DNA of 64,000 bases, from the NCBI RefSeq assembly GCF_024810105.1, contig NZ_JANUDX010000009.1, forward strand, positions 1 to 64,000. The letters run 5' to 3'. Position numbers and translations under genes: made by a program. The notes under the pieces were generated by a model, which did no database searches, was not told the origin of the DNA, and was given only the letters and a program-made list of their open reading frames with translations. Shown in pieces: positions 1-64,000 of the stretch (its first letter is position 1; every line of letters starts with the position of its first letter). Source of the DNA: Stenotrophomonas sp. BIGb0135 (GTDB lineage Bacteria; Pseudomonadota; Gammaproteobacteria; Xanthomonadales; Xanthomonadaceae).

Positions 1-37
1 CCCGGCAACCGCGCAACGCGCGACAGTGCCTGATCTG

Positions 38-76
38 GTAGTGCCGAGCCATGCTCGGCAACCGCGCAACGCGCGG
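38..76. repeat. SMAG-type REP palindrome
   Basis: A GTAG start is followed by a perfect 8-bp stem (TGCCGAGC, loop CAT, GCTCGGCA, 42-60) and then a second short stem (CCGCGC AAC GCGCGG, 62-76). The bases at 1-24 look like the truncated end of another copy. GTAG-initiated short palindromes are the hallmark of the Stenotrophomonas SMAG repeats. The rest of 1-177 shows no gene I can support. The repeat lies downstream of the leftmost gene and may act as a transcript end. Confidence 0.7.
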
Positions 77-177
77 CCCACACCGGGCGTATTCAGTGCA
101 GCGCCCATACTGAAACAGCGGCTACGAAGCCCGCCACCCGGACACCGCACCGAAAAGCCGCCGAGCATGGCCCGGCG

Positions 178-1080
178 TTACGCGGGGGCGGTGACGACCC
201 CGTCGCCGGCTGCCCACGCATCGGCCAGCCCTTCGCGGTAGGTTGAAAATCGCGGCTGCCACTGCAACGCCTCGCGCGTGCCACGGCTGTCGATGCGCTT
301 GTTGCTGCCGTAGAAGCGCCGCAGCGAGGCAGGGACGGCCGGGTCATCCCAGGCCAGCGCGGCAGGCAACGGCAGGCCACTCAGCGCCGCTGCGTACGCC
401 AGCACGTCCTGCGGCGGCGCCGGCTCATCGTCGGCCGGCAGATACAGCGCGTTGCCCTGCGGCCGGCGCATCGCGGCCAGTACCGCACTGGCGAGGTCTT
501 CCACGTGCAGCCGGTTGAATACCTGGCCCGGACGCACGACCTGCCGCGCCTTGCCCTGTGCCAACTGCACCAGCGCGTTGCGTCCGCGTCCGTACAGCGC
601 GGGCAGCCGGAACACCGCCGAGGCCAGGCCGCGCGCCCGCGCCACGGCCTGCCACTGCTGTTCGGCACGCAGGCGCTTCAGTGCGGTGTCGTCGGTGGCA
701 TCGGCCGTCGAGTGCGTGTCGATCCAGCCGCCATCGCGGTCGGCATACACGGCGGTCGAAGAGAGATAGCCCACCCAGCGCAGCGACGGTGCATCGTGCA
801 GCGCTTCGCCGAGCAGCCGTAGCGCAGGATCGCCCTCGGCATCGGGTGGGACACTGCACAGGATCGCGTCGGCCGTTCGGATCGCCTCACGCACGTCCGC
901 ATCGATGGCGCATCCCTCGGCCAGGCGATGGCGTGGCACGCCGTCGGCCGGCGCGGTGGCCGGATCGCGCACGGTGCCGCTGCACGCAATGCCATGTGCG
1001 TGCAGCAGCGCGGCCAGATGCCGCCCGCCGTAGCCCAGGCCCAGCACCAGCACGCGTGCCGGCGCGGCGTCGGCGGCCAT
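178..1080 (-). CDS. NAD(P)-dependent epimerase/SDR-like protein (YeeZ type)
   Basis: A 300-residue protein with an N-terminal Rossmann nucleotide-binding loop (GLGYGG, residues 14-19), an extended-SDR-like segment YLSSTAVYAD about residue 105, and a C-terminal region with FYGSNKRIDS. This is the layout of the YeeZ/NAD(P)-binding epimerase-like proteins, whose substrate is not settled. The reading frame stays open further upstream, but the ATG at 1080 is chosen because it places the Rossmann loop at the N-terminus and follows the neighbouring panE stop by 2 bp. The spacing suggests co-transcription with panE. Family assignment is good; the reaction is unknown. Confidence 0.8.
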   Translation of the reverse strand: MAADAAPARVLVLGLGYGGRHLAALLHAHGIACSGTVRDPATAPADGVPRHRLAEGCAIDADVREAIRTADAILCSVPPDAEGDPALRLLGEALHDAPSLRWVGYLSSTAVYADRDGGWIDTHSTADATDDTALKRLRAEQQWQAVARARGLASAVFRLPALYGRGRNALVQLAQGKARQVVRPGQVFNRLHVEDLASAVLAAMRRPQGNALYLPADDEPAPPQDVLAYAAALSGLPLPAALAWDDPAVPASLRRFYGSNKRIDSRGTREALQWQPRFSTYREGLADAWAAGDGVVTAPA

Positions 1081-1082
1081 GC

Positions 1083-2021
1083 TCAGCCCTTGCGCTGCTG
1101 CTGGTAGGCCTGCAGGTGCGCATAGGCCACGGCCAGCAGTGGCGCCGCCTGCCCGGCGGCACGCGCGCGGACCAGCATGTCGCCGACGATATGCTCGGCC
1201 TCGACCTGCTGGCCGGCCTCCAGGTCGCGCAGCATCGAGGCTTTCAGCGCCGAACCGGCCTGCGTGGTCGCGGTCAGGGCGATCTCGCGCGCCTTGGCGG
1301 GAATCGGCTCGCCGGCGGCGTCGGCCACGGCGAGGCATTCGTCGTACAGCCCGCGCACGATCGCCGCGCCGTCATCGGTGGCCACGATCGTGCCCACATC
1401 GGCGCGCATCAGGCAGGTCGCCGCCGCCAGCGTGGTCAGGAAGGTGTACTTGATCCACTGCTCCTGGCCGATAGCATCGGTGGCCACGTGGTCCACGCCG
1501 GCCTGCACGCAGGCCGCCGCCAGCGCCAGCACCCGTGCGCTGCTGCCGGTGCCGTCGCGCTCGCCGAAGGTCAGCTTGGCCGCAGGCGCCAGATGCACCA
1601 CCGCGCCATCGGAGGCCTTGGTCGCGCTGATGAAGCACAGCCCGCCCAATACCGCGTCGCGGCCGAAGCGCGCATCCAGATCGGTGTAATGGCGCAGCCC
1701 GTTGAGGATCGGCAGCACCGTGGTCCGCGGCCCCATCGCCGGCGCAATGGCCTCGATGGAACTGGCGAGGTCGTAGGCCTTGCAGCTCAGGATCACCAGG
1801 TCGAACGGCTGCGCCGCGGCCAGCGCCGGCAGCGCCTCGGCGGTGACGTGCTGTACCGGGAACGTCGCATCGCCGAGCGGGCTGCGGATCACCAGCCCCT
1901 CGCTGGCCAGCTGCGCCGCGCGCGGCGGGCGCACCAGGAAGGTGACGTCCACGCCGGCTTGGGCCAGGCGGCCACCGAAATAACCGCCGGTACCGCCGGC
2001 GCCGAGGATCAGGATGCGCAT
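1083..2021 (-). CDS. panE: 2-dehydropantoate 2-reductase family protein
   Basis: A 312-residue ketopantoate reductase (ApbA/PanE) homologue, a family that reduces 2-dehydropantoate to pantoate with NADPH in coenzyme A synthesis. Visible features are the N-terminal GAGGTG nucleotide loop (residues 7-12), the SCKAYD segment after the sixth strand, and the all-alpha C-terminal domain containing QWIKYTF, where the family's catalytic lysine lies. Length matches the family. The start is the ATG that begins MRILILGAGG; it overlaps the stop of the upstream ABC permease by one base (TGATG), so translation is probably coupled. Paralogues of PanE with other 2-oxo acid substrates exist, so the exact substrate is inferred. 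Confidence 0.85.
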   Translation of the reverse strand: MRILILGAGGTGGYFGGRLAQAGVDVTFLVRPPRAAQLASEGLVIRSPLGDATFPVQHVTAEALPALAAAQPFDLVILSCKAYDLASSIEAIAPAMGPRTTVLPILNGLRHYTDLDARFGRDAVLGGLCFISATKASDGAVVHLAPAAKLTFGERDGTGSSARVLALAAACVQAGVDHVATDAIGQEQWIKYTFLTTLAAATCLMRADVGTIVATDDGAAIVRGLYDECLAVADAAGEPIPAKAREIALTATTQAGSALKASMLRDLEAGQQVEAEHIVGDMLVRARAAGQAAPLLAVAYAHLQAYQQQRKG

Positions 2022-2821
2022 CAGCTCCGCATCCCCACACCACGCTTCAGCAGCCACAGCGCCAGCGCGGTCAGCACCACCACGAAACCGAGCATCAGCG
2101 CGTAGGCCACCCACAGCGGCACGTCGCTGGTGCCCAGCAGGCCGTAGCGGAAGGCGTTGACCATGTAGAAGATCGGGTTGGCGTGGGTGGCGGCCTCGGC
2201 CCAGGTGGGCAGCAGCTTCACCGAATAGAACACGCCGCCCAGGTAGGTCAGCGGGGTCAGGATGAAGGTCGGCACGATCGCCACGTCATCGAACTTTTTG
2301 GCGTACACCGCGTTGATGAAGCCGGCCAGCGAGAAGATCGTCGCGCCCAGCAGCACCGTGGTCAGCGTCACCAGCGGGTGCGGGATGCGCACCGGGGTGA
2401 AGAACATGGCGATGATCAGCACGATCACGCCCACCATCAGGCCGCGCAGCACCGCACCGGACACATAGCCCCACAGGATCACCCAGTTCGGCATCGGGCT
2501 CACCAGCAGCTCTTCCACGTGGCGGCCGAACTTGGCGCCGAAAAACGAGGAGCTGATGTTGCCGTAGCTGTTCTGGATCACGCTCATCATCACCAGGCCC
2601 GGCACGATGAACTGCATGTAGCTGTAGCCGCCCATTTCGCCCACGCGCGAGCCGATCAGGCCGCCGAAGATCAGGAAGTACAGGGTCATGGTGATGGCCG
2701 GCGGCACCAGGGTCTGGCCCCAGATGCGCAGGATGCGCGCCACTTCGCGGCGCACGATGGTCATCAGGGCGATGCGGTTGCGCTGGCCGTCGGTGAGGAC
2801 GGGGGTCGGGGTAGTGCTCAT
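2021..2821 (-). CDS. yadH: ABC-2 type transporter permease (YadH-like)
   Basis: A 266-residue inner-membrane permease with about six hydrophobic segments, beginning after a charged N-terminus at residues 45-60. It carries the ABC-2 permease signature around LTPLTYLGGVFYSV and the conserved NPIFYMVNAFRYG near the C-terminus, as in E. coli YadH. The ATG overlaps the stop of the ATPase gene by four bases (ATGA), so the two are translationally coupled and should form one exporter. The substrate of YadGH-type transporters is unknown. Family confidence is high. Confidence 0.9.
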   Translation of the reverse strand: MSTTPTPVLTDGQRNRIALMTIVRREVARILRIWGQTLVPPAITMTLYFLIFGGLIGSRVGEMGGYSYMQFIVPGLVMMSVIQNSYGNISSSFFGAKFGRHVEELLVSPMPNWVILWGYVSGAVLRGLMVGVIVLIIAMFFTPVRIPHPLVTLTTVLLGATIFSLAGFINAVYAKKFDDVAIVPTFILTPLTYLGGVFYSVKLLPTWAEAATHANPIFYMVNAFRYGLLGTSDVPLWVAYALMLGFVVVLTALALWLLKRGVGMRS

Positions 2822-3777
2822 GCCGCGTTCTCCTGGTTGCCGGTGAGGCGCACGAACAGCTCCTCCAGGCGGTTGCTCTTGGTCCGCATCGAACGCACCC
2901 GGATGCCCGCCGCGTTCAACGCGTCAAACACGCGGTTGAGGTCCATCGCGCGCGGCATGTCCACGTCCAGCGTGTGACCGTCGGTGGCGATCAGCGTGGC
3001 CCCCTCGATCTCCGGCAGCTGGGCCGGCAGGCTGCCGTCGATGTCGAACAGGAAGCCTTCCACGTCCAGCTTGGCCAGCAGTTCGCGCATCGGGCCCTGG
3101 GTGACGATCTGGCCGTGGTTGATGATGGCCAGGTTGCGGCACAGGTGCTCGGCTTCTTCCAGGTAGTGCGTGGTCAGGATGATCGTGGTGCCGGCGGCAT
3201 TGATCTCCTTGAGCACGCGCCACATGTCGCGGCGGATCTCGATGTCCACGCCGGCGGTGGGTTCGTCCAGGATCAGCAGGCGCGGGCGGGTCATCATCGC
3301 CCGGGCGATCATCAGCCGGCGCTTCATGCCGCCGGACAGGGTGCGGCTCATCACCTGGGCCTTTTCCCACAGGTGGGCGCGCTTGAGCTCCTCTTCGGCC
3401 ATCTTCTCGGCCTCGGCGCGGGCCACGCCGTAGAAACCGGCGTAGTTGACCAGGATGTCGAAGGGCTTTTCGAACAGGTTGAAGTTGATTTCCTGGGGCA
3501 CCAGGCCGATCAGGCGCATGGTGGCGCTGCGGTTGCGCACCAGGTCGCTGCCGAATACCTCGACCTGGCCCTCGCTGAGGTTCACCAGCGAGCTGATGAT
3601 GCCGATCAGGGTGGACTTGCCGGCGCCGTTGGGGCCCAGCAGGGCGAAGAAGTCGCCCGGGGCCACGTCCAGCGAGACGCCCTTCAGCGCCTGGGTGCCG
3701 TTGTCGTAGGTCTTGCGGAGGTCACGCACCCGCAGGGCGGGGGCGGCGGAGGGCGCGGGAGTGTTCTGGGAAGCCAA
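2818..3777 (-). CDS. yadG: ABC transporter ATP-binding protein (YadG-like)
   Basis: A 319-residue ATPase with Walker A GPNGAGKST, signature LSGGMKRR, Walker B LLILDEPTAGVD and the switch histidine in LTTHYLEEAEHL. Full-length similarity and the following permease identify a YadGH-type two-gene exporter. No ATG fits at the N-terminus. A TTG at 3777, preceded by GAAGG about 7 bases upstream, gives a sensible start (LASQNTPAPS, read as Met). The start lies close to a divergent gene, so the 104 bp between must hold both promoters. The start is less certain than the product. Confidence 0.88.
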   Translation of the reverse strand: MASQNTPAPSAAPALRVRDLRKTYDNGTQALKGVSLDVAPGDFFALLGPNGAGKSTLIGIISSLVNLSEGQVEVFGSDLVRNRSATMRLIGLVPQEINFNLFEKPFDILVNYAGFYGVARAEAEKMAEEELKRAHLWEKAQVMSRTLSGGMKRRLMIARAMMTRPRLLILDEPTAGVDIEIRRDMWRVLKEINAAGTTIILTTHYLEEAEHLCRNLAIINHGQIVTQGPMRELLAKLDVEGFLFDIDGSLPAQLPEIEGATLIATDGHTLDVDMPRAMDLNRVFDALNAAGIRVRSMRTKSNRLEELFVRLTGNQENAA

Positions 3778-3828
3778 GCTCTTGCCTTCGCGCCCATGGG
3801 CTGGCGCTGGATAGGGGCGGGGAGGGGC

Positions 3829-3834
3829 TATTAT
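3829..3834 (+). promoter_or_regulatory. Possible -10 element for the ferredoxin reductase gene
   Basis: TATTAT sits about 48 bases before the GTG start in an otherwise GC-rich 104-bp divergent intergenic region (3778-3881). It is the only AT-rich stretch there. No clear -35 hexamer is visible, so this is a weak call. Confidence 0.3.
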
Positions 3835-3881
3835 AGAAGACCCCGAGGGCTTGCCCCGGCTACACACTGTCCCGAAAAGTC

Positions 3882-4631
3882 GTGCCTGCCCAATTCCCCC
3901 TCAAACTGGTCGACCGGCGCATGCTGGCCCCGACCGTCGGCCACTACCAGTTCCTGCGTGATGACGGCCAGCCGCTGGATTTCCAGCCCGGCCAGTTCAT
4001 CCAGGTCCATTTCGAGTACGCCGACGGCACCGCCGCCAAGCGCAGTTACTCGCTGGCCACCATTCACAACCACGCCCTCGGCGCGGGCGAAGCGGTCGAT
4101 ATCGCGGTCAGTTTCGTCCCCGGCGGCGCCGCCACGGCCCTGTTCGAGGGCCTGGACATCGGCGGCCACGTCACCGCCAGCGGCCCGTTCGGCCGGTTCT
4201 GCCTGCAGCCGGGCGACCACAATGGCCGCTACCTGCTGATCGCCACCGGCACCGGGGTCACCCCGTACCGGTCGATGCTGCCGCTGCTGGCGACCGCCAT
4301 GGTCGAGCGTGGCGTCGAGGTGGTCCTGCTGCAGGGCGCCCGCACCCCGGCCGAGCTGCTCTACAGCGACGACTTCCGCGCCTTCGCCGACGCCCACCCG
4401 GGCTTCCGCTACGTGCCGTGCCTGTCCCGCGAGCTGCCCGACAACCCGCACCCGGACGTGCGCCATGGCTACGTGCAGCAGCACCTGGCCGAGTTCGCGC
4501 CCAACCCGGCCACCGACATCGCCTACCTCTGCGGCAACCCGGACATGGTGGATGCCACCTTCGAGGCGTTGAAGGACGCCGGGCTGCCGACGCCGCAGGT
4601 GCGGCGGGAGAAGTACGTCAGCAGCAAGTAA
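3882..4631 (+). CDS. fpr: Ferredoxin--NADP reductase
   Basis: A 249-residue flavoprotein of the ferredoxin-NADP(+) reductase family, which passes electrons between NADPH and ferredoxin or flavodoxin. Visible are the FAD-binding motif RSYSLAT (about residues 52-58), the second FAD/NADP strand GTGVTPYRSM, and the C-terminal CGNPDMVD segment contacting NADP. The length is normal for the bacterial Fpr class. Translation starts at GTG 3882 (MPAQFPLK); no closer ATG fits. The gene is transcribed away from the yadGH-like operon and converges on the SUKH gene. Confidence 0.88.
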   Translation: MPAQFPLKLVDRRMLAPTVGHYQFLRDDGQPLDFQPGQFIQVHFEYADGTAAKRSYSLATIHNHALGAGEAVDIAVSFVPGGAATALFEGLDIGGHVTASGPFGRFCLQPGDHNGRYLLIATGTGVTPYRSMLPLLATAMVERGVEVVLLQGARTPAELLYSDDFRAFADAHPGFRYVPCLSRELPDNPHPDVRHGYVQQHLAEFAPNPATDIAYLCGNPDMVDATFEALKDAGLPTPQVRREKYVSSK

Positions 4632-4650
4632 TCCGCTGCGGGCCTGGCCC

Positions 4651-4670
4651 GTGCCGCCAGCCGGTGGCAC
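4651..4670. terminator. Short hairpin between convergent genes
   Basis: GTGCCGCC AGCC GGTGGCAC forms an 8-bp stem (one G-U pair) 20 bp after the fpr stop. It lies between two convergent genes. It has no T-tract, so it is a weak terminator or a REP-like element. Confidence 0.4.
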
Positions 4671-4713
4671 GGCGCAGCCTCCGGCCGTGCCATGCCTGCG
4701 TCGGGGGCGGCGT

Positions 4714-5343
4714 TCAGCCGTCGAAGCCTTCCAGATCCTGTGGCCCGTAGGCGTAGTCGCCTTCCCATGCGGCGGCTTCGGCCAGCGCATCGGCATCCAG
4801 TGCTTCCACGCGGCTGCGCACATCGGCGGCGCGTTCGGCCAGCCACTGCTGGAACGTGCCCACTTCCTCCGTTACCACGCCGCCTTCCAGCAGCCACACC
4901 ACCGGCTCGGCGTCGTCCTCGGCCTCCGGATCAACCCCGAACGCCCAGCCATCGCCATCGGCGAAGTTCCAGCCGGCGAACATCACGTACCGCCAGGTGT
5001 ACTGGCCGGCGCGCCGCGCCGCGCGCACCTCGGCGAAGTCGCGTTCCTCATCGGCGATCAGCGTGCTCACCTGGCGTGCGGCCAGCGGCGGCAGGAAGGC
5101 GAAGCCATAGTGCAGTTCGCCGGGCACGGCGAGCAGGGGATAGCCGTGCGCTGCCACGAAGGTGCGGTAGGCCTGCGGCAGCAACGCCTCGAACTGCGCT
5201 GCGGAGGGGGCATCGTCGGGCAGCGCGCCATCCCGGCGCCAACTGGCATCGGCCGGCGAACTGCACACCTGGTCCGCCAGTCCGCTGGCGGTCAGGGCCT
5301 GGACCAGTTCGGTCCACGGCGAGGGATCTGCGGCAGGCTGCAT
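4714..5343 (-). CDS. SMI1/KNR4 (SUKH)-type protein
   Basis: A 209-residue soluble acidic protein. LPQAYRTFVAAHGYP (about residues 55-70) followed by GELHYGFAFLPP resembles the core of the SMI1/KNR4 superfamily, which contains many immunity proteins against nuclease toxins but also stand-alone proteins of unknown role. The start MQPAADPSPW at 5343 is preceded by AAAGGAA, a good ribosome site. No toxin gene lies beside it. A second SUKH-like gene lies at 53869. Assignment rests on pattern resemblance only. Confidence 0.55.
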   Translation of the reverse strand: MQPAADPSPWTELVQALTASGLADQVCSSPADASWRRDGALPDDAPSAAQFEALLPQAYRTFVAAHGYPLLAVPGELHYGFAFLPPLAARQVSTLIADEERDFAEVRAARRAGQYTWRYVMFAGWNFADGDGWAFGVDPEAEDDAEPVVWLLEGGVVTEEVGTFQQWLAERAADVRSRVEALDADALAEAAAWEGDYAYGPQDLEGFDG

Positions 5344-5464
5344 GACGATTCCTTTCGCGCATTGAGGTAGCCACCGAGTGTACGTCAGGGGCTGGCTTCC
5401 CCGCCCGGGCATCGCGCCTTGCCGCACAGTAAACTGCGGCCGCCCCTCCGGCGCCCGAGGCGAC

Positions 5465-6634
5465 ATGTCATTGGATTTCCCCACCGTTGCCGTGCTCGGC
5501 TACCTGCTGTGCCTGGGCATCGCACTCGGCTTTTCGCTGCTGCTGCTGGTGCTGCGCGGGCAGCCGGCACTGCGCCTGTGGACGGCCAGCCTGTGGCTGC
5601 TTGCGCTGAGCCTGACCTCGGTCGCGCTGCGCGCGCAGTTGCCCGTCGTGCCCCTGGTCATCTTCGGCAACGCCGTGCTCGCCCTGTCGGCCGTGTTGAT
5701 GCTCTATGGCGTGGCCCGCCACCTGGAGCGGCGGCTGCCACCGTGGCAGCCCGCCCTGCTGGCCGGTGTGTATGTCGCCGGTATCGTGGTGTTCGTGGTG
5801 CCCTTCCCGAACCTGGCGATCCGCTTGAACGTGGCCAGCCTGTTCGCGGTCCTGGTCAACGGCTGGATGGCCTGGCTGCTGGTCCGCCATGCACCGCCGG
5901 CGCAGCGCACCAGCTGCCGGCTTGCCGCTGCCATCTTCGCCGCCGAAGCCGGGGTGTACCTGGTGCGGCTGTGGCTGCCGGTGGCACCGGGTGCCGGGCA
6001 GGACATCTTCCGGGCCGGCGCGCCGATGTTCGCCACCTACCTGGCGGGGATCTTCCTGGAACTGGCGCGCTGCTTCGCCCTGGTCCTGCTGCTGGTCGAG
6101 CGGATGCTGGTGGACCTGCGCCGCGCCGCGCGCACCGATGGCCTGACCGGGCTGCTCAATCGCAGCGCGGTGCTGGCCGATGGCCAGGCGCACCTGCAGC
6201 ACGGCCTCCGCGCGCAGCAACCGATGGCGCTGTTGCTGCTGGACGTGGATCACTTCAAGCAGATCAACGATCGCTGGGGCCACCAGTGTGGCGACCGCGT
6301 CCTGCAGCAGGTCGCGCAGGTGCTGGTGAGCTGCATGTCCAGCCCGCAGCACCTGCTCGGTCGCTACGGGGGCGAAGAGTTCGTCGTCCTGCTGCCGGGC
6401 GCCGGGCATGCCCGGGCGGTCGAGCTTGCCGCGACGATCCACGCCCAGCTGCGCCGGCATCCGGCGCAGGTGGGCACGTCGCAGGTGCAGGTCACCACCA
6501 GCATCGGGCTGGCGGTGGGATCGGGGCAGCACGATCTCGCGGCGCTGCTGGCCGCCGCCGATGCCGCGCTTTACCAGGCCAAGGCCGACGGTCGCGACCG
6601 CACCGTCAGTGCCGCGCCAGTGGCCGCCACCTGA
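5465..6634 (+). CDS. Membrane-anchored diguanylate cyclase (GGDEF)
   Basis: A 389-residue protein. The first about 215 residues contain some six to seven hydrophobic helices and act as an integral-membrane sensor. A GGDEF domain follows, with DVDHFKQIND (metal-binding Asp) and the active-site GGEEF in RYGGEEFVVLLPG. It should make cyclic di-GMP from two GTP. No RxxD inhibitory site precedes GGEEF, so product inhibition through the I-site is not expected. The ATG at 5465 (MSLDFPTVAV) is chosen over upstream in-frame starts because it begins just before the first membrane helix. The signal sensed is unknown. Confidence 0.9.
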   Translation: MSLDFPTVAVLGYLLCLGIALGFSLLLLVLRGQPALRLWTASLWLLALSLTSVALRAQLPVVPLVIFGNAVLALSAVLMLYGVARHLERRLPPWQPALLAGVYVAGIVVFVVPFPNLAIRLNVASLFAVLVNGWMAWLLVRHAPPAQRTSCRLAAAIFAAEAGVYLVRLWLPVAPGAGQDIFRAGAPMFATYLAGIFLELARCFALVLLLVERMLVDLRRAARTDGLTGLLNRSAVLADGQAHLQHGLRAQQPMALLLLDVDHFKQINDRWGHQCGDRVLQQVAQVLVSCMSSPQHLLGRYGGEEFVVLLPGAGHARAVELAATIHAQLRRHPAQVGTSQVQVTTSIGLAVGSGQHDLAALLAAADAALYQAKADGRDRTVSAAPVAAT

Positions 6635-6736
6635 TCGCTGCGCCGCCCGCCGACGCCGCGGCATGGCATCGGTCACATCCAGCCTGCCCTGTCGTCATGG
6701 CATGCTGAACCCCTTCAATCCAGGATGCGATCGAAC

Positions 6737-8244
6737 ATGCGAGTTTCCTGCCGTCCCCTGGCGACCGGTGCAGCCTTGCTGCTGCTGGCCGCCTGCCAGG
6801 CTACCCCGGAGGCCGCGCCGGATGCGGCGCAACGCCAGTACGGACGCCTGACGTTCAAGCCGTGCACGCTGACCAGCACCCAGGCCAGCGACAACGTCGA
6901 AGCGCAGTGCACCACCTTGCACGTGGCCGAAAACCCGGCCGCGCCCGACGGTCGCAAGATCGGCTTGAACATCGCGTGGCTGGAAACCAGCAACGAAGGC
7001 GAGGGCAAGCACGACCCGGTGTTCTTCCTGGCCGGCGGGCCGGGGCAGGCGGCCACCGAGGTGGCCGCGGTGATCAACCTGGCCCTGCGCGAAGTGCGCA
7101 AGCAGCGCGACATCATCCTGGTGGACCAGCGCGGCACGGGTAAATCCAATCCGCTGACCTGCGTGGGTGCCGACGGCAAGGAAATGACGCTGGACGACAC
7201 CGCCACGCCCTCCACCCAGCTGATCGCCGACTTCGCGCGGCAGTGCGCCGCATCGCTGGCCGATCGCGCCGACACGCGCTTCTACACCACCACCCAGGCC
7301 ATCGCCGACATCGACACGGTGCGTGCGGCACTGGGCGTGGACAAGATCAACCTGATCGGCGGCTCCTACGGCACGCGCGTGGCGCAGCAGTACGCCGTGC
7401 ACTACCCGCAGCACACCCGCGCGGTGGTGATCGATGGCGTGGCCCCGAACGACGTGGTGGTCGGCGGTGATTTCGCCAATACCTTCGAGGCGGCCATCGA
7501 CCTGCAGGCCGAACAGTGCCGCAAGGATCCGGTCTGCGCCAAGCGCTTCCCGGTGGACACGCGCACCCAGCTCAAGAACGTGATGACCGCGCTGGCCAAG
7601 GCTCCGGTCGAGGTGGAGTACCGCGACCCGGGCACCGCCGAGGCCAAGCGCGACGTGCTCACCGCCGATTCGGTCACCGGCCTGGCCTTCATGTTCTCGT
7701 ACATGCCCGAGCTGTCCTCGCTGCTGCCGGTGGTGCTCGATGAAGCCGCGCATGGCCGCTACGCCTCGCTTGCGTCGCTGAGCAAAATGGCCGGCCGCTC
7801 GCTGGGCGTGCAGATGAATCGTGGCATGCAGTGGTCGGTGATCTGCGCCGAGGATGCCGACCGGTACCAGGAGCCGGCCACCAGTGACCGCCTGCTTGGG
7901 CCGGAAGTGGCGCGCATGTTCTTCGCCGCGTGCCCGGGCTGGAACGTCGGCACGCGCCCGAAAGACTTCACCGCGCCGCTGAAGAGCGACCTGCCGGTGC
8001 TGCTGCTGTCCGGCCAGTTCGACCCGGTCACCCCGCCGCGCTACGCCGAGCAGGTGCTCAAGACCCTGCCCAACGGCCGTCACCTGGTCGCCAAGGGCCA
8101 GGGCCACGGCACCCTCAACGCCGGTTGCATGCCGCGCCTGCTCGGCCAGTTCATGGACAAGGCAGACGCCAAGTCGCTCGACGCCACCTGCCTGGACTCA
8201 CTGAGCCCGGTGCCGGCCTTCACTTCGTTCAACGGATGGGCACC

Positions 8245-8248
<4 letters not shown>
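6737..8248 (+). CDS. Lipoprotein alpha/beta-hydrolase, S33 peptidase (tripeptidyl-aminopeptidase type)
   Basis: About 503 residues. A lipoprotein signal ends at LAAC (Cys20), so the enzyme is probably anchored to a membrane on the periplasmic side. The catalytic triad is visible: Ser210 in GGSYG, Asp429 in GQFDPVTPP and His457 in GQGHGT. The C-terminal TAP-like domain (from about residue 400) fits S33 family aminopeptidases that clip N-terminal residues from small peptides. ATG 6737 is preferred over ATG 6725 because AGGA lies upstream of it, but either is possible. The stop overlaps the following ABC ATPase start (ATGA), which suggests coupled translation. Confidence 0.85.
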
Positions 8249-8987
<739 letters not shown>

Positions 8988-8991
<4 letters not shown>

Positions 8992-10172
8992 GTTCGTTCG
9001 CCACGTTGTTGACTGTCATGCGCAAGGAACTGCGCGACCTTTCCCGCGACCGCCGCACCCTCGCGCTGACCCTGCTGCTGGGCCCGCTGCTGTACCCGAT
9101 CCTGATCCTGGGCATGGGCAAGCTGGCCGAGAGCCGGGTCAAGACCCAGATCGACAAGCCGTTGGAGATCGCCACCATCGGCCGTGAAAACGCCCCCAAC
9201 CTGGTGCGCTTCCTGGCCGCGCAGGGGCTCAACGCGGTGGATGCGCCCAAGGACCTGACCGCGGCGATCCGCGACCAGCAGATCGACGTCGCGCTGCGGA
9301 TCAGCCCGGACTTCGGCAAGGACTGGGCGGAAGGCCGCCCGGCGCTGGTGGAGATCGTCAAGGACAGCACCCGCCGCGCTGCCGATATCCCCAGCATGCG
9401 CCTGCAGACCGCCCTGGCCGGCTACAACCAGCAGGTGGGCGCGCTGCGGCTGCTCGCCCGTGGCGTGGACGCCCAGGTCGCGCGGCCGCTGGACCTGGCC
9501 ACGCAGGACCTCGCCACCGCCGAAGCCAAGCGTGGCCAGGTGCTGTCCTTCCTGCTGCCGGTGCTGCTCACCATCACCTCCTTCCTCGGCGGTGCCTACC
9601 TGGTCATGGATACCACCGCCGGTGAGCGCGAGCGGCAGTCGCTGGAACCGTTGCTGGCCACCCCGGCACCGCGCAGCGCGATCGTCAGCGGCAAGATCGT
9701 GGCCGCCTGCGTGGTCGGCATGGCCTCGCTGCTGCTCACCCTGCTGGCCTTCAAGCTGAGCGCGCAGCTCTCCAGCAGCGGGGCCGGGCGGCAACTCAAC
9801 ATGGGCTTCCTGCCGATGGCGCAGATGCTGTTGATCATGCTGCCGATGCTGTTCATCGGCACCTCCCTGCTGACCTTCCTGTCGGCGGCGGCCAAGAGCA
9901 TGAAGGAAGCCCAGAGCCACATGACCTGGCTGATGCTGCTGCCGATGCTGCCTGGCTATGCGCTGATGGTGTACCCGCTGAAGAGCGAGCTGTGGCAGTT
10001 TGCGGTGCCGTTCCTGGCGCAGAACCAGATGCTGCTGAAGATCATCCGCCACGAGGCGATCAGCGCGCAGATGTGGGGCGTGTACCTGGCGGCAGGCTTC
10101 GGCCTGGCAGCGGTGCTGTGGTACGCGGCGGTGCGCCGTTACCACCAGGAGCGCCTGGCGATCTCCGGTTGA
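8988..10172 (+). CDS. natB: ABC transporter permease (NatB-like, ABC-2 family)
   Basis: A 394-residue membrane protein. It has an N-terminal helix (about 20-40), a large extracytoplasmic domain (about 45-180) containing DQQIDVALRISPDF, and about five helices in the C-terminal half. TTAGERERQSLEPLLATP (about 208-225) is the conserved cytoplasmic motif of NatB-type ABC-2 permeases. It pairs with the preceding ATPase through a 4-bp overlap. Confidence 0.88.
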
Positions 10173-10178
10173 GCGAAC

Positions 10179-10206
10179 GGGGCGATGGCGACAGTGCCAT
10201 CGCCCC
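10179..10206 (+). terminator. Terminator-like hairpin after natB-like gene
   Basis: A perfect 11-bp stem (GGGGCGATGGC / GCCATCGCCCC) with a 6-base loop starts 6 bp after the stop. There is no T-run behind it. A second small palindrome (AGCCACGC ATC GCGTGGCT, 10260-10278) lies between it and the convergent araC-type gene. Confidence 0.6.
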
Positions 10207-10259
10207 GAGCGGATCCGCCACGCGTTGCCGACCCGTCAGCGACCTGCGGTCGACGTTGC

Positions 10260-10278
10260 AGCCACGCATCGCGTGGCT
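10260..10278. repeat. REP-like palindrome
   Basis: A perfect 8-bp inverted repeat with a 3-base centre, at the 3' side of the AraC-family gene. It has the geometry of the other short palindromes in the window. Confidence 0.5.
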
Positions 10279-10286
10279 CCCCCACA

Positions 10287-11090
10287 TCATGCCGTCGCGC
10301 CGCGGCTGCGCACGTACCGCGCCGGTGTCGTCCCCATCTCGCGCTTGAACACGGCAATGAACGCACTCGTCGTGTCGTAGCCCAGGCCCAGCGCGGTGCG
10401 CGTCACCGAGTCGCCGGCCAGCAGCTGTGGCAGCGCATGCAGCACGCGCAGGCGCTGCCGCCACTGCGCCAGCCCCATGCCCGTCTCGACCTGCCAGCGC
10501 CGCGCCAGCGTGCGGGCGGAGACACCGATCCGTGCGGCCCACGCCTCCACCTCGCGCCCGTCATGCGGCTGCTGCGCCAATGCCCGTGCCACCTGTCGCA
10601 GGCGGCGGTCACGGGGCTGGGCCAGTGCCAGCGGCAAGGGCGCGCTGGCGACAAGCTCATCCACGATCACCTCGGCCAGGCGCTGCTGGGCAGCATCCAG
10701 CGCTGCAGGCCGCCAGGCCAGCGCGCGGGTGATCGCCGCCTGCAGCAACGCGTCGGGAAACAGGACGCGGGGATCGGCCGGCAGGCGCGCGCTGGCCGCA
10801 GCACTGAAGTACAGGCTCCAGCCATCGAAGCCCTGCGGGGCGAGCAACGCGTGCGGCAGGCCGGGCGGGATCCAGGCCAGGTGGCCGGCCGGCAGCAGCC
10901 AGTGCGCACTGCCGGCCTCGATCTGCAACAGGCCCTGGCGCGCACCGATCAACTGGCCACGCGCGTGCTGGTGGCGCGGCGTGCGGCGCGGGCCCACCGC
11001 CGGGTGGTTGCTGGCAGCGAACAGCAGCGGGCCGTGGGCGGCGTCGGCCAGCGTGGGGTCGATCAGGGCGGAGGATGTCTGATTTGCCAT
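10287..11090 (-). CDS. AraC-family transcriptional regulator
   Basis: A 267-residue regulator. The N-terminal half contains a cupin-like sensor segment (RHQHARGQLIGARQG, then WIPPGLPHAL) typical of the AraC_binding fold. The C-terminal 100 residues hold two helix-turn-helix units: VEAWAARIGVSARTLAR and the signature TRTALGLGYDTTSAFIAVF followed by FKREMGTTPARY. It is divergent from a small gene starting at 11170 with 79 bp between them, so that gene and its own promoter are plausible targets. The ligand is unknown. Confidence 0.9.
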   Translation of the reverse strand: MANQTSSALIDPTLADAAHGPLLFAASNHPAVGPRRTPRHQHARGQLIGARQGLLQIEAGSAHWLLPAGHLAWIPPGLPHALLAPQGFDGWSLYFSAAASARLPADPRVLFPDALLQAAITRALAWRPAALDAAQQRLAEVIVDELVASAPLPLALAQPRDRRLRQVARALAQQPHDGREVEAWAARIGVSARTLARRWQVETGMGLAQWRQRLRVLHALPQLLAGDSVTRTALGLGYDTTSAFIAVFKREMGTTPARYVRSRGATA

Positions 11091-11169
11091 ATCAATTGGC
11101 AGTTATACGACAGAACGGCCGGCCCCAGGATCGGACACTGGAGCGCCTCCCGATGAAAGGTCGCCCACC

Positions 11170-11424
11170 ATGCGCCCCGAAGACCTGCTCCCCGACCACC
11201 AGGACCATGTGCACCGCGACGGCATCATCGTGCGCAAAGGCAGCGTGGGTGCGTTCCTTGCCAATGCGCGGGTACTGCAGGACCCCGCTGCCAGCGCGGG
11301 TGCACGCGCCAGCGCCGCGTCCGACCTGCGCGCATTGCTGCCGGGGCTGCATGCGCTGGGCCTGTTCGAGATCCTCGTCCCGCGCGATCCCGCCCTGCGC
11401 GACCTGGTCGACGCCGACCGCTGA
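11170..11424 (+). CDS. Small conserved hypothetical protein
   Basis: An 84-residue protein beginning MRPEDLLPDH, with AAAGG about 8 bases before the ATG. It has no signal peptide or membrane segment and is rich in Ala, Leu and Asp, with an alternating helical pattern in the second half. I do not recognise the family. Its divergent arrangement with the AraC regulator and the strong hairpin just after its stop support it being a real, regulated gene. Confidence 0.65.
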   Translation: MRPEDLLPDHQDHVHRDGIIVRKGSVGAFLANARVLQDPAASAGARASAASDLRALLPGLHALGLFEILVPRDPALRDLVDADR

Positions 11425-11430
11425 AAAGAA

Positions 11431-11454
11431 AAGGCCCGGATCGCTCCGGGCCTT
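11431..11454 (-). terminator. Strong intrinsic terminator between convergent genes
   Basis: A perfect 10-bp stem (AAGGCCCGGA / TCCGGGCCTT) with a TCGC loop. On the minus strand it is followed by a T-rich run (TTTTCTTTT), so it should end the transcript of the TonB-domain lipoprotein gene. It may also work in the plus direction for the 84-residue gene. Confidence 0.85.
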
Positions 11455-11478
11455 CCCATGACGGCAATGCTGCGGCGA

Positions 11479-12495
11479 TCAACCGCCCGGCGCGAAGGCC
11501 AGGGTGCGGCGGGTGGTCACGGGGGCGCCAACCGGTTCGAACTTCCAGCGCTTGACCGCGTTGAGCGCCTCGCGGTCGAACACGCGCGACGGCGTCGCGC
11601 GCAGCACGCGGGCGTTGGTGACCGAGCCGTCGGTGCCGACGGTGATCTCCACCAGCACTTCGCCGGAGGTGCCCGAACGCAGCGCTTCGGCCGGGTAGCG
11701 CGGGGCCGGGGTGCTGACCGGGCGCAGGCTCGGCGCCGCGGCCGCCGGTGCGGCAGCCTGGCGTGCGGCGGCAGCCTGCTGGGCAGCGGCGGCCTGCTGG
11801 CGCTGTTCGGCCTCGCGGCGGGTCGCGGCCTGGCGTTCGGCATCCTGGCGCTCGCCATCGCGGCGGGCGGCATCCTGCTGGGCGGCGATGGCGCGTGCCG
11901 CTTCGGCTTCGGTGGCCTGCTGCTGGGCCTGGCGCTGCTGGTCGGCCAGCTGCTTGGTGCGGTTCTCGGCGTCCTTCTTGACCTTGTCGGTCTCTTCCTG
12001 GGTGCGCTTGAGGGCGGTCTGCATGCCGCCGGTGATGCCCTGCTTCAGGCGCGGCAGCGCCGGCGCGGTGGCGTCCACCTTCTCGATCAGCGCGACCAGG
12101 CGCTGCGACTCGGCGAAGTCCTCGCGGCTCAGGCTCTGCTCGGCGGCGATCAGGGTGTAGGGCAGCAGGTCGGTGAGCGCGCTCTTGACCGAGGCGTCAT
12201 CGGGGGTCTTGTCGCGCAGCGCCAGGTAGTACTCGATGGCGTTGTCGCCGGCCGGGGCGTACATGCGGTTCTCGCGCAGCGCCTTGCTGGCCAGGTCGCG
12301 CAGTTCCTCGGTGCCCATCGACTGGACCTTGGCCGACACCGCCGGTGCGGCGACCGGTGCGGCGGCGGGCGTTGCGGCCGGTGTGGCGGGTGCGGCCGGA
12401 GCCGTTTCGTCCTTGCCCGAGCAGGCGGCCAGGGCCACCAGCAAGGTCAGCGGCGCAAGCAGGCGCGCCTTGGCGATCGTGTTGACGTGCGACAT
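11479..12495 (-). CDS. TonB C-terminal domain lipoprotein
   Basis: 338 residues. The N-terminus is a lipoprotein signal ending in LAAC (about Cys26) followed by Ser, then an Ala/Pro-rich linker and a helical segment. A long Gln/Glu/Arg/Ala-rich coiled coil runs about residues 150-245. The C-terminal about 85 residues form a TonB domain (PRYPAEALRSGTSGEVLVE, VKRWKFEPV). TonB normally spans the periplasm from an inner-membrane helix; here the anchor is a lipid. AAGGGGAG before ATG 12495 supports the start. No exbB or exbD lies nearby. It may be an envelope structural protein using the TonB fold rather than an energy transducer. Confidence 0.8.
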   Translation of the reverse strand: MSHVNTIAKARLLAPLTLLVALAACSGKDETAPAAPATPAATPAAAPVAAPAVSAKVQSMGTEELRDLASKALRENRMYAPAGDNAIEYYLALRDKTPDDASVKSALTDLLPYTLIAAEQSLSREDFAESQRLVALIEKVDATAPALPRLKQGITGGMQTALKRTQEETDKVKKDAENRTKQLADQQRQAQQQATEAEAARAIAAQQDAARRDGERQDAERQAATRREAEQRQQAAAAQQAAAARQAAAPAAAAPSLRPVSTPAPRYPAEALRSGTSGEVLVEITVGTDGSVTNARVLRATPSRVFDREALNAVKRWKFEPVGAPVTTRRTLAFAPGG

Positions 12496-12614
12496 CCAAC
12501 TCCCCTTTGAAGACGACGATACGTAAGGCCCGATGCGGTCAGGCTGGCCGAGGCCCATGGACGTTTCCCGGCGTCCACGGCAGTACTGCAGGTGTGCAAT
12601 CTAGCACCACCGCG

Positions 12615-12667
12615 CCCGGCCTGGGGCCGGGCGGCGAGGGCAGGCCGGCATCGTGACCGATGCCGGC
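12615..12667 (-). terminator. Twin hairpins downstream of the UPF0114 gene
   Basis: Two palindromes lie in tandem just after the minus-strand stop at 12683: GCCGGCATCG TGAC CGATGCCGGC (12644-12667, 10-bp stem) and CCCGGCC TGG GGCCGGG (12615-12631). They lack a T-tract but could end transcription or protect the mRNA end. Confidence 0.5.
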
Positions 12668-12682
12668 GCCGCCGGGCAAGCG

Positions 12683-13318
12683 TCAGTGCGACAGCGTCTT
12701 GCTGGGCGTACCGCTCATCAGCTTGTCGGTGTAGGCGATGCCGATCGCCGACAGGATGAAGGCGGCATGGATGATGGTCTGCCACATCACCCCGGTGGAG
12801 GTGAAGGCGGTGCACTTGAAGGCAGCGGCGGCGGTCGGGCCCGCGGCCGCGACAGCGGTCGCCACGGCCTGGATGTAGACATCGCTGTTGCAGGAGGGAA
12901 GGCTGTCCAGGCTGCCGGCGGCGATGAACGTCTTCAGCAGGTGGATCGAGGAGATGCCGATGATCGACAGCGCCAGCTTCACCTTGAGCACGCTGGCATT
13001 GACATGGCTGAGCCACTCCGGCTGGTCGGGGTGGTTTTCCAGGCGCAGGCGCGAAACGAAGGTCTCATAGCCGCCCACGATCACCATCACCAGCAGATTG
13101 GAGATCATCACCACGTCGATCAGCCCCAGCACCAGCAGCATGATTTCCTGCTCGCCCATGCTGTTGGCCTTGTGCAGCAGGTGCCACAGCTCCTTGCCGA
13201 ACAGGAACACATACACGCACTGCGCCAGGATCAGGCCCAGGTACAGCGGCAGCTGCAGCCAGCGCGAGGCGAAGATCAGGGACGACAGGGGGCTGATGGG
13301 CTTCTCGGTGGCGCTCAT
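12683..13318 (-). CDS. UPF0114/YqhA-family membrane protein
   Basis: 211 residues with four hydrophobic segments. The N-terminal half matches the YqhA/TIGR00645 pattern ([56 protein letters not shown]). E. coli YqhA has about 164 residues; this one carries an extra stretch of about 45 residues with two cysteines (about 135-175) before the last helix. It is an inner-membrane protein of unknown function. The start [11 protein letters not shown] is the first in-frame ATG before the first helix. Confidence 0.85.
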
Positions 13319-13426
13319 GCTGGAATGCTGCGTTGCGGGGGACGCGGCAGGTTAACGGGTCCGCGATGACGCCGCCACCCAACCGACGCACTAGACTCCA
13401 GCTTCCCTATCCGCGAGTGCGTCGCC

Positions 13427-14116
13427 ATGATCGATCTGTACTACTGGCCCACCCCCAACGGCCACAAAGTCACGCTGCTGCTGGAAGAGCTGGGCCTGCC
13501 GTACCAGATCAAGCCGGTCAACATCGGCGCCGGCGACCAGTTCAAGCCCGAATTCCTGGCGATCTCGCCCAACAACAAGATGCCGGCCCTGGTCGACCAC
13601 CAGCCCGCCGACGGCGGCGCCCCGCAGAGCGTGTTCGAGTCCGGCGCGATCCTGCTGTACCTGGCCGAGAAGACCGGCCGCTTCCTGCCGTCCGATGCCC
13701 GCGGCCGGGTGGCGGTGCTGGAGTGGCTGTTCTGGCAGATGGCCGGGCTGGGCCCGATGAGCGGGCAGATGGGCCACTTCAACGTCTACGCGCCCGAGCA
13801 GATCCCCTACGCCATCGAGCGCTACAACAACGAGGTGCGCCGCCTGCACGGGGTGATGGACAAGCGCCTGGCCGACAGCGCCTTCCTCGGCGGGGACGAC
13901 TACAGCATCGCCGACATGGCCAGTTACCCGTGGATCGGCGCCTACGACAAGCTGCCCGTGGATTTTGCCGCCTTCCCGCACCTCAAGCGCTGGCACGAGA
14001 CCATCGCCGCGCGCCCGGCCACCCAGCGTGCCTACGCGCTGCGCCAGCAGGTCAACCCGGATGCCGGCAAGCCGCTCAGCGAAGAAGAGCGCAAGCACCT
14101 GTTCGGCCAGCGCTGA
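13427..14116 (+). CDS. yfcG: Glutathione S-transferase family protein (YfcG-like)
   Basis: A 229-residue GST. The thioredoxin-like N-terminal domain begins with LYYWPTPNGHKV and contains the cis-proline NKMPAL and FESGAILLYLAEK, which binds the gamma-glutamyl part of glutathione. The all-helical C-terminal domain includes DYSIADMASYPWI. This matches the YfcG/Nu-class, which act as disulfide-bond oxidoreductases through two bound glutathiones. It is a soluble single gene with its own upstream region. Confidence 0.88.
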   Translation: MIDLYYWPTPNGHKVTLLLEELGLPYQIKPVNIGAGDQFKPEFLAISPNNKMPALVDHQPADGGAPQSVFESGAILLYLAEKTGRFLPSDARGRVAVLEWLFWQMAGLGPMSGQMGHFNVYAPEQIPYAIERYNNEVRRLHGVMDKRLADSAFLGGDDYSIADMASYPWIGAYDKLPVDFAAFPHLKRWHETIAARPATQRAYALRQQVNPDAGKPLSEEERKHLFGQR

Positions 14117-14215
14117 GCCCGGGAAGTGCCGGCCGATGGCCAGCGCCCGGCAATGCCTGGCGCGGCCGGGGCACCGGCCACCCCGGCACGACCGCAAGGC
14201 TTTTGGTTAGGATGA

Positions 14216-16501
<2,286 letters not shown>

Positions 16502-16546
16502 GCGCAGCCCGCACACCGCACCACCGGCACGACAAGGAGGACGCCG

Positions 16547-17062
16547 ATGACCCTTCCACCCCCGCTTCCCACCCACCCCCGGGGTTGGTGGGCACGCCAC
16601 TGGCGCTGGGCAGTACCGCTGGCCGCACTGCTGACGATCACGGCCGCGGCCGGCGCCGGCTGGTTCGGGCTGCAGCAGGTGTCGAGGATGGCCCGTGGCA
16701 GCGAGCCCTACCAGGAAGCCATGCGGCGCGCGCGCTGCAGCGTGCACCTGGTGGCGCACCTGGGCGAGCCGATCCAGGACGGGTTCCTGCCGATGGGTGG
16801 CATCGAAACCGACAGCAGCGGTACCGGCTCCAGCCAGTTCGTGGTCCACCTCAGCGGCCCGCGCGGCAAGGGCCGGCTGTTCCTGCAGGCCGACCGCGCG
16901 CAGGGCCGGTGGGACTATCCGATGCTCTACGTGCTGGTCAAGGACGCCGAACCGATCGACCTGACCGCGCTGGACGACGCCGAGGCGGCCACCCAATGCG
17001 CGCTGGAGGCCTGTCGCGCGCAGGGCGACTGCCCGGCGCTGGCACCGCCGCTGGAGGTTTGA
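16547..17062 (+). CDS. Coa1-like membrane protein
   Basis: 171 residues: a proline-rich cytoplasmic start, one membrane helix (about 22-44) and an extracytoplasmic domain beginning SEPYQEAMRRAR and containing LGEPIQDGFLPMGGIE and a GKGRLFLQADRAQGRW strand. This pattern is that of the Coa1 (cytochrome c oxidase assembly factor 1) family, common as uncharacterised one-helix proteins in Proteobacteria. AAGGAGG lies shortly before the ATG. No oxidase genes are nearby, so the name indicates fold only. Confidence 0.6.
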   Translation: MTLPPPLPTHPRGWWARHWRWAVPLAALLTITAAAGAGWFGLQQVSRMARGSEPYQEAMRRARCSVHLVAHLGEPIQDGFLPMGGIETDSSGTGSSQFVVHLSGPRGKGRLFLQADRAQGRWDYPMLYVLVKDAEPIDLTALDDAEAATQCALEACRAQGDCPALAPPLEV

Positions 17063-17144
17063 GCCCGGCGCATGACCTCCGGCCGATTGCCGCCCGTGCG
17101 CCGAGTGCGTAGGGTCACGGGCATCCGTCATCCGGGAGTCCTGC

Positions 17145-18959
17145 ATGAAGCCGCTAGTCCTTGCCGTCGCGTTGGCCCTTTCCGTTCCCGCCGCGCTGAG
17201 TGCGCCGCCGGCCCTGGCTGCCAAGGCGGCCGCCAGCAAGACGCCGGAAAGCCCGGCCTGGGTCACCCGCAGCAACCAGCTGGCGCAGATCCTGCTGGAC
17301 GCGCAGGGCCCGTTCCAGCCGGAAGAAACCGGCTTCTTCGGCGTGCCCGGCTACGACGACAAGGTGGCCGACTTCGGCCCCGACAACGGCGCCCGCTACC
17401 GCGCCGCCATGGCCAAGGCGCGCAGCGAGCTGCAGTCCAGGCTGGCCACCGAGCGCGACCCCAACGTGCGCCAGGACCTGGCGATCATGATCGCGGCCGC
17501 CGACCAGAACATCGAAGGCAGCGAGCTCAACGAGAAGTACCTGCTGCCGTGGAGCGATACCCCGCAGACCGTGTTCAGCGGCATCAACATGCTGCTCTCC
17601 GACCAGGTCTCGGCCGAGCGCCGCGCCAAGGCGCTGGACCGCCTGAAGGCCTACGCCGGCCTGGCGCCCGGCACCCAGCCGGTGACCACGCTGTCGCGCC
17701 AGCGCTATGCAGAGCGCCTGGGTGACAAGACCCTGCTGCAGCCGACCAAGATCGAGGTCGAGCAGTCGCTGGCCAACGTGGACACCTACATCACCGGCAT
17801 CGAGCAGCTGTTCGGCAAGTACAAGGTGGCCGGCGCCGACGAGGCGCTGAAGACCATCGCCACCCAGTTGCGCGAGTACCGCGACTGGACCCGCAAGGAC
17901 GTGCTGCCCAAGGCGCGCACCGATGCCCGCCTGCCCGAGCCGCTGTATGCCTACCAGCTCAAGCGCGTGGGCATCGACATCGCCCCGGCGGTGCTGATGC
18001 AGCGTGCGCAGCTGGAGTTCATGGAAACCCGTTCGGCGATGCGCCAGCTGTCGCCGTTGGTGGCCCAGGCCAAGGGCCTCAAGGTCGCCGATCCGACCGA
18101 TCCGGTCGCGGTGGTGCGCGCGCTGAAGGGCGACAAGATCGCCGACGACCAGCTCGAGCACCACTACCGGGGCGTGATCGACGCCATCGACCCCATCATC
18201 CGCAAGGAAAAGATCGTGGACGTGCCGCAGCGCCCGATGCAGATGCGCCTGGGCTCGGCTGCCGAAAGCGCCGCGTCGCCGGCCCCGCACTTCCTGCCGG
18301 CCCCGCTGGTCGGCAACACCGGCCAGCAGGGCACCTTCGTGCTGCCGCTGGGCAACCCGGCCGCCGGCGACAAGGCCGCGCAGTACGACGACTTCAATTT
18401 CGGCTCGGCGGCGTGGACGCTGAGCGCGCATGAAGGGCGCCCCGGTCACGAACTGCAGTTCACCGCGATGGTCGAGCGCGGCATCTCGCTGGCGCGCACC
18501 ATGTTCGCGTTCAACTCGGTCAACGTCGAAGGCTGGGCGTTGTATGCCGAGGCGGAGATGGTGCCCTACGAACCGCTGGACGGGCAGCTGATCGCGCTGC
18601 AGTTCCGCCTGCTGCGCGCCGCACGCGCCATGCTCGACCCGATGCTCAACCTGGGCCTGATCGACCGCGCCAGCGCCGAGCGCGTGCTGATCGACGAGGT
18701 CGGCCTGTCCAAGGCGATGGCCACCCAGGAACTGGACCGCTACATGGTGCGCATGCCCGGCCAGGCCGGCAGCTACTTCTACGGTTACACCCGCATCCTG
18801 GAACTGCGCATGCAGACCGAGCTGGCGCTGGGCGATCGCTTCGACCGCCTGGCCTTCAACAACTTCCTGCTCGACCAGGGCCTGTTGCCGCCGGACCAGT
18901 TGGCCAAGGCGGTCAATGACGTCTTCGTGCCGACCTACAAAAACGCCACCAAGCGCTGA
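17145..18959 (+). CDS. DUF885 family exported metallopeptidase-like protein
   Basis: A 604-residue protein with a Sec signal peptide (cleavage near Ala25), then an all-helical body. HEGRPGH at residues 429-435, with the downstream Glu in NVEGWALYAEAE, is the zinc-site pattern of DUF885, which resembles M32-like carboxypeptidase folds. It is expected to be a periplasmic zinc peptidase. It follows the DPP IV and Coa1-like genes in the same direction, but with 82 bp between, so linkage to peptide catabolism is an inference. Substrate unknown. Confidence 0.85.
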   Translation: MKPLVLAVALALSVPAALSAPPALAAKAAASKTPESPAWVTRSNQLAQILLDAQGPFQPEETGFFGVPGYDDKVADFGPDNGARYRAAMAKARSELQSRLATERDPNVRQDLAIMIAAADQNIEGSELNEKYLLPWSDTPQTVFSGINMLLSDQVSAERRAKALDRLKAYAGLAPGTQPVTTLSRQRYAERLGDKTLLQPTKIEVEQSLANVDTYITGIEQLFGKYKVAGADEALKTIATQLREYRDWTRKDVLPKARTDARLPEPLYAYQLKRVGIDIAPAVLMQRAQLEFMETRSAMRQLSPLVAQAKGLKVADPTDPVAVVRALKGDKIADDQLEHHYRGVIDAIDPIIRKEKIVDVPQRPMQMRLGSAAESAASPAPHFLPAPLVGNTGQQGTFVLPLGNPAAGDKAAQYDDFNFGSAAWTLSAHEGRPGHELQFTAMVERGISLARTMFAFNSVNVEGWALYAEAEMVPYEPLDGQLIALQFRLLRAARAMLDPMLNLGLIDRASAERVLIDEVGLSKAMATQELDRYMVRMPGQAGSYFYGYTRILELRMQTELALGDRFDRLAFNNFLLDQGLLPPDQLAKAVNDVFVPTYKNATKR

Positions 18960-19003
18960 CGCCTCGCCGGCAGGCGCCGACCGTGGGTCGGTGCGCCGTT
19001 ACG

Positions 19004-19030
19004 CACGCCACGACCCAGGGTCGTGGCGTG
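19004..19030. terminator. Perfect 13-bp inverted repeat after the DUF885 gene
   Basis: CACGCCACGACCC and its exact complement are separated by a single base, 45 bp after the stop and between convergent genes. A weaker palindrome (CCGACC GTG GGTCGG, 18977-18991) precedes it. The shape fits REP elements that also serve as bidirectional transcript ends. The remainder of 18960-19196 holds nothing else I can support. Confidence 0.6.
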
Positions 19031-19196
19031 TCTCCTTGCGGCATTCCTTTGTACGCAGCAGCCATGAACATGCGTGCCGCGCAACGGCGCAGGCGAGGGC
19101 AAGGCGTCGGCAATGCATTCGGCGCCCGCTGATGATTCCACTGATAGTGTGATGCGCCACACCGCCTCGCAGGGTCGTGGCCCACCGCGGCGCTGG

Positions 19197-19655
19197 TTAC
19201 CGCGTCGGCGTGATCGTCTGCGTCGGCAGGCGCGGCGCAGGCGGCGGGTTCGGGACCCAGATGGCCACGCCGGCCGCGCGCTTCTGCGTGGTCGGGATGC
19301 CGATGCCGACGCCACCGCCCACGTGCGAGCCGTAGCTGCCGGCGCCGACGGACATGCCCACCGGCGAACCGCTGGAGCCCACGCCCATCAGGATCACGCC
19401 ATTGGCCCCGAGGGCGGCGGCCTCGCGCTTGAGCCGCATGACGGCCGCATCGGTCTGGCCCTGCGTGCCGAAACCGACCGCGCTGGACGACTCCAGTTGC
19501 GCGATTTCCACCGAGCCGGCCGGCGGCGTGGAATAGATCTGCACGCTGGCCGGGTCCACCGGCGCCCGCGCCTGGCCCAGCATCACCTTGGAGGTACTGG
19601 CGCAGCCGGCGACGGCCAGCAGTGCGCCCAGTACGGCAGTCATTCGGATGTTCAT
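19197..19655 (-). CDS. Hypothetical lipoprotein
   Basis: 152 residues beginning with a lipoprotein signal (LLAVAGCAST, Cys18). The body contains VQIYSTPPAGSVEIAQL and a segment VMRLKREAAALGANGVILMG, a pattern seen in small lipoproteins with a YbjQ/RcsF-like dodecin-type fold. A Gly/Ser-rich stretch and a proline-rich tail follow. It is probably exposed in the periplasm on the outer membrane. Function unknown. Confidence 0.7.
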   Translation of the reverse strand: MNIRMTAVLGALLAVAGCASTSKVMLGQARAPVDPASVQIYSTPPAGSVEIAQLESSSAVGFGTQGQTDAAVMRLKREAAALGANGVILMGVGSSGSPVGMSVGAGSYGSHVGGGVGIGIPTTQKRAAGVAIWVPNPPPAPRLPTQTITPTR

Positions 19656-19867
19656 GCATCACCCCTGTTCGGTAGGGACCATCGGCCCGTGGCGCGATCA
19701 TCGGTGGCGACCACTGAATCGGTGCCAACCTCGTGATCTTCACGCTAGCACTGTCCAGGTGAGCGGCGTGCCGTGGTCCGGCTGGCCGGCGCCGGGCGCC
19801 GATGAACGCGTCAGCCAGGCCCCCGATTTAGGCTATGGTGGCGCCAACATCACCGAAGGAGCCTGGC

Positions 19868-20116
19868 ATGGGGTTGATCAGTCTGTTGTGGGGCATCCTG
19901 GCGCTGCTGTGGATGGTCCTGGCCCTGATCCCGCTGCTGGGCTGGGGCAACTGGTTCCTGATCCCGTTCGCGGCGGTGGGCGCGGTGATCGCCGCCCTCG
20001 GCATCCTGTTCACCCACCCGAGCAAGCGTGGCCGGGCCTGGGCCGGCCTGGTGCTCAACGGCATCGTGGTGGTGGTGGGCATCGTCCGGCTCAGCCTGGG
20101 TGGCGGCATCGTCTGA
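19868..20116 (+). CDS. Small inner-membrane protein
   Basis: 82 residues, almost entirely hydrophobic, with three likely membrane helices (about 3-22, 26-46, 56-78) and a short charged loop HPSKRGRAW between the second and third. AAGGAG lies 7 bases before ATG 19868. It is not assigned to a characterised family. The 212 bp upstream of the start (19656-19867) separates it from a divergent lipoprotein gene and must contain both promoters. Confidence 0.75.
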   Translation: MGLISLLWGILALLWMVLALIPLLGWGNWFLIPFAAVGAVIAALGILFTHPSKRGRAWAGLVLNGIVVVVGIVRLSLGGGIV

Positions 20117-20131
20117 GCCGGTCCGCCTGTC

Positions 20132-20172
20132 GTGCCCGGCCACTGCGACCATCGGTCGCAGTGGCCGGGCAC
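20132..20172. repeat. 19-bp perfect palindrome
   Basis: GTGCCCGGCCACTGCGACC and its exact reverse complement flank a 3-base loop (ATC), 16 bp after the small membrane protein gene. No T-tract follows, so it is more like a long REP-class hairpin than a classical terminator, though it should stall transcription into the bestrophin gene. Confidence 0.7.
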
Positions 20173-20256
20173 CGGCGCGCAGGGGCGTACAATCTTCGGC
20201 TGTCGGGGCGCGTCCGCCACTGGCCCACGCCCGTCCGGGCGCCACATCCGCTTTCG

Positions 20257-22204
<1,948 letters not shown>

Positions 22205-22238
22205 CAATACGCGCCCACACGCACACAGGACGACGACA

Positions 22239-22529
22239 ATGCAGACAATGGGATGGGTGCAGTGGCTGACCTGGGGCACCGGGGTGCTGGCCTTCGCGGT
22301 GGTGATCGGACTGGTCATCCGCGGCGTGCTGCGCGCGGCCAAGCGACCGCCGGAGCAGCCGTCCGCAGCAGCGAGGGTGGCGCGTGACAGCCAGTTGGCC
22401 CCTGCACTGCAGGCGCAGCTGGCCGCGTTGAACCAGCGCAAGGACAACGGCGAGATCAGCGAAGCGCAGTACGAACAGCAGCGCGCCGCGCTGCTGCGCC
22501 CCGGCCAGGGCACCGCAACCGGCGCGTAG
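22239..22529 (+). CDS. Small membrane protein with SHOCT-like C-terminus
   Basis: 96 residues: one membrane helix at about 8-31, a basic linker, and a C-terminal helical hairpin LAALNQRKDNGEISEAQYEQ. This is the SHOCT (short C-terminal) motif pattern with its typical G-E-I/L-(S/T) turn. It lies 34 bp after hemB and has GGACGAC before the ATG; it may be co-transcribed. Function unknown. Confidence 0.7.
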   Translation: MQTMGWVQWLTWGTGVLAFAVVIGLVIRGVLRAAKRPPEQPSAAARVARDSQLAPALQAQLAALNQRKDNGEISEAQYEQQRAALLRPGQGTATGA

Positions 22530-22570
22530 CGCCAGGCCACGCATGGCTGCGCCGGCAACCGGCCAGGTCC

Positions 22571-23449
22571 TCAGCGGCAGGCCCCGTCGGGCGCCGCGGG
22601 CGCCTTCATCCGGTACAGGTCCAGCCCGCCGGCACGCGGTGCGCGGGCCACGCCTGCCAGCACCAGTTCGGACGGCTTGGACGCGTCCACCACCGGCGCG
22701 CCGGTCTGCCCGTCGGCCGTGTTGAAGGACAGCACCAGCGGCGTGGCCGGCTGCCGGTAGTCGCAGCCCACCCGCCACACCTGTGTGCGGGCGCCCGCGC
22801 CCCGGGTGATGACCAGTGCCCCGTCGTTGCCCAGCCACTCGCTGCCCAGTTCGTCGGCCGCGCTGTTGAGCGGCGCCGGCAGCGCCGTTGGCGGGTTGAA
22901 GCCCCGGCCCTGCGCGGTTGCCACGTACAGGTCGAAACCACCGTGGGTGGCCTTGCCCGTGCCGTTGCGGGCGAACAGCAGCGCCTGGCCATCCGGGCGC
23001 ACGGCCGGGTACCGCTCGTCGGCGGCAGTGTTGATGGTCACCGGCATCGACATCACCGGCCCCACGCTGCCGTCCTCGTGCAGCATCACGCTGTACAGGT
23101 CGAAGCCGCCGCGCCCGCCGCTGCGGTTGGAGGCGAAGTACAGCCAGGCACCGTCATGGCTGAAGTACGGATCGAGGTCATCGGCGGCGGTGTTGAACGC
23201 CAGCGGCGTGGGGTCCTGCCAGCGGCCGTCGCGCTGCACCGCCTGCCACAGGTCCCAGCCACCGGCGCCGCCGGCGCGGTCGGAGGCCCAGACGATGCGC
23301 TGGCCGTCGGGCGAGATCGTGGCTTGGCCCTCGTTGGCCTTGGTCGAGACCACGCCCATGCCCTCGATGCCGAACTCGGAAAGCGCCATCGCCTGCGGTG
23401 TGGAGAGTAAACTGACGCTCAGCGCGAGCAGTGACAATGGAGTGCGCAT
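22571..23449 (-). CDS. PD40/TolB-like beta-propeller protein
   Basis: A 292-residue exported protein. The signal peptide [20 protein letters not shown] is followed by repeated blades of the PD40 (WD40-like) type: [34 protein letters not shown] and [13 protein letters not shown]. Such propellers occur in TolB and in peptidoglycan-associated proteins and usually bind partner proteins. ATG 23449 follows GGAAG and starts the signal peptide; an upstream in-frame ATG (23479) would bury it. It is divergent from aroE, 54 bp apart. Confidence 0.85.
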
Positions 23450-23503
23450 AGCCGCTTCCGTTGGGGGTTTGCGTTCCATTCTAGGCCCGGAGCAGACACA
23501 CCC

Positions 23504-24349
23504 ATGACCGCCGACCATTACGCCGTATTTGGCCAGCCCATCGCGCACTCGCAGTCGCCGCGCATCCACGCCGCGTTCGGCCGCCAGGAAGGCATCGCGG
23601 TGGAGTACCGCGCCATCGAGGCCAGCCCGGCCGAGTTCGCCGCAGCGCTGGAGGCCTTTGCCGCCGAGGGCGGTGTCGGCGCCAACGTCACCGCCCCGCA
23701 CAAGGAGGCCGCCTTCGCGCTGTGCACCACGCTGACCTCGCGCGCGCGCCGCGCCGGCGCGGTCAACACGCTGCTGCGCAAGGGCGAGCGCTGGCACGGC
23801 GACACCACCGATGGCATCGGCCTGGTCCGCGACCTCACCGATCGCCACGGCCTGGACCTGCGCGGCCGCCGCACGCTGCTGATCGGGGCCGGCGGTTCGG
23901 CGCGCAGCGTGGCCCCGGCACTGCTGGATGCCGGCATCCTGGAGCTGGTGGTGGTCAACCGCACGCCCGAGCGTGCCGACGCGCTGATCGACGCTATGGG
24001 CGAGCCGGGCCGCGCGATCACCCGCTACTGGGAAGACATCCGCGAGCTGGGCGACTTCGAGCTGATCATCAACGCCACCTCGGCCGGCCGCGACCGCGCC
24101 AATGAATTCACGCTGCCGCTGGGCCTGGTCAACAGCATGACCACCGCGGTGGACCTCAACTACGGCGAGGCGGCGATCGCCTTCAGCGCCTGGGCGCGCT
24201 CGGCCGGCTGCCGCAACGTGGTCGACGGGCTGGGGATGCTGGTCGAGCAGGCGGCCGAGAGCTTCCTGCAGTGGCATGCGGTGCGCCCGCAGACCGACGC
24301 GGTGTACGCCGAGCTGCGCGCCGAACACGCGCTGGCCGGCGAGGACTGA
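23504..24349 (+). CDS. aroE: Shikimate 5-dehydrogenase
   Basis: A 281-residue cytoplasmic enzyme that reduces 3-dehydroshikimate to shikimate with NADPH in aromatic amino acid synthesis. Visible are [14 protein letters not shown] (shikimate-binding Ser pair), NVTAPHKE with the catalytic Lys, GAGGSARSV (nucleotide loop), [10 protein letters not shown] (NADP phosphate binding) and [11 protein letters not shown] near the C-terminus. It has standard length and a standard start. Confidence 0.96.
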
Positions 24350-24354
24350 GCGCG

Positions 24355-24708
24355 ATGAACCTGGAATTGCTGATGGCGGTGCTGGGCACGGTGGCCATGC
24401 GCCTGCCGATCCTGATCGCGCTGGCGGTATCGGTGGTGTGGGTGGCCGACAGCCCGCGTGGGGCGGTACGCAGCGTGGCGTTGTGGGCGCTGGGCCTGCT
24501 TGCCCTGACCACGCTGGCCGGGCTGCTGGTGAACATCGTGCCGCAGTGGCTGGTGCAGCAGGGCGATTACGCGTCCATGCAGGGCATGGTGATGTGGCTG
24601 GGCGGCGCGCGCTTCGTGCTCGGCCTGGTGGATGCGCTGGCGATCGTGCTGCTGGTGTGGGCGATGACCCGCGCGCTGCGCGGCCGCGCCCCGGCGCCGG
24701 CGGGCTGA
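24355..24708 (+). CDS. Small membrane protein downstream of aroE
   Basis: 117 residues with three hydrophobic helices (about 8-30, 40-62, 80-105). It starts 5 bp after the aroE stop, so the two are probably one transcript. No conserved motif is recognised. Confidence 0.7.
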   Translation: MNLELLMAVLGTVAMRLPILIALAVSVVWVADSPRGAVRSVALWALGLLALTTLAGLLVNIVPQWLVQQGDYASMQGMVMWLGGARFVLGLVDALAIVLLVWAMTRALRGRAPAPAG

Positions 24709-24732
24709 GCGACAGCGCACGGGCTGCCGCGC

Positions 24733-25158
24733 TCACTGTCCGGGCGACGGTCGCCACACGAAGGGCTGCCTGTCGTTGGTGGAGATGATGGCGGCCCGAT
24801 CGGCCAGTGCCTGCAGCAAAGGCAACGGAAACGCCTGCCATGCACCGGTCGGGAGGATCCGCGCATGCCCGGGGGTGTCGGGGGCACCGAGCTGGAAGGC
24901 AATGATGATCGGTCGTCCGTCGATCAGCAGCAGGTACTCGTAGGCGCCATCGCGCATGGCCGCCGACGTGCTGATGAGCTGGGTAAACACCACGCGGTAG
25001 TCCGGGCTTGCCGCCACCGCCCAATCGGGTGACGTGGGCAGCGTGCCGGGGTGCCCGATCAGGCGCAGGACGTTTGCAGCGATGGACACCTGGTGCAGCG
25101 GTGCGCGCAACAGCGCGATGGCTGCCAGGTCCAGGGGCAGCGCAGCGGGCGTGTCCAT
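24733..25158 (-). CDS. Hypothetical protein
   Basis: A 141-residue soluble protein with a good ribosome site (AGGAGAG) before ATG 25158. The middle part YEYLLLIDGRPIIIAFQL looks like a beta hairpin. I do not recognise the family. Codon third positions are G/C rich as in the neighbours, which supports coding. Confidence 0.55.
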   Translation of the reverse strand: MDTPAALPLDLAAIALLRAPLHQVSIAANVLRLIGHPGTLPTSPDWAVAASPDYRVVFTQLISTSAAMRDGAYEYLLLIDGRPIIIAFQLGAPDTPGHARILPTGAWQAFPLPLLQALADRAAIISTNDRQPFVWRPSPGQ

Positions 25159-25306
25159 GACGATCTCTCCTTGATGGGGTGCAGGCGGCGGGGGCGGTAG
25201 CGTGATCGCCCGCCCTTCCCGAATGGGGCCATGCCGGCGGGATGATAACGCCGGCCGCTGTCCGGCGCGTGGACAGTGCCGCGCAGACCGGGACTATCGC
25301 GGATCT

Positions 25307-25334
25307 GAACCGGCGCGGAAATCCGCGCCGGTTC
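25307..25334. repeat. 13-bp perfect palindrome upstream of dinG
   Basis: GAACCGGCGCGGA pairs exactly with TCCGCGCCGGTTC across a 2-base centre, 56 bp before the dinG start. No gene ends here on the plus strand. It could be a protein-binding site, a leader hairpin or a REP. The other bases in 25159-25389 hold only the divergent promoters. Confidence 0.6.
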
Positions 25335-25389
25335 CCGCCTCCCGCTCGTGAGAAAATACCCGCCGTGATCCAGGCAGGTAGCTCTTGGC

Positions 25390-27492
25390 GTGACCGAAAA
25401 AGTTGAAGCCCCGCGGGCGCTGAACGACGACATGAAGGCCGCCATCCGCGATGCCTACGCCAAGCTGCAGGCCAATACCCCCGGCTTCAGTACCCGGCGT
25501 TCGCAGAGCCAGATGATCGGCGTGGTCTCGCGTGCGCTCTCGCACAGCGGGGGCGTGGGCGTGGTCGAGGCGCCTACCGGGGTGGGCAAGTCGCTGGGCT
25601 ACCTCACCGCCGGCGTGCCGATCGCGCTGGCCACGAAGAAGAAGCTCGTGATCAGCACCGGCACCGTGGCATTGCAGTCGCAGCTGGTCGAGCGCGACAT
25701 CCCCAATTTCCTCAAGGCCACCGGCATCGAGGCCACCGTGGCGCTGGCCAAGGGCCGCACCCGCTACCTGTGCACCCGCAACGCCGCCGAAGCGCATGGC
25801 GACGGTGCCCAGGAAGGCATGTTCGACGACGAGCAGCCGCTGTTCGACCGGCCACTGGCGCCGATCGAGATGGACCAGGCGCAGACGCTGAGCAAGGCGT
25901 TCCTGGAGGGGCGCTGGAACGGCGACCTCGACAACGCCCCGGAAACCATCAGCAACACGCTGCGCTCGCGCATCACCACGCCCGCCTCCGGCTGTGCCGG
26001 GCGCAAGTGCGCCTACTCGGCGCAGTGCGCGGTACTGCGCTCGCGCAACACCGTGCGCGAGGCGCAGATCGTGGTCACCAACCATGCGCTGCTGCTGTCG
26101 GCGCTGTCCATCGGCGAAAGCGACAATGGCCAGCCGTTGATCGCTCCGCCCTCGGACATGCTGCTGGTGCTCGACGAAGGCCACCACATCGGCAGCGTGG
26201 CCATCGACCAGGGGGCGGCCAGCCTGGCCCTGGACGAGATGGCCAAGCGCACCGGCCGCCTGCAGGTGCTGATCGCCGCGTCCTACCGCGCGGTGGACAA
26301 GGACAAGCTGGGCAACCTGCTGCCCAACGAGGCCATCGAGGCGGCGGCCAAGGTCAGCAAGCAGCTCAAGGCCTTCCGCGATGTCATCGACCGCAGCTGG
26401 CGCCCGGACCCGGCCGCGCAGGAGCCGATGTGGCGCGCGCCCAACGGCCGCCTGCCGGAGATCTGGATGGCCGACATCGAGGCCATCGCCGATGACACCC
26501 GCAGCCTGTTCAACTGGGCCCACGCCGCGCTGGGCCAGGTGGCCAAGGGCAAGCCCGAGGACGCCGCGCGCGAGCGCCTGCAGCGCAACCTGGGCATGGC
26601 GCTGGAGATGATCGAGCAGCAGCACAACCTGTGGACGGCCTGGCGCCGCGAAGACAAGGAAGGCCAGCCGCCGATGGCGCGCTGGGTCACGATGTCGCGC
26701 GAGGGGGATTTCATCCTGCACGGCTCGCCGGTCTCGGCCGCGCACGTGCTGCGCAAGCTGCTGTGGGACGAAGTGGATTCGGTGGTGATGACCTCGGCCA
26801 CGCTCACCGGCGGCGGTGATTTCCAGTCGCTGGCGATCGACAACGGCATCCCCGCCGAGGCCGAGATGGTCTCGCTGGCCTCGCCGTTCGACCTGCCCAA
26901 CCAGGCCCAGCTGATCGTGCCGGCGTTCCCGGTCACGCCGGACGACAAGGAAGGGCATCCCAGGGAAGTGGCCAAGTACCTGGTCAAGGAACTGGACTGG
27001 GACAAGGGCAGCATCGTGCTGTTCACCTCGCGCTGGAAGATGGAAAAAGTGGCCGGGCTGATGCCGGCCGAACAGCGCAAGCGGATGCTGGTGCAGGGCG
27101 AGGGCGCCAAGCAGAAAATGGTGGACGAACACCTGCGCCGTACCGCCGCCGGAGAGGGCTCGGTGCTGTTCGGGCTCAATTCGTTCGGCGAAGGCCTGGA
27201 CCTGCCTGGCGAGGCCTGCACCACGGTGGTGATCACCCAGGTGCCGTTCGCGGTGCCGACCGACCCGCAGACCTCCACGTTGAGCGAGTGGTTCGAAAGC
27301 CGTGGGTTGAACGCCTTCAACCTGATCGCGATCCCGCACGCGCTGCGCACGCTGACCCAGTTCTCCGGTCGCCTGATCCGCACCTCCACCGACACCGGTC
27401 GGGTGATCATCCTCGACTCGCGCCTGCTGACGCGTCGTTACGGCAAGCGCATCATCGATGCGCTACCGCCGTTCAAGCGGGTGATCGGCTGA
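25390..27492 (+). CDS. dinG: ATP-dependent DNA helicase DinG
   Basis: A 700-residue superfamily 2 helicase with 5'-3' polarity that unwinds R-loops and forked DNA. Walker A EAPTGVGKS (Lys67), the DEAH-type box DEGHH (from Asp262), and the C-terminal GSVLFGLNSFGEGLDLPG and QFSGRLIR motifs are visible. Four cysteines (128, 202, 207, 213) form the 4Fe-4S cluster site found in DinG/XPD. Translation starts at GTG 25390. No LexA box could be identified in the upstream region by eye. Confidence 0.95.
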   Translation: MTEKVEAPRALNDDMKAAIRDAYAKLQANTPGFSTRRSQSQMIGVVSRALSHSGGVGVVEAPTGVGKSLGYLTAGVPIALATKKKLVISTGTVALQSQLVERDIPNFLKATGIEATVALAKGRTRYLCTRNAAEAHGDGAQEGMFDDEQPLFDRPLAPIEMDQAQTLSKAFLEGRWNGDLDNAPETISNTLRSRITTPASGCAGRKCAYSAQCAVLRSRNTVREAQIVVTNHALLLSALSIGESDNGQPLIAPPSDMLLVLDEGHHIGSVAIDQGAASLALDEMAKRTGRLQVLIAASYRAVDKDKLGNLLPNEAIEAAAKVSKQLKAFRDVIDRSWRPDPAAQEPMWRAPNGRLPEIWMADIEAIADDTRSLFNWAHAALGQVAKGKPEDAARERLQRNLGMALEMIEQQHNLWTAWRREDKEGQPPMARWVTMSREGDFILHGSPVSAAHVLRKLLWDEVDSVVMTSATLTGGGDFQSLAIDNGIPAEAEMVSLASPFDLPNQAQLIVPAFPVTPDDKEGHPREVAKYLVKELDWDKGSIVLFTSRWKMEKVAGLMPAEQRKRMLVQGEGAKQKMVDEHLRRTAAGEGSVLFGLNSFGEGLDLPGEACTTVVITQVPFAVPTDPQTSTLSEWFESRGLNAFNLIAIPHALRTLTQFSGRLIRTSTDTGRVIILDSRLLTRRYGKRIIDALPPFKRVIG

Positions 27493-27691
27493 CGCGCAGG
27501 ACCGTCGACGACGCCGGCCACGCGCGGGCAACCAGCGTGCGCCAGCCGCCGTCAAGATCCTGGTCGAACGCCTCGACCGGCACGGCCAGCATCGCCGTCG
27601 CCGCGTTCACTGCCACCGCCAACAGCAGCGAAAACGCGGCCATCGCAAGCGCCGCGTCCGTACGCCACCGGCACCTTGGCGCAGGTGGCAC
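27473..27691 (-). CDS. Possible small exported or membrane protein
   Basis: 72 residues overlapping the dinG 3' end by 20 bp on the opposite strand. It has a hydrophobic stretch LAMAAFSLLLAVAVNAATAMLAV followed by FDQDLDGGWRTLVARAW, which looks like a real signal or anchor plus a short soluble tail. Start uncertain (27691 or an internal ATG before the hydrophobic stretch). Otherwise 27493-27715 is empty. Confidence 0.4.
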   Translation of the reverse strand: MPPAPRCRWRTDAALAMAAFSLLLAVAVNAATAMLAVPVEAFDQDLDGGWRTLVARAWPASSTVLRVSRSPA

Positions 27692-27715
27692 GCGGCTACA
27701 TGCAGGGCGGCCGCG

Positions 27716-29554
27716 TCACCCTTCCAGCTTGGAGAGGTCGCGCACCGCGCCCTTGTCGGCACTGGTGGCCAGCAGCGCATAGGCCTTCAACGCACCGGTG
27801 ACCTTGCGCGGGCGTGCCTCGCGCGGCTTCCAGCCCAGTGCATCCTGTTCGGCGCGGCGTGCCGCCAGCGTGGCGTCGTCCAGCAGCAGATCGATGCGGC
27901 GTGCGGGAATGTCGATGCGGATGCGGTCGCCGTCGCGGACCAGCCCGATCATCCCGCCCGCGGCCGCTTCCGGCGAGGCGTGGCCGATCGACAGCCCCGA
28001 GGTGCCGCCGGAGAAACGGCCATCGGTGAGCAGCGCGCACTGCTTGCCCAGGCCCTTGGATTTCAGGTAGCTGGTGGGGTACAGCATCTCCTGCATGCCC
28101 GGGCCACCACGCGGGCCTTCGTAGCGGATCACCACCACGTCACCGGCCACCACCGTGTCGGCGAGGATGCCGGCCACGGCCGCGTCCTGGCTTTCGAACA
28201 CGCGCGCGTTGCCCTCGAACACGTGGATGGATTCATCCACGCCGGCCGTCTTCACCACGCAGCCGTCCGGTGCGAGGTTGCCGCGCAGCACCGCCAGCCC
28301 GCCTTCGGCCGAGTAGGCATGGGCGACCGCGCGGATGCAGCCTTCCGCACGATCCACGTCCAGCGTCGGCCAGCGCGTGGCCTGGCTGAAGGCGACCTGG
28401 GTGGGGATGCCGGCCGGCCCGGCGCGGAAGAAGTCGTGCACCGTGGCATCGTTGCTCACCGCCACGTCCCAGCGCGCCAGGGCATCGGCCAGCGTGCGGC
28501 TGTGCACGGTCGGCACGTCGGTGTGCAGCAGCCCACCGCGTGCCAGCTCGCCAAGGATGCCGAACACGCCGCCGGCGCGGTGCACGTCTTCCATGTGGTA
28601 CTTGGGCGTGTTGGGGGCGACCTTGCACAACTGCGGTACGCGCCGCGACAACGCGTCGATGGCGTGCAGGTCGAAGTCCACGCCCGCCTCCTGCGCAGCG
28701 GCGAGCAGGTGCAGGATGGTGTTGGTCGAACCGCCCATCGCGATGTCCAGGGTCATCGCATTCTCGAACGCGGCGTGGGTGGCGATGCCGCGCGGCAGCG
28801 CGCTGGCATCCTCGCCGCCATACCAGCGATGGCACAGCTCCACCACCACGCGCCCGGCGCGGCGGAACAGCTGCTCGCGGTCGGCATGGGTGGCCAGGGT
28901 CGAGCCGTTGCCGGGCAGCGACAGGCCCAGCGCTTCGGTCAGGCAGTTCATCGAGTTGGCGGTGAACATGCCCGAGCACGAACCGCAGGTAGGACAGGCG
29001 CTGCGTTCGTATTCGGCGACCTTCTCGTCGCTGGCGCTTTCATCGGCGGCGATCACCATCGCATCCACCAGGTCCAGCTTGTGCTCGGACAGCCGTGTCT
29101 TGCCGGCCTCCATCGGCCCGCCGGAGACGAACACCACCGGGATGTTCAGGCGCAGCGCGGCCATCAGCATGCCGGGGGTGATCTTGTCGCAGTTGGAGAT
29201 GCACACCAGCGCGTCGGCGCAGTGCGCGTTGACCATGTACTCCACCGAGTCGGCGATGATCTCGCGGCTCGGCAGCGAATACAGCATGCCGTCGTGGCCC
29301 ATGGCGATGCCGTCATCCACCGCGATGGTGTTGAACTCCTTGGCGACCCCGCCCACCTGCTCGATCTCGCGCGCCACCAGCTGGCCGAGGTCCTTGAGGT
29401 GCACGTGGCCGGGCACGAACTGGGTGAACGAATTGGCGATGGCGATGATCGGCTTGTGGAAGTCGCCATCGGTCATGCCGGTGGCGCGCCACAGGGCGCG
29501 GGCGCCGGCCATGTTGCGGCCGGCGGTGGAGGTGCGGGAGCGGTATTCAGGCAT
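27716..29554 (-). CDS. ilvD: Dihydroxy-acid dehydratase
   Basis: A 612-residue enzyme of branched-chain amino acid synthesis that dehydrates 2,3-dihydroxy-3-methylbutanoate and -pentanoate. The iron-sulfur ligands are visible in [10 protein letters not shown] and [11 protein letters not shown], and the C-terminal Ser region lies in [15 protein letters not shown]. The start [10 protein letters not shown] at 29554 gives the standard length; further upstream in-frame starts are rejected. The gene stands alone. Confidence 0.96.
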
Positions 29555-29697
29555 GGTGGCTGGCAGGATCGGGCGGGCCGTGGGGGCGCGTTTCGCCTTG
29601 ATTCTGCCGAAAAATTGCGGTTGCGTTTGCAACCAAGCGGGCGCCGCCGGTCGTCCGGAATGCTGAAACGCCGTTCATCTTCTTGGCTGTGCCGGTT

Positions 29698-29725
29698 TTG
29701 GTTGTTCGCGGCGATGAGGCATGAT
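29698..29725 (+). promoter_or_regulatory. Candidate promoter for the ygiBC-like operon
   Basis: TTGGTT (29698-29703) and CATGAT (29720-29725) are spaced by 16 bases, 34 bases before the DUF1190 start. The match to a sigma-70 promoter is moderate. Confidence 0.3.
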
Positions 29726-29758
29726 TGAGGGGATAACCGCATTAGGGGGCATGACGCC

Positions 29759-30322
29759 ATGAAACGTTCCAGGACCACCGCGCTGCTGTTGATGAGCGCC
29801 GCGCCGCTGTTGTTCACCGCCTGCCAGAAGGAAGAAGCCGTCCGGGTGCAGGAAGGGTTGTACACCTCGGTGCAGGCCTGTACCGAGGCCACCGGCGATC
29901 CGTCCAGCTGCCGCACCGCCTTTGCAGAGGCGCAGAAGCAGTCGGCCGATGCCGCCCCCAAGTACGCCTCGCGCGAGGCCTGCCAGGCCGATTACAGCGC
30001 CGAGCAATGCGTGGAGCAGAAGACCTCGACCGGCCACTCGTTCATCGGGCCGATGATGATGGGCTTCTTCATGTCGCAGATGCTCAGCAACCGCGGCGCG
30101 GGCCTGGCGCAGGCGCCGGCCGCCAGCCCGGCGTACCAGGACAAGGCCAACGGCTGGGCGCGTCCGGCCCCGGGCGGCAGCGGCGGCCTGAATACCGCCA
30201 GCGGGATCGGCGCGGGCAAGACCGGGCTGGCCCCGGTCAACGCCACCCCGAACCGTGCGGTCACCGCCAGCCGCGGTGGCTTCGGCAGCTCCAGCAGCGG
30301 CCGCAGCAGCGTGGGCGGTTGA
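29759..30322 (+). CDS. ygiB: DUF1190 (YgiB-like) lipoprotein
   Basis: 187 residues. A lipoprotein signal ends at LLFTAC (Cys22). Two paired Cys segments follow (VQACTEATGDPSSC and EACQADYSAEQC), then IGPMMMGFFMSQML and a Gly/Ser/Ala-rich tail, as in YgiB. The family is always linked to a YgiC/YjfC glutathionylspermidine synthetase-like gene, and here that gene starts 3 bp after the stop. Role unknown; an envelope location is expected. Confidence 0.88.
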   Translation: MKRSRTTALLLMSAAPLLFTACQKEEAVRVQEGLYTSVQACTEATGDPSSCRTAFAEAQKQSADAAPKYASREACQADYSAEQCVEQKTSTGHSFIGPMMMGFFMSQMLSNRGAGLAQAPAASPAYQDKANGWARPAPGGSGGLNTASGIGAGKTGLAPVNATPNRAVTASRGGFGSSSSGRSSVGG

Positions 30323-30325
30323 TCG

Positions 30326-31504
30326 ATGCAGCGCGTGCGGATCGCCGAGCGCAGCCAGTGGCGCGCCCGGGCAGAGGAGTCGGGGTTCCGTTTCCACACC
30401 ATCGATGGACTGCCGTACTGGGATGAGACCGCGTACTACGCGTTCACCCTGCGCCAGATCGAGCAGGACATCGAAGACCCCAGCGCCGAGCTGCATGCGA
30501 TGGCCATGGACCTGGTCGAGGAGGTGGTGGGCAGCCAGCAGTTGATGGACCAGTTGGCGATCCCGCCGCAGTTCCGCGACTGGATCGCCGACAGCTGGCG
30601 CCGTCGCCAGCCGCACCTGTATGGGCGGCTGGATTTCGCCTACGACGGCAACGGCCCGGCCAAGCTCTACGAGCTCAATTACGACACCCCGACCTCGCTG
30701 TTCGAGGCGTCGTTCTTCCAGTGGCAATGGCTGGAAGACCAGCGCAACCAGAACCGCCTGCCGGCACACGCCGACCAGTTCAACGCGATCCATGAAGCGC
30801 TGGTCGAGCGCTTCGCGCAGTTGTCGGCGCAGTTGCCGCCGCCGCTGTATTTCAGTGCGGTGGGCAACTCCGAGGAAGACCAGGGCACGGTGGCCTACCT
30901 GCGCGACTGCGCGGCCCAGGCCGGCCTGCGCGGCGAGGCGATCGCCATCGAAGACATCGGCCTGTCCGAGGACGGGCGGTTCACCGCGCTGGACGACACC
31001 GTGATCGGCAGCCTGTTCAAGCTGTACCCGCTGGAAGACCTGATGACCGAGTCCTTCGGCCAGGCCTTGCCGGGCTCGGGCGTGCAGCTGCTGGAACCGG
31101 CGTGGAAGGCGATCCTCAGCAACAAGGGCGTGTTGCCCCTGCTGTGGCAGCGCCACCGTGGCCACCCGAACCTGTTGGCGGCCGAGTTCGACGATGGCAG
31201 CGAACTGCCGCGCGGTTGGGTACGCAAGCCGCTGTTCTCCCGCGAGGGCGCCAACGTGGCCATGCACCTGGCCGACGGCAGCTGGCAGGAAAGCGAGGGC
31301 CCGTACACCGGGCCGGCCATCCGCCAGGCCGCGCACCCGCTCACCGCGTTCGATGGCGGCTACCCGCTGGTCGGCAGCTGGGTGGTGGGCGACCAGGCGT
31401 GTGGCATGGGCATCCGCGAAGACAACAGCCGGATCACCCGCGACAGCGCCCGCTTCGTGCCACACGCGATCATCGATCAGGCGCCCACCGGCATCTACGT
31501 CTGA
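30326..31504 (+). CDS. ygiC: Glutathionylspermidine synthase family protein (YgiC/YjfC)
   Basis: A 392-residue ATP-grasp protein matching the C-terminal synthetase half of Gsp (no amidase domain). Visible are KLYELNYDTPTSLFEASF, SNKGVLPLLW, the ATP-grasp segment GWVRKPLFSREGANV and GGYPLVGSWVVGDQACGMG. YgiC binds ATP, but its substrate is not known; it is not a proven glutathionylspermidine synthetase. It follows ygiB by 3 bp and is followed by the zinc-ribbon gene after 1 bp, so the three form one operon. Confidence 0.9.
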   Translation: MQRVRIAERSQWRARAEESGFRFHTIDGLPYWDETAYYAFTLRQIEQDIEDPSAELHAMAMDLVEEVVGSQQLMDQLAIPPQFRDWIADSWRRRQPHLYGRLDFAYDGNGPAKLYELNYDTPTSLFEASFFQWQWLEDQRNQNRLPAHADQFNAIHEALVERFAQLSAQLPPPLYFSAVGNSEEDQGTVAYLRDCAAQAGLRGEAIAIEDIGLSEDGRFTALDDTVIGSLFKLYPLEDLMTESFGQALPGSGVQLLEPAWKAILSNKGVLPLLWQRHRGHPNLLAAEFDDGSELPRGWVRKPLFSREGANVAMHLADGSWQESEGPYTGPAIRQAAHPLTAFDGGYPLVGSWVVGDQACGMGIREDNSRITRDSARFVPHAIIDQAPTGIYV

Positions 31505-31505
31505 G

Positions 31506-32210
31506 ATGGCGATGCAGCGCAACCGCAGCCTGCGTCCCGCGCCGGTGGCCGGACGCCACCTGGATGATGGGCATGGCCTGTGGCGGTACGCCGATCGCAT
31601 CGCGGTGCGCTGCCATCGCTGTGCTGCGCCGGGCTGGGTGGTCAGGTCCTCCAGGACGGCACGCTTCCGCTGCCTGTCGTGCAGCGTCGCGTTGCAGGAC
31701 GGAAACAACTGCGGGTGCGCGGCGTGCGGTCCCGGCACGTGGGTGGGGCCGGTGCGCTACAGCGGGCAGCGGCCCTGCGGGTACTGCGGGCACCAGTGGG
31801 TGCGCGCGCAGGCGCATCGCGCGGCGGCATCGCCGCCGTTGACGACACTCGCCGCCCACTGCGCGCAGTGCGGCCGCAGCAGCGAGGTCAGCGTGAGCGG
31901 GTCGCCGCTACGCGATGCCGAATCCAACGACCCGTACTTCGGCCTGCCGCTGCTGCTGGTCACGCGTACCCGGGCCGGGCTGCTGTGGGCCTACAACCAA
32001 GCACACCTGCAGGCGCTGCACGACTACGCCGCCGCACCGCTGCGCGAACGCGCCGGCGTGGCCAATGGCTCGATGTTCTCGCGCCTGCCGCAGTGGATGA
32101 AGCTCGCGCGCAACCGCGCGCTGCTGCAGAAGGCCACCGCGCGCCTGATCGCCCAGGCCAACGCCGTCGGCCGGCAGGCCTCGCCCCCTACAGCAACCCG
32201 TCCCGCTTGA
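31506..32210 (+). CDS. Cysteine-rich zinc-ribbon protein
   Basis: 234 residues. Five Cys clusters lie in the first half: C36-x2-C39, C56-x2-C59, C69-x-C71-x2-C74, C91-x2-C94 and C119-x2-C122. They should form at least two zinc ribbons. The second half is helical (FGLPLLLVTRTRAGLLWAYN, ALHDYAAAPLRER). The start is 1 bp after ygiC. I do not know a named family for it. The 3' end overlaps the convergent DUF58 gene by 23 bp. Confidence 0.75.
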   Translation: MAMQRNRSLRPAPVAGRHLDDGHGLWRYADRIAVRCHRCAAPGWVVRSSRTARFRCLSCSVALQDGNNCGCAACGPGTWVGPVRYSGQRPCGYCGHQWVRAQAHRAAASPPLTTLAAHCAQCGRSSEVSVSGSPLRDAESNDPYFGLPLLLVTRTRAGLLWAYNQAHLQALHDYAAAPLRERAGVANGSMFSRLPQWMKLARNRALLQKATARLIAQANAVGRQASPPTATRPA

Positions 32211-33486
32211 CCGCCAGATACCGCTCCACCAGCGCACCGGGCAACGCATCGGCGGTGACGTCCAGCACCATCACCCGATGGCTGCGCAACGCGTCGTGCG
32301 CGTCGCTGCGCTGCTGCAGGTAACGGGCGATCGCGCCGGCCTGGGTGGCGTCCTGCAGGGTCTCCACCTCCTTGCCCAGGGCCTCGTCCAGTTCCCGTTC
32401 GCGCAGGCTGGCCACGCAGACCAGGTGCTGGCGCTGCAGCAGGCGCACCGCGGCCAGCAGGTCTTCGATGTCTTCATCGCGCACGTTGGTGACCAGCATC
32501 ACCAGCGAGCGCCGGCGCTGGCGCAGGCTCAGTTCGGTGGCGGCGGCCAGGTAGTCGGTGGCCACCGGCCGCGCCTGCAGGTCGTAGCTGGCGCGCAGCA
32601 ACCCGTCGATGGCGCCCATGCCGCGTTGCGGCGCCACCCAGCGGCTGTCGCCGCCGCTGGCGAACAGGCCCACGCCATCGCCCTGGCGCAGGGCCAGGTA
32701 GGACACCACCAGGGCGGCGTTGAGCACATGGTCGAAGTGCGACAGGCCGTCTTCGCTGGCCATCATCCGCCGGCCGGTGTCGATCATCAGCAGCAGCTGC
32801 TGGTTCTTTTCGTCCTGGTACTCGCGCGAGATCAACTTGCGCGCGCGCGAGGTGGCCTTCCAGTCGATCTGGCGCAGGCTGTCGCCGATGCGGTACTCGC
32901 GCATCTGGTGGAAATCGGTGCCTTCGCCGCGCCGGCGCTTGAGGTGCGCGCCCACCAGCCGCGAGGCCTGTTCGGCACTGAACAACGCAAACCGGGTGAG
33001 CGGGGCGAAGTTCGGGTACACGCGCACGGTCAACGCCGGCGGCAGGGTGCGGCGTTGCCGCCACAGCCGCCACGGCGCATGCACGCGCAGGTGCACGCCC
33101 TCGAAGGTGAAGCGCCCGCGAGCGGTCGGGGTCAGCCGGTACTGCACGCTGCTGGCCACCATCGGCTTGAGCGCCAGCCGCCGCGGCAGGCCCTGCAGCG
33201 ACCACTCACCCGGGACCAGGTCGAACACCTCCACACGCTGGCGCAGGCTGGATTCCAGGCGCAGCGTCACCGGCCGTTCCACGTTCAGGGCCAGGGCTTC
33301 GGGCAGCTCGCGCTGGATGCTCGGCGAGGGTTGCCGCCACAGCCGCAGCAGGTCCACCAGCGCCAGCAGCGCGATCGCCGCAGCGCAGGCGGCCCACGTC
33401 CAGCGTGGCCACGCCCCGAACACCACCGGCAGCCCGAGCAGGCCCCAGGCCACGATCAGTGCCAGCAGCAGCGGGGCCGGCCTCAT
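32188..33486 (-). CDS. DUF58 (vWA-like) protein, MoxR partner
   Basis: 432 residues: two N-terminal membrane helices (about 5-45), a beta-rich middle, then the DUF58 motif GTDFHQMREYRIGDSLRQID. A von Willebrand A-like domain follows, with a degenerate metal site (LLLMIDTGRRM, where DxSxS is expected). DUF58 proteins are standard partners of MoxR AAA+ ATPases in substrate selection. It is the last gene of the six-gene operon and begins 37 bp after moxR. Confidence 0.9.
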   Translation of the reverse strand: MRPAPLLLALIVAWGLLGLPVVFGAWPRWTWAACAAAIALLALVDLLRLWRQPSPSIQRELPEALALNVERPVTLRLESSLRQRVEVFDLVPGEWSLQGLPRRLALKPMVASSVQYRLTPTARGRFTFEGVHLRVHAPWRLWRQRRTLPPALTVRVYPNFAPLTRFALFSAEQASRLVGAHLKRRRGEGTDFHQMREYRIGDSLRQIDWKATSRARKLISREYQDEKNQQLLLMIDTGRRMMASEDGLSHFDHVLNAALVVSYLALRQGDGVGLFASGGDSRWVAPQRGMGAIDGLLRASYDLQARPVATDYLAAATELSLRQRRRSLVMLVTNVRDEDIEDLLAAVRLLQRQHLVCVASLRERELDEALGKEVETLQDATQAGAIARYLQQRSDAHDALRSHRVMVLDVTADALPGALVERYLAVKRDGLL

Positions 33487-33523
33487 GCGCGCGGCCCAGC
33501 GTGGTCAGCAGTACGCCGCAGGC

Positions 33524-34546
33524 TCATTTGCGCGGTGCTTCCACCTTGGCCAGCAGGGCGTCCAGCGCGTCGTCGGCGCTCTGCCCCTCGATCTGCAGTT
33601 CCGGGGCCAGCGCGATACGGTGGCGCAGTGCCGGCTTGGCAATGTCGCGAATGTCATCGGGGGTGACGAAGTCGCGCCCGGACAGCACCGCCTGCGCACG
33701 CGCGGCACGCACCAGCGCGATGCTGCCACGTGGGCCGGCACCGAGGGCGATGCCCGGCCAGCGACGGGTGGCGGCCACGATCCGCACCGCATAGTCGATC
33801 ACTTCCGGGTCGACCGCGATCGCGGCGGTGGCCTGCTGCAGCGCCACCACCTCGGCGGCGGTCAGCACGCGCGGCACCTGCGACAGGTCGAAGTCGGCCG
33901 CGCTGCGGCCGGTGGTGATCGCATCGACCATGCGCTTCTCGTCGTCCAGTTGCGGGTAGTCGATCAGCACCTTGAGCAGGAAACGGTCCAACTGCGCTTC
34001 GGGCAGCGGGTACGTACCTTCCTGCTCCACCGGGTTCTGCGTGGCCAGCGCCAGGAACGGCGGGGTCAGCGCGAACGCCTTGCCTTCGATGGTGACCTGG
34101 CCTTCCTGCATCACTTCCAGCAGGGCCGACTGCGTCTTGGCCGGGGCGCGGTTGATTTCGTCGGCCAGCAGCAGGTTGGTGAACACCGGGCCGCGGCGGA
34201 TCTTGAAGCTCTCCGACTTGGGGTCGTACACCGCATGCCCGCTGACATCGCTGGGCATCAGGTCCGGGGTGAACTGCACGCGGCCGTAGTCCAGCTCCAG
34301 CGCCTGGGCGAGGGCGCGCACCAGCAGGGTCTTGCCCAGCCCGGGCACGCCTTCGATCAGCACGTGGCCGCCGGCCAGCAGCGCGATCAGGATCTGGTCG
34401 AGCACCTCGGGCTGGCCGATGAAGGCACGCCCGACCGCTTCGCGCACGGCATCCACGCGGTCGACCAGGCTGGGACCGGCGACGGCCGGGGACGGGGCCG
34501 GGGCAGGTTCGAAGGAGGGCAGCGGCGGCAGGGTCGGCTCGGTCAT
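33524..34546 (-). CDS. MoxR-family AAA+ ATPase
   Basis: A 340-residue cytoplasmic AAA+ protein with a Pro-rich N-terminus. It has Walker A GVPGLGKT, Walker B NLLLADEINRAP, sensor 1 in LATQNPVEQEGTYPLPEAQ and the arginine-rich RFLLKVLIDYP segment typical of MoxR. MoxR ATPases remodel or load cofactors onto partner proteins together with vWA-domain proteins. The stop of the next gene in the operon overlaps its start by 4 bp (ATGA), so expression is coupled to the membrane components. Confidence 0.93.
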   Translation of the reverse strand: MTEPTLPPLPSFEPAPAPSPAVAGPSLVDRVDAVREAVGRAFIGQPEVLDQILIALLAGGHVLIEGVPGLGKTLLVRALAQALELDYGRVQFTPDLMPSDVSGHAVYDPKSESFKIRRGPVFTNLLLADEINRAPAKTQSALLEVMQEGQVTIEGKAFALTPPFLALATQNPVEQEGTYPLPEAQLDRFLLKVLIDYPQLDDEKRMVDAITTGRSAADFDLSQVPRVLTAAEVVALQQATAAIAVDPEVIDYAVRIVAATRRWPGIALGAGPRGSIALVRAARAQAVLSGRDFVTPDDIRDIAKPALRHRIALAPELQIEGQSADDALDALLAKVEAPRK

Positions 34547-35766
34547 AGCAGGTTTCTCATCTGGATCAGCAGGCGGATGCGCTCGCGCAGACCGGGCAGG
34601 TCGTGCGAGGCCGGAGCGGTCAGGGCGGTGTGGACACGGGCGTGCGGCCATTGCAGCAGGGCGGCGACGGCCTGCACCTGCGCGTCGCCGACGAGCACGG
34701 CCGCGGTGGGCGCGCGTCGCCGCAGGCGGCCGAGGAAGGCCCGTCGCACCGCGTCGTACAACAGGGGCGCCTTGCCATAGCGCAGCAGGTGCTCGCCGCT
34801 GGCACGCACGTGTTCGAGCAGCGAGCGCCGCTCCACGGCCGGCGAAGGCAGCAGGCTGCCCATGCGCTGCGTGCGGTGCCACAACCAGCCCAGCAGGGCC
34901 AGCAGCAGCGGCACCCACACCGGCCAGCCCTGGTAAAACAGCCGGTTCCACAACGACGGTGGGCGCGACCCGTACACCAGCCACATGCTGCCCTCGCCAT
35001 AGCGCGGCGCCAGCAGGTAGCGGGTGAGGTCGCGGTGCGCCTTGTCGTGCAGGCCGTCGATGTAGTCGCCCGGCTTGGCGTTGGGGGCGTCGTCAGGGGC
35101 GGGGCGGCCGAGGCCCTTCATGAACTCCAGGTCGGCCAGCACGTCCACGCTGCCCTGGCCATGACGCAGGCGCGCGAACACCTGCCCGTACTCGTCGCTG
35201 TCCTCGCCCCAGCTGCGCTCCAGGCGCATGCCCTGCGGCGGTGCCACGGCGAAACGGCGGCCCCCGCAGAACTCCACGTGCTGCGGGTCATCGCGTACAT
35301 GGAACGGTTGGCAGCCAGTGCCGTAACCGATGCTGTCCACGCCCAATGCGTCCAGCAGGGGTCCATTGCGCGAGATCTCGGCCGGCTCCACCTCGGCCGG
35401 CTCGACCTCGGCCTGTTCGGCCGGCGGCGTACGCATCACCAGATGACCGCCGCGTGCGACCCAGGCCAGCAGCTCGCGTGCGGTGGACGCCGGCAGCGTC
35501 GCGCTGTCCTGCAGCAGCACCAGCGTGTCGCGTGGCTGCAGCGGCATCGTCGCCAGGTCCACGCGTGGGCGCGCATGCACCGTGATGCCATCGGCACGCA
35601 ACGCCTGGCCCAGCACGTACAGCGGGTTGTAGCTTGCCTCGCCCTGCGGCGGCAGCTGCTCGGTGCGGGTCACCCGTTCGTGGGTGCGCAGGAAGGCGAT
35701 CGTCAGCGGCACGCCCAAGGCCAGCACGCCCAGCACCACCAGCAGCCAGCGCAGGCGCGTACTCAT
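34543..35766 (-). CDS. DUF4350 membrane protein
   Basis: 407 residues. A helix at about 8-26 is followed by a DUF4350 domain: SYNPLYVLGQALRADGITVHA, LVLLQDSATLP and LLAWVARGGHLVM, a GATase1/BldD-like Rossmann fold. A second helix (about 285-305, VPLLLALLGWLW) leads into a cytoplasmic C-terminus. The LVVLQ/GGHLV pattern resembles glutamine-amidotransferase-like folds that bind small ligands. It overlaps both neighbours by ATGA. Confidence 0.85.
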   Translation of the reverse strand: MSTRLRWLLVVLGVLALGVPLTIAFLRTHERVTRTEQLPPQGEASYNPLYVLGQALRADGITVHARPRVDLATMPLQPRDTLVLLQDSATLPASTARELLAWVARGGHLVMRTPPAEQAEVEPAEVEPAEISRNGPLLDALGVDSIGYGTGCQPFHVRDDPQHVEFCGGRRFAVAPPQGMRLERSWGEDSDEYGQVFARLRHGQGSVDVLADLEFMKGLGRPAPDDAPNAKPGDYIDGLHDKAHRDLTRYLLAPRYGEGSMWLVYGSRPPSLWNRLFYQGWPVWVPLLLALLGWLWHRTQRMGSLLPSPAVERRSLLEHVRASGEHLLRYGKAPLLYDAVRRAFLGRLRRRAPTAAVLVGDAQVQAVAALLQWPHARVHTALTAPASHDLPGLRERIRLLIQMRNLL

Positions 35767-37445
35767 GCGCGCCACCGGAACTGCTGCTGCAGCGTGCTGG
35801 CCAAGGCATCGAACTCGGCATCGTCGGGCAGCCGCCCCGCATAGGCGGCGTACTGCCAGACCCGGACGATCCGCGCGAACAGGGTGCGGTCGGCCTCGTC
35901 GGGCATGCGTCGCGACGCGCGCAGGCACTGCGCTTCGGTGGCGCCTGGCGGCAACGCGGTCTGGGTGCGCTCGGTCATCGACTCCACGCTGGCCCGGTAC
36001 AGCAGCGCCAGCGCCTGCCGTGGGCGCCCCTGCTGCCACAGCGTGCGCGCGCGCGCGGCGGCATCCGGGGGTACCTCGTCGGGTACGCGGATGTCATCTT
36101 CCACCACCGCCGTGGGCGGGGCGCGGCGTCGCGTGCCGGTGCCACGCAGCCAGCGCAGCCAACGTGGCGCGGTCGCCACCAATGCCAGCAACAGCAGGCC
36201 GACCAGGGCCCACAACACCCATTCGGCGATCTGCGCCGGCAGCACCGGCCCCTTGGGCCGGGCATTGCCCTTGTCGGCGTCCGCGTCGCCCGCCTTCTTC
36301 TTGTCCTTGTCGGCCGCGTCCTTCCGCGACGGTTCCCAGCGCACCACGGTACGCGTCGGGCTCTGCAGCGGGTCCTCGTAGGCGCGCTGCACGGCCTGGC
36401 GGAAGCCGGCGGTATCCACGCTGGCGGTGCCGAACACGCTCTCCGGCCGATTGGCTGGATCGTTGTCGTAGGTCAGCGCGGGTTCGTCTGCCGCGTCCTC
36501 GGCCTCGGCATCCTCGTCCTCCGCATCCGCATCCGCATCCGCATTGGCATCGGTATTGGGATCAGTATCGGCATGCGCATCCTGCGCATCCTGCGCGGCC
36601 AGCTCGTCCACGCCGTGCGCCTGCTGCGCGTGCAGGGTGCCGCCGGGCCAGCCCAGGACCAGCGCCAGCACCAGCAGCGGTGCCGCCTGCTGCAGGCGAT
36701 CGCGCAGGCGGCGGAACGCGATTTCCACGTCCCACGCCTCCATCTCGGTGCGCCGGTTGAGGTACAGGCCGAAGCCGGCGCCGACATGGAACGGGCCGAT
36801 CAGTGCCGCTGCCAGCCAGCACGCCAGGTTGAAGCCGAGCTTGGCCCACGCCGGGGTATCGGTGCGGACCATCGCCCATGCCGCTCGCCAGGAATCGGAC
36901 AGCAGCTCGAACGGGATGAACATGAAGATCGTCGCGATGCAGCCGACCACCAGCACCAGCTCGAACATCATGCAGGTCAGGGTGAGCAGGACGGCATGGC
37001 CGAAGGCACCGCCAGCGATCGCGCGCCGGCGCGCGCCACGCAGTTCGGGCGAGCTGCCTTCCAGCAGGTTCACCGGCAGCATCAGCGCACGCAGGGGGCT
37101 GAACCGGCGCCAGCCCAGGTAGCCCCAGAAGCCGCTCCAGCCCCAGTGGCGCTGCGCGCGCAGCGCCTGCCATGGCGTGGGTGCATCGCCGAAGACCCCG
37201 CGCGAGATCACGTACAGGGCCAGCCGTTCGAAGAGCGGCTTGAGCCACCACATCAGCAGCCAGGCCAGCCCGAAGGCGTCCGCCCACCATGCAAGCGCAT
37301 TGACCACGGCGAACACCGGCAGCCCCAGCAGCACCCAGGGCAGCCAGATCGCGCGCGCGTGCCGGCGGACCAGCGCGGTGCCCAGCTCCACGGCTTCCCA
37401 GCCGCTGCGCGCACGCAGCACCACATCGAGCTGGTCAATCCGCAT
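35763..37445 (-). CDS. DUF4129 multi-pass membrane protein
   Basis: 560 residues. The N-terminal half has several hydrophobic segments (about 30-75, 150-185, 210-235). An extracytoplasmic acidic stretch of about 35 residues, made of Asp-Ala and Glu-Asp repeats, lies around residue 295 and is encoded by a run of near-perfect ATCCGC hexamers (36515-36545). A further helix at about 400-420 precedes the C-terminal DUF4129 domain (ALALLYRASVESM, RIVRVWQYAAYA). The start MRIDQLDVVL at 37445 overlaps the SpoIIM-like gene by 11 bp. Confidence 0.85.
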   Translation of the reverse strand: MRIDQLDVVLRARSGWEAVELGTALVRRHARAIWLPWVLLGLPVFAVVNALAWWADAFGLAWLLMWWLKPLFERLALYVISRGVFGDAPTPWQALRAQRHWGWSGFWGYLGWRRFSPLRALMLPVNLLEGSSPELRGARRRAIAGGAFGHAVLLTLTCMMFELVLVVGCIATIFMFIPFELLSDSWRAAWAMVRTDTPAWAKLGFNLACWLAAALIGPFHVGAGFGLYLNRRTEMEAWDVEIAFRRLRDRLQQAAPLLVLALVLGWPGGTLHAQQAHGVDELAAQDAQDAHADTDPNTDANADADADAEDEDAEAEDAADEPALTYDNDPANRPESVFGTASVDTAGFRQAVQRAYEDPLQSPTRTVVRWEPSRKDAADKDKKKAGDADADKGNARPKGPVLPAQIAEWVLWALVGLLLLALVATAPRWLRWLRGTGTRRRAPPTAVVEDDIRVPDEVPPDAAARARTLWQQGRPRQALALLYRASVESMTERTQTALPPGATEAQCLRASRRMPDEADRTLFARIVRVWQYAAYAGRLPDDAEFDALASTLQQQFRWRA

Positions 37446-38427
37446 GCGTGCTCCCGCGTCCACCGCGCCACAGCCACAGCGGCACCACGCTCCACAGCAC
37501 CCCGGCCACGCTGAACTTGCCCCATGCCGGGACCTCGGCGATCGAGGACCAGAATGCTTCGATGAACGCCGCCACCAGCAGCATCGCGGCCACGCCCAGG
37601 CACAACCGTGCTCCGATCACCCCGCCGTCCACCAGCGCATCGATGCGCCGTCGGCGACCCGGCGCCAGCAGCTTCATGCCCAGCTGCAGGCCCGCGCCAC
37701 CGGCGATGACGATCGCGGTCAGCTCGAACGCGCCATGCCCGGCCACGAACTGCCAGAACGGAGCGCCATGGCCGATATGCTGCAGATGGCCGGCCACCGC
37801 ACCGATGGTGAGCCCGTTGAACAGCAGCACCAGCACCGTGCCTACCCCGGCCAGCAGGCCGCTGGCGAAGGTGCGCAGGCCGATGCTGATGTTGTTCATG
37901 ATGTAGTGGCCGAACATCATCCAGTCGGTGCCGCTGTCACGGCCCAGGTGCGGCGAGGAGGGGTCGTACATGCTCTCCATCGCCGCGATCTCGCGGTTGT
38001 CCATCAACAGGTGGATGAAATCGGGGTACCACTGCACCAGCAGGAAGCTGCCCAGCAGCGGCACCGCGAACAGCGCGGTGGCGGCCCACATGCTGCGGGC
38101 CTGGCTGCGCACCAGTTGCGGGAAGTCGGCGAACAGGAACTCCAGCGCGCGCTGCCAGTGCGGCGACGGGGTGCGGTAGAGCAGGCCGTGGCCCTGTTGC
38201 ATCAGCACCTGCAGGCGCGCCACCAGCTGCGGGCTGTAGCCGCGCTTGCGCGCCAGCGCCAGCTGCTGGCACAGACGGCGATAGTGCTGCGGGATGTCTT
38301 CGTCGTTGAGGGCGTTGTCGGCCACCTGGCGACGCGCGCGGCGCGCACTTTCCCCGCGCAGCGCCAGCCAGCGTTCCAGGGCCTGCCATTCGTGCTGGTA
38401 ACGGGCGACGAACTGTTCCTGCCTCAT
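37435..38427 (-). CDS. Stage II sporulation protein M-like membrane protein
   Basis: 330 residues. A basic helical cytoplasmic region of about 100 residues is followed by five or six membrane helices in a SpoIIM-type bundle (IMNNISIGLRTFASGLLAG, GHGAFELTAIVIAGGAGLQLG). The organism makes no spores; SpoIIM homologues of this type occur widely beside MoxR/RDD genes. The start at 38427 overlaps the RDD gene by 4 bp. Confidence 0.88.
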   Translation of the reverse strand: MRQEQFVARYQHEWQALERWLALRGESARRARRQVADNALNDEDIPQHYRRLCQQLALARKRGYSPQLVARLQVLMQQGHGLLYRTPSPHWQRALEFLFADFPQLVRSQARSMWAATALFAVPLLGSFLLVQWYPDFIHLLMDNREIAAMESMYDPSSPHLGRDSGTDWMMFGHYIMNNISIGLRTFASGLLAGVGTVLVLLFNGLTIGAVAGHLQHIGHGAPFWQFVAGHGAFELTAIVIAGGAGLQLGMKLLAPGRRRRIDALVDGGVIGARLCLGVAAMLLVAAFIEAFWSSIAEVPAWGKFSVAGVLWSVVPLWLWRGGRGSTHAD

Positions 38428-39110
38428 CGACGCCCCAGCAGCCAGTTGGCCATGGCATACAGGCGCAGCACGCCGACCTGGCCGCCGCCACTGAGCGGGG
38501 CGACGATCGTGGCCAGTTCCTGCTGGCGCGGCGAGGACAGCCGCGGTGCGCGTTCGGCGAAGGCCACCACCGCCGCCTGCTCGGCCGGCTGCAGCGGCTG
38601 CGGCGGCGCCATCACGGTGTCGATGGCCAGGCTGCCCGGGGGGGGCTGCAGGCTGTCGTGGATCACCACGGTGCCGGCGACCAGGTCGCCCAGGCGGCGC
38701 CCGTGCGCATCGAACAGGCTCGACAGCAGGCCCAGTGCGTAGGCGAACGGCAGCATGTCCACCGTGCGCAGCAGGTTGCGGGTGATCGCGGCCATCCAGC
38801 CGATCGGCGCACCGTCGTGCGCGACCACGCGCAGGCCCAGCGCGCGCTTGCCCACGGTGCGCCCCCACAGGGCTTCCTGCACGATGGTGTAGGCCCACAT
38901 CAACAGGAACATCAGCGCCAGGTACAGGCCCTGCCCGAACCCGCCGAGGAAGGTGAGCGGTATGCCCAGCAGCATCAGCGAGCCCACGCGGATGACGAAG
39001 TCGATCAGCCAGGCCAGCGCACGCGGCACCGGGCCGGCGGCCGGCAGGTGCAGCGGCACGCCTTCGGGCGTGATCACTTCACGGTAGGTGTCCAGCATCG
39101 TCGCGCTCAT
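38424..39110 (-). CDS. RDD-family membrane protein
   Basis: 228 residues with three or four helices. ALAWLIDFVIRVGSLMLL contains the defining RDD-type Asp, and the signature GRTVGKRALGLRVVAHDG lies between helices two and three. RDDs are found near transport and proteolysis genes. It is the first gene of the operon, so the promoter should lie in 39111-39281, which holds no other gene. Confidence 0.88.
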   Translation of the reverse strand: MSATMLDTYREVITPEGVPLHLPAAGPVPRALAWLIDFVIRVGSLMLLGIPLTFLGGFGQGLYLALMFLLMWAYTIVQEALWGRTVGKRALGLRVVAHDGAPIGWMAAITRNLLRTVDMLPFAYALGLLSSLFDAHGRRLGDLVAGTVVIHDSLQPPPGSLAIDTVMAPPQPLQPAEQAAVVAFAERAPRLSSPRQQELATIVAPLSGGGQVGVLRLYAMANWLLGRR

Positions 39111-39281
39111 GCGCGCACGCGGCGGGAAAGGGATGGCCGGAATCCTCTCCGGTCTGCTGCCAGCGGGGGCATGCGGTTCTCGACTGCTTCCTGGTCGGCT
39201 GTGGACTTTACCGTGCAGCCGCGCCGATGCCCAGCGCCGGTGCGCGGGCCGGGGCCGGGCAGGCGACCGCGGTTACGGCGA

Positions 39282-39812
39282 TCAGCCCAGGTACTTGTCC
39301 TTGAGCCGCACGTAGTGGTCGGCCGAGTAATGCAGTGATTCGATCTGCTTGTCGGTCAGGGTGCGCACCCTCCGCGCCGGGTTGCCGACCCACAGCTCGC
39401 CTTCGCCGACCACCTTGCCCGGACCGACCACTGCGCCGGCCCCGACGAAGCCATGCCGCTCCACCCGCGCACCGTCGAGGATGCACGCGCCCATCCCGAT
39501 CAGGCTGTAATCGCCGATGGTGCAGGCATGGATGATGGTGCCGTGGCCGACCGTGACCCCCTCGCCGATCAGCGTGGGGAAGCCTTCCAGGTTGTACGGG
39601 CTGTGGTGGCTGACATGGATGATGGTGCCGTCCTGGATATTGCTGCGCGCGCCGATCCGCACGTGGTTGACGTCGCCGCGGATCACCGTGCCCGGCCACA
39701 CCGACACGTCATCGCCCAGCACCACGTCACCGATGAGGGTGCAGGCCGGATCGATGTAGCAGCGCTGGCCCAGGACGGGAAGCTTGTCGAGGAAGGGACG
39801 GATCGGGGACAT
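39282..39812 (-). CDS. yrdA: Gamma-class carbonic anhydrase family protein (YrdA/PaaY-like)
   Basis: A 176-residue left-handed beta-helix protein built of hexapeptide repeats (IGDVVLGDDVSVWPGTVIRG, IGARSNIQDGTIIHV). The three metal-binding histidines are in IIHVSHHS and GHGTIIHAC. It should form a trimer with metal at the subunit interface. Members of this class range from active carbonic anhydrases to thioesterases. The start MSPIRPFLDK gives the standard length. Confidence 0.92.
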   Translation of the reverse strand: MSPIRPFLDKLPVLGQRCYIDPACTLIGDVVLGDDVSVWPGTVIRGDVNHVRIGARSNIQDGTIIHVSHHSPYNLEGFPTLIGEGVTVGHGTIIHACTIGDYSLIGMGACILDGARVERHGFVGAGAVVGPGKVVGEGELWVGNPARRVRTLTDKQIESLHYSADHYVRLKDKYLG

Positions 39813-39919
39813 GTGGCACTCCGGCAACGCAGGGGCAGGGACGCCGCCTGCAGCGTTGTCCCGGCCCCCGATGATAACGCGGGGGCGCCGACGCCCGCCG
39901 ATGGCGTGCATGCCCCCCG

Positions 39920-40029
39920 GTAGAGCCGACCGTTGGTCGGCTGCCCGTCCCCGACGGCGAATGTTGCGCAGCCGACCAATGGTCGGCGTCACCGGTAATG
40001 TTGCGCAGCCGACCAACGGTCGGCTCTAC
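39920..40029. repeat. Cluster of three SMAG palindromes
   Basis: A forward copy (GTAGAGCCGACCGTTGGTCG..., 39920-39942), a variant inverted copy (CAGCCGACCAATGGTCGGCG, 39969-39988) and an inverted copy ending CTAC (40006-40029). Outer forward and inverted copies can pair into a longer stem. The last copy contains the stop codon of the neighbouring gene. The rest of 39813-39919 shows nothing else. Confidence 0.85.
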
Positions 40030-40844
40030 CGGGGGGCGTGCGTGGCCAGCATCTGGCGGAACAGCGCGTCCAACGCCCCGCTGTCGCCACTGCCCGACGC
40101 GAGCGGCGGCGCGGCATGCTCCATCGCCGCCAGTTCGGCCTCGATGTACGCGCTGATCACCCCGTTCCGTGGGCCATCGGCAACCTCGGCGCTGGCCCGC
40201 TTGACCACCAGCAACTGGTCGATCGCCGCGCGCACCGGGCCGTGGGGCAGCAGGCGATCCAGCAGCAGCTCGAAGGCCATCGGCGGCGGATCGGGCTCGC
40301 ACTCGATCCAGCGGCAGGCCAGCAGCGGGCGAAGCACATACAGGTACTTCTTGGTGCGCACCCGCTCGCCGCGCAGATAGCCGCGGAAGTTGGTGCGGGC
40401 CATGTTGAGGTAATGCCACCAGCTGCCCAACGGCGAATGGAACTGCTGCACTGCATCCATCAGCGCGGCCACCGCCGCGTCGTCCTGCCGGTACACGATC
40501 GGCGAGCGCAGCCATTCGGACAGGGTCGGGTTGGATTTGGACACCAGCCGCAGTGCCTTGCGCAGGTCCCAGCCGCTCACGTCCAGTTCGTCGTCGATCG
40601 GCAATTCGATGACGTCCCGCTGCGCCTGGCCGGGCCCGGTGGCCTCGTTGACGCTGAGGTACCACGGTTGGCGATGCACGTAGATGAAGCGCGCATCGTA
40701 ATCGCTGTCGGGCGAGGAAAAGCCCCAGCCGCGACTGCCCGACTCGCAGGCCATCAGCACGCGCACGTCATGTACGCGTTCGATGCGCTCCAGTTCGACC
40801 ATGATGGCGGCGCGCTTGTCCGGCGCGATCGGGTGGATATCCAT
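40026..40844 (-). CDS. Nucleotidyltransferase domain protein (RlaP/YcgL-like)
   Basis: 272 residues. The polymerase-beta-type motif GSRGWGFSSPDSDYDARF carries the G-S and D-x-D catalytic pattern of the minimal nucleotidyltransferase fold. LSEWLRSPIVY and the C-terminal helical part agree with the RlaP (PF10127-type) family, which occurs both in RNA-repair contexts and alone. No RNA ligase is adjacent. The TAG stop lies inside a SMAG repeat. Confidence 0.85.
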   Translation of the reverse strand: MDIHPIAPDKRAAIMVELERIERVHDVRVLMACESGSRGWGFSSPDSDYDARFIYVHRQPWYLSVNEATGPGQAQRDVIELPIDDELDVSGWDLRKALRLVSKSNPTLSEWLRSPIVYRQDDAAVAALMDAVQQFHSPLGSWWHYLNMARTNFRGYLRGERVRTKKYLYVLRPLLACRWIECEPDPPPMAFELLLDRLLPHGPVRAAIDQLLVVKRASAEVADGPRNGVISAYIEAELAAMEHAAPPLASGSGDSGALDALFRQMLATHAPR

Positions 40845-40893
40845 GTCTGCTCTCCTGCGTCCTGCAGCGCTGCGGGGGCGGTGGAACCTATGG

Positions 40894-40910
40894 GCCGACC
40901 GAGGGTCGGC
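40894..40910. repeat. Short REP palindrome
   Basis: GCCGACC GAG GGTCGGC, a 7-bp perfect stem in the gap between the nucleotidyltransferase gene and mnmG. Confidence 0.6.
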
Positions 40911-40931
40911 GCTGGCGGGGTGGGGGTCGCC

Positions 40932-42821
40932 TCACGCGGCGCGGATGCGGCGTGCGCGTTCCAGGTGCACCAGCAGCAGCGAGATCGCCGCCGGGGTCAT
41001 GCCGGGGATGCGCTGGGCCTGGCCGATGGTCTGCGGGCGCACGCGTTCGAGTTTCTGCTGCACTTCGGCCGACAGGCCGCGCACGCTGGCATAGTCGAAA
41101 TCGCTGGCAATGGCGGTGTTCTCGTGGCGCTGCTGGCGCTCGATTTCCTCACGCTGGCGGTCCAGGTAGCCGGCGTACTTCACCCCGATCTCGACCTGTT
41201 CGGCCACCTTCGGGTCGGCCACGGCCGGGCCCAGCGACGGCACCTGCATGAGCTGGGCGTAGTCCAGCTCGGGGCGCTTGATCAGATCCAGCACGTTGGT
41301 TTCGCGGCTCACCGCTACGCCCAGGGTGGCTTCCACTTCGCGGCCGAGCGCATTGCCCGGGGTGGCCCACAACGCGCGCAGGCGTGCCGATTCGCGCGCG
41401 ACCGCCTCCTGCTTGGTCTGGAAGGCCGCCCAGCGGCGCTCGTCGACCAGGCCCAGCGCGCGACCCAGTCCGGTCAGGCGCACGTCGGCATTGTCTTCGC
41501 GCAGCTGCAGCCGGTACTCGGCGCGGCTGGTGAACATGCGGTACGGCTCGGTGGTGCCGTGGGTGATCAGGTCATCGACCAGCACGCCCAGGTACGCCTC
41601 GTCGCGCCGCGGGCACCAGCCCGCGTCCCCGCGTACGTGGCGCGCGGCGTTGAGGCCGGCCAGCAGCCCCTGCGCGGCGGCTTCTTCATAGCCGGTGGTG
41701 CCGTTGATCTGGCCGGCGAAGAACAGGCCGGCCACGCTCTTGGTCTGCAGGGTGTTGTCCAGCCCGCGCGGGTCGAAGAAGTCGTACTCGATCGCATAGC
41801 CGGGGCGGGTGATGTGGGCGTTCTCGAAGCCGCCGATGCTGCGCACCAGGGCCAGCTGCACGTCGAACGGCAACGAGGTGGAGATGCCGTTGGGATAGAT
41901 CTCCACCACGTCCAGACCTTCGGGCTCGACGAAGATCTGGTGGCTGGCCTTCTCGGCGAAGCGCACCACCTTGTCTTCGATCGACGGGCAGTATCGCGGG
42001 CCGATGCCCTCGATCTGGCCGCTGTACAGCGGCGAGCGGTGCAGCGCGGCACGGATGATCTCGTGGGTGCGCTCGCTGGTGTGGGTGATCCAGCAGCTGA
42101 CCTGGGCCGGATGCTCGGACACATCGCCCAGGTAGGACATCACCGGGCGCGGATCGTCGCCGGGCTGCTCGTCCATCACGCTGTAATCGAGCGAGCGGCC
42201 ATCGATGCGCGGCGGGGTGCCGGTTTTCAGGCGGTCGATCACGAACGGGCGCTCGCGCAGGCGAGCGGCCAGCGTGGTGGCCGGCGGGTCGCCCATGCGC
42301 CCGGCGGCGTACTGGGTCTGGCCGACGTGGATCTTGCCGGCCAGGAAGGTGCCGGCGGTCAGCACCACTGCCGGTGCGTGGAAGGTCAGCCCGGTCTGGG
42401 TCACCGCGCCGCGCACGGTGTCGCCGTCGATCAGCAGGTCGTCGACCGCCGCCTGGAACACGGTCAGGTTGGGCTGGGCCTCCACGATCTGGCGGATGGT
42501 CATGCGGTAGAGATTGCGGTCGGCCTGGCAACGGGTGGCGCGCACGGCCGGGCCCTTGGACGCATTGAGGGTGCGCCACTGGATGCCGGCGCGGTCGGCG
42601 GCATGCGCCATCGCCCCGCCCAGGGCGTCGATCTCCTTGACCAGGTGGCCCTTGCCGATGCCGCCGATGGCCGGGTTGCAGCTCATCGCGCCGATGGTTT
42701 CGACGTTGTGGGTCAGCAGCAGGGTGCGCGCGCCGCTGCGCGCGGACGCCAGCGCGGCTTCGGTGCCGGCGTGGCCGCCGCCGATGACGATGACGTCGTA
42801 ACGGTAGAAGGAGTCGGTCAT
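40932..42821 (-). CDS. mnmG: tRNA uridine-5-carboxymethylaminomethyl(34) synthesis enzyme MnmG
   Basis: A 629-residue FAD protein that, with MnmE, installs the cmnm5 group at wobble uridine 34 of tRNAs. Visible are the FAD loop [12 protein letters not shown] at residues 11-22, the conserved [14 protein letters not shown], the cysteine segment of the active site in [13 protein letters not shown], and the C-terminal helical domain ([26 protein letters not shown]). Length and start are standard. Confidence 0.97.
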
Positions 42822-42928
42822 TGGCTTGGGGCTCGGGGGGCGCGCGTGGCCCAGGATCGGCCCTGGAACCAGGCCGCGGGTGGTGATTTTAGCGCCAAAC
42901 GGGGCGATCGCCGAAAACAGCCCTCAAG

Positions 42929-43077
42929 TTGGCACGTTTTCTGCAGATAACCCAATAGCACCCAGGATGGCAGGCGCCCATGGCGCTACGGACCGGAATT
43001 GGAACAGGGGCCGGTCCATGCGCATCCCGGGGAAGCAGAAGGGCCGACAGTCGGGGGACTGTCGGCCCTGTTTTTTT
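42929..43077 (+). ncRNA. Candidate small RNA upstream of mnmG (divergent)
   Basis: The 481-bp gap 42822-43302 has no protein gene, yet carries a complete plus-strand intrinsic terminator at 43040-43077. A -35-like TTGGCA (42929-42934) and AT-rich bases after it could be the promoter, giving a transcript of roughly 80-110 bases. There is no direct evidence of expression. Confidence 0.3.
43040..43077 (+). terminator. Intrinsic terminator with no upstream gene
   Basis: A perfect 13-bp stem (AGGGCCGACAGTC / GACTGTCGGCCCT) with a GGGG loop is followed by G and seven Ts. It points in the plus direction, where no coding gene lies for more than 200 bp upstream. Confidence 0.85.
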
Positions 43078-43102
43078 GCGTGCTCCGCCGCGACCCGAAA
43101 AC

Positions 43103-43130
43103 AGAAGGCCCCGCCATGGCGGGGCCTTCT
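43103..43130 (-). terminator. 28-base perfect palindrome, likely minus-strand terminator
   Basis: AGAAGGCCCCGCC AT GGCGGGGCCTTCT is fully self-complementary. On the minus strand it is followed by TGTTTTC and lies 172 bp after the stop of the Gly/Tyr-rich lipoprotein gene, the only minus-strand gene it could serve. Confidence 0.6.
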
Positions 43131-43302
43131 GCGTTGTAGGTGCCGACATCCGTCGGGGCCGGAACAGGGGGGATCCAGAGTTTCCCGGCGGATATCGACA
43201 TAGAACTGGATGTGACGCGCTGTGTCGTTTTTGTCACTTTACGACCGAGCCCGTCACCACCCGCCTAGATTGAACCGGGTGGGTGGTGAAAATCAAGATG
43301 GA

Positions 43303-43818
43303 TCAGGGCTCAACTGTGCGCTGGTTCAACTTGTTCATAGTCCGCCAGGGTGAACCGTTGGAGCGCTGGGCCGGGCGCGGAGCCTGGGCCGGACGCGCCT
43401 GCGGCTGCGGCGGGCGTTGCTGCTGCTGCGGTGGCCGCGCCAGCGAGTCCATGTTCCGCCACGGCGAGCCGCCATTGCTGGGCGGACGCGGACGGTCCGG
43501 ACGCACCGGCGGGTTGCCGCCGTTGCCCGGGCGCGGCGGCGGGCGATGGTTGTGGTTGTGCTGCGGCGGGCGATAGTTGGGATACGGGCGGTAGTTGGGG
43601 TAGCCGTAGCCACCCCCGTAGTAGCCGCCACCGTAATAGCCACTGCCATAGCCATAGCCATTGCCGTAGCCATAGGGGTAACCGTAGGGGTAGCGGTATT
43701 CCACCGACGGGGCGCCGTGGTAGTAGCCGCTGCCACCGCCGCCGCCGACATAGTCGTACGTGGCGCAGCCGGACAGGGCCAACAGCAGGCCACCGGCGAA
43801 GATCAGGCGCAATTTCAT
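43303..43818 (-). CDS. Gly/Tyr-rich low-complexity lipoprotein
   Basis: 171 residues. A lipoprotein signal ends at LALSGCATYD (Cys18). Three low-complexity zones follow: a YPYGYGNGYGYG-type zone (about 40-80), a His/Pro/Arg zone, and a Gln/Pro/Ala/Arg zone. SPWRNMDSLARP and SPWRTMNKLNQ are two related short motifs near the end. It is expected on the periplasmic face of a membrane, perhaps binding polymers or metals. Function unknown. Confidence 0.75.
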   Translation of the reverse strand: MKLRLIFAGGLLLALSGCATYDYVGGGGGSGYYHGAPSVEYRYPYGYPYGYGNGYGYGSGYYGGGYYGGGYGYPNYRPYPNYRPPQHNHNHRPPPRPGNGGNPPVRPDRPRPPSNGGSPWRNMDSLARPPQQQQRPPQPQARPAQAPRPAQRSNGSPWRTMNKLNQRTVEP

Positions 43819-43964
43819 GATGGGGTCCCCCCGAGGGTATGCAGCCAGCTTCAGCCCGCCGCGTTGAATCGGCCCTTAACTCGGCCCCGATCCGATGAAT
43901 GATTGCCATGGTGTCACGCCCGGGCGACGCGTTGCGAACCATGGCCATACGTTAATCTTGCGTC

Positions 43965-44924
43965 ATGAGCGATTCACCCTTGCCCTGTGTCGACGACCTC
44001 CTGGCGGCCGCCGCACGTATCGCCCCGCATGCCAGCGTGACCCCGGTGCTGCAGTCGCACGTACTCGACGGGCTGGCGGGCGCTGCGCTGGCGTTCAAGG
44101 CCGAGCACCTGCAACGCGGCGGCGCGTTCAAGTTCCGGGGCGCGTGCAACGCCGTCTGGTCGCTGGACCCGGACCAGGCCGCGCGCGGGGTGGTCACCCA
44201 CTCCTCGGGCAACCATGGCGCCGCCCTGGCGCTGGCGGCACGCACCCGCGGCATTGCCTGCAACGTGGTGGTGCCCGAGGGCGCGGTGGCGGCCAAGCTG
44301 GCCAACATCGTCCGCCATGGCGCCACCATCTGGCGCTGTGCGCCCAGCATCCAGGCGCGTGAAGCGATGTGCGCGCAGGTCCAGGCGCAGACCGGCGCCG
44401 CCCTGGTGCATCCCTATGCCGACCCGCGGGTGATCGCCGGGCAGGGCACCGCGGCGCTGGAACTGTTGCACAGCCACGGCCCGCTGGACGTGCTGGTGGT
44501 GCCGGTGGGGGGAGGCGGGCTGGCCGCGGGAACCCGGCTGGCGCTGCAGGCGCTGGCACCGCAGGCGCGGCTGGTGCTGGCCGAGCCGGAGGGAGCCGCC
44601 GACACCGCACGCTCGCTGGCCGCTGGCGAACGTCGCATCGATTTCACCCCGGACACGGTCTGCGACGGCCTGCGCACCACCCTGGGCGCGCCCAATTTCA
44701 CGCTGCTGCTGGGCAAGGCCGAGGTGGTCACCGTGCCCGATGCCGCCACCGTGGCGGCGATGCGCCTGCTCTGGCAGGTGCTCAAGCAGGTGGTGGAACC
44801 GTCCTCGGCGATCGCCCTGGCGGCCATCCTGTCCGACCCGGCGCAGTTTGCCGGGCAACGGGTCGGGGTGGTGCTGTCCGGCGGCAACGTCGACCTGGAC
44901 GCACTGCCGTGGGCGCGCGCATGA
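43965..44924 (+). CDS. PLP-dependent serine/threonine dehydratase family protein
   Basis: A 319-residue fold-type II enzyme. The PLP lysine lies in GAFKFRGACNA, the substrate loop in THSSGNHGAALALAA and the phosphate-binding loop in VPVGGGGLAAG. Family members include threonine dehydratase, serine racemase and serine/threonine dehydratase; there is no ACT regulatory domain, so it is the catabolic or racemase type. It is coupled to ydcF by a 4-bp overlap. Confidence 0.88.
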   Translation: MSDSPLPCVDDLLAAAARIAPHASVTPVLQSHVLDGLAGAALAFKAEHLQRGGAFKFRGACNAVWSLDPDQAARGVVTHSSGNHGAALALAARTRGIACNVVVPEGAVAAKLANIVRHGATIWRCAPSIQAREAMCAQVQAQTGAALVHPYADPRVIAGQGTAALELLHSHGPLDVLVVPVGGGGLAAGTRLALQALAPQARLVLAEPEGAADTARSLAAGERRIDFTPDTVCDGLRTTLGAPNFTLLLGKAEVVTVPDAATVAAMRLLWQVLKQVVEPSSAIALAAILSDPAQFAGQRVGVVLSGGNVDLDALPWARA

Positions 44925-45520
44925 GCCGGCGCGCGCGGGTGGGCGTGCTGGGCTGGCTGTGGCGGCTGTGCATCGTGCTGGCGGCCTGGCTGCTGGGCGT
45001 GACCGCCTGGATCGTGTGGGTGGGTGAACGCGACCAGGCGGCCAAGGCCGACGCGATCATCGTGCTGGGCGCGGCCGCCTACGATGCCAAGCCGTCACCG
45101 GTGTTCGAAGAGCGCATCCGCCACGGGCTGGACCTGTACGAGCAGGGCTATGCGCCGCTGTTGATCTTCACCGGTGGCTACGGCGGCAGCGGTGCACGCT
45201 TTTCCGAATCGCAGGTGGCGCGCCGTTATGCGCTCAAGCAGGGCATCCCCGATGACGCGATCCTGATCGAGACCGCCTCGCGCACCACCCGCCAGAACCT
45301 GATCGAGGCACGGCGGCTGATGCAGCAGCGCGAGCTGCACCGGGTGATCATCGTCAGCGATCCGCTGCACATGGCGCGCGCGCTGCGGTTGGCGCGCGAG
45401 CTGGGCATCGACGCGTTGGCGTCCTCCACGCCGAGCACGCGCTTCCGCAGCTTCCACACCAGCTGGAAGTTCCTGGTGCAGGAAATCTATTTCTTCCACC
45501 GTGACCTGTTCCCGGCATAG
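44921..45520 (+). CDS. ydcF: YdcF-family (DUF218) protein
   Basis: 199 residues: one N-terminal membrane helix (about 10-32) and a DUF218 Rossmann-like domain with ADAIIVLGAAAYDAKPSPVF, LIFTGGYGG and IIVSDPLHMARAL. DUF218 proteins (SanA, YdcF, ElyC) act in envelope integrity and YdcF can bind S-adenosylmethionine. It starts inside the dehydratase stop codon (ATGA). The last 69 bases are duplicated at 45759-45827. Confidence 0.88.
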   Translation: MSRRARVGVLGWLWRLCIVLAAWLLGVTAWIVWVGERDQAAKADAIIVLGAAAYDAKPSPVFEERIRHGLDLYEQGYAPLLIFTGGYGGSGARFSESQVARRYALKQGIPDDAILIETASRTTRQNLIEARRLMQQRELHRVIIVSDPLHMARALRLARELGIDALASSTPSTRFRSFHTSWKFLVQEIYFFHRDLFPA

Positions 45521-45525
45521 GCCGC

Positions 45526-45709
45526 GTAGAGCCGACCGTTGGTCGGCTGGGCCACCGACCAGGCATACAGGTAGCCAGCCACGTAGAGCCGACCGTTGGT
45601 CGGCCGCACCGCCGGCCACGCGTACGGGTAGCCAGCCGCGTAGAGCCGACCGTTGGTCGGCTGGGCCACCGACCTGGCATACGGGTAGCCGACCAACGGT
45701 CGGCTCTAC
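45526..45709. repeat. SMAG tandem array 1 (57-bp units)
   Basis: Three direct copies of GTAGAGCCGACCGTTGGTCG... start at 45526, 45583 and 45640, exactly 57 bp apart. They share a spacer of the type CCACCGACC..GGCAT..GGGTAGCCAGCC. An inverted copy (45687-45709) closes the array. The array lies between ydcF and a copied bioC end. Confidence 0.92.
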
Positions 45710-45722
45710 GATCAGCGCCTTC

Positions 45723-45758
45723 GGCTCAGGGCGTTCTGCACCGGATCGGGATCGCCGA
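45723..45758 (-). pseudogene. Duplicated 3' fragment of bioC
   Basis: 36 bases equal to the real bioC end (46091-46126) except for two substitutions, including a copy of the TGA stop. It breaks off and joins directly to the ydcF copy. The true bioC gene is intact. Confidence 0.85.
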
Positions 45759-45827
45759 TTCCACACCAGCTGGACGTTCCTGGTGCAGGAAATCTATTTC
45801 TTCCATCGCAACCTGTTCCCGGCGTAG
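45759..45827 (+). pseudogene. Duplicated 3' fragment of ydcF
   Basis: 69 bases equal to the last 69 of ydcF (45452-45520) with five substitutions, ending at a TAG stop. It encodes FHTSWTFLVQEIYFFHR-type sequence with two residue changes, but has no start or upstream part. Confidence 0.9.
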
Positions 45828-45832
45828 CCCGC

Positions 45833-46075
45833 GTAGAGCCGACCGTTGGTCGGCTGGGGCCACCGACCTGGCATACGGGTAGCCAGCCACGTAGAGCCGA
45901 CCGTTGGTCGGCTGGGCCACCGACCTGGCATCCGGGTAGCCAGCCGCGTAGAGCCGACCGTTGGTCGGCTGGGGCCACCGACCTGGCATCCGGGTAGCCA
46001 GCCGCGTAGAGCCGACCGTTGGTCGGCTGGGCCACCGACCTGGCATCCGGGTAGCCGACCAACGGTCGGCTCTAC
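45833..46075. repeat. SMAG tandem array 2 (57/58-bp units)
   Basis: Four direct copies start at 45833, 45891, 45948 and 46006, with periods of 58, 57 and 58 bp, and an inverted copy lies at 46053-46075. It is the same unit as array 1, with one more repeat. It lies between the ydcF copy and the true bioC end. Confidence 0.92.
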
Positions 46076-46093
46076 GCGATGCGCGCTTTTGGC

Positions 46094-46978
46094 TCAGGGC
46101 GTCCTGCGCCGGATCGGGATCGCCGAGACCGGTACGCTGGCGACGTCGTGGCCGTGTTCGCGGATCGGTGCGCCCGCTTCGGGCGCCCAGGCGTGGGCAT
46201 AGATGACCTCCCAGCTGCTGGGCAGGCGGCCATCGTCGCGCCGCAGTGGCTCGTAGGCCGCGCGCGCAGCGGCGAAGCGGCCGCGCCCGGTCAGCGTATG
46301 GCGGCGGTCGTGGCGGGCGTTGGTGGCACCGATGGCCTGCAGTTCGCGCATCAGTGCGGTCAGGTCGTCGTAGGTGAGGGTGAACAGGTCGCGGTCCAGC
46401 ACCGGGTCGCGGAAGCCGGACATCATCAATGCATCGCCAAACTGGGCGATGGGCGCGAAGCGGCTGACATGCGGCACCGCGTCGGCCTGCGCGAAGGCCT
46501 CGCGCAGTTCGATCAGCGTATCCGGGCCGAACGTGGAGCACAGCAGCAGGCCGCCAGGCTTGAGCGCGCGCCGAAAACCGGCGAACACCGCCGGGAGGTC
46601 GTCCACCCACTGCAGGCACAGGTTGCTGTAGATCACATCCACGCTCTGGTCCAGCAGCGGCAGGGCCTGTGCATCGGCGCAGACACGCGAGAACGGCTTC
46701 CACCAGCCGGCCTGCTTCTTCGCTTCGCGCAGCATCGGCTCGGCCAGGTCGAGCGCGATCACCTGCGCCTTGGGCCAGCGCTTCTTCATCGCCGCACTGG
46801 CATGGCCGGTGCCGCTGCCGATGTCCAGCACCACCTGCGGCTGCCGGTCTTCCAGGTAGTCCAGCGATTCCAGCAGGCGCTTTTCCACCTCGCGCTGCAG
46901 CGCGGCGGCGGCATCGTAGCTGCTGGCGGCGCGCGAGAACGCGCGGCGGACGTGGCGGGGGTCGAAGCTGGACGTCAT
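46094..46978 (-). CDS. bioC: Malonyl-ACP O-methyltransferase BioC
   Basis: A 294-residue SAM-dependent methyltransferase that caps malonyl-ACP so fatty acid synthesis can build the pimelate moiety of biotin. The SAM motif VVLDIGSGTGHAS, the acidic motif VIALDLAE, the VIYSNLCLQWVDD motif IV and GGLLLCSTFGPDTL are visible. It is the last gene of the bio operon. The operon context and the BioC-type N-terminus (RRAFSRAASSYDAAAALQ) make the assignment firm. Confidence 0.95.
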   Translation of the reverse strand: MTSSFDPRHVRRAFSRAASSYDAAAALQREVEKRLLESLDYLEDRQPQVVLDIGSGTGHASAAMKKRWPKAQVIALDLAEPMLREAKKQAGWWKPFSRVCADAQALPLLDQSVDVIYSNLCLQWVDDLPAVFAGFRRALKPGGLLLCSTFGPDTLIELREAFAQADAVPHVSRFAPIAQFGDALMMSGFRDPVLDRDLFTLTYDDLTALMRELQAIGATNARHDRRHTLTGRGRFAAARAAYEPLRRDDGRLPSSWEVIYAHAWAPEAGAPIREHGHDVASVPVSAIPIRRRTP

Positions 46979-47012
46979 GGAAGGCTCACTGCGGAAAACA
47001 AGGGTGCAAGGA

Positions 47013-47795
47013 TCAGAACGTACCCGGGTAGGCGCCGCCGTCGATCAGCAGGTTCTGCCCGGTGATGTAACCGGCGTGCGCGCTGCACAGGAACGCGCAG
47101 GCGGCGCCGAACTCGTCGGCGGTGCCGAAGCGGCCGGCCGGGATGTGGGTGCGCTTGCGCTCGGCGAGCTGGCCGGCGTCGATGCCCTGCTGCTGGGCCA
47201 GGTAGGCGAAGTTGCCGCGCAGGCGGTCGGTGTCGAACTGCCCGGGCAACAGGTTGTTGAGGGTGACGTTGTGCGCGACGGTCTTGCGCGCCAGGCCGGC
47301 GACGAAGCCGGTCAGCCCCGAGCGCGCACCATTGGACAGGCCGAGGATGTCGATCGGCGCCTTCACCGAGGAGGAGGTGATGTTGACCACGCGGCCGAAG
47401 CCGCGCTCGATCATGCCGTCCACGGTGGCGCGGATCAGCTCGATCGGGGCCAGCATGTTGGCGTCCAGTGCGGCGATCCAGTCGTCACGGGTGAACTGGC
47501 GGAAGTCGCCGGCCGGCGGGCCGCCGGCGTTGTTGACCAGGATGTCGACCTGCGGGCATGCCGCCAGCGCGGCCTGCCGGCCGTCGACGGTGGTGATGTC
47601 GGCGACCACGCCGATGACCTTGCGCGCGCCCGGCAGCGCCTGCAGTTCGCGTACGGCGCGGTCCAGCGCGTCTTCGCCGCGCGCGGCGATGACCACGTTG
47701 ACGCCTTCGCGCACCAGCGCACGCGCGCAGCCCAGGCCGAGGCCTTTGCTGGCGGCGCAGACCAGGGCCCAGCGCCCGGCGATTCCAAGGTCCAT
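47013..47795 (-). CDS. SDR-family protein with altered active site (bio operon)
   Basis: A 260-residue short-chain dehydrogenase. A TGxxxGxG-like loop AASKGLGLG (14-22), NNAGG (88-92) and the catalytic-Ser region NITSSS (138-143) are present. Where YxxxK is expected there is S154-N-G-A-R158, so both the catalytic Tyr and Lys are replaced. It lies between bioH and bioC in the same direction. It may be a non-canonical oxidoreductase or a binding protein in pimelate synthesis. Confidence 0.88.
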   Translation of the reverse strand: MDLGIAGRWALVCAASKGLGLGCARALVREGVNVVIAARGEDALDRAVRELQALPGARKVIGVVADITTVDGRQAALAACPQVDILVNNAGGPPAGDFRQFTRDDWIAALDANMLAPIELIRATVDGMIERGFGRVVNITSSSVKAPIDILGLSNGARSGLTGFVAGLARKTVAHNVTLNNLLPGQFDTDRLRGNFAYLAQQQGIDAGQLAERKRTHIPAGRFGTADEFGAACAFLCSAHAGYITGQNLLIDGGAYPGTF

Positions 47796-47852
47796 GGGTC
47801 AATCCTGTGGTGAGAGACGGGCGTACATGATCGGCGATGCGCGGTGATGGGG

Positions 47853-48620
47853 TCAGGACAGGCCGGCAACGAAGTGTTGCAGCTGCGTGGCGACCTCGTC
47901 GGCGTGGCCCAGGAACGGGGCATGGCCGCCGTGGGCAACCACGTGCGCGCGCGCCGCCGGTGCCAGCGCGGCGGCCGCCTGCATGCCCGTTGCCGACACC
48001 AGCCGGTCGCGCTGGCCGGCCAGCCACAGGCTGGGTTTGCCCAGCCCGGGCAGGGCGCCACGCAGATCGGTGGTCTCCAGCAGCCGCAGACCTTCCTGCA
48101 GCGCGCGCGGGGCCGGCTCGCCGCGCGCCACCAGCATCTCGCGCAGGCTGCGCAGTTCCTGCCGGGCATGTTCGGAGCCCATCGCATCCAGTGCCAGGAA
48201 GCGCTCCAGGGTGCCGCGGTAGTCCTGCGCCAGGTCCTGCCCGAACTGCTCGAACACCGCCGGCTCGACCGCATGCGGCCAGTCGTCGGCGCGCACGAAG
48301 CGCGGGGTCGCGGCGATCATCGCCAGCGCGCGGACCTGCGGCAGCGTGGCGGCGGCATGCAGCGCGAACAGGCCGCCCAGTGACCAGCCGCACCACACCG
48401 CCGGCGGCGTGGCGGCGGCGATGGCGTTGACCACGTGCGGCAGGCGCAGCGGGGTGGTGTCTTCGCGGCTGTGACCGTGCCCGGGCAGGTCGACCAGATG
48501 CAGCTGGTACTGCGCGGACAGGCGGTCGACCAGCGGCGCGAACACCCCGCCGTGCAGGGCCCAGCCATGGATCAGGACCAGCGCCGGCCCCTGGCCGAGC
48601 ACCTCGATATGCAGGCTCAC
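47853..48620 (-). CDS. bioH: Pimeloyl-ACP methyl ester carboxylesterase BioH
   Basis: A 255-residue alpha/beta hydrolase that releases the methyl cap from pimeloyl-ACP methyl ester, ending the BioC-BioH pathway. The triad Ser80 (GWSLGG), Asp205 (GQRDRLV) and His233 (HGGHAPF) matches E. coli BioH Ser82/Asp207/His235 in spacing. The oxyanion-side IHGWALHGGVF is present. The gene is 10 bp downstream of bioF. Confidence 0.95.
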   Translation of the reverse strand: MSLHIEVLGQGPALVLIHGWALHGGVFAPLVDRLSAQYQLHLVDLPGHGHSREDTTPLRLPHVVNAIAAATPPAVWCGWSLGGLFALHAAATLPQVRALAMIAATPRFVRADDWPHAVEPAVFEQFGQDLAQDYRGTLERFLALDAMGSEHARQELRSLREMLVARGEPAPRALQEGLRLLETTDLRGALPGLGKPSLWLAGQRDRLVSATGMQAAAALAPAARAHVVAHGGHAPFLGHADEVATQLQHFVAGLS

Positions 48621-48630
48621 AGCGACCGGC

Positions 48631-49842
48631 TCACGCGCTCAATGCATCCAGCGACTGCTGGCGCAGCACGGTGTCGCGGGCATGCCCGATCGCATCGGTC
48701 AGTGCACGCACCTGCGCCGGGGTATGCAGTGCCGACAGGGTCACGCGCAGGCGCGCCTTGCCTTCGGGCACGGTCGGCGGGCGGATCGCGCTGACCAGGA
48801 AGCCGGACGCTTCCAGCGCGGCCGACAGCGCCATCACGGTCGATTCGGCACCGCACAGCAGCGGCTGGATGGGCGTATCGGAGGGCATCAGTTCCAGCCC
48901 GTGCTGGCGTGCACCGGCACGGAACACGGCAATCAGCTCGCCCAGTTTTTCGCGGCGCCAGTCGTCGCGCCGGGCCAGCTTGACCGCGGCCAACGACGCG
49001 GCGGCCTGCGCCGGCGACACCGCCGTGGTGTAGATGTAGGGGCGGGCGGTTTCGGCCAGGTGCTGGATGAGGGCGTCATCGCCCACCACCACCGCACCAC
49101 TGCCACCAAGCGCCTTGCCCAGCGTGGCCAGTTGCAGTGGCACGTCGGCCACGCCCAGGCCGGCATCGGCCACGCAGCCGCGGCCGTGTTCGCCGACCAC
49201 GCCGATACCGTGCGCGTCGTCCACGTACAGCAGGGCTTCCTGCATGCGCGCCACCAGCGACAGCGAACGCAGCGGGGCGATGTCGCCGTCCATGCTGAAG
49301 ACGCCATCGGTGGCCAGCATCGCCGCGCCGTCCGGCGCGTGCTTCAACTGGCGCAGCGCGCCTTCGGTATCCAGGTGCGGGTAGCGGCGCAGGCGGCAGC
49401 CGGCCAGGCGGGTGGCATCGAGCAGGCTGGCGTGGTTGAGCCGGTCCTGCACGCACACGTCGTCTTCTTCGCTGAGCAGGGCCTGCTGCACGGCCAGGTT
49501 GGCCGCAAAGCCGCTGCCGAACAGCAGCGCGCGCGGATAGCCCAGCCAGTCGGCCATTTCGCGCTCCAGCGCGTCATGCAGGGCATGGTGGCCGCAGATC
49601 AGGTGCGAGGCGGTGGCGCCGGCGCCTTCGCGCGCGGCCGCGTCCTGCAGCGCGCTGACCACGCCAAACTGCTGCGACAGGCCCAGGTAGTCGTTGCTGC
49701 AGAAGCCGGTGAGCCATTGGCCGTCGATCTCCAGCCGCACGCCATCGCGACGGGTCACCGTGCGGCGAACGCGAAGACGCCCCTGCGCGTCGCGGAGCTT
49801 GCGCTGGGCCTGGATGCGGTCGTGCAGGTCGGGGCGGGCCAT
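48631..49842 (-). CDS. bioF: 8-amino-7-oxononanoate synthase
   Basis: A 403-residue PLP enzyme that condenses pimeloyl-ACP with L-alanine. The PLP lysine is Lys243 ([10 protein letters not shown]); [24 protein letters not shown] and [15 protein letters not shown] are family hallmarks. The start [10 protein letters not shown] at 49842 follows bioB by 85 bp. It belongs to the minus-strand biotin operon. Confidence 0.96.
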
Positions 49843-49927
49843 GGTCGTCGGCTGGCATGGATGGGCAGTTAGCGTACCCGGTTGGCGGGCGCCGCGCTGC
49901 CCCGGCCGGGCGGCCGGGGCGCCGGCC

Positions 49928-50962
49928 TCAGGCGGCCCGGCCACAGCCGTGGCCGGCGGTGATGTCCGCGTGCACGGTGCCCGGGTGGTCGTGGTCGGCC
50001 GCGTCCACCTGGACCGCCATCGGGCGCAGCCCCAGCCGCTCGAACAGGGCCCGGTCGTGCGCGGTGTCCGGGTTGCCGGTGGTCAGCAGCTTTTCGCCAT
50101 GGAAGATCGAGTTGGCCCCGGCCAGGAAGCACAGCGCCTGCAGCTCATCGCTCATCGCCTCGCGCCCGGCCGACAGCCGCACCATCGACCGCGGCATCAC
50201 GATGCGGGCCACCGCGATCATCCGCACGAACTCGAACGGGTCCAGCGCGGTGGTGCCATGCAGGGGGGTGCCGGCCACCTGCACCAGCCGGTTGATCGGC
50301 ACCGAGTCGGGATGGGCGGGCAGGGTGGCCAGCGCCAGCAGCAGGCCGGCGCGCTGCTCGCGGGTCTCGCCCATGCCGACGATACCGCCGCAGCAGGTCT
50401 TCAGCCCGGCGTCGCGGACGTGGGCGAGCGTGTCCAGCCGGTCCTGGTACTGGCGGGTGTGGATGATCGCGTCGTAGTAGTCCGGCGCGGTGTCCAGGTT
50501 GTGGTTGTAGTAGTCCAGCCCGGCTTCGCGCAGCGCCTCGGCCTGCGATCCGCTGAGCATGCCCAGCGTGGCGCAGGTTTCCAGGCCGAGCGCCTTCACC
50601 TCGCGGATCATCGCCGCCACCTTGGGGATGTCGCGATCCTTGGGCGAGCGCCAGGCCGCGCCCATGCAGAACCGCGAGGCGCCGGCCGCCTTGGCCTGGC
50701 GGGCCTTGGCCACCACCGCGTCGGTGTCCATCAACTTCTGCGCCGCCACCCCGGTGCTGTAACGCTGGGCCTGCGGGCAATACGCGCAGTCCTCGGGGCA
50801 ACCGCCGGTCTTGACCGACAAGAGGGTGGAGACCTGCACTTCCGCCGGATCGAAGTGCTCGCGGTGGATGCCGGCGGCGCGGTGCAGCAGGTCCGGGAAC
50901 GGCAGCGCGAACAGCGCCAGCAGTTCGTCGCGGTGCCAGTCGTGGCGGAGGGCGGCAGCCAT
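49928..50962 (-). CDS. bioB: Biotin synthase
   Basis: A 344-residue radical-SAM enzyme that inserts sulfur into dethiobiotin. The 4Fe-4S cysteines are Cys55, Cys59 and Cys62 (CPEDCAYC); [12 protein letters not shown] and the 2Fe-2S region ([21 protein letters not shown]) are intact. The start [10 protein letters not shown] at 50962 is preceded by AGGA about 9 bases upstream; an in-frame ATG further up is less likely. It is the first gene of the operon. Confidence 0.97.
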
Positions 50963-51019
50963 GGGGTGTCCTGACGGAGAGAGGCGAAAGGGCGGCAGTC
51001 TGGTGAGTGCGGCGAAGGC

Positions 51020-51051
51020 TGTCAACTTTTTAAGTAAAGACAGGGTTTACA
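51020..51051 (-). promoter_or_regulatory. Candidate BirA operator upstream of bioB
   Basis: TGTCAACT, 16 bases, then GGTTTACA form an imperfect inverted repeat. On the minus strand it reads TGTAAACC-N16-AGTTGACA, 58 bp before the bioB start. This agrees with the known BirA box (TGTAAACC-N14-16-GGTTTACA type). A TTGACA lies within the right half and may be the -35 box, so a bound repressor would block it. Regulation by biotin is therefore likely, though not proven. Confidence 0.65.
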
Positions 51052-51208
51052 GTGGATCGTCTGCTCGAGCGACCTTATGTTGAATAAATCCATCAAAACT
51101 CCAGCAAATGTTGGTTTTATGGACCATGCGCGCCTGGCGATGTCCTGATGACGTATACAATGTGAGATAAAAATTACATCCAGCGCCAAAGTGATGGTTT
51201 AATTCAGC

Positions 51209-51745
51209 ATGGCCAAGCGAACGCCACCGGTAAGACCAGGAGACGCCAGGCGCATTGCCGCGCTCGGCGAGCGCCTGCGTACCGCACGGCTCGCGCGTCG
51301 CATGAGCCAGGCAAACCTGGCCGAGCGCGTCGGCGTGGATCGCACCACCATAGGCAAGCTGGAAGCGGGCGACGCGGGCACCAGCCTGTCCACCGTCCTG
51401 CGCGTGCTTTCCGCATTGGGCCTGGAGCGGGACATCGAGCTGATTGCAGCGGACGACGCGCTGGGCGCGCAGCTGGCCGCAAGCAGCCTGAAGCGACCGC
51501 CACCGCGCCGCGTGCCCGCCACAACCAGCAGGGCAGCGCGCCCGCAAGGTGCGCCCGCCACGCTGCAGGTCCGGGAGCCAGGGGGTGCTGACACGCGCCC
51601 CCTCTATTCGACCGATCCCCCCGGGCCATCGCAGGACGCAACCGGCGACCGATACGCATTGGTTGCAGGCCATCGCGCGCCACGTCTCGATGCTCCGGCT
51701 GCAACGCCGACGCGGCGTCGATCCCGCGCCCCCGGGAGCCGCTGA
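51209..51745 (+). CDS. hipB: HipB-like XRE antitoxin, possibly frameshifted
   Basis: 178 residues. A helix-turn-helix of the XRE type lies at about 20-75 (MSQANLAERVGVDRTTIGKLEAGD). Beyond about residue 100 the frame is Pro/Arg-rich and its codon third positions are mixed. In the +1 frame, bases 51657-51720 read HWLQAIARHVSMLRL-like helical sequence with G/C third positions. Either the tail is a genuine disordered extension or a frameshift has occurred near 51560-51650. It stops 2 bp before hipA and should repress the pair. Confidence 0.75.
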   Translation: MAKRTPPVRPGDARRIAALGERLRTARLARRMSQANLAERVGVDRTTIGKLEAGDAGTSLSTVLRVLSALGLERDIELIAADDALGAQLAASSLKRPPPRRVPATTSRAARPQGAPATLQVREPGGADTRPLYSTDPPGPSQDATGDRYALVAGHRAPRLDAPAATPTRRRSRAPGSR

Positions 51746-51747
51746 AC

Positions 51748-53019
51748 ATGGCTGGCCGGGAGCAGATCGACCGTGAAGTCTGGTTCGACGCACCGGAACT
51801 CTGCCCGCCGGTGCAGGTGGGATGGATCAGCCGGCACGCCGGTCGCACCGGCGACACCGTCGCCTTTGCCTACGCCGATGTCTGGCTGCGTGGCGCCATG
51901 GGTATCGCTCCTTTCGCACTCGACCCCGGCCTGCCGCTGGTGGAGGGCCACCAGTTCGCCCGCACAGGCGCCGGCGAGGCAACGGCTGCGTTCCAGGACT
52001 GCTCGCCCGATCGCTGGGGGCGGATGCTGATGGACCGGCGCGATGCGGTGCGCGCCAATCGCGATGGCGGGGCTCGCCGCTCCCTGCGGCCGTGGGACTA
52101 CCTGATGGGTGTGGATGACACCACCCGCATGGGGGCGCTGCGTCTGCGTGATCCGCACACGCAGACGTGGATCGCTTCGGACAGTCCGGCCGCGCCGCCG
52201 GTCACCGACCTGCGCCGATTGGAGAGCATCGCGGGAAAGGTGGAGGCCGGTGCCAGACTCACCCGCGACGAAGAAACACGCTGGCTGATCCAGCTCGTCG
52301 CACCTGGGGCGTCATTGGGCGGGGCCCGCCCCAAGGCAGGGTATCGGGATTCGAACGGTGCGCTGTGGTTGGCGAAGTTTCCCGGCAACGAAGACCGTCA
52401 TGACGTCGGGCTCTGGGAATACATCACCTACCGCCTCGCCACGGATGCTGGCGTACTGATGCCGCCGGCCGCGCTGCTGCCGCTGTCCGCGCGCGGGCAC
52501 ACGTTCGCCGTCCAGCGCTTTGATCGTAGTCCTGATGGGCGGCGCCACTACGCGTCGGCGTTCACCCTGCTCGACGCGACGCACAGCGAAGGCCATAGCT
52601 ACCTGGATCTGGCCCAGGTGATCGAAAACGTCGGCACGCAGGGGGGCATCGCAGACGATCTCAACCAGCTTTTCCGCAGGGCCCTGTTCAACGTGCTGGT
52701 CGGTAACCGCGATGACCACTTGCGTAACCATGGCTTCCTGCGTACCCGAACGGGCTGGTCGCTTTCCCCTGCGTTCGATGTAAACCCCAATACGGCCAGC
52801 GACACGCACGTGCTGGCGCTGGACGATGCCGATCCCACGCCAACGACCGTGCATGTTCTGGCGACGGCCGCGTATTACCAGCTGACGCCGGCCGATGCTG
52901 CTGTCATTGAAAGGCAGGTGCGGCACGCGGTGCGCAAATGGCAGGCGGTTGCCAAGGCGCACGGTGCCAAACGTGCCGAAATCGAGCTGATGGCGTCGGT
53001 GATCGACGCCGACCGATGA
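51748..53019 (+). CDS. hipA: HipA-type serine/threonine kinase toxin
   Basis: A 423-residue kinase with the HipA N-terminal subdomain (HQFARTGAGEATAAFQDCSPDRWG) and HipA C-domain. GASLGGARPKA is the P-loop region. The catalytic loop NRDDHLRNHG places Asp322 and Asn327 where HipA has Asp309/Asn314, and FDVNP (Asp344) is the metal-binding DFG-like motif. HipA toxins phosphorylate glutamyl-tRNA synthetase or other tRNA synthetases and drive dormancy. All key residues are present, so it should be active. GGGAG lies before the ATG. Confidence 0.88.
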   Translation: MAGREQIDREVWFDAPELCPPVQVGWISRHAGRTGDTVAFAYADVWLRGAMGIAPFALDPGLPLVEGHQFARTGAGEATAAFQDCSPDRWGRMLMDRRDAVRANRDGGARRSLRPWDYLMGVDDTTRMGALRLRDPHTQTWIASDSPAAPPVTDLRRLESIAGKVEAGARLTRDEETRWLIQLVAPGASLGGARPKAGYRDSNGALWLAKFPGNEDRHDVGLWEYITYRLATDAGVLMPPAALLPLSARGHTFAVQRFDRSPDGRRHYASAFTLLDATHSEGHSYLDLAQVIENVGTQGGIADDLNQLFRRALFNVLVGNRDDHLRNHGFLRTRTGWSLSPAFDVNPNTASDTHVLALDDADPTPTTVHVLATAAYYQLTPADAAVIERQVRHAVRKWQAVAKAHGAKRAEIELMASVIDADR

Positions 53020-53094
53020 GGCACCTGCAAGGCAAATCGCCGACGCTCTCGAAGGGAACGCACTGACAGACACTCGCCGACCGAGGCGGCAGCC

Positions 53095-53823
53095 TTGTCG
53101 CACTCCACGCGCTGCGGTGATACGTTGCCTTTTCACTGGTTCCATTCGCTGGCGTGGCTTGCTCGACAGGCCCTGCCGCTGCGCTGCCTGGTCTGTGACG
53201 AACCCGGGGCCGACGGGCGCGACCTGTGCCTGGCCTGCCATGCCGCATTGCCATGGAATGACCACGCCTGTCCGCTGTGTGCGCTGCCACTGCCAGCCCA
53301 CGAACCTGCCGAGCGCTGCGGCAGCTGCCTGCACGAGCCACCCCGCCAATCCGCCGCCGCTGCGGTGTTCCTGTATGCCGCGCCGGTGGACCAGTTGCTG
53401 ATCCGTTTCAAGTTCCACCAGGACCTGGCTGCCGGACGCCTGCTGTCCCAGCTCATGCTGCAGCGCGTGCCCACGTTCGTCGCCGGGCCACTGGCGCCAG
53501 TGCCGCTGCACTGGCGGCGGCTGCGTTCGCGCGGCTACGACCAGGCGCTGGAACTGACCCGGCCGCTGGCGCGCGCACTGCGGCAACCGCTGTGGCGCGG
53601 GTTGCAGCGTGATCGCCTGACCGCGGCGCAGTCACGCCTGGATGCCGACGCGCGGCGCGACAACCTGCGCGATGCGTTCGCGGTGACTGCGCCGCCACCG
53701 GCGCGGCTGACCGTGGTCGATGATGTGATGACCACCGGCGCCACGCTGGATGCGGTGGTGCATGCCGTGCAGCGTGCCGGCCTGCCCGATGTCGCGTTGT
53801 GGGTGTGCGCGCGGGTGCCATGA
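53095..53823 (+). CDS. comF: ComF family phosphoribosyltransferase-like protein
   Basis: 242 residues. Four Cys pairs in the N-terminal zinc region (CLVCDEP, CLACHAALP, CPLCALPLP, CGSCLHEPP) precede a type I phosphoribosyltransferase domain with the PRPP loop VVDDVMTTGATL. The family acts in DNA uptake for transformation. Translation probably starts at TTG 53095, since no ATG fits; the start is uncertain. In related genomes comF is commonly the neighbour of bioB; here hipBA lies between. Confidence 0.88.
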   Translation: MSHSTRCGDTLPFHWFHSLAWLARQALPLRCLVCDEPGADGRDLCLACHAALPWNDHACPLCALPLPAHEPAERCGSCLHEPPRQSAAAAVFLYAAPVDQLLIRFKFHQDLAAGRLLSQLMLQRVPTFVAGPLAPVPLHWRRLRSRGYDQALELTRPLARALRQPLWRGLQRDRLTAAQSRLDADARRDNLRDAFAVTAPPPARLTVVDDVMTTGATLDAVVHAVQRAGLPDVALWVCARVP

Positions 53824-53868
53824 CGGCGGCGCTATACTCCCGTGTTGTCCCCACCAGGACCGCACCCG

Positions 53869-54885
53869 ATGGATCCGTTCGCCACCTTCGACTTCGACGA
53901 CTTCTGGGACGACTGCGACTACGCGCAGCAGAACTACCAGGAGCCACCCCCCGGCGACGCGGTGATCGCCGAACTGCAGGCCGAGCTGGGCTACCGCATC
54001 CCCGATGCGTATATCGCCCTCGCACGGCGCCACAACGGCGGCCTGCTGCGGCGCAGCTGCCACCCGATGGACGAGGCCACCAGCTGGGCCGAGGACCACG
54101 TCCAGGTCTGCGGCCTGTATGCGCTGGGGCGGCAGAAGCCGTACTCGCTGGGGGGCGAGTTCGGCTCGCGTTTCATGCAGGAGCAGTGGGGCTATCCGGA
54201 CATCGGCATCGTGTTCGCCGACTGCCCCAGCGCCGGACATGACGTGCTCATGCTCGACTATCGCCACTGCGGGCCGCAGGGCGAACCGCAGGTCGTGCAC
54301 GTGGACCAGGAGGCGGACTACGCGATCACCGTGGTCGCGCCGCACTTCGCTGCGTTCATCCATGGGTTGGTGGACGAGGAGGCCTTCGATGACGCCGCCG
54401 AAACGCTGGAGATCGATCTGGTCACGGTGGACCGGGGCACCTTGTCACCGATCGTTCGGCGCGCGCTGGATGCCTCGGCCACCGTGCTCCCCCACGGCGA
54501 ACGCCACCTGCGCGCGCTGGCCAGGAAGATCACCGAAGAGAAGGGCTTCTTCGCCCTGCATGCCGACGCAGACTCGCATCGCATGTACGACTGGATGTTC
54601 TGGCTGTACTCGCAGTTGGCCACGGCCACCTCGTTCACGCATTTCGTGAAGCTGCCCGCCGAGCAGAACGACTACGCAACACCGTGCTACGAACTGATGC
54701 TGCCCTTCGACCTCGTCGCGGCGCCGTTCGGCTTCAAGACCGGCGGCTTCGCGCCCGGGTTCGTCGAGGACTGGTGGAACGCGCGCGTGGCCGAAGGTGC
54801 CATCGTGCCGGTGGACGGCGGCTATCGTTTCAGCGCCGAGGCCGAGCAGCGGCTGCTGCATACCGCCGCCACCGAACCGACCTGA
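53869..54885 (+). CDS. SUKH/SMI1-KNR4 family protein
   Basis: 338 residues. A SUKH core opens the protein (AELQAELGYRIPDAYIALARRHNGG). PDIGIVFADCPSAGHDVLMLDY, VHVDQEADYAITVVAPHFAAF and IHGLVDEEAFDD then carry the family's typical acidic-aromatic strands. A second half of unknown fold begins about residue 200. ATG 53869 follows AGGA and a TATACT hexamer (53833) that may be the -10 box. Many homologues are immunity proteins, but no toxin is adjacent. Confidence 0.8.
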   Translation: MDPFATFDFDDFWDDCDYAQQNYQEPPPGDAVIAELQAELGYRIPDAYIALARRHNGGLLRRSCHPMDEATSWAEDHVQVCGLYALGRQKPYSLGGEFGSRFMQEQWGYPDIGIVFADCPSAGHDVLMLDYRHCGPQGEPQVVHVDQEADYAITVVAPHFAAFIHGLVDEEAFDDAAETLEIDLVTVDRGTLSPIVRRALDASATVLPHGERHLRALARKITEEKGFFALHADADSHRMYDWMFWLYSQLATATSFTHFVKLPAEQNDYATPCYELMLPFDLVAAPFGFKTGGFAPGFVEDWWNARVAEGAIVPVDGGYRFSAEAEQRLLHTAATEPT

Positions 54886-54983
54886 GTCACGGCGTAGCTC
54901 CGCGCACCATGGCCCGGCGTTGGCATGGGCCCACCCGCGCCCCGCGCCCGTGTCTCTTCCCTGATGGGCTGCAGCGGGCGCGG

Positions 54984-55139
54984 ATGCCCAGCGGCCTGCG
55001 GGCCATCGCGCCCGGCGCGATGATGGTGGCCGACCCATGGCCGGACATTGCCGTCCCCACCTTGTGGATCGGCATCGGCAACCTCATCTTTGGAATGCTG
55101 CAGGTGCCGGTGGCATCCCGCCTCCGCCGCCTGCGCTGA
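54984..55139 (+). CDS. Possible 51-residue membrane protein or remnant
   Basis: A short frame with MPSGLRAIAPGAMMVAD followed by a hydrophobic stretch IGIGNLIFGMLQVPVA and a basic end. It has no good ribosome site. It could be a small membrane peptide or the tail of a degraded gene. The rest of 54886-55184 has no feature I can support. Confidence 0.25.
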   Translation: MPSGLRAIAPGAMMVADPWPDIAVPTLWIGIGNLIFGMLQVPVASRLRRLR

Positions 55140-55184
55140 ACGGCGCCGGGCGATGCGCGGTGCCACCGACAGGGAGGAGGGCGT

Positions 55185-55676
55185 ATGCGCAGGTATCTTC
55201 TTGCAGCACTGTTGTTGGCAAGCACGGCGGGCTTGATGGGATGCAAGCCGGCAACACGGCTGTTCAACCCGGACACCTCGGCCGCCCCCCTTGCACAGTC
55301 GCGCATCCTCATGCGCGAGGTGGACGAGCAGGGCAGCGCCGGCGCCACAGTGCTCAAGGATGCGGACGGCAGGCCGCTGGCGGTCCTGGAGCCGGCCTTC
55401 ATCACCACCGCCGATATCGCATCGATCACCCTGGCCCAGGCGGCACAGGGGCAGGAGCCGGTGCTCAACGTGACCATGACCGACGCGGCCGCGCCGCGGA
55501 TCCAGGCCGCCACCGAAGCACGCATCGGCCGCCGCGTGGCCTTCAGCATCGGTGACAAGGTGCTCTCGGTGGCCACCATCAGCGGGCCGTTCGGCAAGGC
55601 GATGCAGGTGGCAGGAGTGGGTGACCAGGCCGAGGCTGCGCGCATCTTCACCGAAATCACCGGCAAGCAACCCTGA
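55185..55676 (+). CDS. Lipoprotein with SecD P1-head-like domain
   Basis: 163 residues. A lipoprotein signal ends at GLMGC (Cys20), followed by a domain with LNVTMTDAAAPRIQAATEAR, GRRVAFSIGDKVLS and PFGKAMQVAG. This is the strand-helix pattern of the SecDF P1 head subdomain, the periplasmic part of SecD. It is a stand-alone version without the membrane channel. GGAGGA lies before the ATG. Confidence 0.75.
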   Translation: MRRYLLAALLLASTAGLMGCKPATRLFNPDTSAAPLAQSRILMREVDEQGSAGATVLKDADGRPLAVLEPAFITTADIASITLAQAAQGQEPVLNVTMTDAAAPRIQAATEARIGRRVAFSIGDKVLSVATISGPFGKAMQVAGVGDQAEAARIFTEITGKQP

Positions 55677-55724
55677 GCCCTTCCGGCATGCGGGGCCAAC
55701 CACGAGGACAGGAGTCTGTGCGGC

Positions 55725-56510
55725 ATGACCCAGGGATGGATGACGGGGTTGATGATGCTGGGCCTGGCGCTGGCAGGCACCAGCGGTGCACGCGAACGCT
55801 GCACCTGGCCGGAGGCGATGCCGATACGCCCACTGGTATTGGTGGGCGAACTGCACGGCACCGTGGAAACGCCGGCACTGGTCGGCGAGCTGGCCTGCGC
55901 CGCGGACGCCACGCCGGTGACGGTGGCGCTGGAGATGGACCCGACCGAGCAGGCGCGGATCGATGCGTACCTGGCGTCGGCGGGTACGGCGACGGACCGC
56001 AGCGCATTGCTGGCAGGACGGTTCTGGACCCGCGCGATGCAGGACGGGCGCTCCAGCGTGGCGATGGCGGCGCTGATCGAGCGCCTGCGCAGTCTGCGTA
56101 GCGAGGGCCGTGCCATCCAGGTGGTGGCGGTGGACACCCTGCGCCATGCGGATCGCGATGCGGAGATGGCCGCCAACATCCGGCGCGAGACACGGCGTGA
56201 GGGCGCGCGCGTGATTGCCCTGTTGGGCAACCGCCATGCGAGCGGGCACAAGGGCGTCCAGGATGATCCCGGGTACGTGCCGGCCGGCTACCTGCTGGCG
56301 GACCTGCAACCGCTCAGCGTGCGGGTGGACGCACCGCGTGGCAGCGCGTGGGTGTGTGCACCGACCTGTGGCGTGCTGGCGTTCGGCGCGCGTTCCAGCG
56401 CCGCGGCACCGGTGGCCGCGGGCTACGCACCCATCGCCACGCGCCCCGGTTACGACGGCGTCTACATGCTCCCGGCCTTGACCGCCTCGCCACCGGTGCA
56501 GACGCCCTGA
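55725..56510 (+). CDS. ChaN/TraB-fold exported protein
   Basis: 261 residues. A signal-like N-terminus ending about ALAGTSGA precedes the domain VLVGELHGTVETPALV. GELHGT is the hallmark (GxxHGT-type) of the EreA/ChaN/TIKI metal-dependent hydrolase-like superfamily. VALEMDPTEQARIDAYL and VIALLGNRHAS follow. It may cleave or bind haem- or protein-type ligands in the periplasm. It starts 48 bp after the lipoprotein gene. Confidence 0.75.
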   Translation: MTQGWMTGLMMLGLALAGTSGARERCTWPEAMPIRPLVLVGELHGTVETPALVGELACAADATPVTVALEMDPTEQARIDAYLASAGTATDRSALLAGRFWTRAMQDGRSSVAMAALIERLRSLRSEGRAIQVVAVDTLRHADRDAEMAANIRRETRREGARVIALLGNRHASGHKGVQDDPGYVPAGYLLADLQPLSVRVDAPRGSAWVCAPTCGVLAFGARSSAAAPVAAGYAPIATRPGYDGVYMLPALTASPPVQTP

Positions 56511-56528
56511 GCGCCACGTGCCGCCGGC

Positions 56529-58334
56529 TCAGCGGAAGTTGGCCTCGATCTGCTCCAGCGACTTGCCCTTGGTCTCCGGCAGCCAGAACGCGGCGATCAG
56601 GAAGTACAGCAAGGTGCAGCCGGCCCAGAAGAAGAACATGCTGGCATAGCCGTGGTGGCCGACGGTGGGCAGGAAGATCGCCGCGATCACGGTGGAGACG
56701 AACTGGTTGATCAGCAGTGCGATGCTCATCCCGTTGGAGCGGATCCGGGTGGGCATCAGTTCGGACAGCGCCAGCCACACGCACACGCCCGGGCCCACGG
56801 CGAAGAACGCCACGAACAGCAGGATGCAGCCGGCCACCAGCCAGCCATGGGTGGGCGAGGGCACCGGGCCGATCATCGCGCGTTCGATCACCAGCGGCGC
56901 CTGCGCGGCGTGGGCGGGATCGGGGAAGGGGTTGAGGTGCAATCGGCGGAAGAACGCGCCGATCACGCTGTCGGCCGACACCGCGTCCTCGCGGCGGATC
57001 TCCAGCGTCGCGTCGATGGGGTTGTCGCTGCGCAGCGCGCGCACGTTGCTGAAGCCGCCATACGCGTAGGATACCGTGAGCTGCTGCGCGGCCTCGCCGG
57101 CGTTGCGGTCCAGCCGCTGCCACTGCGCCGCATCCAGCGGCAACGACAGCGTGCTGCCGGCCACCTGCTGCTGCAGCTGCGCGTGCACGTCCAGGCGGCC
57201 GTGCTCGCTTTTGACGAACAGCAGCGCGGCCGCCAGAAGCGCCACGGTAATGCCGCCGCTGCCCAGCATCAGCAGGAACTTGCGGCCCTTGCGGTCCACC
57301 AGCACCAGTGCCACCACCGTCATCACCGCGTTGAGCAGCTTGATCGCCACGTCCGCGCCATTGGCGACCGAGCCGGGCAGCCCGGCCTGGTTGAGGATGT
57401 TGACCGCATAGGCCAGCACCGAGTTGATGCCGGTGGCCTGGGTGAAGGCCAGCACCAGGCAGGCCAGGACGAACGGCCACACGTAGCGGCGGCTCAACAG
57501 CGGGTCGCGCTTGCCGCCGGCATGGGACGGCACGTCATCGGGCGCCTGCATGCGCTGCAGGGTCGGCTCCACCTCGCTGGCGGCGACGGTGCGCTGCAGG
57601 GCGGCGCGGGCGGTGTCGATGCGACCACGCCGTACCAGCCAGCGTGGCGATTCACTGATCAACATCACCCCGGCGGTGAACACCAGGCCGGGAAGCAGGC
57701 AGCTCCAGAAGATCGTGCGCCACGCATGGTCCTTGACCGCGAACAACAGGCGCTGCTGGTCGGCGGCCGGCAGGTGGCGCACCGCCTCGGTGGCGGCATC
57801 CACCGCATGCGCGTGGTACAGCCCGATCAGCGCGGCCAGCACCAGGCCGATGGTGAGCAGCAGCTGGAACATCGCCGCGCCCCGGCCCCGGCGCTCGGGG
57901 CTGAGCACTTCGGCCAGGTACAGCGGCACCACCACGCCGATCAGGCCGCCGCTGATGCCCTGCAGCAGCCGCCCCATCAGCAGCGCGGCGTAGCCGTTGG
58001 ACAGCGCCATCACCGGGATGCTGGCGGTGAACAGCACCCCGGCCAGCAGCATCGCGCCCCGCCGACCGATCAGGTCGGCGACCATGCCGGCGAACAACGA
58101 GGACAGCACGCTGCCCAGCAGCACTGCCGCCACCACGAAGCCGAGCTGCTGGCTGGTGAGGTGCCAGCTGGCGGTGGCCGTGGCCTCCAGGTAGGGCAGG
58201 GCGCCGGCGATGATGCCGATGTCGATGCCGTAGAGCAGGCCGCCCATGCCGCCGATGAACAACAGATAGCGCACCGGCCAGCGCGGGGCGTCGGCGTGGG
58301 CATGCATGGGCGTAGCGGCGGAAACCTGATTCAT
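56529..58334 (-). CDS. agaP: Sugar porter MFS transporter (probable GalNAc permease)
   Basis: 601 residues. It is a sugar-porter of the XylE/GLUT type: GGLLYGIDIGIIAGALP in helix 1, ADLIGRRGAMLL (loop 2-3), VVPLYLAEVLSPERRG (helix 4-5), VDRKGRKFLL (loop 8-9) and LPETKGKSLEQIE at the C-terminus. An insertion of about 120 residues (375-497) lies in the periplasmic loop between helices 9 and 10. Its place as the last gene of the aga operon suggests N-acetylgalactosamine uptake. The start MNQVSAATPM precedes helix 1. Confidence 0.85.
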   Translation of the reverse strand: MNQVSAATPMHAHADAPRWPVRYLLFIGGMGGLLYGIDIGIIAGALPYLEATATASWHLTSQQLGFVVAAVLLGSVLSSLFAGMVADLIGRRGAMLLAGVLFTASIPVMALSNGYAALLMGRLLQGISGGLIGVVVPLYLAEVLSPERRGRGAAMFQLLLTIGLVLAALIGLYHAHAVDAATEAVRHLPAADQQRLLFAVKDHAWRTIFWSCLLPGLVFTAGVMLISESPRWLVRRGRIDTARAALQRTVAASEVEPTLQRMQAPDDVPSHAGGKRDPLLSRRYVWPFVLACLVLAFTQATGINSVLAYAVNILNQAGLPGSVANGADVAIKLLNAVMTVVALVLVDRKGRKFLLMLGSGGITVALLAAALLFVKSEHGRLDVHAQLQQQVAGSTLSLPLDAAQWQRLDRNAGEAAQQLTVSYAYGGFSNVRALRSDNPIDATLEIRREDAVSADSVIGAFFRRLHLNPFPDPAHAAQAPLVIERAMIGPVPSPTHGWLVAGCILLFVAFFAVGPGVCVWLALSELMPTRIRSNGMSIALLINQFVSTVIAAIFLPTVGHHGYASMFFFWAGCTLLYFLIAAFWLPETKGKSLEQIEANFR

Positions 58335-58387
58335 CGAGCCGGTCCTGTCTGCAACTGCATGCGCCGCATCGGCGCGGGATTCAACGC

Positions 58388-59503
58388 TTAATCGAGCGCG
58401 ATGTCGTCGCCTTCCACCACCACGCCGCGCACGCGCAGCTCGGCATCCAGCACCACCAGGTCGGCCCAGGCATCCACGGCGATGCGGCCGCGGTCGTCGA
58501 TGCCGAGGTAGTCGGCGGGGTAGCGCGACAACCGGTTGGAGGCATCGGCCACGTCCAGGCCCAGCGACACCAGGTTGCGCAGCGCCTGGTCCATGGTCAG
58601 CGCGCTGCCGGCCAGCGAGCCGGTGGCCAGGCGCACGCAGCCCAGGCACTTGTGCACGCGCTGCACGCCGAGCGCGTACTCGCCATCGGGCATGCCGGTG
58701 GCGGCGGTGGCATCGGTGACGCAGTAGAGCTTCGGAATCGCACGCAGCGCGGTGCGGATCGCACCGGCATGCACGTGCTGCAGGTCGGGAATCAGCTCGG
58801 CGTACTCGGCGTGGGCCAGGGCAGCGGTGGCGATGCCGGGGTGGTAGTGGTCCACGCCGGTCATGCCGTTGAACAGGTGGGTGAAGCCAGCCGCACCGGC
58901 CTGCAGCGCAGCCACGCCGTCCGCGTAGCTGCCGGCGCTGTGGCCGAGCTGTACGCGGATGCCGAGGGCACTCAGCGCGGGAATCAGCGCCTGGTGCTGG
59001 CCGATTTCCGGGGCGAGGGTCAGCACCTTGATCGGGGCGATGGCATGCAGTCGACGCACGTCCTCCATGGTGGCTTCCACCACCAGCGGCGGTTGCGCGC
59101 CCAGCCGCTCGATGCTGATGAACGGTCCTTCCAGGTGCACGCCCAGCACCCGCGCCATGCCGGGGCCGCGCGTGCCGATCGCGCCGGCCAGGCCCTGCAG
59201 CGCGCGCACGATGTCGTCCTCGTGCGCGGTCATCGTGGTGCCCAGCAGCGCGGTGGTGCCATGCCGGGCATGGGTGCGCGCCACGGTCGCGGCCGCATCG
59301 CCGCCCTGCATGATGTCCACTCCGGCGCCGCCATGCACGTGCAGGTCGATGAAGCCCGGCAGGATCAGCGGGACCTCATGGTCCTCGCGCGGGTCATCGT
59401 GCGCGGTGTCGATGGCGGTGATGCGCCGGTCGAAGTGGATGTCGCCGCGCACCCAACCGGTAGCGGTGAGAAGGCGGCCATGCAGGGAGCGGGTCCGGGT
59501 CAT
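58388..59503 (-). CDS. agaA: N-acetylgalactosamine-6-phosphate deacetylase (NagA/AgaA family)
   Basis: A 371-residue amidohydrolase-fold enzyme. Metal and catalytic motifs are visible: GFIDLHVHGGAGVD (HxH), GVHLEGPFI, LGHSAGSYADG, THLFNGMTG and VTDATAATGMPDGEY with the catalytic Asp. It removes acetate from GalNAc-6-P or GlcNAc-6-P; the cluster with agaS, agaZ and agaR favours the former. The stop of agaR overlaps its start by ATGA. Confidence 0.9.
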   Translation of the reverse strand: MTRTRSLHGRLLTATGWVRGDIHFDRRITAIDTAHDDPREDHEVPLILPGFIDLHVHGGAGVDIMQGGDAAATVARTHARHGTTALLGTTMTAHEDDIVRALQGLAGAIGTRGPGMARVLGVHLEGPFISIERLGAQPPLVVEATMEDVRRLHAIAPIKVLTLAPEIGQHQALIPALSALGIRVQLGHSAGSYADGVAALQAGAAGFTHLFNGMTGVDHYHPGIATAALAHAEYAELIPDLQHVHAGAIRTALRAIPKLYCVTDATAATGMPDGEYALGVQRVHKCLGCVRLATGSLAGSALTMDQALRNLVSLGLDVADASNRLSRYPADYLGIDDRGRIAVDAWADLVVLDAELRVRGVVVEGDDIALD

Positions 59504-60276
59504 GGTGGGGTCTCGGCGATGATCACTTCGATGCCCAGCCGCTGCAGCCCTTCCAGGTACTCGGCATCGATGCTGGCGTCGGTGATGACCGTATGCACCT
59601 GCTCCAGCCGGGCGATGCGGTGCAGGCTGACCCGGCCGAACTTGGAGGCATCGGTCAGTACCACGATCCGGCGCGCGCGCTCGACCATGCGGTGGTTGAG
59701 GCTGGCTTCGGCCTCGTGGTGGGTGGTCAGGCCGAACTGCAGGTCCAGGCCGTCCACGCCCAGGAACAGGGTGTCGAAGCTGTAGGTGTTGAGGCTGGCC
59801 TCGGCCTGGCTGCCCTGCAACGACAGCGACTGCTTGCGCAGCAGCCCGCCGGTGAGCAGGAGCTCCACGCCGGGCGCGTTGGCCAGCTCCCAGGCGATGT
59901 TCAGGCCGTTGGTCATCACCGTCACCTCGCGATGCCGGCGCAGGTGGCGCGCCAGGGTCATCGTGGTCGAGCCGGAGTCGATGATGATGTTGTCGCCGGG
60001 CTTGACCAGGCTGGCCGCATACGCGCCGATGCTGTCCTTGATCGGCAGGTTCAGCGCGTCTTTCTCGTGGATGTCCTGTTCCTGCGGCGGGGTGCGCACC
60101 AGCGTGGCGCCGCCATGGGTCCGCGTGGCCATGCCCTGCGACTCGATGTGGGTCAGGTCGGCACGGATGGTCACCGCCGAGACGCCAAAGCGTTCGACCA
60201 GTTCGCTGACCTGCACGTTGCCGTGGTCCACCAGTAGTTGCAGGATCTGCTGGCGGCGCTGCCGTGTATTGCGCAT
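59500..60276 (-). CDS. agaR: DeoR-family repressor of the aga genes
   Basis: 258 residues. The N-terminal winged helix QRRQQILQLLVDHG...VSAVTIRADLTHIE is followed by a sugar-phosphate effector domain (DIIIDSGSTTM-like, LLLTGGLLRKQSLSLQG, FLGVDGLD, VVLTDASKFG). AgaR represses GalNAc genes and is released by a pathway intermediate. The start MRNTRQRRQQ is at 60276; the frame extends upstream but into the agaZ gap. It lies between agaZ and agaA. Confidence 0.9.
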   Translation of the reverse strand: MRNTRQRRQQILQLLVDHGNVQVSELVERFGVSAVTIRADLTHIESQGMATRTHGGATLVRTPPQEQDIHEKDALNLPIKDSIGAYAASLVKPGDNIIIDSGSTTMTLARHLRRHREVTVMTNGLNIAWELANAPGVELLLTGGLLRKQSLSLQGSQAEASLNTYSFDTLFLGVDGLDLQFGLTTHHEAEASLNHRMVERARRIVVLTDASKFGRVSLHRIARLEQVHTVITDASIDAEYLEGLQRLGIEVIIAETPP

Positions 60277-60309
60277 AGGAGCGATTCCGTTCGGAAGGAA
60301 AGTCAAAGC

Positions 60310-61638
60310 TTACCGTTCCGAAAGCTCCGTGGGCCGGTAAGTTTCGATATCGGCACGTGCACGGTTGAGATTGCAGGCACGGGCGTACTCGCCCAGGCGC
60401 TCGGCCACCTTGTGCTGGATAAGCGCCAGCGGCTCTGCGGCGAGTTGGCCGGCCTCGATTGCCCGCTGCTGGTGGGGCAGGAACTGGCTGAGCAGGATCT
60501 GCGGCGGCACGTGCGTGCGCAGGTTGGCCACCAGGGTGTCCAGCGCGGCCTGCACCGCCGGTTCGCCCCAGTAGTAGCGGCTGCGGTCGCTCAGCGAATA
60601 CGCGCGCAGCAGGCGCAGTTCGTGGGCGTCGCCGTGGTAGTAGCTTTGCCAGTTGGCCGGTTTTTGCACCATGCAGCGGTCCAGCACCTCGATCACGTTC
60701 GAGCATTGCGCGGCCGGCAGCAGCGCGGCTTCGATCATGGCCAGGGCGAACACGGCTTCGCGGAAGGCGTAGGTCGCCGCAGGGCCGACCTTGAGGATGG
60801 CGAAGTGGTCGCGGACCAGCGCGTGCAGGCCGGCTTCGGTCTGGTAATCGGTGGAGTGTGCTTCGAACACGATGCGCGGCTGCTGCTCGACGAAGGCCGA
60901 GAGGTCCGCGGCGGCGGCGGGGTCGTAGTAATGCACGCTGCTGTGGTCGAAATCCACGCCGGGCTGCACCACCATCGCGATCACGCGTTCCCAGGCCGGC
61001 AGCAGGTCCGGCGCGGAGAAGGCCTCGCGGTGGATCGCCAGCGTGGTGGCTGCGGCCGCCGGGGTGGTCACCTGCAGGCCACCGGCCAGCGAGGCCTCGC
61101 CACCGGGAATCGGCACTTCGGTGCCGATCACGTACACCGGCGGCGGCAGCCCGTTGGCAGCGGCGGTACGCTCGGCGATACGGGCCAGTTCGGCCGAGCG
61201 CGCGGCCACGACGGCATCGGGAAGCGGGGTGGGATCGTCGGCGCAGGACATGCTGCAATCCAGGTGGATCTTGTGGAAGCCGGCGGCCACGTAGGCCTCG
61301 ATCAGCACGCGCGCATTGGCCATCGCCACCTCGGCCGGGCCCTTCTGCCACGCGTTGGGGCCCAGGTGGTCGCCCCCCAGCACCAGCCGCTCGACCGGGA
61401 AACCGGCATCGCGCGCCAGTTGCAGCACGTAGTCGCGGTACTGCGGCGGGGTCATGCCGGTGTAGCCGCCAAACTGGTCCACCTGGTTGGAGGTGGCCTC
61501 GATCAGCAGCAGCGTGTCGTAGCGCAGGGCCACCTGCATCGCCGCCAGCAGCACCTGTTCGTTGCTGCAGCACACGCTGTACAGGCCGACGGGCTGGCCT
61601 TGGCGATGGGCGGCGATCAGCGATTGGATGGCGGACAT
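60310..61638 (-). CDS. agaZ: Tagatose-bisphosphate aldolase non-catalytic subunit family (AgaZ/GatZ/KbaZ)
   Basis: 442 residues. Visible motifs are VCCSNEQVLLAAMQVAL, LIEATSNQVDQFGGYTGMTP, LGGDHLGPNAWQ, KIHLDCSMSC and VIGTEVPIPGGE. The family was described as a chaperone subunit of the aldolase and may have its own activity on tagatose phosphates. The catalytic aldolase (agaY) and a separate tagatose-6-phosphate kinase are not present in this window. Start MSAIQSLIAA at 61638. Confidence 0.92.
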   Translation of the reverse strand: MSAIQSLIAAHRQGQPVGLYSVCCSNEQVLLAAMQVALRYDTLLLIEATSNQVDQFGGYTGMTPPQYRDYVLQLARDAGFPVERLVLGGDHLGPNAWQKGPAEVAMANARVLIEAYVAAGFHKIHLDCSMSCADDPTPLPDAVVAARSAELARIAERTAAANGLPPPVYVIGTEVPIPGGEASLAGGLQVTTPAAAATTLAIHREAFSAPDLLPAWERVIAMVVQPGVDFDHSSVHYYDPAAAADLSAFVEQQPRIVFEAHSTDYQTEAGLHALVRDHFAILKVGPAATYAFREAVFALAMIEAALLPAAQCSNVIEVLDRCMVQKPANWQSYYHGDAHELRLLRAYSLSDRSRYYWGEPAVQAALDTLVANLRTHVPPQILLSQFLPHQQRAIEAGQLAAEPLALIQHKVAERLGEYARACNLNRARADIETYRPTELSER

Positions 61639-61664
61639 GGATGGCACTCCGTAACAGCGGGGAA

Positions 61665-62591
61665 TCAGCGGGAAGGGTGGTGCTGGCGGGCCAGCAGCGC
61701 CGCGCCGCGTGCGCCGCCGGCGTCGCCGAAGGCAGGCGGCAGGATCGGCGGCACGCGCACGCCCTGGAACAGGTAGGGGGCGATCGCGGCGGGCAGGTCG
61801 CGGTAGAGCTGTTCCAGCTTGGACAGTCCGCCGCCCAGCACGATCACGTGCGGGTCCACGGCCAGGATCAGGTTGGCGAAGCTGTAGCCCAGCAAGTCGC
61901 GATGGATGGCCAGCGCCTGCTCGGCGAGCGCATCGCCGGCCTGGGCCAGGGCCACCACCGCGCCAGCATCGAGCGCATCGCCGCCGCGGCCTTCGTGGAT
62001 CAGCGCCAGGCCGTTGCCGGAGACGTAGCGCTCCAGGCAACCGCGCAGGCCGCATGCGCAGCCCAGCACCGGCAGCGCGTGGCGCTGCAGCAGCGTGGCC
62101 GGGATGCTCCAGTGGCCCCACTCGCCGGCAATGCCGTTGGCACCGGCCACCAGCTGCCCGTCCACGCAGAAGCCGCCGCCGGCACCGGTGCCGAGGATGG
62201 CGCCGAACATGCTCGGGTAGCCCGCGCCGGCACCGCCCTGGGCTTCGCTCAGGGCGAAACACTGCAGGTCGTTGCCGAACGCCAGCGGGCGTTGCAACCG
62301 GGCCTGCAGGTCCTCCCCGACCAGACGGCCGGTCAGGCTGGGCACGTTCGCGCTGAGCTGGCGGCCGCTGCGGCGGTCACGCACCCCGGGCAGGCCGATG
62401 CCGATCGCATGGCCGCTCGAACCGAGCGCGGCATCGGCATCGCGCACCAGTCCGTCGATCGCCTCCAGGAACGCATCGTAGTCCTGGGTGGGCGTGGTCA
62501 CCCGCTGGCGATGCTGCTCGACCAGGGTGGCGTCGTAGGCCACCAGCTCGATCTTGGTCCCACCGATATCGATGCCGTACCAGCACTGCAT
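61665..62591 (-). CDS. agaK: ROK-family amino sugar kinase (AgaK)
   Basis: A 308-residue ROK kinase. DIGGTKIELV binds ATP phosphate, GNDLQCFALSEA carries the catalytic Asp, GTGAGGGFCVDG follows, and CACGLRGCLE is the zinc motif of the family with the preceding GEWGHW. It should phosphorylate GalNAc at O6. The ATG at 62591 (MQCWYGIDIGG) has CAGGG about 8 bases upstream; the ATG at 62612 would overlap agaS. Confidence 0.88.
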   Translation of the reverse strand: MQCWYGIDIGGTKIELVAYDATLVEQHRQRVTTPTQDYDAFLEAIDGLVRDADAALGSSGHAIGIGLPGVRDRRSGRQLSANVPSLTGRLVGEDLQARLQRPLAFGNDLQCFALSEAQGGAGAGYPSMFGAILGTGAGGGFCVDGQLVAGANGIAGEWGHWSIPATLLQRHALPVLGCACGLRGCLERYVSGNGLALIHEGRGGDALDAGAVVALAQAGDALAEQALAIHRDLLGYSFANLILAVDPHVIVLGGGLSKLEQLYRDLPAAIAPYLFQGVRVPPILPPAFGDAGGARGAALLARQHHPSR

Positions 62592-62604
62592 GGGAAGGCC
62601 CTGC

Positions 62605-63762
62605 TCAGCCATGGGGATGGATGGTGACGCCCTGCACGACCCGGTTGACGGTGCCGTCGGGGAAGGGGTTGTCCGGGGTCATGCCGAGCGCGGCCGAGCG
62701 TTGCAGCGCGTAGCACTGCGGCATCAGCAGCCACAGCGGCGCCAGCCACGGATCGGCCAGGTCAGGGGCCGCGCTGACGAAGTCGCCGTCGCCGCGGTCA
62801 TCACCGTCCGGGCCGACCGAAATCACCCGGGCGGCGATCCCGTCCCCGCGCAGTTCGTCCAGCAGGTCCTGCTCGTAACGGCGCGACAGCGGCTGTGCGC
62901 TGCGCAGCATCACCACCAGCGTATCGTTGTCGAGCGTGGACTTGGGCCCGTGGCGGAAGCCAAGCGGCGTGTTGGCCAGCGCCAGCACGCGCCCGCCGGT
63001 GAGCTCGAGCACCTTCAGCGCGGCCTCGCGGGCCAGCGCCTCCAGCGGGCCGCTGCCCAGGTAGATCACCCGCGAATAGGCGGCCTGGGCCAACGCCCCC
63101 ACTGCCGCGTCCCATGCCTGCAGGGCACGGTCGGCATGCGCGGCCAGGTCGTGCAGGCGCTGCACGCGCTGCGGCCACGGCGCGGTGTCGAACACGCTCA
63201 ACGCCGCCAGCAGCATGCTGCTCAGGCTGCTGGTCATGGCGAAGGCACGGTCGCAGCTGGCCGGCGGCATCAGCAGCGACAGGGTGTCGCTGCGGCCCTG
63301 GCCACGCCGGGCCAGTTCGCCGTCGGCGTTGCAGGTGATGTCCAGGAAGCGCGCGTGGTCCACCTGCGCACGCACCAGGTCCACCGCGGCCACGCTTTCC
63401 GGACTGGAGCCGCTGCGGCCGAACGACACCAGCAGGGTCGGGCGGTCGCGCTGCAGGTACAGCGCGGGGTGGGTCAGCAGGCTGGTGGTGTGGATGGCGC
63501 GCACCTCGGCCGGCCACTGCGCATTGATCTGGTCGGCCACCATCTCGGCGATGAACCCCGAGCTGCCGGCACCGGTGAAGATCACCCGCTGGCCGGGCTG
63601 GCGCAGCGCCTCGCCGAGGAAGGCGTCGATGCGCGCCTGGGCAGCGTCCAGCCCCTGCGCCAGCGCGGTCCACATGCGCGGCTGCTGGGCGATTTCTTCG
63701 GCGGTATAGGCGCCGCCGAGGCGCTGCCACGTGGGCAAATCAGGGAGCAGAGAAGCGTCCAT
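62605..63762 (-). CDS. agaS: Galactosamine-6-phosphate deaminase/isomerase AgaS (SIS domain)
   Basis: 385 residues with two SIS domains: FTGAGSSGFIAEMVADQ and LVSFGRSGSSPESVA in the first, IYLGSGPLEALAREAALK and LGFRHGPKSTLDNDTL in the second. AgaS converts galactosamine-6-P to tagatose-6-P with release of ammonia. It is the first gene of the operon, with AGGAA before ATG 63762; the frame continues upstream but without a better start. Confidence 0.92.
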   Translation of the reverse strand: MDASLLPDLPTWQRLGGAYTAEEIAQQPRMWTALAQGLDAAQARIDAFLGEALRQPGQRVIFTGAGSSGFIAEMVADQINAQWPAEVRAIHTTSLLTHPALYLQRDRPTLLVSFGRSGSSPESVAAVDLVRAQVDHARFLDITCNADGELARRGQGRSDTLSLLMPPASCDRAFAMTSSLSSMLLAALSVFDTAPWPQRVQRLHDLAAHADRALQAWDAAVGALAQAAYSRVIYLGSGPLEALAREAALKVLELTGGRVLALANTPLGFRHGPKSTLDNDTLVVMLRSAQPLSRRYEQDLLDELRGDGIAARVISVGPDGDDRGDGDFVSAAPDLADPWLAPLWLLMPQCYALQRSAALGMTPDNPFPDGTVNRVVQGVTIHPHG

Positions 63763-64000
63763 TCGCAATTCCTGTTGGGCGACCGCACCTTCTTCGTTTT
63801 CTTTCGAAATGTCAAATATCGAAAGATAAAGAAAAGCTGGATCGATCACAGTTTTTGCTCTCGGTCGTTTGCTTTGATCCGCGGTCGCCGCAGTGCAGCA
63901 AGGTTTCACGGCGTGCCAAAGCGCGCATTCAGCCGCCATATAGAAAGTGCTGCGTCAGCACATCTTTCGTTTATAAGAAAATATCCTTCCTTTTTCTTTG
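63763..64000 (-). promoter_or_regulatory. aga operon control region with CTTTC/GAAAG motifs
   Basis: This 238-bp AT-rich region has no gene. It contains four copies of the AgaR core motif: CTTTC at 63801-63805 and 63964-63968, and GAAAG at 63821-63825 and 63943-63947. The first two form an inverted pair (CTTTCG-N13-CGAAAG, 63801-63825). AgaR sites in proteobacteria are known to be multi-copy CTTTC elements. A gene reading rightward past the window end may share this region. Confidence 0.6.

Follow-up and report, generated by a model that had tools for sequence, protein, structure and literature searches.

The window, that is, the whole stretch of 64,000 nucleotides analyzed here from Stenotrophomonas sp. 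BIGb0135 (genome G000), contains the convergent genes ydcF and bioC, which are separated by two REP arrays with copies of the 3' ends of both genes between them. The name ydcF comes from an earlier note on this DNA; in a profile search, the product is a DUF218 protein (PF02698). The gene-end parents and copies listed below were delimited by repeat comparison.

44921-45520, plus strand: ydcF-like gene (DUF218 protein), within the ORF 44369-45520, with the ATG at 44921, uninterrupted to the stop; source of the 3'-end copy
45452-45520, plus strand: parental ydcF 3' end, 69 nt
45526-45709: REP array 1, direct REPs starting at 45526, 45583 and 45640, and one inverted REP at 45688-45709
45723-45758, minus strand: copied bioC 3' end of 36 nt with 2 changes
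45758-45759: duplication junction between the bioC and ydcF copies, GATCGCCGA joined to TTCCACACC, identical in genome G074
45759-45827, plus strand: copied ydcF 3' end, a detached remnant of 69 nt with 5 changes
45833-46075: REP array 2, direct REPs starting at 45833, 45891, 45948 and 46006, and one inverted REP at 46054-46075
46091-46126, minus strand: parental bioC 3' end, 36 nt, including 3 nt past the stop
46094-46978, minus strand: bioC (malonyl-ACP O-methyltransferase; TIGR02072 above the cut-off), uninterrupted to the stop

The earlier note had described the same order of elements, with 69 nt and 5 changes for the ydcF end, 36 nt and 2 changes for the bioC end, and arrays of 3 + 1 and 4 + 1 REPs, and our recount agrees. 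Alignment of the direct repeats also reproduced the reported offsets, namely, 307 on the ydcF side (45446-45551 and 45753-45858; 106 nt, 92% identity) and 368 on the bioC side (45709-45758 and 46077-46126; 50 nt, 88% identity). The copies are not chance matches, with E values of 1.9e-21 for the ydcF end and 2.9e-10 for the bioC end in a self-BLAST search with the REPs masked. Apart from a REP pair at 39960-40032 (89%), no other direct repeats of at least 35 nt, within 700 nt and with more than 76% identity, were detected in the 64-kb window by the repeat finder used, which may overlook gapped repeats.

A REP pattern search allowing up to 3 mismatches yielded 24 matches in the window, with some elements matched on both strands, compared to 0.08 expected. 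The units of the arrays are 57/58 bp long. In the earlier note, the repeats were called SMAG; this label does not hold because, in the available part of the source texts, the window repeat GTAGAGCCGACCGTTGGTCGGCT has the same sequence as class SM13 of the stenotrophomonad REPs (PMC3686654), and SMAG proper has the sequence GTAGTGCCGGCCGCTGGCCGGCA (PMC2613905). The window repeat has the makeup of a GTAG-type REP, with a GTAG foot followed by a perfect palindrome of 8-9 bp and a short loop. The REP tested is predicted to form a DNA hairpin with an 8-bp stem and a 3-nt loop (z -3.65), and the two closing pairs of direct and inverted REPs are predicted to form long hairpins (z -10.4 and -10.8). 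In G000, there are 656 SM13-class REPs at up to 2 mismatches (control, 1), and the gene for a RAYT (REP-associated tyrosine transposase) at G000:C1:516410-516730 has exact REPs of the window class on both sides (NF047646, 137.7 bits against a cut-off of 80; PF01797 also above the cut-off). The hallmarks of GTAG REPs, a high copy number and a cognate RAYT gene with the same REP on either side, are thus both found in this genome.

Of 91 genomes of the genus, one per species, that were searched for the ydcF 3' end, 88 contain it; both genes are present on the fetched stretch in 87 of these, and the stretch from G079 stops at a contig edge. Altogether, 49 ydcF-bioC loci were listed, of which ten distant ones (L078-L087) were excluded from the boundary comparison. 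The ydcF and bioC ends of each genome were searched in its own intergenic stretch (E 1e-3), and copies were found in four of the 87 genomes: G000, G074 (Stenotrophomonas sp. Ste86), G048 (D457) and G024. No gene-end copy was found in the remaining 83, among which G004 and G005 are too short to test (gap 13), and to which the near relatives G030, G059, G056, G072 and G049 belong. A 76% match to the bioC end in L064, ~1.7 kb past the boundary, was judged to be due to chance. Two contigs, titled Bacillus subtilis SK7B5 and Rickettsia endosymbiont of Bradysia coprophila (L039, L050), contain a Stenotrophomonas ydcF-bioC region and therefore look mislabelled or contaminated.

G000 carries a single additional copy of each of the ydcF and bioC ends, and G074 carries three of each along with a 28-nt piece of the ydcF end. 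Accordingly, the large units, which are arranged head to tail together with flanking DNA as in tandemly reiterated SMAG/REP loci, vary in number between the genomes, 2 in G000 (a draft, in which this number could be off) against 4 in G074. The junction between the bioC and ydcF copies is identical to the base in these two independent assemblies. In a tree of 25 of the 88 genomes, for which the duplicated ends of ydcF and bioC were left out, G000 groups with G074 as its sister (support 95/94), the two being separated by ~0.11 changes per site. The interpretation put forward in the earlier note, a tandem duplication of the ydcF/bioC boundary, is borne out by this comparison, and the single-copy junction that it proposed to search for is the form found in most of the genus. 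With 21 contigs, the assembly of the window genome is a draft, in which a repetitive stretch might be misassembled, but an assembly artefact, the other outcome that the note had named as fatal, is scarcely credible here, given that the copies differ from their parents at 5 of 69 and 2 of 36 bases, and that the junction was found again in the G074 assembly.

The other two genomes with copies have their own architecture. G048, the boundary of which is the same as that of S. maltophilia D457 (L071), contains two extra bioC ends, and G024 contains four; no copy of the ydcF end was detected in either, nor in any of the 85 of the 87 genomes besides G000 and G074. As judged by eye, D457 and G024 share a junction that differs from that in the window, with the bioC end joined to non-coding DNA. 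These loci (L034 in G048, as in D457, and L123 in G024) represent a second tandem amplification at the ydcF-bioC boundary, involving other REP classes. Given the lack of detectable gene-end copies in 83 of the 87 genomes and the existence of two different junctions, the ancestral form was most likely the single-copy boundary, which would have been duplicated on at least two separate occasions.

The structure in the window can probably be explained by a plain illegitimate tandem duplication of a unit consisting of the ydcF end, the REP array and the bioC end, followed by homologous exchange, with the duplication going back to the common ancestor with G074. The unit would have undergone a single head-to-tail duplication through an initial exchange that we infer to have been illegitimate (non-homologous), with breakpoints just inside both convergent genes. 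With the copies inside and the parents outside, neither gene would have been damaged, so that the duplication could persist; array growth can thus extend into flanking genes without harm to them. Subsequently, recombination or slippage between the copies and the REP units may have altered the counts, with 2 versus 4 large units and 3 versus 4 direct REPs, and the same, presumably unequal, exchange may have held the copies similar to the gene of their own genome. Indeed, the copies in G074 have the ydcF alleles of G074 (GAGATCTAC, GACATG), and the copy in the window has those of the window (GAAATCTAT, ACCTG), as unequal exchange predicts. The closer similarity of the copies to their own genome's gene than to each other could also suggest two independent duplications, one in G000 and one in G074, at a breakpoint hot spot. 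We consider this unlikely because the allele pattern is explained by concerted exchange, and because the base-identical junction occurs in sister genomes and the ydcF-end copy was not found in the other 85 of the 87 genomes.

Under the preferred scenario of a single ancestral duplication, the difference between the arrays would be a later change. The earlier note had proposed that one array gained a repeat, and this is compatible with the correspondence of the units (numbered u in array 1 and v in array 2): u1/v1, u2/v2 and u3/v4 occupy matching positions, and a single change separates v3 from v1. The direction is unproven, however, with u2 differing by 9-12 changes from every other unit; hence, the sequences are consistent with a gain of one REP unit in array 2, and a loss in array 1 is possible. 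There is no indication of a functional role of the copies, and the duplication event looks neutral.

As for the origin of the duplication, the junction joins two gene ends and lacks both microhomology and a REP foot; therefore, the initiating mechanism is not visible, and there is no sign of transposase action at this site. The mobility event suggested in the earlier note is accordingly unsupported at the window locus. The general association of tandem duplication with a REP neighborhood resembles that in enterobacteria, where REP elements were reportedly found at the join points of tandem chromosomal duplications (Shyamala and others, 1990). In those cases, the REPs themselves are said to be the recombining sites and the segments to be large; the breakpoints in the window are instead located within genes.

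Loci of this kind are known in print. Tandem reiteration of S. maltophilia SMAG repeats together with flanking DNA of varying length, variable between strains, was described in 2008 (PMC2613905), and similar reiteration with flanking DNA has been reported elsewhere (PMC3733652, PMC3116915). In the part of the text available, the SMAG loci of S. maltophilia consist of palindromic GTAG repeats in tandem with flanking tracts at fixed loci, and the number of units differs between strains (PMC2613905), all of which is similar to our observations. In contrast, two units given there are 50 and 103 bp long, and gene ends are not mentioned in that part of the text, whereas the unit in the window is ~307 bp long, spans both gene ends and contains SM13-class REPs. 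The ordered REPIN clusters of Pseudomonas fluorescens SBW25 have a unit of the form f1-REPIN-f2 but belong to other repeat families, and here, too, the available text does not mention gene ends (PMC3116915). Among the matches listed in a literature search, no title or opening of an abstract describes gene ends inside REP arrays. What the present case adds, then, is the gene-end content, the junction common to two species, and the second event. The window locus is a real, inherited and fairly ordinary case of REP-cluster growth, useful because the copied scraps of gene ends record the growth steps. Gene ends inside an array provide each large unit with a direction and a known parent, which makes it possible to polarise growth steps and to compare them across species, something that the REPs alone hardly allow.

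To place the window among other arrays of the same genome, we took a census of 44 fetched G000 array neighborhoods and the window (45 in total), of which the 44 with at least 3 REPs were counted, and L188 (2 REPs) was excluded. The sample was drawn from among the matches listed and is limited by the search pattern rather than being a full genome scan. In searches for widely spaced REP pairs, all G000 places were in stretches already fetched; L179 and L180 were missed, so that these searches were not exhaustive. Copies of the 3' end of a flanking gene (at least 18 nt) were identified in 8 of the 44 sampled SM13 arrays, among the matches listed: the window, L152, L156, L159, L166 (both genes), L173, L179 and L180. 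In the census, the left side of the window was assigned to a spurious antisense ORF, and the ydcF end rests on the repeat comparison instead. A ninth flagged array, L162, was dropped because the copied stretch stops 22 nt before the ATG and is upstream non-coding DNA, and L160 was not counted, the copied flank being non-coding only. In L162 (G000:C2:598500-601000), there are repeated units of ~280 bp, ~88% identical, which comprise a REP plus the region upstream of the following gene.

Gene-end junctions such as these provide material for asking whether arrays grow by slippage, by illegitimate exchange or by the action of a REP transposase. The RAYT of S. maltophilia cleaves between C and T beside REPs (PMC8266576, available part of the text), and a RAYT gene is present in G000 between REPs of the window class. 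Such an enzyme could have cut single-stranded DNA beside REPs and joined a site in a gene end either to the foot of a REP or to a second gene end, so that the duplicated unit would be an enzymatic product. In agreement with this scheme, the gene-end copy abuts a REP foot in six other arrays (L152, L159, the left side of L166, L173, L179 and L180), and CT occurs within the 8 bases spanning the parental breakpoint at all six foot junctions, against backgrounds of 0.27-0.40 (product ~0.001, in a test framed after the junctions were seen). Several junctions fit imperfectly, however. The joint seen in L166 is not the one expected from the nearest CT; L173 and L152 lack a CT cleavage site on the REP side; L180 fits only if two substitutions are allowed; and there is no REP foot at the junction in L156 or at the right-hand one in L166. 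The gene site is notably similar to the foot at just two of the six junctions (0.01 and 0.02; the others range from 0.12 to 1.0), and REP-foot similarity was rejected as a general rule. At the window itself, the junction does not read C then T as would be expected from such cleavage, and the two parents each have the CT site at the break on one strand only, on opposite strands. The transposase thus appears an improbable author of the window junction. With both the cleavage-site and foot rules failing there, plain illegitimate duplication is favored and, followed by homologous exchange, is the most likely course of events at the window; RAYT is an open lead for the other arrays. A broader reading, rather doubtful at present, would take the gene-end units to be footprints of in vivo RAYT cutting at cryptic CT sites, the window being a variant in which the original joint was lost. 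If this is true, arrays would grow in part through RAYT cutting in neighboring genes.

GTAG REP termini often supply the stop codon of the adjacent gene, so that the identity of stop codon and REP foot is already in print (PMC3733652, available part of the text). Among 67 predicted gene ends facing G000 arrays, 17 have the stop codon inside a REP foot (15 TAG, and 1 TGA and 1 TAA in mutated feet), in arrays L151, L152, L155-L157, L159, L161, L163, L164, L168, L175, L183, L187, L207 and L209, although a small number of the ORFs involved (L175, L187) may not be real. Only 2 of the 67 array-facing ends have a TAG stop outside such feet, and TAG terminates 2 of the 35 long ORFs in the window. L209 is a small REP group at window positions 39920-40029, of the same class as the ydcF-bioC arrays, where the flanking minus-strand ORF stops in the REP foot. 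In 10 of the 88 genomes (L010-L020 among the loci), the ydcF stop is a TAG directly before a hairpin, with a GTAG foot in nine, all from the clade of the window or the neighboring clade. The relatives of S. maltophilia have a longer ydcF C-terminus that ends in TGA. The C-terminal end of the YdcF protein may thus have been remodelled by the array.

Copied gene parts were also observed in REP arrays of other genomes. In G056 (L197), both gene ends are found in the array, one with an internal deletion. In G030 (L216; G030:C1:4568000-4570800), the start codon of a gene, which looks lipoprotein-like by eye, and the codons right after it recur three extra times in units of ~229 bp, showing that 5' ends are carried in REP arrays, too.
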